A stretch of 26,870 nt of DNA from a virus, in IMG/VR virus record IMGVR_UViG_3300021185_000745, positions 1 through 26,870 of that record. One strand, written 5' to 3'. Below are positions 1 through 26,870 of the stretch, piece by piece. The notes beneath the pieces are model-generated. The model had not been told where the DNA came from. It made no database searches and was given only the letters and a program-made list of their open reading frames with translations. Numbering within the stretch: position 1 is the first letter of the stretch; every line of letters starts with the position of its first letter. A program made the position numbers and the translations under genes.

Positions 1-72
1 TCATCCCCATGATAAATTAAAGTTTCCTGTGAATAAAAACGTACAGGTAATCAAAACCACCAAAAAAACTAC

Positions 73-101
73 TTGACAAAATAGGCATCGTTTGTTATAA
101 T
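73..101 (+). promoter_or_regulatory. Consensus sigma-70 promoter for the tRNA operon
   Basis: TTGACA at 73-78 and TATAAT at 96-101 are separated by exactly 17 bp, matching the bacterial housekeeping consensus at all twelve positions. The first tRNA begins 18 bp after the -10 box, so the promoter should drive both tRNAs and the small genes behind them. It implies early transcription by unmodified host RNA polymerase. Confidence 0.85.
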
Positions 102-119
102 ACATGTATAACTGGGAAA

Positions 120-195
120 CGACCTATGGTGAAACTGGATATCATACGAGTCTTCTAAACTTGGGTTCAAGGTTCGAGTCCTTGTAGGTCGGCCA
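120..195 (+). tRNA. tRNA-Arg (anticodon TCT)
   Basis: A complete cloverleaf can be folded by hand. The acceptor arm 120-126 pairs with 185-191, the D stem is 129-132/142-145, and the anticodon stem is 147-151/159-163 with loop CTTCTAA. The T stem is 168-172/180-184 with loop TTCGAGT. The anticodon at 154-156 is TCT, reading AGA. Discriminator G192 is followed by an encoded CCA (193-195). AGA codons are frequent in the neighbouring phage genes, so the tRNA probably supplements a host pool poor in this acceptor. Confidence 0.93.
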
Positions 196-205
196 GTTAA
201 TAACT

Positions 206-280
206 GCCTCCGTAGTTTAACGGATAAAACATGGCGCTACGAACGCCAAACTCGTGGTTCGATTCCATGCGGGGGCACCA
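206..280 (+). tRNA. tRNA-Arg (anticodon ACG)
   Basis: The acceptor arm 206-212 pairs with 270-276 and includes one T-G pair. The anticodon stem is 232-236/244-248 with loop CTACGAA, and the T stem is 253-257/265-269. The anticodon at 239-241 is ACG, reading CGT. In bacteria A34 of this tRNA is deaminated to inosine by TadA, so full decoding (CGT, CGC, CGA) would depend on the host enzyme. CCA is encoded at 278-280. It lies 10 bp after the TCT tRNA and is probably cotranscribed with it. Confidence 0.93.
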
Positions 281-299
281 ATTTGTATAGGATATTAAA

Positions 300-464
300 A
301 TGGAAGACAATGTAGATTATAAGTTTTTTAAAATGAAAGAGGGTTTCTCTTTCGACCAATTAAGTGAGTCTGACCTTAAGTATTATAAGAAGGTCAAGAT
401 GCGTGAGGGTGAAAAAATGGCAGTGGTTGACCGTGAAAGTAAACTAGTGTATGTGGAGGAGTAA
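300..464 (+). CDS. Small hypothetical protein, 54 aa
   Basis: An ATG at 300 opens a 54-codon frame ending in TAA at 462-464. An AGGAT ribosome-binding site lies just upstream, 19 bp after the tRNA-Arg(ACG) CCA. The product is highly charged (many Lys, Glu and Asp), starts MEDNVDYKFF and shows no membrane segment or motif I recognise. Its stop overlaps the next ATG by one base, and that gene's GGAGGA ribosome-binding site lies inside this frame, so translation is probably coupled. The ordered overlap and codon-like composition support a real gene. I cannot assign a function. Confidence 0.65.
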   Translation: MEDNVDYKFFKMKEGFSFDQLSESDLKYYKKVKMREGEKMAVVDRESKLVYVEE

Positions 465-976
465 TGTCTGCTGACATACGGTTATATACAGATAACCTTT
501 TAGATACTAAAGAAATCCACCACCGTCTCATGCAGAACACTAAGTGGAAGTTCGATGGTGCGTCAGGAAGACCCGATGAAATCTTTCGTCATTGGTGTAA
601 CTATGACTATACAATAGAAAACAATTCTGATATCAAAACGGTATGGGAACATGTTCAAAGTCAAATACCAGTTAAATTAACTCCACAACGTACCATATTA
701 AATGTGTACAATCATGGAGACACATCTTATACACACATTGATGCACCCAAGTGGACTATCATTGTGTATATGAATCCCGTATGGGAAATGGATTGGGGAG
801 GATATACTGTCTTTACCAATCGACTAATGGAGAAGATTATATATGCAGCTTATCCATTGCCAGGAAGTTTTATAATGTTTCGTGGTAGTATAATGCATAG
901 ACCTACTGCGGTGGAAAGGAATGCACCCCTTCCCCGTATGGGATTAACGTTTCAATGTGAAGAAAGTGAGGAATAA
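464..976 (+). CDS. 2-oxoglutarate/Fe(II)-dependent oxygenase (prolyl-hydroxylase-like)
   Basis: This 170-residue protein has the double-stranded beta-helix signature of Fe(II)/2-oxoglutarate oxygenases. The metal facial triad is HxD at H91 and D93 with a distal His at H145 (IMHRP), and R158 sits about where the 2-oxoglutarate carboxylate is bound. The intervening WGGYTVF and PLPGSFIMF strands fit the fold. Such enzymes hydroxylate protein side chains, nucleobases or small molecules, and the substrate cannot be read from sequence. Small stand-alone members are common in marine T4-like phages. The gene overlaps its neighbours by one base on each side, placing it in the tRNA operon. The start is supported by GGAGGA at 455-460. 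A second, unrelated-looking member of the superfamily lies at 7063-7694. Confidence 0.75.
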   Translation: MSADIRLYTDNLLDTKEIHHRLMQNTKWKFDGASGRPDEIFRHWCNYDYTIENNSDIKTVWEHVQSQIPVKLTPQRTILNVYNHGDTSYTHIDAPKWTIIVYMNPVWEMDWGGYTVFTNRLMEKIIYAAYPLPGSFIMFRGSIMHRPTAVERNAPLPRMGLTFQCEESEE

Positions 977-1164
977 TGGCACAACGAGATAATTATTGGG
1001 ATTTCATGAGTAACCGAAATCAAATGGACAGAGAGGGAATGATGAGGATGAACGAATCGCCCGTAGAAACTAAAGTCCGACATCTAGAAAAACGCATAGA
1101 GACACTAGAAAAGAAACTCTCTGCAAAGGAATATATGGAAGGACAGTTGAGTCTAGGAGGTTAG
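976..1164 (+). CDS. Small coiled-coil hypothetical protein, 62 aa
   Basis: The start codon overlaps the oxygenase stop (TAATG) and is preceded by GAGGAA. The N-terminal third is rich in Asn, Asp and Met. Residues about 30-52 (KVRHLEKRIETLEKKLSAKE) form a heptad-like amphipathic helix that probably makes a coiled coil. It is the last gene of the plus-strand tRNA operon, and its stop overlaps the stop of the convergent kinase gene by four bases (1161-1164). I do not recognise a family. It could be a small oligomerising or scaffold-type accessory protein. Confidence 0.65.
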   Translation: MAQRDNYWDFMSNRNQMDREGMMRMNESPVETKVRHLEKRIETLEKKLSAKEYMEGQLSLGG

Positions 1165-1850
1165 TACTCTTCCTTCACTCCACGTTTTTTCTTCTCACCT
1201 TTAATCCATGCTTTAGCTTTAGAGTTCTCTATAGGTTTGTCTAAGAACTTCTTAACATCTCGGTATGCACGAAGGGTCTCTTGTTTGTAGTCTTTACCTT
1301 CAGAGTTATCAACAATCAACATGTTCTTCTTACCAAAGAAAGTTTGGAACGCACCAATATTCTTTTGAACGCCTTTCCAATACTTGGTAACTTCAACTTC
1401 ACCTAGTGTACGTTTACGTGTCTTATCACGTTCGATTGCAGTCTCAAGGTCTGTGTTGACAAATATCATTGCAACATCATAACCAATCTTTTGTAGGTTC
1501 TGTGCTTGTTTCTTTAACTTGTCAAAGTCTTTACCAGTACCATCAATAACAAGACCTAAACGTCCTTTGACGTACATTGCTTGTTTTACTCCAGTGAGTG
1601 CCTTTGCCTTACCACGGAGTTCTTGTCCTTTTACACTAAAGATACCTTCAGCATCCATTTCTACTCCCGCTTTCTTCATTGCGTTTTCGAATGCATCGTC
1701 AGAGTTTACAACTCTCATACCAAGTGCGGGTAGACCTGTCTTACCTACAATAAAGGACTTACCACTGCCTGGCCCGCCTGCAAGGAACACTGCTTTAAAT
1801 ATTGCGGGGTCATTGATACCCTCTCTGAGATATTGACTGAATTTAATCAT
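1161..1850 (-). CDS. P-loop kinase (zeta-toxin-like), possibly capsid-targeted
   Basis: A classic Walker A motif, GGPGSGKS, occupies residues 25-32. A hydrophobic strand ending in VIDGTG (101-106) and an Arg/Lys-rich RDKTRKRT stretch (141-148) resemble the strand and lid of zeta-toxin and polynucleotide-kinase-type NTPases. The substrate is unknown. The N-terminus MIKFSQYLRE resembles the ten-residue capsid-targeting peptide of T4 internal proteins (MKTYQEFIAE in IPIII), and LRE before G11 fits the LxE pattern cut by the gp21 prohead protease. If this is correct, the kinase would be packaged in the head and delivered with the DNA. The gene is last in a minus-strand operon behind a TATAAATA element, and its start overlaps the upstream stop by one base. 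The C-terminus is strongly basic. Confidence 0.75.
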   Translation of the reverse strand: MIKFSQYLREGINDPAIFKAVFLAGGPGSGKSFIVGKTGLPALGMRVVNSDDAFENAMKKAGVEMDAEGIFSVKGQELRGKAKALTGVKQAMYVKGRLGLVIDGTGKDFDKLKKQAQNLQKIGYDVAMIFVNTDLETAIERDKTRKRTLGEVEVTKYWKGVQKNIGAFQTFFGKKNMLIVDNSEGKDYKQETLRAYRDVKKFLDKPIENSKAKAWIKGEKKKRGVKEEY

Positions 1851-2740
1851 TAGTGTACCCTTATCTTTAACATCAAGTTTTCTAGTTGTTGCTTGAATGA
1901 ATTTTCTACCACTGTTCTTACTCTACCTTCCACAACCTCGTCATCATTTACATCAAGTACTTCTGTATTTTCTTTCTTTAAGTTTGGTGGTGTCATTATA
2001 TTTATAACTTTTTGTATTGTATCAAGAACATCTTTTCTACCAATTACTCTATCACCAATATTCTCGTTAGTATTGAATTGAACAAGTTCGTATCCTTCTA
2101 CACATAAATGTGCGAAGTCTTTCTTAAGTTCTACAGCTTTAAACTTATCACCGTCAGGAACATCAAGTAGAATCACTGCATCATATTTCTCTTCGGGATG
2201 ACCTTTAATTTTGTAATCATCTTGACCCAAACTGTAAGGGGCATCACATCGTGCAATGCTAATGTTTTCATTGTCTGCTGCGATTGCTTTATACATGAAG
2301 TCAAAGAAACTGAGATTGTTTTTTACTGTTGCGATAGTGAGTTTACCATGTGTTTGGTTGTAAGCATGTATGATAGGAAATGACGCAATACCTGAACCAC
2401 CATATGGTAGATAACTATTTTCTTGATTCAGGGTTAAACGATTAGGAAATCTACCTTCAGGGTTATCCACCCAAGAAGGAATCACAAGTACGTTTTTATA
2501 TCCTCTACAAGCAACAAAGGCATCATAGATGCATCCACCCATGTACATTGACGATACTGCACGGAACAGTGTATTGTCACTGTCATCTGTATCGATACGA
2601 AGGGATGTACCGAACGCCAAGTATCTTTTGTACATATCATTGAAGTCTTCCCACATTTCGAACTGGTAATTTCGAGGGGTCAACTGAGAAATGACATTAC
2701 CATTTTCGTCAAGACCTTTTGGTTGGTATGATAAAAACAT
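1850..2740 (-). CDS. Hypothetical protein, 296 aa, middle gene of a late-type minus operon
   Basis: This uninterrupted 296-codon frame lies between the 88-aa gene (4-bp gap) and the kinase gene (one-base overlap), so the three are cotranscribed. The protein is soluble-looking with no signal peptide. A strand-like segment, KYDAVILLDVP, around residue 185 could belong to an alpha/beta domain. The last 50 residues are acidic then amphipathic (NDDEVVEGR...). I see no nucleotide-binding loop or metal site I can name. The late-type promoter upstream and the kinase neighbour make a virion-associated or late host-interaction role possible, but this is inference from context only. Confidence 0.7.
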   Translation of the reverse strand: MFLSYQPKGLDENGNVISQLTPRNYQFEMWEDFNDMYKRYLAFGTSLRIDTDDSDNTLFRAVSSMYMGGCIYDAFVACRGYKNVLVIPSWVDNPEGRFPNRLTLNQENSYLPYGGSGIASFPIIHAYNQTHGKLTIATVKNNLSFFDFMYKAIAADNENISIARCDAPYSLGQDDYKIKGHPEEKYDAVILLDVPDGDKFKAVELKKDFAHLCVEGYELVQFNTNENIGDRVIGRKDVLDTIQKVINIMTPPNLKKENTEVLDVNDDEVVEGRVRTVVENSFKQQLENLMLKIRVH

Positions 2741-2743
2741 TAC

Positions 2744-3010
2744 TTATCCTTTGTATAATTTTTGGATGTGGTCTTCAAACTGTTCAATCTTTTCCAGTCT
2801 GTTTGGCCACAGAATATATTCCTTTTCAGGATTCTGCTTGAGGTTGTTCAATAACGGTTGAATCGCATTGAACAAACTATCTAATTTTTCTTGTGTCTCG
2901 GATGTCGATGCAGTTACGGATGATACTGTCTCTTGTGCTTTCTGCACAGCTTCCAGTTCATTCTCGTCTACTAGGGTGAATCCAAAATCGAATATCTTAT
3001 CTGTTGTCAT
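2744..3010 (-). CDS. Hypothetical protein, 88 aa, with helical/coiled-coil centre
   Basis: This first gene of the minus-strand operon starts at an ATG lying 5 bp after a TATAAATA octamer (3016-3023, minus strand). An AAAAGG that could bind ribosomes lies before the octamer, unusually far (about 13 nt) from the ATG. Residues about 15-60 are rich in Glu, Gln, Ser and Thr and probably helical. The C-terminal part (EYILWPNRLEKIEQFEDHI) contains aromatic and charged residues typical of a conserved surface. Small proteins of this type recur in marine T4-like phages, but I know no function. Confidence 0.65.
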   Translation of the reverse strand: MTTDKIFDFGFTLVDENELEAVQKAQETVSSVTASTSETQEKLDSLFNAIQPLLNNLKQNPEKEYILWPNRLEKIEQFEDHIQKLYKG

Positions 3011-3015
3011 ATGTT

Positions 3016-3023
3016 TATTTATA
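3016..3023 (-). promoter_or_regulatory. T4-type late promoter (TATAAATA) for the 3010-1161 operon
   Basis: The minus strand reads TATAAATA, the T4 late promoter consensus recognised by the gp55-type late sigma factor. It lies only 5 bp before the ATG at 3010, so a start at the usual distance would give an almost leaderless mRNA. Alternatively, the octamer is chance or the real promoter lies further upstream. Confidence 0.55.
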
Positions 3024-3035
3024 CCTTTTCTTTAC

Positions 3036-3064
3036 TTGACAAATCATGTTTCATCAAGTATAAT
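3036..3064 (+). promoter_or_regulatory. Consensus sigma-70 promoter
   Basis: TTGACA (3036-3041) and TATAAT (3059-3064) are 17 bp apart, a full match to the housekeeping consensus. It is divergent from the TATAAATA element of the minus operon and points at the 59-aa membrane protein gene starting at 3105. Confidence 0.82.
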
Positions 3065-3076
3065 GGGTTTTTTATA

Positions 3077-3084
3077 CTAAATAA
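3077..3084 (+). promoter_or_regulatory. Possible weak late promoter (CTAAATAA)
   Basis: CTAAATAA is a one-mismatch relative of the late octamer core. It lies 20 bp before the ATG at 3105 and downstream of the sigma-70 boxes, a spacing like that at genes 25 and 24817. It may give the small membrane gene a second, late start. Support is weak because the region is AT-rich. Confidence 0.3.
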
Positions 3085-3104
3085 TATGTATAAGGAGAAT
3101 TAAT

Positions 3105-3284
3105 ATGTTTTTTGAATATCTAATAGCATTCATGCTACTCAACTTCGGAGTTCTTTTCACCTATTTGACTATAGTTGTACAGGAAGAGGAAAGACTTCAG
3201 GCTAGAATCCCATTGGTTTGGGAGGAAGGTTTCAATCCTAGGGCACCCTTTACACCCATTGATGGAGAAAAAAGGGAAAAATAA
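3105..3284 (+). CDS. Small single-span membrane protein, 59 aa
   Basis: An ATG at 3105 follows an AAGGAG ribosome-binding site with 6-bp spacing and opens 59 codons to TAA at 3282-3284. Residues about 4-25 (FEYLIAFMLLNFGVLFTYLT) form a hydrophobic segment likely to span the membrane. The remaining 34 residues are charged and Pro-rich (QEEERLQ..., PRAPFTP). The gene has its own consensus promoter at 3036-3064. No family is recognised. A small phage inner-membrane protein with a cytoplasmic or periplasmic tail is the simplest reading, and possible roles include superinfection exclusion or host envelope modulation, without direct evidence. Confidence 0.7.
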   Translation: MFFEYLIAFMLLNFGVLFTYLTIVVQEEERLQARIPLVWEEGFNPRAPFTPIDGEKREK

Positions 3285-3329
3285 TGCTTGCCTTTTCTTG
3301 CCCTTGTTGTTATAATAAGCGTATAAAAT
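3285..3329 (+). repeat. Promoter-bearing 45-bp direct repeat, copy 1
   Basis: This block matches 3644-3688 at 43 of 45 positions, with mismatches only at 3320 and 3321. It begins right after the stop of the 59-aa gene and contains a complete promoter (TTGCCT and TATAAT). Two copies flank the 95-aa gene at 3349-3636. Confidence 0.9.
3288..3316 (+). promoter_or_regulatory. Sigma-70-like promoter in repeat copy 1
   Basis: TTGCCT (3288-3293) and a perfect TATAAT (3311-3316) are 17 bp apart. The predicted transcript start near 3323 supports translation from ATG 3349 rather than from the in-frame ATG 3328, which would have almost no leader. Confidence 0.72.
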
Positions 3330-3348
3330 GAAAAAAGGAAAGGAAATT

Positions 3349-3636
3349 ATGACAGCATTTATCAAAGAAGAGTTCACTTGGGACGGTATGTATCTCATGT
3401 ATAGAGGTAGACACACTAAGAGTGTCAACATGGAAGTCGCAAGACCTGACTGCCATCCATCATGGATTGGTTTACCACAACCAACCTTCATCGCAAGGTT
3501 CAAGTATGGTAGGAAGCCATGGAAATCATGGGTAAACTTCTTGGTGAAGAATGTGTCTGTTGAAGAGTACGTTGAATTAGCTGACAAAATCCATCCAAAA
3601 CCAGCGATGAAAGAACTTGGTTACAAAGGTAAGTAA
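3349..3636 (+). CDS. Hypothetical protein, 95 aa
   Basis: I start this gene at ATG 3349 because AAAGGAAAGGA lies just upstream and the promoter at 3288-3316 would place the transcript start near 3323. The in-frame ATG at 3328 would add seven Lys-rich residues that are really the ribosome-binding site. The protein is basic and aromatic-rich (Trp and Tyr throughout, e.g. PTFIARFKYGRKPWKSW) with a C-terminal helix (VEEYVELADKIH). There is no membrane segment or known motif. It forms a single-gene cassette between two copies of a 45-bp promoter repeat. Its function is unknown, and its placement suggests an early accessory gene. Confidence 0.7.
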   Translation: MTAFIKEEFTWDGMYLMYRGRHTKSVNMEVARPDCHPSWIGLPQPTFIARFKYGRKPWKSWVNFLVKNVSVEEYVELADKIHPKPAMKELGYKGK

Positions 3637-3643
3637 AAAAAAG

Positions 3644-3688
3644 TGCTTGCCTTTTCTTGCCCTTGTTGTTATAATAAGTATATAAAAT
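3644..3688 (+). repeat. Promoter-bearing 45-bp direct repeat, copy 2
   Basis: This is the second copy of the block at 3285-3329. The first 35 bases are identical and 8 of the last 10 match. It lies in the short gap between the 95-aa and 173-aa genes. Confidence 0.9.
3647..3675 (+). promoter_or_regulatory. Sigma-70-like promoter in repeat copy 2
   Basis: TTGCCT (3647-3652) and TATAAT (3670-3675) are 17 bp apart. It drives the gene at 3702, whose GAGGAA ribosome-binding site is at 3690-3695. Confidence 0.72.
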
Positions 3689-3701
3689 TGAGGAATAAAT
3701 T

Positions 3702-4223
3702 ATGAAACTAGTGATATCAACCCAAATCAGAGAGAACTATGCCGCCCATAACGAGGACTATGTCCACGGTAGGGATGAACCTTATTGGAAGTTCAAGGGT
3801 GGTAACACCTATATCGTGGAGAATGTCTCCATTGCGGACGCACAGTCCGAGAGTTTCTTTAACATAGTGGACAAGCTCATAGAAGAGAAGAATGATGCTT
3901 GGGAAGAGTATATTCTTCATTCCGAACTTGTCGATACATGTGATTTTGATATCACCAATTTCGTTCAAGAGTGGGAAGCACCCATTATGATTAGGTTCGA
4001 TGGGATGAAGTTCCTTGCGACTAAGACCACTATGAATGGTGAGTTTGGTTACATGAGACCTGAGATTGAGAAGAAGGTCGAGTCTTGGATTATGAAATCC
4101 AAAGACGATGCTTTTGACACTAGTGGGTTCGTGAGAACTTCCTATGTGAGTGACCTACATCTGAAGGATGGTAGGATTATGAAACAGGACGAGTTCCTCA
4201 ACATGATTAGTGAGGCAGCCTAA
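3702..4223 (+). CDS. Conserved phage hypothetical protein, 173 aa
   Basis: The start is fixed by the promoter at 3647-3675 and GAGGAA 6 bp before the ATG. The N-terminus MKLVISTQIRENYAAHN followed by YWKFKGG resembles a small family I have seen in many marine phages but that has no known function. The rest is acidic and mixed alpha/beta, without membrane segments or recognisable catalytic motifs. The stop overlaps the next start (TAATG, 4221-4225), so the following 89-aa gene is translationally coupled. It is probably an early cytoplasmic accessory protein. Confidence 0.72.
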   Translation: MKLVISTQIRENYAAHNEDYVHGRDEPYWKFKGGNTYIVENVSIADAQSESFFNIVDKLIEEKNDAWEEYILHSELVDTCDFDITNFVQEWEAPIMIRFDGMKFLATKTTMNGEFGYMRPEIEKKVESWIMKSKDDAFDTSGFVRTSYVSDLHLKDGRIMKQDEFLNMISEAA

Positions 4224-4492
4224 TGACACAGTATAGACAGTCAGTTGAGGAACAAAGAATCAGACATGAGGCGGAGAAATGGGCGAATACTATAGAGTCA
4301 GTCCACGCACATAGTCTGTCTTCTCTGTGGTACGATAATAGACCACAGGATACCCAAGACGGTAAGTCTGTTACTGACGTGACCTATAATGATGGTCATG
4401 TCGAGAGGAAGTTGTCCAATGGTGAGATAGTCATCTTGGGTGAGAGACTTACGGGTAAAGAATTAATGGAAGCATATCAAAAAAAGACTTGA
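4223..4492 (+). CDS. Hypothetical protein, 89 aa
   Basis: Coupled by a one-base overlap to the preceding gene, this frame encodes a hydrophilic protein. It has an N-terminal charged helix (EEQRIRHEAEKWANTIESV) and a beta-rich middle (VTDVTYNDGHVERKLSNGEIVILGE) in which short alternating strands resemble a small SH3-like or hairpin domain. No family is assigned. Its stop codon TGA (4490-4492) lies inside the TTGACA box of the next promoter, so the two transcription units are packed without any spacer. Confidence 0.68.
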   Translation: MTQYRQSVEEQRIRHEAEKWANTIESVHAHSLSSLWYDNRPQDTQDGKSVTDVTYNDGHVERKLSNGEIVILGERLTGKELMEAYQKKT

Positions 4493-4517
4493 CAATCTCT
4501 GTCGGGTCTGTTAATAT
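4489..4517 (+). promoter_or_regulatory. Sigma-70-like promoter overlapping an upstream stop codon
   Basis: TTGACA (4489-4494) lies 17 bp before TAATAT (4512-4517), a weaker -10 that matches the consensus at four positions. The -35 box contains the TGA stop of the previous gene. The predicted start is compatible with translation from ATG 4543. Confidence 0.62.
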
Positions 4518-4542
4518 AGTATATGATGAGAAAGGTGAAACT

Positions 4543-4791
4543 ATGATTACATTTGTTGAGAACTCTTATTACGAAGAGTTAAAAGTTAAGTTCGATGTTC
4601 TGACCGAAGGTATGGAAGATTGGAAGATGCCGATTGATACGGTAGTTCCTATTCGTGACCTTGATGTCTATCGTGACGCATGTGAGTTTATGACGGGTTC
4701 TAAACTCTATGTGGTGAAACAAGTGAATGAACCCAACTTTGGTGACATGCGTGTCAAAGCGGAGGGATATTATAATGCAGTCGGAAGTTAG
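4543..4791 (+). CDS. Hypothetical protein, 82 aa
   Basis: The frame is open from 4489, but that stretch is the promoter. ATG 4543, preceded by AAAGGTG, is the first start downstream of the -10 box. The product (MITFVENSYYEELKVKF...) is acidic, with a probable beta-alpha arrangement and a C-terminal strand-helix (SKLYVVKQVNEP, DMRVKAEGYY). No motif is recognised. The last 17 bases overlap the next gene, whose GGAGGG ribosome-binding site lies inside this one, which indicates coupled expression. Confidence 0.68.
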   Translation: MITFVENSYYEELKVKFDVLTEGMEDWKMPIDTVVPIRDLDVYRDACEFMTGSKLYVVKQVNEPNFGDMRVKAEGYYNAVGS

Positions 4792-5056
4792 AGAAATGAA
4801 AGGCGGATGCATGGTCGAGAAAAGAGACATGCCTGAAGTCAATGGATATCAACTTGAGTACAAGTTTGATAATGGTTATGGTGCATCTGTAATCAAACAC
4901 GATATGTCCTACGGAGGCAAGAATGGTCTTTATGAACTTGCAGTGCTTGACAAAGATGGTGCATTGTGTTATACTACACCCATAACTGAAGATGTTGTCG
5001 GTCACCTAACAATGGGTGAAGTCGATAAACTTCTTGTGGAGATATCACACCTATGA
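4775..5056 (+). CDS. Conserved phage hypothetical protein, 93 aa
   Basis: I choose ATG 4775 because GGAGGG (4761-4766) lies 8 bp upstream. Upstream in-frame codons would run far into the previous gene. The core (YKFDNGYGASVIKHD, GGKNGLYELAVLDKDG, TPITEDVVGHLTMGEVDKLL) matches a small beta-rich family I have seen in several phages that is annotated only as hypothetical. It looks like a compact globular cytoplasmic protein. The stop overlaps the next start as ATGA (5053-5056), so the next gene is coupled. Confidence 0.72.
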   Translation: MQSEVREMKGGCMVEKRDMPEVNGYQLEYKFDNGYGASVIKHDMSYGGKNGLYELAVLDKDGALCYTTPITEDVVGHLTMGEVDKLLVEISHL

Positions 5057-5610
5057 ACATATTCCATCTAGATACAGACCCTAACATTGCCGCACAAATG
5101 ATGTGTGATAAACACGTGGTCAAGATGGTTGTCGAATACGGCCAGCTACTGTCTACTGCTCATAGAGTATTGGACGGTACATTGTATTTGGACAAGACCA
5201 AGAATGGTCGCAACATCAAACGATGGAGAGTGCCAGGCAAGGCACGTGAAGAGACACTATATAAAGCGTCTCATGTCAACCACCCATCTAATATTTGGGT
5301 ACGTGACAATGACAAGAACTATCGATGGTTATACAAACACTTTGCCGCTTGTGCAAGGGAGTATACACATCGTTATGGTAAGAACCATGCTACGTTCAAA
5401 AAACTTAATGGTCATGTTTGGTTTGCACCACGCAATATCGAACAGACAGTGACTACAACCAAATTCGCACAAGCAATGCCTGAGTATTGCAAACGTGAAG
5501 ACCCTGTAGAAGCATATCGCTACTACTATATTAACGAGAAACGAAGATTTGCAAACTGGACAAACCGTGCAATGCCATGGTGGTTTCAACAAGCAGTCGG
5601 AGGATTTTAA
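5053..5610 (+). CDS. Conserved phage protein with CDKHVVKM motif, 185 aa
   Basis: The N-terminus MNIFHLDTDPNIAAQMMCDKHVV contains the hallmark CDKHVVKM at residues 18-25, followed by a helix (VVEYGQLLSTAHRVLDG), a HVNHPSNIWVRDNDKNY segment and an aromatic-rich C-terminus. This family is widespread in marine phages. I do not know an experimentally proven function. Conserved Cys, His and Asp residues could form a metal or active site, but that is inference. It is coupled to the upstream gene by an ATGA overlap and followed after 9 bp by the 96-aa gene. Confidence 0.75.
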   Translation: MNIFHLDTDPNIAAQMMCDKHVVKMVVEYGQLLSTAHRVLDGTLYLDKTKNGRNIKRWRVPGKAREETLYKASHVNHPSNIWVRDNDKNYRWLYKHFAACAREYTHRYGKNHATFKKLNGHVWFAPRNIEQTVTTTKFAQAMPEYCKREDPVEAYRYYYINEKRRFANWTNRAMPWWFQQAVGGF

Positions 5611-5619
5611 GGAGTGACT

Positions 5620-5910
5620 ATGGAGCAACCAAGCCCCGAAGCAATTCAAGGAGTACCTGTTGTACTCGACTTGAAAACAGCTGATGACATTACTCTCAAG
5701 AATATGCAAATCACATTGATTGATGCGTATGAAAAGAGTAAGGAATCAGAAGAAGACAAACAACGTTTTGATAAGTTACAAGAATCTGTTTATGGATTTA
5801 TTGAGTACTTGCTACCAACAGATGGTTATGAACAGTTTGCTTTTGACATTGAGAATATGTTGTTAGAAATAGATAAGGAAATGGAAAATGGAGAACAAAG
5901 TGAAACTTAA
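5620..5910 (+). CDS. Acidic hypothetical protein, 96 aa
   Basis: AAGGAG (5609-5614) lies 5 bp before ATG 5620. A GTG at 5614 is in frame but sits on the ribosome-binding site and is rejected. The protein is strongly acidic, with helices at about 24-45 (DDITLKNMQITLIDAYEKSK) and 60-90, and shows no catalytic motif. Its last 23 bases overlap the start of the next gene. The function is unknown. Confidence 0.68.
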   Translation: MEQPSPEAIQGVPVVLDLKTADDITLKNMQITLIDAYEKSKESEEDKQRFDKLQESVYGFIEYLLPTDGYEQFAFDIENMLLEIDKEMENGEQSET

Positions 5911-6160
5911 TTATCAAGAAATCGTTGACACCTTACGTGAAGGTGTGGTAAACTTGTCGTTTACAAAAGTGAAGGACGGAGAAGTCCGTGAGATGAAAGC
6001 AACTCTACTACAGGATATGATTCCTGAAGCAAAGATGCCAAAGACCGATGCGAATGCAAATACCGAAAAGAATCAACTTGCGGTACGAGTGTTTGATTTG
6101 GACTTAGAAGATTGGCGTTCATTTCGTGTGGACAGTTTGTTAACTTTTAAAACTGCATAA
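5888..6160 (+). CDS. WYL_2/DUF2693-like small beta-barrel protein, 90 aa
   Basis: The pattern LREGVVNLSFTKVKDGEVREMKATL, followed by a central variable loop and then RVFDLDLEDWRSFRVDSL, fits the small phage family called WYL_2 or DUF2693. I recall this family as a Sm/SH3-like beta barrel. Such barrels often bind nucleic acid or ligands, but the role of this family is not established. AAGGAA lies upstream of ATG 5888, and the first 23 bases overlap the preceding gene. It is the last of the tightly coupled run 4543-6160. Confidence 0.62.
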   Translation: MENKVKLNYQEIVDTLREGVVNLSFTKVKDGEVREMKATLLQDMIPEAKMPKTDANANTEKNQLAVRVFDLDLEDWRSFRVDSLLTFKTA

Positions 6161-6169
6161 ATAAATCTC

Positions 6170-6823
6170 ATGAAGGCAAAGAAGAAACTAACACCAGCGC
6201 AGAAAGCAGCAGAGACTCGTAAACGCAATCAACAGAAAGCGATGGAGACTTTGGGGTTCGAACGTTCAAAGGTTAAACGTACACGTAAACCTATGACCGA
6301 AGAACAGAAGGCAGCTGCGGTTGAACGTCTCAGGATTGCCCGTGAGAAACGTGGGGCGGACGGTAGTAAATCCGTCCATCACACACTTCGAGATTTACCC
6401 GAAGACCATTGGTTACATTGGAAGAAGGTAAAACAATGGATTAAGTCTTGTACCGAAGAACTAAAAGGTATTCGTGCATACAAACATTCCAAGGTTGCCA
6501 AAGAACGTATGGAGTATAACGACCTCAACGTTTACATAAGTAATATGAAAAAATACTTATCGGGTGGTGTTTGGTTTGACTTTAGATATGGCGAACAACG
6601 TGAACACAAAATTCGTCAGATATGTCTTGTACAAGCATACCATCCTGATGGAAGACCTAAAAGAACTTATGGAACTTGGTATCCTGATATCAGTGCTATA
6701 TGGACTAAAGAACTCGAAGAAGAATGGGGTCGTGAACATGATGATGATATTGTAGCTGAGAAGGTACAATTAAATAAATTGAAAAGAAAAAAGGAAATTG
6801 ATTATGGCGCAGACTCAGACTGA
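6170..6823 (+). CDS. Hypothetical protein with basic N-terminus, 217 aa
   Basis: The first 60 residues are almost entirely Lys, Arg, Ala, Gln and Glu (KAKKKLTPAQKAAETRKRN..., TEEQKAAAVERLRIAREKRG). They are probably a long basic helix that could contact nucleic acid or the acidic face of a protein. The rest (DLPEDHWLHWKKVKQWIKSC, GGVWFDFRYGEQREHK, YGTWYPDIS) is aromatic-rich and globular. In T4 the gene next to 33 is dsbA, but I see no similarity to it. The 3' end overlaps gene 33 by 20 bases, and the AAAAAAGGA ribosome-binding site of gene 33 lies inside this frame, linking the two. No function is assigned. Confidence 0.7.
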   Translation: MKAKKKLTPAQKAAETRKRNQQKAMETLGFERSKVKRTRKPMTEEQKAAAVERLRIAREKRGADGSKSVHHTLRDLPEDHWLHWKKVKQWIKSCTEELKGIRAYKHSKVAKERMEYNDLNVYISNMKKYLSGGVWFDFRYGEQREHKIRQICLVQAYHPDGRPKRTYGTWYPDISAIWTKELEEEWGREHDDDIVAEKVQLNKLKRKKEIDYGADSD

Positions 6824-7073
6824 AACCCCCGATAGTGATATCATGAACTTCTTGACCAAGAAACGTTTTACTAAAATGATTGAAGAGAACATCCGTCTAT
6901 ATGGCGGAAGTTATATTGATTCTATCGTAGACCTATGTGAAAAGAACAATATAGATGTTGAAGACATTTCTAAGTTTATTAGTCCTGTAGTAAAGGGACG
7001 TATAGAACATGAAGGTCAACAGTTAAACATGTTAGTTGGGGAAAAGGGAAACACATTACCCGATGGCTGTTAA
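6804..7073 (+). CDS. 33: Late transcription co-activator gp33
   Basis: Residues 22-76 (FTKMIEENIRLYGGSYIDSI..., DVEDISKFISPVVKGRI) align by eye with T4 gp33 around IIEKMVEEFGMSYLEATTAF and AKFIPSGIIEKI. In T4, gp33 binds the flap of host RNA polymerase and links it, with gp55, to the gp45 sliding clamp for late transcription. The protein is 89 aa against about 112 in T4. It ends in GNTLPDGC and lacks the hydrophobic LDFLL-type clamp-binding tail of T4 gp33. ATG 6804 is chosen over TTG 6798 because AAAAAAGGA is correctly spaced from it. The TATAAATA promoters in this window are the expected targets. Confidence 0.78.
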   Translation: MAQTQTETPDSDIMNFLTKKRFTKMIEENIRLYGGSYIDSIVDLCEKNNIDVEDISKFISPVVKGRIEHEGQQLNMLVGEKGNTLPDGC

Positions 7074-7694
7074 ATCAAAAATCAGACTGGATTATATTCT
7101 TAGTAAAGGTGATATAGATAAGTAATCAATTTTACTAAGACCAATAAGAAACATAACGCAAAAGTTGATGGTGGTGCTCATGACAATAACAGAAAAGGTC
7201 GTGACGATGAGGATATTCGAAAGACCTACAATTATCACTTCAACTTTAAAGTAAACGATTGGAGACAAGAGTTAACCAAGAAGTTTGAAGATTATATCGG
7301 TGAAGATAATCTATCAGTGAACCAATACGACTTACTGGAATACGGTAAGGGTTGTCACTTTAAAGTTCACACAGACTCCCAAGGAAAAGAGGGTGTGGAT
7401 ATAAACAGGTCGGGAAGAGTATGGAGTTCTTCTACGATGGTTGATTGCACCGATAACCTCGAAGGAGGAGACCTAATTATATATGGGCCGAGATTTGGTA
7501 ATACCACTCGGACTATAAGACTCGAAAAGGGTCAAACAGTTTTTTTCCCTAGTAACTATTTTCACAAAGTGACACCAGTTACCAAGGGAAGAAGGACAGT
7601 ACTCGTGACATGGCTTGGTGTTGGTGAGAATCAAATCAACCAACGTTTTGCGATGGAACGAGAACTGGAATCAGGAAGATTAACAATTTTATAA
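7063..7694 (+). CDS. 2OG/Fe(II) oxygenase with a broken reading frame
   Basis: A clear oxygenase domain is read in one frame from 7122 to the TAA at 7692-7694. It contains HxD (H18 and D20 counted from GTG 7317), a distal His (H83, YFHKV) and an Arg ten residues later for 2-oxoglutarate. Coding similarity starts well before GTG 7317 (IRKTYNYHF, DWRQELTKKFEDYI), yet no ATG, GTG or TTG exists in that frame between the stop at 7119 and 7317. The frame one position away holds ATG 7063, giving MAVKSKIRLDYILSKGDIDK before a stop at 7123. Joining the two by a -1 shift, or by restoring one missing G near 7122, gives a 210-aa protein of family-like length (...GDIDKVINFTKTNKK). The cause may be a mutation, a sequencing error or recoding. 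It sits between 33 and 32, where T4 has gene 59. Confidence 0.65.
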
Positions 7695-7697
7695 ATA
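7690..7697 (+). promoter_or_regulatory. T4-type late promoter upstream of gene 32
   Basis: TATAAATA overlaps the stop codon of the oxygenase gene. It lies 106 bp before the gene 32 ATG and just upstream of a host-type promoter, so gene 32 may be transcribed both early or middle and late. Confidence 0.55.
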
Positions 7698-7703
7698 AAA
7701 GGG

Positions 7704-7732
7704 TTGACATTTCCTGATGGATGTGTTACTAT
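7704..7732 (+). promoter_or_regulatory. Sigma-70-like promoter of gene 32
   Basis: TTGACA (7704-7709) and TACTAT (7727-7732) have the ideal 17-bp spacer. The leader to ATG 7804 would be about 65 nt long and AT-rich, and ends in the ribosome-binding site CGGAGA (7792-7797). In T4 the gene 32 leader binds gp32 for autoregulation. A similar unstructured AT-rich leader is present here, but autoregulation is only inferred. Confidence 0.7.
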
Positions 7733-7803
7733 ACACAAACTATATTATGAATAAAGTGGATAAACTTAATACAAACATATACAAATAAATACGGAGAAAA
7801 TAT

Positions 7804-8733
7804 ATGTCTTTTGCAAACCTAAAATCTAACTCTGCTGATGTTAGTAAACTCGTATCTGCCGCTCAGGAATTAACTGGTGGTGGAGATTCCAAGAAAAAAT
7901 CCTATGATGACGAACGCATGTGGAAACCTACTGTTGATGACAATGGTAATGGATTCGCACAAATTCGTTTTCTGCCCGCAGCGGAAGGTCAAGAACTTCC
8001 TTGGGTAAGGTACTTCGACCACTTCTTTAAAGGGCCGACTGGTCAATGGTATATTGAGAAGTCTTTGACTACTCTGAATAACAATGACCCAGTAAGTGAA
8101 CACAATTCCCGCCTGTGGAATAGTGGTCATGACGAGGATAAAGAAACTGCTCGTAAACAAAAACGTAGACTACATTATGTAGCGAACATTCTTGTTGTGA
8201 GTGACCCATCCAATCCTCAGAACGAAGGTAAAACATTCTTGTATGACTTCGGGAAGAAAATCTTTGATAAGATTATGGATGTAATGCAACCTCAATTTCC
8301 AGGCGAAACACCTGTTAACCCTTTCGACTTTTGGAACGGTGCAGATTTTCAACTGAAGATTCGTAATGTTGCGGGATATAGAAACTACGATAAGTCAGAG
8401 TTCAAAGGAACTTCTGCATTGTATGATGCTGATGAGACTAAACTCGAAGCGACTTATAACCAGTTGCATGACCTCACTGAGTTCACTGCACCGAGTGCCT
8501 TCAAAACGTATGACGAATTGAAACAGCGTCTTGAAGTAGTACTAGGACAAAGTACTGGTACTGGTAGTACTGTAAAGAATGAATCACTATCACAGACTGC
8601 TGAGTCAGTTCAACCTGCCTCAACAGCAGCACCTGTGGTGAGTAGTTCTGCTCCTGAACCTGAGATTAAATCTACAGGTGATGGTGATGAAGATACGTTA
8701 TCGTACTTCGCAAAACTAGCTGCTGAAGACTAA
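7804..8733 (+). CDS. 32: Single-stranded DNA-binding protein gp32
   Basis: The 309-residue length (T4 about 301) and architecture match gp32. There is a basic N-terminal region with SKKKS (29-33), then an OB-fold core with RYFDHFFKGPTGQWYIEKSL, a basic KQKRRLHYVANILVV strand, NPFDFWNGADFQLKIRN, and a Ser/Thr/Pro linker to an acidic tail (GDGDEDTLSYFAKLAAED). gp32 coats single-stranded DNA cooperatively in replication, recombination and repair, and its acidic tail recruits partner proteins. The protein contains no cysteine, so the His-Cys3 zinc site of T4 gp32 is absent, as I recall for cyanophage homologues. Gene 32 has its own promoters and a strong terminator, as in T4. Confidence 0.93.
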   Translation: MSFANLKSNSADVSKLVSAAQELTGGGDSKKKSYDDERMWKPTVDDNGNGFAQIRFLPAAEGQELPWVRYFDHFFKGPTGQWYIEKSLTTLNNNDPVSEHNSRLWNSGHDEDKETARKQKRRLHYVANILVVSDPSNPQNEGKTFLYDFGKKIFDKIMDVMQPQFPGETPVNPFDFWNGADFQLKIRNVAGYRNYDKSEFKGTSALYDADETKLEATYNQLHDLTEFTAPSAFKTYDELKQRLEVVLGQSTGTGSTVKNESLSQTAESVQPASTAAPVVSSSAPEPEIKSTGDGDEDTLSYFAKLAAED

Positions 8734-8751
8734 GGTCTAGGTAGTACGTTT

Positions 8752-8780
8752 AAAGGGGAGACTTCGGTCTCCCTTTTTTT
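8752..8780 (+). terminator. Rho-independent terminator after gene 32
   Basis: A stem 8752-8762/8767-8777 closes on a TTCG tetraloop (8763-8766). It is GC-rich at the top (GGGGAGAC/GTCTCCC) and runs into a T7 tract (8774-8780). It ends gene 32 transcription. The convergent tape measure gene stops inside the T tract. Read on the minus strand, the hairpin has only a short T run, so it should work weakly in that direction. Confidence 0.9.
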
Positions 8781-10521
8781 ATGGGGATATTCTACTACCC
8801 GCACTGGTATCAAATGCTGGAGATGGGTCTCCTACCATAGTGGTTTGTGAACCACCTGACTTCTGAGAGTTATCTACTTGGTTAGCATTGACCACAGTTG
8901 GGCCACCACCACCTTGAGATTGTGACATCTGTTCTGAACCTTCTTTCATGGTATCGCCTGATTGATTATTCAGTTTACCAACTCTTTCCTGTTCAGCTTT
9001 AGTTGCTTCGTATTGTTTTCTATCACCCTTACGTGCTTCAGTTTCCTTCTGTCCAGTATCCATTGTGATGTTATCTGCGAATGCACGAATACCAGCTGCA
9101 ATATCTTTACCCTTAACAGGAATCTTTGCGGCGAGCATCGCAAGACCTTCCAACATCAATCTGAATGGTGCAGTAATTGTATTAACAAATACACCAAGGA
9201 TAGTCATAACAATTTTACCAAAATCAAACTTACCTGTTTCATCTTTCATTGCATCGAACAATCCAAGGACTCTATCCGTAATACTATTGAATAACCCTTT
9301 AATCATATCTGAGAATGAGAACCCAGCAAGGAATTCTTGGACACCTTCCATACCGAACTTACCAGCAATCCATCCTACAATACCTTTGAGTAGGTCAAGA
9401 GGCATACCAATAAGACCGACTAGGATACCACTGATTGCACCAAGAACACCACCAATGATACTACCACCACTAGATGCGAACCCTTCTTTGAATCCTTTGA
9501 ATGCATCAATGATTGTCATTACGATAGTAAGCGGGAAGAATATCACACGACCAATAGTTCTGAAGAGAGGGAACATCTTACTGAATCCAGCACCCATAGA
9601 ACCGAGAACACCCTTAATACCTTGAACTGCTTTGGTTATGGAACCCATAATCTTGGCCATTCGGCCAGTACCCTTGGTTGCGCCTGTAGCTGCATCTGCT
9701 GACTTGGCAAGAGGGCCCATGATTTTATCAAATCCTCTTATAGGTGCAAAGAGACTCTTAACACCATTTTGTACTGAACGGAAACCTCTACCAATTGCAG
9801 CTATTCCAGCACCCAAACCTTTTGCCATCTTTTCGACAAAGTTCAGTTTACGGAAACTACCACGGATACTTCGGACTCCACCATTGAGTCCATTCATACC
9901 CATTCTAAATGAGGCACCAATTCCTGCTACAAGAAGTGAAATACGTTTAGGAATAGAACCGATATATTTTAATGCTGCCGTTAGACGTTTAGCGTTCTTA
10001 CCTCGGAAACCTTTAAATGCATCTTTTACAGTATCAACGAGTCGAGTCATTTGTGCGGTAAATCTTGGGAATATTTTTGCAAATCCCTTACCAATGCCAC
10101 GGAATAAAGCTACGTAGAGTCGTATGACTCCTCGTACAACTGCGAGAGTACCTTTAAGAAGAGGTTTAAAAAGAAAACGTAATCCCTTTGTAATCAGTAA
10201 TGCAGCTTTGGCAAATCCTTCAACGATACCTATAGCAAGACCAGCTACCGCACCAAGGATGGCACCAACAATCCACAACCAAGACTTCTTCTCTTTTCCG
10301 TCAGAACCTAGTTTGCCTTCCTTCTCTTTTCCGCCTTTACCCTTCTCACGTTTATCTTCGAGTGCATCAAGACGAGCCTGTTTCTGTAGGTCAAAGAAAT
10401 CCCCAAAGATGCCGACTAATTTGTCAACACCCTTTTTGACCTTTGTGGTCTTGTCCTGCTCTTCCATAGAGGATGCACGGACTTCTTCGATTACTTCTAA
10501 AAAACCTACTTCTTTTGCCAT
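8779..10521 (-). CDS. Tail tape measure protein (gp29-like role)
   Basis: The 580-residue protein is built of repetitive Gly/Ala/Lys/Phe-rich amphipathic helices. Hydrophobic segments lie at about 82-102, 325-340 and 353-378, and a charged N-terminal coiled region (about 10-80) is rich in Lys and Glu. The C-terminal tail (GPTVVNANQVDNSQKSGG) is of the low-complexity type seen in many tape measures. T4 gp29 is about 590 residues, so a similar tail length is expected, because tail length scales with tape measure length. It sits immediately downstream of the gp26 gene and its -1 frame extension, the canonical order chaperone, frameshift, tape measure. The start ATG lies 4 bp after the TAA that ends the extension. 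I recognise it by composition and position, not by direct sequence match to gp29. Confidence 0.8.
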   Translation of the reverse strand: MAKEVGFLEVIEEVRASSMEEQDKTTKVKKGVDKLVGIFGDFFDLQKQARLDALEDKREKGKGGKEKEGKLGSDGKEKKSWLWIVGAILGAVAGLAIGIVEGFAKAALLITKGLRFLFKPLLKGTLAVVRGVIRLYVALFRGIGKGFAKIFPRFTAQMTRLVDTVKDAFKGFRGKNAKRLTAALKYIGSIPKRISLLVAGIGASFRMGMNGLNGGVRSIRGSFRKLNFVEKMAKGLGAGIAAIGRGFRSVQNGVKSLFAPIRGFDKIMGPLAKSADAATGATKGTGRMAKIMGSITKAVQGIKGVLGSMGAGFSKMFPLFRTIGRVIFFPLTIVMTIIDAFKGFKEGFASSGGSIIGGVLGAISGILVGLIGMPLDLLKGIVGWIAGKFGMEGVQEFLAGFSFSDMIKGLFNSITDRVLGLFDAMKDETGKFDFGKIVMTILGVFVNTITAPFRLMLEGLAMLAAKIPVKGKDIAAGIRAFADNITMDTGQKETEARKGDRKQYEATKAEQERVGKLNNQSGDTMKEGSEQMSQSQGGGGPTVVNANQVDNSQKSGGSQTTMVGDPSPAFDTSAGSRISP

Positions 10522-10525
10522 CTTC

Positions 10526-10723
10526 TTAGTACCTTAGTTTACGTTCTTCTTCTTTTTGTCTTTCATTCTCTTCTTCAATCCACTGCATGAGGAGTGAGGT
10601 GTATATGTCCCTTTCCCACGGTATCATTGAATCTAATTCTGTCAAACTGTAATGATGATGTTGCATCATTGCGAAGTTTGTTTTATAATGGTTCTCTAAT
10701 GAGTCATGAGAAAGGGCGATTAA
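10526..10723 (-). CDS. -1 frame extension of gp26, GT-type tail chaperone domain
   Basis: These 65 codons are in the -1 frame relative to gene 26 and follow a T8 slippery tract at its very end. They have no start codon until M19, and no ribosome-binding site there. The coding character (LSHDSLENHYKTNF..., HHHYSLTELDSMIPWERDIY, then an acidic/basic helix WIEEENERQKEEERK) begins directly at the slip site, so initiation at M19 would lose conserved-looking sequence. The YSLTELDSMIPWER segment resembles T-domain sequences that follow the frameshift in other tailed phages. A fused product would be about 300 residues. Its likely role is to bind the tape measure during tail assembly. The extension ends 4 bp before the tape measure start. 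An alternative is a separate 47-aa gene from M19. Confidence 0.72.
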   Translation of the reverse strand, partial: LIALSHDSLENHYKTNFAMMQHHHYSLTELDSMIPWERDIYTSLLMQWIEEENERQKEEERKLRY

Positions 10724-11427
10724 AAAAAACTTTGCATCCCCTCTAATGTATGACTATTATCAGTTCCACATTTTTTACATTTAAATTCTTCTACCTGTCT
10801 TAGTTTGGGCATACCACCTAACCAATCTGCAAGTTTAACAAACTGTGCTGACGTTAACTGTTCGAGAAATTCTTTCATCTCAGCTTCAGATACGTCTGAC
10901 GCATCATAACGTTCATCATTACCTTGAACACCAGCGATACATTTCTGAATCGTCTCGTATGCAAATTCTGTTTCTGACTTTTCAGTACCCACAACACCAT
11001 CAACCATATCGTTGAAGTAAGGGTATCTCATCTCAACAGAGATATTATCTGTCAACTCAATCGTGTTACCCATTGCTGGTTCTGTACACTTGAGTTCTGA
11101 TAGATTCACATTAACTTCATTAGGGGTCTCACATTCCTCACATTTGATAGTGATGTCTGCGGTCTCACCTACTGATTTACTTCTGATTTGAGTGAAACAG
11201 AATTCCACATCAAATGTTGTAAATTTATTAATATCGATGTCTTCTTTGATACAAGCTTCAATACACTTGACCATTGCTTCCATCGCCTGTTTCTCATCAT
11301 TCGATTCGAATGCCATCAACAATATTTTTTCTTCCTTAACTAAGTAAGGTCTATATGATACTTGTTTTCCCGTTGATGGAATAACCATTTTATGGTTGGG
11401 GGTATCATTCAGTCTTGGTAGTGCCAT
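10720..11427 (-). CDS. 26: Baseplate hub assembly protein gp26 (tail chaperone)
   Basis: The N-terminus (VIPSTGKQVSYRPYLVKEEKILLMA) and the FTTFDVEFCFTQIRSKSVGE block match the T4 gp26 family as I recall it. In T4, gp26 is needed for assembly of the baseplate hub. Two CxxC pairs (CEEC 96-99, CKKC 217-220) probably bind one zinc ion. The protein is 235 aa (T4 about 208), and a good AGGAGA ribosome-binding site precedes ATG 11427. The final codons overlap the slippery T8 tract, so a minor product extended by 65 residues is expected. The gene lies between the tube-like gene and the tape measure gene. Confidence 0.78.
   Translation of the reverse strand: MALPRLNDTPNHKMVIPSTGKQVSYRPYLVKEEKILLMAFESNDEKQAMEAMVKCIEACIKEDIDINKFTTFDVEFCFTQIRSKSVGETADITIKCEECETPNEVNVNLSELKCTEPAMGNTIELTDNISVEMRYPYFNDMVDGVVGTEKSETEFAYETIQKCIAGVQGNDERYDASDVSEAEMKEFLEQLTSAQFVKLADWLGGMPKLRQVEEFKCKKCGTDNSHTLEGMQSFF
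10722..10729 (-). promoter_or_regulatory. Slippery T8 tract with upstream SD-like GAGGGG (10738-10743)
   Basis: On the minus strand gene 26 ends AGT TTT TTT TAA. Slipping back one base on T TTT TTT reads TTA ATC and on into 65 open codons. A GAGGGG element 8 nt upstream (10743-10738) resembles the internal Shine-Dalgarno sequences that stimulate -1 frameshifting in bacterial dnaX. A weak 5-bp hairpin lies downstream (10692-10712). Confidence 0.7.
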
Positions 11428-11443
11428 TATAATATTCTCCTAA

Positions 11444-12163
11444 TTATAAAAATTTACTAATAAGGGTTCCTGCTAATCCTTCTGCGAAACCGTCATTCGA
11501 GGTGACTTGGTCGCCCTCTTTACTAAACCAATCCCTGTACGATACTTGTACCGATACTTCAAGGACTGATGCTTCATCATTATTTAGTTCAATTGCTTGT
11601 AATGATGTAGGGAACGCTTTGTCTAACATACAAGTGTATGTAATCTTGTCACCAGTAATGAAATCTAAATCGATTTCACCTTGTGCAAGGTCAAGCGGCC
11701 CGATTTTAGGTAATCTATTCGCAATAGACGAAGGTAGTTTACCTGAATCAAAAATTTTCTTTTTCTTAATAGGGAAAGAAACTCCCTTCTTAATATGTTG
11801 TATGATGATAGGATGGGTGTAATCATTATAGTATCCAACCTCATATGCACCATCGTTTTGTCCACGTTTGATACATAAGTCTTGCCATTTCTCAAAATAT
11901 GTTCTAACTTTAAAATCATTCATCAAATAGAATGTGAGTGTTACATCGTCAAACAAATAACCATTTGCAATCTTCGTGTTCTGAATACCGATTACGTGTT
12001 CCGCTGTTTGAATCTGTCTGCCAGGAATTCCTACACCCTTACACAATAAATTCATACTACGAGACTCACCCAAGATAGGTGGTAAGAATACCTTGAATAG
12101 GTTGTTAAATGCAAATCCGCCAGACTTACCTACTTGTGCTTTAAAATCATCTATAGTTGCCAC
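11444..12163 (-). CDS. Tail-tube-fold protein (gp19/gp54-like)
   Basis: Two stretches match the T4 tail tube pattern by eye. FDDVTLTFYLMNDFKVRTYFEKWQ parallels FDDWTVTVMNDEAHDARQKFVDWQ of gp19, and FPTSLQAIELNNDEASVLE with SVQVSYRDW parallels WPTNVGELQLDW with LALDYW. At 239 aa it is longer than gp19 (about 163), so it may be a tube-baseplate adaptor such as gp54 rather than the main tube subunit. The start is GTG 12163, 1 bp after the previous stop, with AGGTAAG upstream. It is cotranscribed with genes 4 and 26. The main alternative is a second tail tube paralogue. Confidence 0.68.
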   Translation of the reverse strand: MATIDDFKAQVGKSGGFAFNNLFKVFLPPILGESRSMNLLCKGVGIPGRQIQTAEHVIGIQNTKIANGYLFDDVTLTFYLMNDFKVRTYFEKWQDLCIKRGQNDGAYEVGYYNDYTHPIIIQHIKKGVSFPIKKKKIFDSGKLPSSIANRLPKIGPLDLAQGEIDLDFITGDKITYTCMLDKAFPTSLQAIELNNDEASVLEVSVQVSYRDWFSKEGDQVTSNDGFAEGLAGTLISKFL

Positions 12164-12164
12164 G

Positions 12165-12764
12165 TTACTTACCTATTTGTTTTCGAGAGTCCGAGAAGAC
12201 TTTCTGTGAGTTGGATTTTCTCCATGATGCAGTCGGTAGGAATGTTGCAATCTCCCACTCAGGGGCAGACACTTCTGCAAACCTACTTTCAACATGTGTA
12301 TTCAAATAGTGTTTAAAACAAGGTTTGTACCATTTTAGTTTAGATGACGCTTTCAACGTTTTATATCTAAGGTTAAACTTTGCGTCACCACTCTTAGGAC
12401 TAGACTGGATATCCATCAATGCATCTAACATCTTCGCACGTAATATCGGGGGAAGATAATGTAGATTCAATCCATAGAATCCGCCTGGCGCAGGCCCGAC
12501 TACCACGACTAATGGGAACCTATCGTAATATGGTAGTTTCTCTTTTGTCTTTGGGTCATAGAAGAACATTTGCATTGAACCTATCAATGCACGTGCATTC
12601 TTGGTTTGGTGTTGTCGAATGGGGTCTTCTTTCATCAATGCTGTACGATTGATAGAACGAAGGTTCTTCGCCTTAAGACGAAACCATTCTCTTGATTCTT
12701 CGGTACGAGGAGTGATTCCCGCACGGAATGCCTGTAATCCTAATCTATTAAATATATTTGACAT
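12165..12764 (-). CDS. Conserved T4-like phage protein, 199 aa, unknown function
   Basis: This basic protein (NRLGLQAFRAGITPRTEESREW, FRLKAKNLRSINR) has a central segment FFYDPKTKEKLPYYDRFPLVV followed by PGGFYGLNLHYLPP. That central segment is a pattern I recall from marine T4-like phages, without a reliable function. The basic N-terminal helices suggest nucleic acid or capsid/tail contacts. It lies between gene 4 and the tube-like gene, which suggests a head- or tail-completion role. The ATG at 12764 is only 5 bp after a minus-strand TATAAATA, and no strong ribosome-binding site is visible. Confidence 0.75.
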   Translation of the reverse strand: MSNIFNRLGLQAFRAGITPRTEESREWFRLKAKNLRSINRTALMKEDPIRQHQTKNARALIGSMQMFFYDPKTKEKLPYYDRFPLVVVVGPAPGGFYGLNLHYLPPILRAKMLDALMDIQSSPKSGDAKFNLRYKTLKASSKLKWYKPCFKHYLNTHVESRFAEVSAPEWEIATFLPTASWRKSNSQKVFSDSRKQIGK

Positions 12765-12769
12765 ACTTC

Positions 12770-12777
12770 TATTTATA
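12770..12777 (-). promoter_or_regulatory. T4-type late promoter (TATAAATA), minus strand
   Basis: The octamer lies in the 14-bp gap between gene 4 and the 199-aa gene, 5 bp before the ATG. The same spacing is seen at 3016-3023. It would boost transcription of the tube-like, gp26 and tape measure genes. Confidence 0.55.
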
Positions 12778-12778
12778 C

Positions 12779-13255
12779 TTATTTTTTACGTCTTTTGAAT
12801 GGTTTTAAAGGTTTTGTTGATTTGGGAATAAGACCCTTCAATGGTTGTGTTTTTTCTGTCCATATCTGAAATGTCCATCCACGGTCTTTTGCGTATTGGT
12901 CTGCCGCTTGCCATTTATTCATGTTCTTGACATAGGTTGCAGCTTCTGTCATAAACTTACGAGTTCGTGCTTGTCTCTTGGGGGGTGCGGTTTCTTTCTC
13001 AGGTTTAATTTCAACAAGTGTTGTCTTACCATTTGTATAGACTATCTTCAAGTCCATAAAGTATCTATGGTACTTCTTATCTACCTCATATAGATAAGGT
13101 ATAACAACTTCTTCGGAAGACCATGACTTGACGGATGGATTATCGTCACACCATTTGAATGCGTGTCGTTCCCATAACGAGCGATAAACCACCTTAGTAT
13201 AGTCACCCTCATACTTGGTTTTGTTTTTTACTGTATATCTACCCGAATATGCCAT
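12779..13255 (-). CDS. 4: Head completion protein gp4
   Basis: The 158-residue product starts MAYSGRYTVKNKTKYEGDYTKVVYRSLWER and continues through HRYFMDLKI, TTLVEIKPEKE, TEAATYVKNMNKWQAADQY and a WTFQIWTEK strand. This matches T4 gp4 (about 150 aa) closely in order. The D...ExK pattern (D in YFMDLKI, E-x-K in LVEIKPEK) is the restriction-endonuclease-like core of the family. gp4 acts after DNA packaging to let heads accept tails. The frame is open upstream to 13564, but ATG 13255 with ATAAGG before it matches the family start and lies outside the divergent gene 48. The basic C-terminal tail (KSTKPLKPFKRRKK) is an addition. Confidence 0.85.
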   Translation of the reverse strand: MAYSGRYTVKNKTKYEGDYTKVVYRSLWERHAFKWCDDNPSVKSWSSEEVVIPYLYEVDKKYHRYFMDLKIVYTNGKTTLVEIKPEKETAPPKRQARTRKFMTEAATYVKNMNKWQAADQYAKDRGWTFQIWTEKTQPLKGLIPKSTKPLKPFKRRKK

Positions 13256-13263
13256 AGAAACCT

Positions 13264-13271
13264 TATAAATA
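13264..13271 (+). promoter_or_regulatory. T4-type late promoter for the baseplate operon
   Basis: TATAAATA lies 48 bp before the ATG of gene 48, in the divergent gap between genes 4 and 48. It is the best candidate for driving 48, 53 and the hub and spike genes. Confidence 0.65.
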
Positions 13272-13289
13272 AAGAGAAAGACTTTTAAC

Positions 13290-13297
13290 TTATTTAG
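13290..13297 (-). promoter_or_regulatory. Possible late promoter for gene 4 (CTAAATAA)
   Basis: Minus-strand CTAAATAA, 34 bp upstream of gene 4, is a relaxed version of the late octamer. It is divergent from the TATAAATA of gene 48 in the same 64-bp gap. Confidence 0.35.
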
Positions 13298-13319
13298 TCG
13301 GAATTTAAAGAAGATAACT

Positions 13320-14318
13320 ATGGCAGACGTAACCGAAGCACAAAAAGTAACTAGAAAAACAAAGAATTTAGAGTATCCACTCAATAATCCTGCTGAATTT
13401 AAGGGTAGACTTAAGTTCACGTTGTTGAATGAACCAGGCGTAGACACAGGAAACCTTCTCAATACCTTCGGAGATAAGATTGCCTCCGTACAAAAGAGTG
13501 CTGGTGATGTAGTAGATGGTACTACGAGTGTTAAAGAAGCAAAAGATAATTCTATTGAGAACATCCAAACGGGTTTACAAAAGTTTCACGGTGAAGATAA
13601 CAAACCTAAGACAGGGAAGAAGGTTCCGAAAAGAACCAAGAAGACCGTAAAACTTTATCTACCTACTGGTCTTGCATATCGTGATACCGTTAACTACGAT
13701 AATATGGATATTGGTGCAATGGGTGCTGCAGCGGAACAAGCTGCAATGAAGGGTGGTTCTATCGTTAAGTCATTATTCGATGGTGGGATGCAAACCATTG
13801 GTGCTGCTATGAAAGGTAGTGCGGGTGGTGATGTTGCAAAACTTGCCATGATTAAATTGAGTGCGGGACTTCCCGATGAGATTGGGGGTGCATTGCGTAG
13901 TGCGGGACAGGTAACCACCAACCCTAATACTCGTGTGTTATTCAAGAGTGTGAACCTTCGTGAATTTGCGTTTGCATTTAAGTTCATCTCAACCTCTCCA
14001 AAGGAAGCAGAGGAAGTTAAAGCTATCATTCAGTTTTTCCGTGAAGAGTTATATCCCACAACAATCAATGCGGGTATAGCTGGTGCAAGTGTTTCTATCG
14101 GATATCGATTCCCTAATAAGTTTCTAATTGAACCATTGTATGATGGTAAACCAATCGCAACTAAAATTAAACCATGTTACTTACGTGATGTGAGTGTTAC
14201 CTACAACCCAACAGCATCTGCGATGTTTTCTGACGGTAACTTCCAAGAGATTGAAATGTCTCTTATGTTCCAAGAAACGAGAACATTACAACGTAGTGAT
14301 GTCAAGGCAGGATTCTAA
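13320..14318 (+). CDS. 48: Baseplate tail tube cap gp48
   Basis: The C-terminal half (FKSVNLREFAFAFKFISTSP, EEVKAIIQFFREELYP, YRFPNKFLIEPLYDG, YLRDVSVTYNP, FQEIEMSLMFQET, then RTLQRSDV) carries the tube-like fold and ending of T4 gp48. gp48 caps the baseplate hub and starts tail tube polymerisation. Residues about 125-200 are Gly/Ala/Met-rich. The length is 332 aa (T4 about 364). It is the first gene of the plus-strand baseplate operon, divergent from gene 4, and is followed 2 bp later by gene 53. The ribosome-binding site is weak (AAAGAAG). Confidence 0.85.
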   Translation: MADVTEAQKVTRKTKNLEYPLNNPAEFKGRLKFTLLNEPGVDTGNLLNTFGDKIASVQKSAGDVVDGTTSVKEAKDNSIENIQTGLQKFHGEDNKPKTGKKVPKRTKKTVKLYLPTGLAYRDTVNYDNMDIGAMGAAAEQAAMKGGSIVKSLFDGGMQTIGAAMKGSAGGDVAKLAMIKLSAGLPDEIGGALRSAGQVTTNPNTRVLFKSVNLREFAFAFKFISTSPKEAEEVKAIIQFFREELYPTTINAGIAGASVSIGYRFPNKFLIEPLYDGKPIATKIKPCYLRDVSVTYNPTASAMFSDGNFQEIEMSLMFQETRTLQRSDVKAGF

Positions 14319-14320
14319 AT

Positions 14321-15073
14321 ATGGCCACTTCAAAATACTTTAGACCATTTGATATTGTTAGATATAACTTCGGGGATAATGAATCTCCCGTCTTTATGTC
14401 TGACTTGACTCAATATGTTGACCTCATAGACCAAATCAAAGATAATACTTCTTTTTATAACAAGTACACTATCGTATCAGGGGAGAGACCCGACACATTA
14501 TCATATGAACTCTATGAATCCACTGACCATTACTGGACATTCTTCTTATTAAATGACCACATAAGGGAGTCAGGATGGCCGATTGCGGACAATGAAATCC
14601 TTGAATATGCAAAGTTGCGTTGGCCCAATAGAGTGACAACCACTGAAATAGATTTTGGAAAGACCTTTCCTGTAGGTTCAATTGTCACGGGTCAGACTTC
14701 GGGTACTGTAGGAACAGTCATAAAACGTAATCTTGATATGGGTCAACTTGTAATTAACACTGTAGGTAATAATAACTATGGTGATACTGAGATTATATCC
14801 TATCAAGAAGAAGATGGTAGTAACATTACCATGCGACTTGTACAGGAGTCTGAACAATACAATGCGGCACACCATTACGAAGATGCTGATGGTAACTATA
14901 CTGACATCGACCCTCATGATGATGCAACACCTAGTGCGTTTATTCCAATAACGAATGTCAATCGACTTAGATTGCGTAACGAACAGTTGAAAGAGATTAT
15001 TGTACTCAAACCCGATGCGCTTGCATCCGTCACTGGTGAGTTCAACAAACTAATGAGACAGAGAAGGTTATAA
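14321..15073 (+). CDS. 53: Baseplate wedge protein gp53
   Basis: The pattern YFRPFDIVRYNFGDNE, DLTQYVDLIDQIKDN, YTIVSGERPDTLSYELY, then HYWTFFLLNDHIRESGWPI matches the gp53 core (in T4, RPEELANAIYG and LYWVLLMCND). The end (LRLRNEQLKEIIVLKPDALAS) matches the T4 C-terminus. gp53 completes baseplate wedges in the inner baseplate. The protein is 250 aa against about 196 in T4, the extra length being a beta-rich insert at about 107-185 (GSIVTGQTSGTVGTVIK). Its stop overlaps the next start by one base. Confidence 0.88.
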   Translation: MATSKYFRPFDIVRYNFGDNESPVFMSDLTQYVDLIDQIKDNTSFYNKYTIVSGERPDTLSYELYESTDHYWTFFLLNDHIRESGWPIADNEILEYAKLRWPNRVTTTEIDFGKTFPVGSIVTGQTSGTVGTVIKRNLDMGQLVINTVGNNNYGDTEIISYQEEDGSNITMRLVQESEQYNAAHHYEDADGNYTDIDPHDDATPSAFIPITNVNRLRLRNEQLKEIIVLKPDALASVTGEFNKLMRQRRL

Positions 15074-16437
15074 TGGCCGAACAGAATCAATCCCAACAGT
15101 TCAAGATTACTGAAGCAAAGATATCCGCTGATAGACTTGGTGGATTTGATGCACTATCATATGATGTGCGTACATCTATATCAGAACTGAACATCTTTGA
15201 GAGTCTTGACAAACCCTATCTAACAGGTACGGTTGCAATTCTTGATGACAAAGGATTGTTTGATAAGATTTCATTTAACGGTACAGAGAAGCTGAGAATA
15301 TCTATTGCATCTGTGGGTAATGAACTTGACCCTATTATTGAACGAGAGTTCTTTTTAAACTCTGTTGAGAAACAAAAGAAATCAAACGACAATGGTAAAT
15401 CAAGTATGTTCTTGTTTACCTTTATCGACCAATCTGCATTTTCTAGTAGGTTGAATAAAGTCAGAAACTCATTTAATGGTAGTTTAGATAATATTATCAT
15501 AAAGACCGTAGCGAGATATCTAAAGAAAGATATAGACATTTCGTATATGACAACCGCCGAGAATCAAAGGAAGGGTACTGTACAGACTAACATTCAAGGT
15601 ATCATTCCGAATCTTACACCAATGCAAGCAATCAAATGGTTAATTGCACGTGCGACTACAACTACAGGTTCACCCTTTTATTGTTGGGCAACCATACACG
15701 ATGAGAGATTACGATTAGGTAATCTTGATGTTATGTTGACACAAAAACCTTTTAATAGTAAACTCCCATATTCATATAACCCATCTAATGTATCTACTGC
15801 GGAAGATGAAGGAGAGCTTGAGAAGGCATCTGTTATCAAAGACTTTATTGTGAATGAACAGGGTAATACATTAGAACTCATACAGGCGGGTTCTGTTTCA
15901 TCGAACCTAGGTAACACCAATCTTAATACAGGTCAGATAACAAATAATCATTTTTCTGTACGAAAAACTATTGACAATTTGGCAAAAGAAGGTATAATAG
16001 TAAAGGAACGTTCTGCAATCTTTGACCCTTATGCAAAGGTACAAGATATACTAATGGATGAGTATGATGCAGTAAACTATCACACAGTAACATCCACAGG
16101 AACATTCGGTAGTCGTAAGAGTTACCATGACGAATACAACCCCAATCTATTATTGAAAAAGATAGAGGGTCGTTCAATACGCAATCACCTCTTCAAGAAC
16201 GAGTTCCAAGCTGTTGTTGCGGGACAGGCATTCTTCATGGCCAAAGCATCTTGTGGTGACATGGTAAAATTAAACGTTACTAACGATAACACCGAGATTG
16301 AAGATGATGACAACGAAGATACTTTATTAGACAAACAGAGAAGTGGTAATTTCTTGATACATGATATCAGACATACATTCCAAGAAACTCAACACACTGT
16401 TAATATGAACCTTGTTAAATTGATGAAGGAACTATAA
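15073..16437 (+). CDS. 27: Baseplate central hub protein (gp27-like)
   Basis: This 454-aa protein has a beta-rich N-terminal part (FDALSYDVRTSISELNIFES, YLTGTVAILDDKGLFDKISF) typical of the gp27/gpD hub domain. A middle region, IKTVARYLKKDIDISY with NLTPMQAIKWLIARATTTTG, resembles the hub helices that precede the second barrel. The last 60 residues (GDMVKLNVTNDNTE, FLIHDIRHTFQE) fit the final barrel. T4 gp27 (about 391 aa) forms the trimeric ring under the tail tube. The call rests on fold-like pattern and on position directly before the OB-fold spike protein, rather than on high identity. An acidic loop (EIEDDDNEDTLLD) is inserted near the end. It overlaps both neighbours by one base. Confidence 0.7.
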   Translation: MAEQNQSQQFKITEAKISADRLGGFDALSYDVRTSISELNIFESLDKPYLTGTVAILDDKGLFDKISFNGTEKLRISIASVGNELDPIIEREFFLNSVEKQKKSNDNGKSSMFLFTFIDQSAFSSRLNKVRNSFNGSLDNIIIKTVARYLKKDIDISYMTTAENQRKGTVQTNIQGIIPNLTPMQAIKWLIARATTTTGSPFYCWATIHDERLRLGNLDVMLTQKPFNSKLPYSYNPSNVSTAEDEGELEKASVIKDFIVNEQGNTLELIQAGSVSSNLGNTNLNTGQITNNHFSVRKTIDNLAKEGIIVKERSAIFDPYAKVQDILMDEYDAVNYHTVTSTGTFGSRKSYHDEYNPNLLLKKIEGRSIRNHLFKNEFQAVVAGQAFFMAKASCGDMVKLNVTNDNTEIEDDDNEDTLLDKQRSGNFLIHDIRHTFQETQHTVNMNLVKLMKEL

Positions 16438-17309
16438 TGGAACTTGAGTATAAACCTATACCGTCCGAGTACTATGGGGATAACACACGTTGGTTTATTG
16501 CGACTGTTATTGATGCATCACCCCCATACGGATTTGAAGGACGTGTAAAGATTCGAGTACATGGATTGCATAGTCAATCAACAAAGGATATTCCTCAGAG
16601 TGACCTTCCTTGGGCCCAATGTGTTATTCCTACAACCGAAGGTGGTGTGTCGGGTATTGGTAGAATCCCACAATTACAACCGAGTGCATTGGTGTTTGGA
16701 TTCTTTGTTGATGGAATAAACTCTCAAACACCTATTGTAATAGGTAGTCTACCGCACATTGAATTACCTAATCGCTTACAATCAGAACAAGCAAATGAAG
16801 ATATTGGAGACGATACTAAACCTAATGGTATATTTCAAAAGGTAGTAAAAGTATTTCAACCAAAAGATGTTGATGTTGAAAACGAGTTGACTGGTAATAT
16901 TAATAATCGAATTAAACAATCAAGAGAAAAAGCTACAGTTAGATTCTTTCTAAATATAGGTTACAACTTAAAACAAAGTATTGCAATTGCAGCTGGTTTA
17001 AGTATGTCTAGTGGAATGAGAACAGGAACGAATGTACAGTCAAAAGGATTGGCGAGATTCTCGGATGAAAGATATAATGATTTGAAATCTTTTTCTAATG
17101 ACTATAATAATTTCTACACACAACTAGCCTTTATTGCATATGAACTTCGAGGTAAGAAGAACGGCGCAAACATACGACTATTAAGGGCGGATAAGATTGC
17201 GGGTAAAGAAGGCACTGCAAACATAGTAGCAAGATATTACTTGAACAACACATCTCTTTCAAAACAGATTGAACTGAAGGCAAACAGATTAGTTGACAGG
17301 ATTGGATAA
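16437..17309 (+). CDS. 5: Hub OB-fold protein with lysozyme-like domain (gp5 N-terminal equivalent)
   Basis: Residues 15-110 (NTRWFIATVIDASPPYGFEGRVKIRV..., LPWAQCVIPTTEGGVSG, PSALVFGFFVDGINSQTPIVIGSL) form the OB-fold of T4 gp5/VgrG spikes, which sits on the gp27 ring. Residues about 165-290 (VRFFLNIGYNLKQSIAIAAG..., SKGLARFSDERYNDLKSF, VARYYLN) resemble the phage tail lysozyme family. Those enzymes normally carry ESG where this protein has S191-S192-G193, so the catalytic glutamate appears to be missing. Unlike T4 gp5 (about 575 aa), no beta-helix follows. It is encoded two genes later. The domain may bind peptidoglycan without cutting it. Confidence 0.72.
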   Translation: MELEYKPIPSEYYGDNTRWFIATVIDASPPYGFEGRVKIRVHGLHSQSTKDIPQSDLPWAQCVIPTTEGGVSGIGRIPQLQPSALVFGFFVDGINSQTPIVIGSLPHIELPNRLQSEQANEDIGDDTKPNGIFQKVVKVFQPKDVDVENELTGNINNRIKQSREKATVRFFLNIGYNLKQSIAIAAGLSMSSGMRTGTNVQSKGLARFSDERYNDLKSFSNDYNNFYTQLAFIAYELRGKKNGANIRLLRADKIAGKEGTANIVARYYLNNTSLSKQIELKANRLVDRIG

Positions 17310-19318
17310 TGAGTACAAAAGACGATATTAACACAAAACTAAAATCTGTATCTGTTGCGGCTGGTAAACCTAAGACAGAATATACCGTTATAACAGTAAG
17401 GGGTGTCGATGAAGACGGATTCTCTTATACTGAAAGAAAGCGTGTCCCTGTATCAGAAGCACAAGGTGACGAATACCAAGATGCAGCTATCGTTGCACAA
17501 GAAGGTAACTACGCAAAACAAGCTACCAAGGTAGGACAAAAGGCGGGTGAAGTCAATGGTGGAGTATTATCTGTCGATGAACCTGGCGAAGAAGGTGAAG
17601 TAATTCTCAACGAAAGTATTGGTGAGGTTACAGATGATGTTGGTCTTGATGGTCTTGTAGACCCCACTGTTAATCTTAACTATGGGCCAGGCGTTCCGAC
17701 ATTTGACTATTTTGAGATTGATGAAAATGGAGTTCAACAATTTCTGCCCGACTCGGATATGATAAATGGTGCTCTCACTGCAACAAAAGAAGGTGGTGAT
17801 TCCGCACAACCTTTGAGTGGTATTCTAGATAGTCTGACGGGACTAGGAAGTGCGACAGGTAAACTTATTAATAAGAACTCAGGACTTGCAGTAGTTGGTG
17901 CGGGTGGTATCAGTGGTGTCCAAGCAGGAATCGATGCTGGTGTTGCGGGTGCTAACCAACTCGTATCTGAAGTAAAAGATGCAGTTGCAAATGTAGGTAG
18001 TGTTGCTGATGTGGGACAAATGGCAAATGCAGCTCAAGATGCCGCTATGAATGCAATCAATGATGTTGCAAGTAATCTTACATCTATTCCCACGTTTGCT
18101 CCAGGCGCTAGTCTTGATAACATAACTCCCGACTCGTTATTGGAACAAGTAAATAATATCTCAGGGTTTGGTGCTTTGTCTGCACTCACAACACAGGCAA
18201 AGAATACACTGTCTAAGTTTCCTAGTGTTGAAAGTTTCATGGATAAGGCAAAAGACCTTGTTTCAGATGTCACAGCATTGGCAGATGATATTACAGATTT
18301 TAACACGAATATCACATCACAAATAAACAAGGGTCTTGGTGATGCTGCTGGTGTACTTCAGGATATCACAGAAGGTATAACAGGGAAGGCAGAAAATACA
18401 ATTAAAGGTCTTGCGGGTTCAAGTGGTGTTGATATTCCAAAAGCGAAGGTGAACGAACTCGTAGCAAACGTTGCGTCCGAAGAACCACCAAAGGTTGCAA
18501 AAACAATTCAGACAACAACAGCAACTAATGAACAAGTTAGTCCTAGAATGCAGACTGTCGTTGAGGAAACAAAAGACGTAACGTCTACTCAGGACTTGAC
18601 AAATAAAGTTGAGAATAAAGCCCGAGAAGAGGGTATCCCCGAAGAAGAGATTGTGGCAACAACCGAAGTAATTAAACGTGCAGATGCCGAAGTAAAAAAT
18701 CTAGATACCACAGTATCAGGTTCGAATGTTATTGATGCGGAGTTCTTCGAAGAAAGTAGACCTATTGATGCTGATACACAGAAGTGGAGTGGTAGAGATA
18801 CTAAGAGTGATGCATTTACTTACATATCTTCGGTAGAAGAACTTGATGCAGAGATACGTTCAATAGAAAGAGTTCTTGACCAAGTTGTAATACATGCAAC
18901 CGAAACAACTACGGATAAGAATATTGGTTCTATTGAAATAAACAATATACAAAAAGATTTAGGGTTTGATGGTATTGGATACCATTATGTAATTAGAAGA
19001 GACGGTAGACTACAACGTGGTAGACCTATCAATAAGGCGGGAGAACATATTCCTGCTTTAGACAAAACATCTATTGCAGTAGTGTTAGTCGGTGGACTTA
19101 ACTGTTCAGCTGGAGAACCTAATACAGTTTCGTTTAGGTCAGCACAATCTTTCACTGTACAACAGTATAACACACTTGAGAAATTATTGCAATCTTTTTA
19201 TCGAAGATATCCTGGCGGTAAAGTGAACGGACACAATGAAATCGATGATAACGAATTCGACCCATACTTTGACGTTGAAGATTATATCGAAGCGACATTT
19301 AGGAAAACAAACGGATGA
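17309..19318 (+). CDS. Tail-associated N-acetylmuramoyl-L-alanine amidase with long N-terminal region
   Basis: The C-terminal domain (about 520-669) is a type-2 amidase that should cut the amide bond between muramic acid and the stem peptide. Zinc ligands are H529 (VVIHAT), H642 (GHNEID) and D651 (FDPYFDV), the His-His-Asp set of AmpD rather than the His-His-Cys of T7 lysozyme. Y558-H559 (GYHYVIRRDGRL) marks the second active-site strand. The first 500 residues are Gly/Ala/Asp-rich with amphipathic helices (about 200-345) and an acidic stretch (415-470), probably a tether or structural part of the hub. It is coupled by overlaps to the hub protein (1 bp) and to the spike gene (ATGA, 4 bp), so it is most likely a virion enzyme that thins the wall during infection. 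Confidence 0.82.
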   Translation: MSTKDDINTKLKSVSVAAGKPKTEYTVITVRGVDEDGFSYTERKRVPVSEAQGDEYQDAAIVAQEGNYAKQATKVGQKAGEVNGGVLSVDEPGEEGEVILNESIGEVTDDVGLDGLVDPTVNLNYGPGVPTFDYFEIDENGVQQFLPDSDMINGALTATKEGGDSAQPLSGILDSLTGLGSATGKLINKNSGLAVVGAGGISGVQAGIDAGVAGANQLVSEVKDAVANVGSVADVGQMANAAQDAAMNAINDVASNLTSIPTFAPGASLDNITPDSLLEQVNNISGFGALSALTTQAKNTLSKFPSVESFMDKAKDLVSDVTALADDITDFNTNITSQINKGLGDAAGVLQDITEGITGKAENTIKGLAGSSGVDIPKAKVNELVANVASEEPPKVAKTIQTTTATNEQVSPRMQTVVEETKDVTSTQDLTNKVENKAREEGIPEEEIVATTEVIKRADAEVKNLDTTVSGSNVIDAEFFEESRPIDADTQKWSGRDTKSDAFTYISSVEELDAEIRSIERVLDQVVIHATETTTDKNIGSIEINNIQKDLGFDGIGYHYVIRRDGRLQRGRPINKAGEHIPALDKTSIAVVLVGGLNCSAGEPNTVSFRSAQSFTVQQYNTLEKLLQSFYRRYPGGKVNGHNEIDDNEFDPYFDVEDYIEATFRKTNG

Positions 19319-20808
19319 CAAGTAAACAAGACAATTTTCAGGGGAGAGTCTCTAAACTAGGAGAAGGTCTAGAGAGAACTCTTGGTGTTCCACAGGACGG
19401 TGGGGTTGACCCAACGGGCGAGTATCCTAAAAGAGAATACAACTTTGGTTCGTCAATCAACCAAGCTGCACGTGGTACTAAGATTAATGAACTCTATATT
19501 GGTGGTGGTGATATTGGTCTATCTCTTGACCTTGCACCCCAAAGACCAAGTGAATACCCATTTAACCAAGTACAAGAAACTCCGAGTGGTCATGTCATTG
19601 AGATGGATGATACTGCGGGGGGTGAACGTGTTCTTATCAGACACCGTAAAGGTGCGGGGGTAGAACTTCGTGCAGACGGGTCTGTTATCATATCTTCTGT
19701 TAATAACAAGGTTGAAGTAACAGGTGGTGACCAAACAACTATTGTGGAAGGACACGGTAATCTTATCTACAAAGGTAATTTGAATCTTGTGGTCACTGGA
19801 GATTACAATGTGGACGTAGGTGGTAACTACAATGTCCAAGTTGCGGGTACTCGTGTAACAAATATTGGAAGAAATAGTAACGAACATATCGAAGGTAATG
19901 ATACACAAATCATTAAGAAAAATAGGTCTACTCGTATTCTTGGAAAAGATACTAAGATAACCTATGGAACTCAATCAGATTATGTTCGTGGTAACGCCAA
20001 GAAATGGGTACAGAAAAGTAATGAAATTGCAGTCGAAGAAAATATGTTCACGAGTGCAAAGACTTCCTATGCAGTAACATCCAAAACCGCATCTCTAGTG
20101 GGTAATGATTTTGTATCTGTCATGGGTAATGATGGTACTATTGGTGGTACTAACGTTGACTTCACAGGTAAAGTGTATATGGGTAAAGAAGGCCCGACTC
20201 CATTCACAAGTGGTGCATCATTCTACGGTTCGTTTCATGGTCAGGCAACTGAGGCAATTTGGTCGAAGTTTGCTTTTAAAGCAGAACAATCGAAATTTGC
20301 AGAAGATGCCGAAGTTGCAAGAGCAGCTGGTGGTGGTGCGAACTTTGGTGCTGTATATGCGCCTGGCAGTGAACACGGTAAAAAGGGTGGCGCTCCTGAT
20401 AGAGTTGCGAATCAAGAAACTTTACAACCCGATGGGCCACCGCCTGTCGCACCTCTTATTGGTGCATACACAAGTATGGGTGACTTTGCAATCCGTACTG
20501 TGGTAATCGATGCGGATGATAGATTATTGAACAAGATGATATTCACAGATGACTATCAGAACTACTTTAATAAACCACCTACGACTCAAGAGATACGTAG
20601 TGCATTCCGTGACCCAGCTATCAAAGATGCATTGGGTGGACAAATGGTAACTGAACAGAGATTGTCAACAAACTATGCAAGAACGACTCCACCAAAAATT
20701 GGTAGGACATCCTCTTCGAAACCGACACCTCGTTTTGGTTTCACTCCGATAGGTAACTCAACAGAGAATAGAGGAAAACGATTTACACCGAAGGTAACTA
20801 AAAAATGA
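19315..20808 (+). CDS. Central spike beta-helix protein (gp5 C-terminal/VgrG-like)
   Basis: Residues about 85-285 are a run of short beta repeats with regular Val, Ile, Gly, Asn and Asp (GHVIEMDDTAGGERVLI, GAGVELRADGSVIISSVNN, NLNLVVTGDYNVDVGGNYNV). This is the pattern of the trimeric beta-helix of T4 gp5 and VgrG. IEMDDTAGGERVLIRHR is the typical entry segment after an OB domain. No OB or lysozyme domain precedes it here, because that part is encoded separately at 16437-17309. The C-terminus (about 290-497) is Pro/Gly/Ser-rich and of unknown fold. It probably forms the membrane-piercing needle shaft. It overlaps both neighbours by ATGA. Confidence 0.78.
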   Translation: MTSKQDNFQGRVSKLGEGLERTLGVPQDGGVDPTGEYPKREYNFGSSINQAARGTKINELYIGGGDIGLSLDLAPQRPSEYPFNQVQETPSGHVIEMDDTAGGERVLIRHRKGAGVELRADGSVIISSVNNKVEVTGGDQTTIVEGHGNLIYKGNLNLVVTGDYNVDVGGNYNVQVAGTRVTNIGRNSNEHIEGNDTQIIKKNRSTRILGKDTKITYGTQSDYVRGNAKKWVQKSNEIAVEENMFTSAKTSYAVTSKTASLVGNDFVSVMGNDGTIGGTNVDFTGKVYMGKEGPTPFTSGASFYGSFHGQATEAIWSKFAFKAEQSKFAEDAEVARAAGGGANFGAVYAPGSEHGKKGGAPDRVANQETLQPDGPPPVAPLIGAYTSMGDFAIRTVVIDADDRLLNKMIFTDDYQNYFNKPPTTQEIRSAFRDPAIKDALGGQMVTEQRLSTNYARTTPPKIGRTSSSKPTPRFGFTPIGNSTENRGKRFTPKVTKK

Positions 20809-21401
20809 GTACTATCCTAGTAGACCCAATATATAATCCAAACTTACAACCGTTTATTAATTCTGCAACACGACTTGCGCCTGGCGTAACCGTTGCAAAG
20901 TTTCTTGGTGCATACGGAGATAGAACATCTCTCAACTTTATGCTTAAAGCAGATGACCGAAGTCAACTTGCACGTAATCTATATTTACATGCTATGGCAA
21001 TCGATGCAATTAATGGGAATACAACACACTTCAATGATGTCAGACTGATAGTCTCTGAAGGTGTATTCAATGGTAGGAATGTTCCAGCTGGTGGGGATAA
21101 CAAGTTAAAGACAACAGGAGAACTCGTATATTACCAAGTGATAGACCGAGAGGGTAATATTGATTTCGAAAAGACATTTGATGTTGCGGTATATTTGAAA
21201 GACTTTATTAGATATAAAGAGATTCGATTAGATTATGATACGTATAATCCCGATGATTCCTTATGTGCATCTATTGGATTGATAATGCCAAGTACTCCTG
21301 AATCGTTTGATGTTAGGTTTGACCTCAAAGTTTCTACTTACTTTAATAACAAGATACAATCTAAAAATGAATTGGTAGAAATCCTGCCGATATCTGAATA
21401 A
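20805..21401 (+). CDS. Hypothetical virion-cluster protein, 198 aa
   Basis: An ATGA overlap couples it to the spike gene. The protein looks beta-rich (FDVAVYLKDFIRYKEIRLDYD, FDVRFDLKVSTYFNN) with no membrane segment, signal or enzymatic motif. Its place between the spike and gene 25 is normally occupied by baseplate or tail proteins, so a structural role is likely, though I do not recognise the family. It ends 6 bp before the TATAAATA of gene 25. Confidence 0.75.
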   Translation: MSTILVDPIYNPNLQPFINSATRLAPGVTVAKFLGAYGDRTSLNFMLKADDRSQLARNLYLHAMAIDAINGNTTHFNDVRLIVSEGVFNGRNVPAGGDNKLKTTGELVYYQVIDREGNIDFEKTFDVAVYLKDFIRYKEIRLDYDTYNPDDSLCASIGLIMPSTPESFDVRFDLKVSTYFNNKIQSKNELVEILPISE

Positions 21402-21406
21402 AAACG

Positions 21407-21414
21407 TATAAATA
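21407..21414 (+). promoter_or_regulatory. T4-type late promoter for genes 25 and 6
   Basis: TATAAATA lies 25 bp before ATG 21440 in the 38-bp gap. The distance leaves room for a short leader with the ribosome-binding site AGGAT (21429-21433). The gene at 24817 has the same 25-bp spacing. Confidence 0.72.
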
Positions 21415-21439
21415 GTAGTATTGAATTTAGGATAAACCG

Positions 21440-21889
21440 ATGGCTATCAAACGAGCGTTTGCACAAGAAGATACAAATATTCAGACTAATACAGTCAGAG
21501 GTTCACGTGACCAAGACTATACTGATATCGATTTGTCTTTCACTGCAAAATCTACGAGTGGTGAGATATTTAAGAAGACCGATGCTGCCTCGGTGAAACA
21601 GGCAGTGAAGAACCTTATAATGACTAACTTCTTAGAGAAACCATTTCAACCCGAATATGGGGGTGATATACTAGGTCAACTCTTTGAACTCGAAACAGCA
21701 GACATGGAAGAAGACATTGAGTACAATGTAACACAACAAATTGAAAGGTATGAACCTAGAGCGGAAACAGTAGATGTCATTGCAACATCGAACCCCGATA
21801 GGAATTCCTTAGAAGTTACGGTTAAATTTAAACTAATAAATACAAATGAAGTGGTAGAAGTAACTACTTCACTATCAAGGTTAAGGTAA
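21440..21889 (+). CDS. 25: Baseplate wedge protein gp25
   Basis: The 149-aa protein belongs to the GPW/gp25 family. FEKxF-like and LGQLFELE helices are followed by the EPR signature at 105-107 (QIERYEPRAE) and a terminal beta hairpin (SLEVTVKFKLINTNEVVEV). gp25 (T4 about 132 aa) links the wedge core to the first sheath ring and nucleates sheath assembly in all contractile systems. It has its own late promoter, and gene 6 starts 1 bp after its stop. Confidence 0.92.
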   Translation: MAIKRAFAQEDTNIQTNTVRGSRDQDYTDIDLSFTAKSTSGEIFKKTDAASVKQAVKNLIMTNFLEKPFQPEYGGDILGQLFELETADMEEDIEYNVTQQIERYEPRAETVDVIATSNPDRNSLEVTVKFKLINTNEVVEVTTSLSRLR

Positions 21890-21890
21890 G

Positions 21891-23717
21891 ATGACAACAA
21901 CAATTAAATCAACAGCATTAGACTTTGAAAATATTAAGAATAACCTAAAGACTTTTCTTGCTAACAAGGATGAGTTTTCGGATTATAACTTTGAAGCGTC
22001 AGGTCTTTCTAATATTCTAGATGTTCTTGCATACAATACACATTACAATGCTTTGACAGCTAACTTTGCATTGAATGAATCTTTTATTAGTACTGCACAA
22101 TTACGTTCTTCACTCGTATCTCTTGCAGAAGGTATTGGATATGTACCCGATTCTAAAACTTCATCTGTTGCAACTGTTAAGTTATCGACCTCACTAGCTG
22201 GAGTTGCTGGTAGACCTTCGATAATTCAGGTTCCTTCAGGTTTTAAATTTTCATCGACAGTTGATGAGACAGATTTTATATTCCAAACTACTGAAAACCT
22301 TACAGGTACAGATGACGGTAATGGATTCTATGAGTTCTTAACTGCGGATGCCTCTAATATCATTTCTGTTTCAGAAGGACAGGCAAAAGAAAAGACCTTC
22401 CTTATTACACAACAATCAGAGAATGCAGTCTATATTATTCCCGATGAAAATCTTGATACATCTACTGCTGTTATTCGAGTGTATGAAAGTGCAACATCTG
22501 ATTCGTTTGCAACATACACAAATATTTTAAACGCAACCACAATTAGTGAGTTATCAACCCTTTATATTCTAAAAGAAGCACCGAACGGATTCTACGAACT
22601 ATCATTTGGTAATGGTACAACTCTAGGTAGAGCTCCTGAAGCGGGTGCAAAAGTGGTTGTATCATATCTCGCATCTAGTGGTTCTCCTGCTAACACTGCA
22701 AAAGTATTCGAACCACAAGCACAACTAACTGTTGCGGGTGTTGGATATCCTGTTACGGTTTCGACAGTTGGTGAATCTGTTGGTGGTGGTAATAAAGAAT
22801 CTCTAGAATCTATTCGTAAGAATGCTCCATTCCAATATGCATCTCAGAATAGAATGGTAACCCACCCCGATTATTCTACATTGGTATTAAGAAACTTCTC
22901 TACGTTGATTAAAGATATTAAGACGTTTGGAGGAGAAGACGCACTTAAACCCGAATTTGGTGTTGTGTTCATGTCTATTCTATTTAATGATGATGTGCCA
23001 GCTTCTACCGTCACGGTAACAAAAGAAGCTATCATCGACCTTGCAGAACAATTGAGTGTTGCATCGTTTAACCTAAAGTTTGCTGACCCTGTTACTACGT
23101 TTATTGAATCTCGAACATTCTTCCAGTTCAATCCTCGTTTGACTACATTGTCACGTAACACAATTCAAGATAATGCACAAGCAGCTATCGATGGTTACTT
23201 TGCTGCAAACACGGGTAAGTTTTCTCAATCATTTAGACGTTCAGCTATGTTGACTCTTGTTGATGCGGTATCACCCGCAATCTTATCATCTCGTGCAGAG
23301 ATATTCATGCAAAGACGATTCACACCAATCCTAACAAGAATCCAAGACCATACACTGAGATATCCTGTTGATGTCGCAGCTCCTGATGATGAATTCTATA
23401 GAGTTACATCAAGTGCGTTCAATTTCGGGGGTCAGACATGTATTATCCGAAACAAGTTAAAAACAAATAAATTAGAAGTATACGACCAAGGTAACAACAT
23501 TGTTATCGTTGATAACGTTGGTGATTATAGTGGTGACACCGTAAGGGTTGTGGGATTACAAGTTGATGGTGTTATCGGTGGTGGTGACTTTGTTAAGATT
23601 AGTGTTAAACCCGCAAACGAGAGTGCAATCTCACCATTACGACAAGATTTCCTTGAGTACGATTTTAGTAACTCATTTACTCGTGTGGTTGATATTGATA
23701 CTGGAATTATTAACTAA
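21891..23717 (+). CDS. 6: Baseplate wedge protein gp6
   Basis: At 608 aa (T4 about 660) it follows gene 25 as in T4. The N-terminus (DFENIKNNLKTFLANKDEFSDYNFEASGLS) and ILDVLAYNTHYNALTANFALNES are hallmarks of the gp6/baseplate J family. GFYELSFGNGTTLGRAPEAG and the RKNAPFQYASQNRMVTHPDYSTLV block are the conserved baseplate J centre. gp6 dimers form the continuous inner ring of the baseplate and rearrange on contraction. Its stop overlaps the next ATG by one base. Confidence 0.92.
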   Translation: MTTTIKSTALDFENIKNNLKTFLANKDEFSDYNFEASGLSNILDVLAYNTHYNALTANFALNESFISTAQLRSSLVSLAEGIGYVPDSKTSSVATVKLSTSLAGVAGRPSIIQVPSGFKFSSTVDETDFIFQTTENLTGTDDGNGFYEFLTADASNIISVSEGQAKEKTFLITQQSENAVYIIPDENLDTSTAVIRVYESATSDSFATYTNILNATTISELSTLYILKEAPNGFYELSFGNGTTLGRAPEAGAKVVVSYLASSGSPANTAKVFEPQAQLTVAGVGYPVTVSTVGESVGGGNKESLESIRKNAPFQYASQNRMVTHPDYSTLVLRNFSTLIKDIKTFGGEDALKPEFGVVFMSILFNDDVPASTVTVTKEAIIDLAEQLSVASFNLKFADPVTTFIESRTFFQFNPRLTTLSRNTIQDNAQAAIDGYFAANTGKFSQSFRRSAMLTLVDAVSPAILSSRAEIFMQRRFTPILTRIQDHTLRYPVDVAAPDDEFYRVTSSAFNFGGQTCIIRNKLKTNKLEVYDQGNNIVIVDNVGDYSGDTVRVVGLQVDGVIGGGDFVKISVKPANESAISPLRQDFLEYDFSNSFTRVVDIDTGIIN

Positions 23718-24778
23718 TGACTAAACATTTAGATATTACACTTCAGGATATTAACCGAAGAGAACTTGATGTACCCGACTACAAAGTCAAAGAGGTGCTT
23801 CCTGAGTTCTATCGTAATACCTATCCAAAACTAATATCTCTTCTCGATTCTTATTATGAATACGAGGATGATGATGATGCACCTACTCGTTATTTAAATG
23901 AGTTGTTCAAGAGTCGTGATATCACACAGACTGACTTGTCGTTGTTATCATTTATTGAAGATGAGTTGTTGTTAGGACAATCATATTTTGAAGGATTCCA
24001 AGATAAAAGGGCTGCAGCGAAATATTCTAACACACTATATCGTTCAAAGGGAACGAAGTATTCTATTCAACAATTCTTTAGAACTTTCTTTGGTATTGAC
24101 CCCGATGTAATCTATACCAAAACACAAGTATTTAATGTCGGTTTATCAGACTCTAAGATAGGGCCAGAATCTCAAAGGTTCTTGACCAATGATAAATTGT
24201 ATCAAACCTTCGCACTACTAATTAAGGCAGAAAAACCTTTTGCTGAGTGGAAGGATACATATAAGTTATTCACCCACCCAGCGGGAATGTTCGTTGGTGC
24301 TGAGATTCAAATCGTATCCTCAGTAACAGACTTGATGGAAGCGGATTCAAGTAAACCCGCATCTCCACCACCAATCGTGATAGAAAACACTGCTGACATA
24401 GGATTTATACGTCTTGATGGTATTGACGTTGATGGAGGATTCCCAAGTGCAGATGTTACTAGTATTGTGGATGACCCATATGCAGATTCAGCGGGTGTTA
24501 TGAGTCGAATAAATACTTACTTAAACTTAGAGAAATTCAGTGACGATAGTATTAGACTTATTGACCAACAGTACTCATCACTACGTGAACTACAACTTGC
24601 GGGTTCACCTACGTTCGATGATTCTGACCTTGCAGACGATAGTGCTGGCGGAACATTGAAGGGTATGGACATGTCTAATAACTTCCACTTCGAGACCTTA
24701 GACCAAGAGAAGAATCAATGGTTTAGTGGAGATTCTGATTTGTATTATTCTCAATTAGATAGCGCAGGCTGGTTATAA
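23717..24778 (+). CDS. Baseplate wedge protein in the gp7 position
   Basis: The N-terminal half (EVLPEFYRNTYPKLISLLDSYYEY, DDAPTRYLNELFKSRDITQTD, AAAKYSNTLYRSKGTKYSI, QQFFRTFFGIDPDVIY) is a helical family found directly after gp6 in marine T4-like phages. The second half is acidic and Ser/Asp-rich (DSDLADDSAGGT). T4 places gene 7, a very large wedge protein, here, but this 353-aa protein is far shorter and I see no clear match to T4 gp7. A wedge or peripheral baseplate role is inferred from position. It is coupled to gene 6 by a one-base overlap. Confidence 0.72.
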   Translation: MTKHLDITLQDINRRELDVPDYKVKEVLPEFYRNTYPKLISLLDSYYEYEDDDDAPTRYLNELFKSRDITQTDLSLLSFIEDELLLGQSYFEGFQDKRAAAKYSNTLYRSKGTKYSIQQFFRTFFGIDPDVIYTKTQVFNVGLSDSKIGPESQRFLTNDKLYQTFALLIKAEKPFAEWKDTYKLFTHPAGMFVGAEIQIVSSVTDLMEADSSKPASPPPIVIENTADIGFIRLDGIDVDGGFPSADVTSIVDDPYADSAGVMSRINTYLNLEKFSDDSIRLIDQQYSSLRELQLAGSPTFDDSDLADDSAGGTLKGMDMSNNFHFETLDQEKNQWFSGDSDLYYSQLDSAGWL

Positions 24779-24783
24779 ACTCT

Positions 24784-24791
24784 TATAAATA
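24784..24791 (+). promoter_or_regulatory. T4-type late promoter for the fibre-like gene and gene 8
   Basis: TATAAATA lies 5 bp after the previous stop codon and 25 bp before ATG 24817, the same spacing as at gene 25. Confidence 0.7.
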
Positions 24792-24816
24792 GATAGAAGA
24801 ACAATGGAACTTAAAG

Positions 24817-25857
24817 ATGGCACGACAAAACGTAAATAGAGGAACAATTGCAAACGATGGTACAGGGGATACTCTCCGTACTGCTGCAAAGAAGATAAAC
24901 GATAATTTCGTAGAACTTTACCTATCCGTAGGTGGAGACAGTGATGTTGTCACGTCTAAAGTGACCTTTGTCGAAGCAGGACTATCCTTCGAGGGTAGTA
25001 TTGATGATGACCACGAAACTATTTTGGGTGTTACTAACCCGACAGGAGACAGGACGGTAACGATACCTGATGCTTCGGGTAATGTTGTTCTTGATACTGC
25101 GACACAAACACTTACAAATAAAACTATCACAAGTCCAGTACTAACTTCTATACAGATTAATGATACAAGTGCAGACCATCAATATGTAGTTGTTCCTTCA
25201 GAACTTGCAGCTGATAGAAACGTAACCTTACCTTTATTAGGTACTAATGACGAATTTACATTTAACGGACATACACAAATACTTACAAATAAAACCATAG
25301 ATGGTGGTATGTTGGTTAATAATATGGTTGGTGGTAAAAACCTTGGTGGTAATCTACTCGATTCTTCGGGTGGTGAATTACTAGAGTTTGACCGTGTCGC
25401 ATCTGCGGTCAACCATGTCAAGATGTCTAACACTGCAACAGGTAGTTCACCGAAGATTGAAGCAGTTGGTACAGACGCTGATATTTCATTAAACCTTGCC
25501 GCTAAAGGTACGGGTGGGGTTGACATTAACTCCAAATTGGTGTATAATGCTGAGACAGTAGTTTCATCTGTCGCTGTTTCTTTGGCAGTACCATTAACAA
25601 TATTCAACGCATCTTCAGGTACGATTGTCCCTACATTAGGTGATGGTGAACAAATCGGTGAAGAACATAGGTTCATTGGTAAAGGTGGCGCTACGGTACA
25701 TCTTACAGGAAACAACAATATCGCAGGAGCTGACTCAAACGGGTCGTTCTTTAACTTCGGTGTAAATAGTACACTATCTCTATTATGGGACGGTGCCATT
25801 TGGCAAGTGATGTCCTCTTTGGATGGTGCCGAAGGTAATCCAATCAGTTTAGTATAA
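24817..25857 (+). CDS. Fibre-like virion protein with TLTNKTI repeats
   Basis: The N-terminus (NRGTIANDGTGDTLRTAAKKI followed by NDNFVELY) is a common head-piece of marine phage fibre or baseplate appendage proteins and probably attaches the protein to the virion. Two copies of TQxLTNKTI (about residues 96-104 and 153-161) follow VTIPDASGNVVLD and VTLPLLGTND strands, a beta-repeat layout typical of trimeric fibres. The C-terminus (STLSLLWDGAIWQVMSSLDG) is a short beta domain. It could help bind the host or be a structural collar. It lies between the gp7-position gene and gene 8 with its own late promoter. Confidence 0.72.
   Translation: MARQNVNRGTIANDGTGDTLRTAAKKINDNFVELYLSVGGDSDVVTSKVTFVEAGLSFEGSIDDDHETILGVTNPTGDRTVTIPDASGNVVLDTATQTLTNKTITSPVLTSIQINDTSADHQYVVVPSELAADRNVTLPLLGTNDEFTFNGHTQILTNKTIDGGMLVNNMVGGKNLGGNLLDSSGGELLEFDRVASAVNHVKMSNTATGSSPKIEAVGTDADISLNLAAKGTGGVDINSKLVYNAETVVSSVAVSLAVPLTIFNASSGTIVPTLGDGEQIGEEHRFIGKGGATVHLTGNNNIAGADSNGSFFNFGVNSTLSLLWDGAIWQVMSSLDGAEGNPISLV
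25102..25127 (+). repeat. 26-bp repeat in the fibre gene, copy 1
   Basis: Matches 25273-25298 at 24 of 26 positions and encodes the TQxLTNKTI protein repeat. Both mismatches leave a repeat-like protein sequence, so it probably reflects duplication of a beta-repeat module. Confidence 0.8.
25273..25298 (+). repeat. 26-bp repeat in the fibre gene, copy 2
   Basis: Second copy of the repeat at 25102-25127, 171 bp downstream and in the same reading frame (171 is a multiple of three). Confidence 0.8.
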
Positions 25858-25869
25858 CAGGGTATAATA

Positions 25870-26870
25870 ATGGCTAAGGCAGTAATAACAAACAGAATTA
25901 AAAAACAGGTAATTAATAGTATCTTATCAGATGTTAATGACTCTGATAATAACTATTATGCGGCTATTGGTCGTTCCGAAGATTGGAACGACTCAGATGT
26001 TGCACCACAAGCATATAACACTGGTAGAGAAGAAAGAAACTTCCGTCTAGGAATGCAATCAATTAAGAATATCACTGATATCCGTATGGTTGTTCCTCGT
26101 TATAACTGGTCTTCGGGTGCTATCTATTCTCAATATGACGATGCGGCTGTTGGATACCCACTTCAACCATATTACGTCATCAATGACAATAACCAAGTTT
26201 ACATGTGTCTACAACAGGCAAAGAATGCTGCTGGTAATGCCCTAACATCTCAAAACCAACCACAAGGTAACACAACTGGTGTACCCTTTGGTACTGCTGA
26301 TGGATATGTGTGGAAATTCCTATATTCTATCTCTGCTCTAGATGCGACTAAGTTCGTATCCGCTAACTATATGCCTGTTAAACTACAGGGTGCAACCGAC
26401 TCAGACTCCCCTGCTGCTGACGTAGAACAACTTGCAGTACAAACTGCGGCTATTAAAGGACAGATTACAGGGTTCGCTTTGGACTCAGGTGGTGCGGGAT
26501 ATACTGCAAATCCTACAGTGACCGTTGTTGGTGATGGATTCTCAGCAAAAGGTCAAGCGTCTACAGATGGTGGACAAGTAACAAAAGTAGAAATTTATGA
26601 TTCCAGTGGTAATTACACAATTGGTAATAGTTACACTGAAGCCTCTCTTGTGTTCACTGGTGGTGGTTCATTCACTAAACCCGCAAAGGGTCGAGTGATT
26701 CTAACCAAGAATCAATCTCCTCTCGGATTGGGTGCAGACCCTAGAGATGACCTTCGTGCAACCGCACTTATGTTTAATACTAAACCCGAAGGTGCAGAAG
26801 CGGGAGACTTTATTGTTAACCAAGACTTTAGACAAGTAGGTCTATTAAAGAATCCAAGGGTTGGGCCCGA
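25870..26870 (+). CDS. 8: Baseplate wedge protein gp8 (3' end outside window)
   Basis: The frame opens at ATG 25870 (12 bp after the fibre gene) and is open for 333 codons to the window end. The N-terminal pattern YYAAIGRSEDWNDSDVAPQ, then IRMVVPRYNWSSGAIYSQYDD, NQVYMCLQQ and ADGYVWKFLYSISA parallels T4 gp8 (FGRSEPWSSN, VIPRRDWGDTRYPD, VYRCLD, GDGYVWEYLFEI). gp8 forms a dimer in each wedge arm. T4 gp8 is about 334 aa, and this protein already reaches 333 without a stop. A Gly-rich insertion (FALDSGGAGYTANPTVTVVG) around 200-225 explains the extra length. Confidence 0.88.
   Translation, partial: MAKAVITNRIKKQVINSILSDVNDSDNNYYAAIGRSEDWNDSDVAPQAYNTGREERNFRLGMQSIKNITDIRMVVPRYNWSSGAIYSQYDDAAVGYPLQPYYVINDNNQVYMCLQQAKNAAGNALTSQNQPQGNTTGVPFGTADGYVWKFLYSISALDATKFVSANYMPVKLQGATDSDSPAADVEQLAVQTAAIKGQITGFALDSGGAGYTANPTVTVVGDGFSAKGQASTDGGQVTKVEIYDSSGNYTIGNSYTEASLVFTGGGSFTKPAKGRVILTKNQSPLGLGADPRDDLRATALMFNTKPEGAEAGDFIVNQDFRQVGLLKNPRVGP

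Follow-up and report, generated by a model that had tools for sequence, protein, structure and literature searches.

A T4-type capsid-targeting leader and prohead-protease site predicted on a P-loop kinase of a marine T4-like phage

Why should a phage kinase begin with a peptide resembling the one that addresses T4 internal proteins to the head? The question is raised by an ORF of the window, i.e. the whole stretch of DNA analysed here, a fragmentary virus record of 26.9 kb in which tail genes are present. The first-pass annotation had proposed a P-loop kinase on this ORF, and this is confirmed: the product scores above the Pfam cut-offs for Zeta_toxin (PF06414, 38.5 bits for a cut-off of 22.3, 1.1e-9) and AAA_33 (33.3 bits for a cut-off of 27, 7.2e-8) and matches PHROG 12810 (4.8e-43), while a PADLOC search with the kinase gave no match. 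For the two other ORFs of the operon no Pfam or PHROG family was found, and the antitoxin families sought in them with Pfam did not match either; the 296-aa ORF has a homologue at 16 and the 88-aa ORF at 33 of the 149 relative loci listed. The element TATAAATA, also pointed out at the outset for this operon, is real: the window holds seven copies for 2.1 expected, a count reached by none of 100 shuffles, and copies precede both the operon and the kinase. The arrangement fits a late expression of the kinase operon from these copies. The features are collected in Table 1.

Table 1. Kinase operon of the window: genes, motifs and predicted elements (positions in the window)
Feature	Position	Strand	Remarks
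P-loop kinase ORF (P0001)	1161..1850	minus	229 aa; ATG at 1850; protein starts MIKFSQYLREGINDPAIFKAVFLAGGPGSGKS
Predicted capsid-targeting leader MIKFSQYLRE, lost on maturation	1821..1850	minus	residues 4, 7, 8 and 10 as in T4 IPIII
Predicted prohead-protease cut, E10/G11 (LRE|G)	1818..1823	minus	conservation and gp23 sites of relatives
Walker A GGPGSGKS, residues 25-32	1755..1778	minus	invariant in 27 aligned sequences
NSDD, residues 49-52, candidate catalytic Asp51	1695..1706	minus	aligns with NRDD of T4 PseT (hhalign)
Upstream ORF, same operon	1850..2740	minus	296 aa; end overlapped by kinase ORF
First ORF of the operon	2744..3010	minus	88 aa
TATAAATA, T4-type late promoter element	3016..3023	minus	5 bases 5' of the ATG of the first ORF of the operon
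TATAAATA, second copy	1999..2006	minus	about 150 bases 5' of the kinase start

Read in the same register as MKTYQEFIAE, the start of T4 IPIII, the first ten residues of the kinase agree with it at residues 4 (F/Y), 7 (Y/F), 8 (L/I) and 10 (E), and they end in an L-x-E cleavage pattern; both statements of the first-pass annotation hold. In T4 IPIII, according to the accessible part of a T4 review (PMC9026906), the first 10 residues are sufficient as a targeting sequence, residues 4 and 7 acting in targeting and residues 8 and 10 in processing. The same part of that paper states that gp21 cleaves after L/I-x-E and that the T4 internal proteins and Alt, which bear such leaders, are ejected. We wrote the strict leader pattern as M..[FY]..[FY][LIV].E. 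Inside the proteins of six T4-like genomes it occurs at 1.0e-4 to 2.4e-4 per position; at this rate the test of 131 start codons in the window should yield about 0.01-0.03 strict matches, and it yielded one. T4 itself has two strict matches, the two genes at 65.4-66.4 kb that start with MKTYQEFIAE. In the AF2 model of the kinase, residues 1-12 have a pLDDT below 50.

A first scan for relatives of the kinase gave 72 loci and 70 usable rows, L064 and L076 being left out as incomplete. The kinase is N-terminal in 58 of these rows and lies inside longer ORFs in 12; the full leader pattern is present at 47 of the 58 non-fused loci. In all 32 distinct N-terminal leaders P1 is E and P3 is either L or I, and 25 of them have F/Y at 4 and 7 together with L/I at 8, the rest being variable. 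Two more scans, one of viruses and one of genomes, brought the set to at least 167 loci, i.e. at least 131 distinct ones after removal of 31 duplicates and 5 incomplete loci. Among the 131 distinct loci listed P1 is E in 130 and P1' is G in every one, P3 being L (71), I (38), V (12), M (7), F (2) or T (1). The one locus lacking E before G is, by our reading, an outlier of 25% identity (L269). The kinase is N-terminal at 108 of the 131 distinct loci listed, with the full pattern in 72 and altered spacing or residues in 36. The genome of HTVC008M, where the kinase leader is MIPFILKE|G, has neither a strict nor a relaxed match.

In the relatives E and G are kept but the remaining leader positions are variable, which speaks against a product of chance, and a fortuitous likeness to T4 is rejected on this conservation together with the unrelated protein families that bear the leader (see below). 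From these alignments the leader is almost certainly real and under selection. The E|G pair could be kept partly for the kinase fold, the AF2 model being poor at this point. A cellular origin of the family was considered and set aside: the genome scan gave 18 relatives, in metagenome or single-cell assemblies, with no clear cellular family among them. A homologue also exists in a jumbo phage, Atu_ph07 gp053 (L004:5275-7608), where the kinase begins at about residue 250 of 778, after VTE|GVNDKHIFKA; its gene sits in the cluster of CDS 31-76, for which the accessible text on this phage gives 29 proteins confirmed by MS, a figure for the cluster as a whole.

The same leader is found on proteins unrelated to the kinase. 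The 1378 mechanically called genes of the 72 first-scan loci, some of which are near copies, hold 77 strict matches for 3.2 expected: 53 kinases, 9 DUF6267 proteins, 9 members of the NMNAT-like/polyprotein cluster and 6 others. Only the 24 non-kinase matches are independent of the selection, since the loci were chosen for the kinase. The search for a shared N-terminal motif, proposed earlier as a check within the phage itself, was run in relatives and was positive: the leader is on 24 of the 33 distinct DUF6267 ORFs of the loci listed, and NMNAT-like proteins carry it too. Among the NMNAT-like ORFs at the kinase loci listed the strict leader is on only 5 of 29, many of these ORFs being fused or variant; in S-SM1 the leader was sought on DUF6267 and is absent. 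In one relative genome (G001) six of the seven relaxed matches fall in one gene cluster of 5.5 kb (27.5-33.0 kb), and the kinase lies 13 kb away. The six are DUF6267, NMNAT-like, a DUF5824-type protein (by our reading of its sequence) and three others. At 31373-31741 the same genome also encodes a separate basic protein, MLSFKDLISE|VLDMQQRRK..., which may condense DNA in the head. A relaxed match at 139627 in Melnitz-3 is, in our judgement, false: the ORF is clamp-loader-like and its reading starts at an internal TTG; lambda has one relaxed match for 0.2 expected.

The prohead protease (S77, gp21) and gp23 are both found in the same eight of ten relative records, the two misses being partial records. 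T4 gp23, from which an N-terminal piece of 65 residues is removed according to the accessible part of PMC9958956, is cut at FLTE|AE; four of the five aligned relatives read FLTE|TP, FLSE|AA, FLGE|IA and FLSE|AA, and in the fifth (G002) E is not kept in the cut-site column, QLNE|V lying nearby.

That the leader serves as a packaging tag is supported by virion proteomes in the literature, the MS support coming from leader-bearing proteins other than the kinase. As far as the accessible text of each paper goes, S-SM1 virions contain T4-GC190, a 'citidylyltransferase' (Sullivan et al., PMC3037559), and an NMNAT-like protein is reported in the virions of S-SCSM1 (PMC9602691), S-SZBM1 (PMC9146016) and S-CREM2 (PMC10665884). 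GC190 corresponds to SSM1_190 and starts with MKKFSAFLNE|A; the NMNAT-like ORFs of S-SCSM1, S-SZBM1 and S-CREM2 start with MKSFLQFLKE|A, MRFRQFIIE|A and MKNFSSFLTE|A respectively. The leader is thus on the virion NMNAT-like protein in all four phages examined, which belong to the Kyanoviridae. The strict pattern is on 3 of the 221 genes of S-CREM2, and all three products are among its 52 MS proteins (Fisher p=0.012): a SAM hydrolase, an APH-like kinase and the NMNAT-like protein, for which the accessible data of the paper give 19, 21 and 3 peptides respectively. With the relaxed pattern nine matches were obtained, six of them in the MS list. A protein annotated 'Cas9' (28 peptides) was left out of the strict count because its LRFASFMAE|A sits at residues 17-25 of the annotated protein; judging from this sequence, the annotated start may be too far upstream. 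Leader-like peptides are seen in the S-CREM2 records (L158/L159) on ORFs 6, 12, 13, 14, 15 and 154, internally for 'Cas9'; leader-like starts are those of the SAM hydrolase, the APH-like kinase, the NMNAT-like protein and two small hypothetical proteins.

The window protein is an intact P-loop kinase lying between polynucleotide kinases and zeta toxins. An alignment of 27 kinases shows no variation at K31, S32 (Walker A), N49-S50-D51, D103, R141, R145 and R147, and EGxxDPxIFKA is also kept in it as a block. Given these invariant residues catalysis is likely, and from its sequence the window kinase is in all likelihood enzymatically active. The only T4 match of the kinase family profile is PseT (hmmsearch E 0.029; hhalign probability 87.6%). 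The AF2 model of the kinase has a pLDDT of 76.6 (57-67 for the other four models) and is weak around the P-loop. Its comparison gives PSTK 3adb (Z 9.3, rmsd 6.0, 164 aligned), bacterial PNK 4gp7 (Z 8.1, rmsd 3.9, 147 aligned), zeta toxin 1gvn (Z 7.8, rmsd 4.2, 157 aligned) and PezT (Z 7.5): the scores of PSTK, PNK and zeta toxin nearly tie, and the substrate is not readable from the fold. Foldseek with the same model returns 4mde (E 1.3e-3). Thus the 'zeta-toxin-like' label of the first-pass annotation stands for the Pfam family, whereas by fold polynucleotide kinase and PSTK are as near.

The partner DUF6267 (PF19782) has K56-x-D-G, E367-G and K381 invariant in 21 sequences. Its alignment displays the ligase-like motifs KWDG, EG(Y/F)VAI and KLVDR, in an order that we take to be that of nucleic-acid ligases. 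Against the PDB, a sequence search with DUF6267 gave no match and a profile search chance-level matches only. Its AF2 model is weak (pLDDT 72.1, pTM 0.58). In the fold comparison T4 RNA ligase 2 comes first (Z 6.5, rmsd 3.2, 101 aligned), a Z below 8 that may reflect a common arrangement, followed by many RNA and DNA ligases; Foldseek alone returned nothing at E 0.001 for this model. The modelled fold weakly suggests that DUF6267 is a ligase-like enzyme.

About a sixth of the relatives have other domains fused in front of the kinase, with the [LIV]xE|G junction kept. It is C-terminal to longer regions in L063, L065-L068, L070-L075 and L077, with junctions such as DLEE|G, NLEE|G, EVEE|G, SVEE|G, NVQE|G and ALNE|G. 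One of these ORFs (L066, 1523 aa) has a leader-type start of its own, MRFTKFVNE|K, and contains DUF5824, as does that of L071. Kinase and NMNAT-like protein are joined in a single ORF in L071, L072 and L077, the Pfam domains being cytidylyltransferase-like and Zeta_toxin in L071 and L077. Four other kinase ORFs (L224, L230, L243 and L248) end in strongly lysine/arginine-rich modules, and two (L231:6001-8244 and L232:6001-8247, 748-749 aa) combine leader, kinase, basic linker and DUF6267. Polyvalent (PolyVal) injected proteins are defined as multi-domain polypeptides with conflict-type domains; the window protein is a single domain with a leader, some of its relatives being multi-domain. Internal cut-site repeats were considered as proof of polyprotein processing and dropped: the observed/expected counts of [LI].E in six polyproteins (11/9.0 in L066, 11/6.4 in L071, 10/5.7 in L072, 14/10.4 in L077, 4/3.4 in L063 and 1/2.1 in L074) show no clear excess, and the mean excess is similar in background genes. 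It is therefore the junction that argues for polyprotein cutting. The few ORFs with a conspicuous count include some that adjoin gp23, where the scaffold gene is placed.

The kinase bears a T4-like address-and-cut tag, so its probable fate is to enter the head along with the DNA, to be trimmed there and to reach the next cell. We propose that a marine T4-like (Kyanoviridae-type) phage would use it as an internal head protein, carried by its first ten residues into the prohead core late in infection. A gp21-type prohead protease would cut after Glu10, and the mature kinase would begin with GINDPAIFKA; the kinase would be packed with the DNA, then ejected into the next host. In relatives it would be part of polyproteins with NMNAT-like, DUF5824, lysine/arginine-rich or DUF6267 modules connected by [LIV]xE|G joints. 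That the kinase is packaged appears highly probable from the MS of other leader-bearing proteins, and a cut after E10 is credited to the same high degree; the two together are quite likely, and an ejection into the next host, by analogy with T4, is likely. The capsid-targeting peptide and protease site suspected at first are in this way supported by conservation, by the unrelated families that bear the leader, by the gp21 and gp23 of the relatives and by the virion MS of other proteins.

Once in the host, and within minutes of the onset of infection, the kinase would phosphorylate a hydroxyl group, either a 5'-OH or another of nucleotide type, and nucleic-acid end healing together with the ligase-like DUF6267 would be our first choice. 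We lean weakly to end healing over a toxin because some relatives fuse the kinase to DUF6267, and because kinase and ligase-like enzyme bear the same head tag, sometimes on one chain; end healing as the function of the kinase is a tentative assignment. Its extension is doubtful: marine T4-like phages would pre-load through T4-type leaders a nucleic-acid repair kit of PNK-like, ligase-like DUF6267 and NMNAT-like proteins, some as a leader-tagged polyprotein cut by the prohead protease, and this kit, ejected with the DNA, would repair ends left in tRNA or DNA by the cuts of host defences, ahead of any phage gene expression.

Other activities were weighed against end healing. A zeta-type toxin carried in the head would phosphorylate a UDP-amino sugar and so weaken the wall or slow the host, aiding entry or takeover. 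The Pfam Zeta_toxin score and the fold matches to 1gvn and PezT are in its favour, as is the sea siphovirus P-SS2, whose ORF030 consists of MuF and Zeta_toxin domains and averages 96.5 peptides in virion MS according to the accessible text on this phage; a zeta-like kinase domain has therefore reached a virion before, though by a different route. For zeta-like kinases in MuF fusions, the accessible part of the polyvalent-protein paper moreover predicts injection and an action on the wall. But PNK and PSTK score equal or higher by fold, the two operon genes match no antitoxin family and the fusion to DUF6267 does not point to a wall target, so that we regard a toxin as unlikely. A nicotinamide-riboside or nucleoside kinase paired with the packaged NMNAT-like protein, and restoring NAD early in infection, is quite unlikely. 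NadR has kinase and NMNAT halves that act together. The kinase adjoins the NMNAT-like gene in HTVC008M, where this partner weakly matches NadR (18.2 bits for a cut-off of 341), the single ORFs of L071, L072 and L077 point the same way, and an NMNAT-like partner is present in 10 of the 11 records searched, T4 being the miss. The partner nevertheless also occurs in phages without the kinase, and the kinase itself lacks a NadR kinase match among its PDB and NCBIfam matches.

Two further readings bear on the packaging and delivery that we prefer. The kinase might be packaged and yet work in the particle or during head assembly, perhaps on DNA ends while the genome is being packaged, instead of in the next host. 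The lysine/arginine-rich fusions would hold it on DNA, and T4 internal proteins are situated among the packed DNA in the accessible text; against this, the T4 internal proteins and Alt with such leaders are ejected (PMC9026906, accessible part), which makes a role confined to the particle very unlikely. Finally, the leader might be a part of the kinase fold or another binding element, its likeness to T4 coincidental and the MS of the other proteins due to contamination. The conservation of EGxxDPxIFKA as a block could be read in this way, and the authors of two proteomes allow for contamination in the accessible text, for S-SCSM1 (PMC9602691) and for S-CREM2 (PMC10665884), the latter considering that carry-over as a source of the MS signal is not excludable. 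However, the same leader is on unrelated families, conservation is mainly at the positions critical in T4, and three of three strict leader-bearing S-CREM2 proteins are in the virion list. A leader foreign to the capsid is highly improbable.

The kinase has several close parallels among known systems. It resembles T4 IPII and IPIII by its ten-residue N-terminal leader, positions 4/7/8/10, the L/I-x-E cut and the late-type promoter; it differs from them in that the cargo is an intact P-loop kinase and that the same type of cut joins polyproteins in relatives. The SAM hydrolase, APH-like kinase and NMNAT-like protein of S-CREM2 virions share with it the Kyanoviridae setting and the leader, and were found by MS, but they are of other enzyme families, and the accessible part of the paper mentions no targeting leader (PMC10665884). 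P-SS2 ORF030 and the MuF/zeta polyvalent proteins likewise have a Zeta_toxin domain in a virion protein and, in the accessible text, a predicted injection; ORF030 is however a siphovirus head protein with MuF, with no E preceding the aligned G. T4 PseT has the P-loop, the NxDD motif and an RNxxR-type lid in common with the kinase, which in contrast lacks the phosphatase half and is about 20% identical, the start of PseT being of the MKKIILTIGC type and untagged. With zeta toxin and PezT it shares the Pfam family and the fold range, but not an antitoxin family in the operon. In the open-access literature we found no report of capsid-targeting leaders in marine T4-like phages.

Read in this way, a second phage family follows the principle of the T4 internal proteins, its cargo being an enzyme that also comes in polyprotein forms. 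Internal proteins of T4 were established by coliphage work; here the same leader marks enzymes across Kyanoviridae-type marine phages, the list comprising the kinase, DUF6267, the NMNAT-like protein, the SAM hydrolase and the APH-like kinase. The leader offers a way to separate packaged cargo from contamination in virion proteomes, and a sequence test for 'auxiliary metabolic' enzymes that act at the moment of entry.

Some other features of the window were seen in passing. A sigma-70-like promoter at 3036-3064 on the plus strand, TTGACA-17-TATAAT with 12 of 12 consensus positions perfect, is directed toward plus-strand genes, diverging from the late TATAAATA that precedes the kinase operon. 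The ORF at 464-976 (plus) is labelled 'DNA endonuclease V' through PHROG 274, a label that looks wrong because Pfam gives a 2OG-Fe(II) oxygenase. A long ORF of the baseplate region (17309-19318, plus) has an amidase domain at its C-terminus.

Follow-up and report, generated by a model that had tools for sequence, protein, structure and literature searches.

The DNA analysed here, referred to as the window (26,870 nt, positions 1 to 26,870 of IMG/VR virus record IMGVR_UViG_3300021185_000745), carries a T4-like gene 26 that ends on a run of thymines, with a second reading frame crossing its stop codon one base back. The question is whether these are two genes or a single gene whose longer product is made by frameshifting. 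Gene 26 (10720..11427, minus strand, as are all features of this locus) encodes 235 aa and would be the short form of a tail assembly chaperone (TAC-N, the equivalent of 'G'). Its 3' end reads AGT TTT TTT TAA. The T8 run (10722..10729) includes the first T of the stop codon, and the slip heptamer T TTT TTT (10723..10729) is followed at once by TAA. Past the slip the -1 frame reads LIALSHDSLENHYKTNFAM...KLRY, giving an extension of 65 residues and a stop (10526..10723, stop codon at 10528-10526), the candidate equivalent of TAC-C or 'T' and of the 'gp51' of cyanophages. Only 4 nt (10525-10522) lie between this stop and the ATG (10521) of a 580-aa ORF, and the first ATG, GTG or TTG of the extension is codon 19. 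An earlier note, made from these letters alone, had reported the T8 ending, the 65 open codons, the 4-nt spacing and the lack of a start codon before M19, and all four hold. A fusion read across the slip, join(11427..10723, 10723..10526), is predicted to be 300 aa long with the junction MQSFF-LIALS (...GMQSFF-LIALSHDSLENHYK).

The gene order is tail tube, gp26, extension and tape-measure-like ORF. The tail tube protein gene (11444..12163, phrog_45, E 3.9e-35) lies upstream of gp26. The 580-aa ORF (8779..10521) is probably the tape measure protein: its matches are weak (phrog_58 tail length tape measure, E 2.7e-4; phrog_27688, E 1e-7), and it varies from relative to relative.

We consider it very likely, on the comparative evidence below, that gene 26 and the -1 frame across its end together make up a single recoded tail assembly chaperone gene, which gives a short and a long form by a -1 slip. 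Most ribosomes would end at TAA and yield the short gp26. A minority would move one base backwards on T TTT TTT, where the two Phe-tRNAs would re-pair, and would read 65 more residues to complete the 300-aa long form. The GAGGGG upstream of the tract probably pauses the ribosome and aids the slip. If the lambda pair gpG/gpGT is a guide, the short form would coat the tape measure protein and the extension would recruit tail tube subunits.

Frameshifting of T4-like chaperones is already described, and the window is a sound further member. It is reportedly kept in several T4-like groups, and T4 is said to use genes 26 and 51. A 2016 review treats T4 as the exception to the conserved G-T frameshifting. 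Vladimirov, Gautam and Davidson (Virology 2022, 566:9-15) reportedly identified the T4-like chaperone genes; as relayed by one citing paper, that work places poly-T -1 signals in the TAC-N genes of T4-like phages, and as relayed by another, it describes short and fused long gene copies in some of them. As relayed there, the TAC-N and TAC-NC genes follow the same principle as the window, which is another marine member. The earlier note's reading of the locus appears largely right, judging by the offset, the heptamer, selection and the in-frame fusion in T4 gp51, with gp26 and the extension as a candidate G/GT pair; the idea itself predates the note. Added in the present analysis are a quantified Shine-Dalgarno (SD)-like element and a downstream stem-loop signal, seen in relatives and not clearly in the window.

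Profile searches place both parts in known families. gp26 matches PF12322 (E 1.9e-55, 188 bits against a curated cut-off of 24.5) and phrog_150 (E 7.5e-60). Matches of the extension are to phrog_634, 'baseplate hub assembly catalyst' (E 7.7e-29, profile positions 56-119 of 121), to phrog_150 at columns 231-277, which lie past the usual gp26 end, and to the C-terminus of T4 gp51. A PDB sequence search with gp26 as query returned no match, and NCBIfam returned none above cut-off. Among solved structures, the AlphaFold2 model of gp26 (pLDDT 91, pTM 0.84) matched best to 3fgx (Z 8.0), 2ob9 (Z 7.5) and 5ir0 (Z 4.4), other chains reaching 3.7 at most. The 2ob9 structure, the HK97 tail assembly chaperone, superposes on predicted gp26 residues 1-86 (85 residues, rmsd 4.2, 11% identity over the aligned part, gp26 being the longer protein) with a Z of 7.5, which is of medium strength and, like any Z below 8, can reflect a common structural arrangement. 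For the same pair Foldseek gave a probability of 0.85, yet a poor E-value of 0.77. The modelled fold supports a chaperone role rather than proving it. Residues 87-235 hold CxxC pairs and have weak zinc-ribbon matches below cut-off.

The frameshift could be real and its products could still act elsewhere, as a part of the baseplate hub or a factor in its assembly and not as a tape-measure chaperone of the G/GT type. For many years T4 gp26 was counted among the hub subunits, and gp51 was given as a factor for hub assembly that the particle lacks. However, the gene order, with its probable tape measure ORF, and the short/long design fit tail assembly chaperones, the HK97 chaperone is among the top matches of the predicted fold, and Vladimirov et al. 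2022 reportedly arrived at the chaperone assignment already. We regard a hub role as improbable.

T4 itself helps to define the extension. Its gp51 (249 aa) contains PF12322 at residues 1-201 (E 3.9e-52) and matches phrog_150 over columns 13-280, extension included; its gp26 (208 aa) has the PF12322 domain without the extension. Since T4 gp51 is a gp26-like domain plus the extension in one frame, the fusion is found in frame as an actual gene, which in T4 accompanies a separate short copy. PF12322 is thus common to both T4 proteins and gp51 carries the same extension as the window phage, but T4 differs in having two separate genes on opposite strands, and the slippery run is absent from the 3' end of gene 26 (GAG TTC TTT GAG TTA CTA TAA). 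The earlier note had counted relatives with the extension in frame 0 against frameshifting. Such relatives do exist, T4 among them, but the case for frameshifting survives them, since a separate short gp26 without a slippery 3' run is retained in T4. A single place covers 80% or more of T4 gp51 in 1,334 phage records.

Conservation was assessed on IMG/VR loci found via gp26 and via the extension, together with annotated phage records (cyanophages, KVP40, HTVC008M, and rhizobial, Stenotrophomonas, Aeromonas, Cronobacter, Variovorax and other phages). The pattern of one extension search contained the FFL motif, which biased part of the set to intact slips; the gp26 search and the second search by extension were made without this pattern. 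All 198 alignable loci having separate parts (198 of 198) carry the extension in the -1 frame of gp26, and the remaining 3 loci (T4, RB43 and Erwinia phage IT22) are of the split-gene type. The heptamer T TTT TTN occurs in the same phase in 185 of 186 distinct loci (N is C in 134, T in 34, A in 16 and G in 1) and in all 102 clusters below 70% gp26 identity. The run is only T6 in 151 of these 185 relatives and the phase is unchanged. The slippery T tract, the -1 offset and the YSLTELDSMIPWER block, which the earlier note had proposed to compare across relatives, are all conserved. TBLASTN found the extension in 567 phage records, and among the matches listed the homology starts at query residue 1-4, which is 5' of the gp26 stop and at or beside the FF slip codons. 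With hundreds of extension homologues in the same relation to gp26, the -1 arrangement is far beyond chance.

A homopolymer sequencing error was also considered as the source of the frame break and was ruled out, as relatives in which T6 is followed by another base keep the same -1 offset.

A few loci depart from the common pattern. In the sole locus without the heptamer (L178:1480-1520), gp26 ends early and the slip region is missing, though the extension is intact, probably through a deletion or an assembly fault. The distant Vibrio phages K474 and BX-1 (L043, L044) have a shorter T run and an ATG overlapping the gp26 stop, and may use stop-start coupling or a different slip.

Selection was compared between reading frames in the relatives. 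The -1 frame has a pN/pS of 0.27 over the 16 codons from the slip to the first conserved ATG, and the other two frames have 1.2-1.4, which agrees with the earlier impression that coding-like sequence begins right at the slip. Codons 22-45 of the extension have a pN/pS of 0.13 in the -1 frame. Purifying selection acts from the slip and not from M19, which argues that translation enters at the slip. These results weigh against the extension being a small gene of its own (gp51), with translation re-initiated past the gp26 stop or begun at a start codon of the extension. GenBank records do carry a separate 'gp51' CDS, roughly one relative in two has an ATG a few bases past the gp26 stop (the first ATG is at index 5 in 89 of 185), and in KVP40 and a few others an ATG overlaps the stop. 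The window and about half of the relatives, however, have no ATG close to that stop, which excludes re-initiation as the common mechanism. The conserved feature is the heptamer and not a start codon, the residues under purifying selection include those 5' of the ATG, and T4 encodes both parts in one protein. A separate gene is, in our judgement, very improbable. Slippage of RNA polymerase on the T8 run, yielding in-frame mRNAs, is hardly credible as the source of the long form: the window T8 is long enough for some of it, but the T6 of most relatives, with phase kept, is too short to favour it, and a codon-phased heptamer with an SD-like element at fixed spacing points to ribosomes.

The frameshifted reading of the locus also fits the sequence 5' of the heptamer. 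GAGGGG (10738..10743) is located 8 nt upstream of the tract, where the earlier note had placed it. In relatives the nucleotides themselves are SD-like in the segment 8-14 nt before the heptamer: its Glu codon is GAG in 117 of 152 cases against 30% in the gene body, and its Gly codon is GGG in 25% against a background of 7%. The median anti-SD pairing energy is -7.4 kcal/mol against -1.9 kcal/mol in the gene body, calculated with a standard 16S tail that may not be the host's. The upstream GAGGGG is, on this codon choice, under selection at synonymous sites.

Downstream, relatives show a folding signal. The 60-nt windows starting 13 nt from the heptamer start have a mean z of -1.98 (51 representatives), and control windows, within gp26 or at least 60 nt downstream, have z values of -0.5 to +0.1. 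An MFE of -15 or lower was found in 19% of post-slip windows against 0-3% of controls. RNAalifold detected no consensus structure in 102 representatives or in the 37 window-like ones, and there was no common hairpin position. A hairpin scan requiring exact paired ends showed no enrichment; its design left out known strong hairpins, and it was superseded by the window-by-window MFE.

Strong stem-loops (-17 to -33 kcal/mol) start within about 15 nt of the heptamer in several cyanophage-like loci (L013, L016, L027, L030, L031, L066). Their position is variable and none was seen in the window. A different stem-loop occurs within the window's extension near CAAACTTCGCAATGATGCAACATCATCATTACAGTTTG (10640-10680, minus strand), about 40 nt past the slip, and an 85-nt stretch there has a z of -2.74.

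Just 3' of the slip the window has no significant RNA structure (z -0.06 to -1.15). The 5' SD-like element is therefore well supported in the window and the 3' stem-loop is not. Of the dnaX-type stimulation suggested by the earlier note, the upstream half stands, given the codon bias in relatives; the likeness to a dnaX-type -1 frameshift is confined to this element, the window showing no significant 3' stem-loop of the dnaX kind, unlike many relatives. We tentatively suggest, with rather less than even confidence, that the marine T4-like slip signal is a composite whose stimulators turn over among lineages: the SD-like element would be nearly universal, the stem-loop variable in position, strong in some cyanophage-like loci (-33 kcal/mol in L013) and absent in the window, where the T8 run directly before the stop may compensate. 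A text search of an E. coli survey paper found no value for slip efficiency on U UUU UUY.

The slip heptamer of lambda is G GGA AAG, unlike the T TTT TTT of the window. In design the proposed pair resembles that of lambda: gpG/gpGT, as summarised in a review, is also a short form and a -1 frameshifted long form encoded directly 5' of the tape measure gene. In the chaperones of Vandenendeviridae and Andersonviridae (phage Adele, PMC12846349), too, the gene for the short form has a poly-T site of -1 frameshifting at its 3' end, and they are usually annotated as two genes; they differ in their GTTTTT motif and belong to other phage families.

According to Sullivan et al. 2010, the gp51 of cyanophages is about 20% as long as other gp51 proteins, and the small marine T4-like gp51 was thought to be without the first ~200 residues of T4 gp51. 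The comparisons made here suggest that this small 'gp51' is instead the tail that frameshifting adds to gp26, and not a simple truncation. The locus would then offer a test case for how ribosomal slippage sets the ratio of chaperone forms, and for the way in which a second gene took the place of a frameshift in the T4 group.

Annotation of the extension is uneven. In five public phage records (L031, L033, L038, L040, L042) the conserved extension is unannotated. Other inspected records give it as a separate gp51 starting 3' of the slip, and the joined product is annotated in none of those inspected.

Much of the remaining window contains genes of a T4-like neck, baseplate and hub, together with one for a single-strand DNA binding protein. 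The T4-like gp5 hub/lysozyme matches are divided between two ORFs (16437-20808, plus strand): ORF 16437-17309 matches phrog_430 columns 15-109, ORF 19315-20808 matches columns 332-538, and an amidase-bearing ORF (17309-19318, phrog_822) separates them. The longest-ORF call for a head-closure/TnsA-like gene (12779-13564, minus strand) overlaps a divergent gp48-like gene (13320-14318, plus strand) by 245 nt. Its family match begins only at residue 104, and the true start is probably 3' of the overlap.
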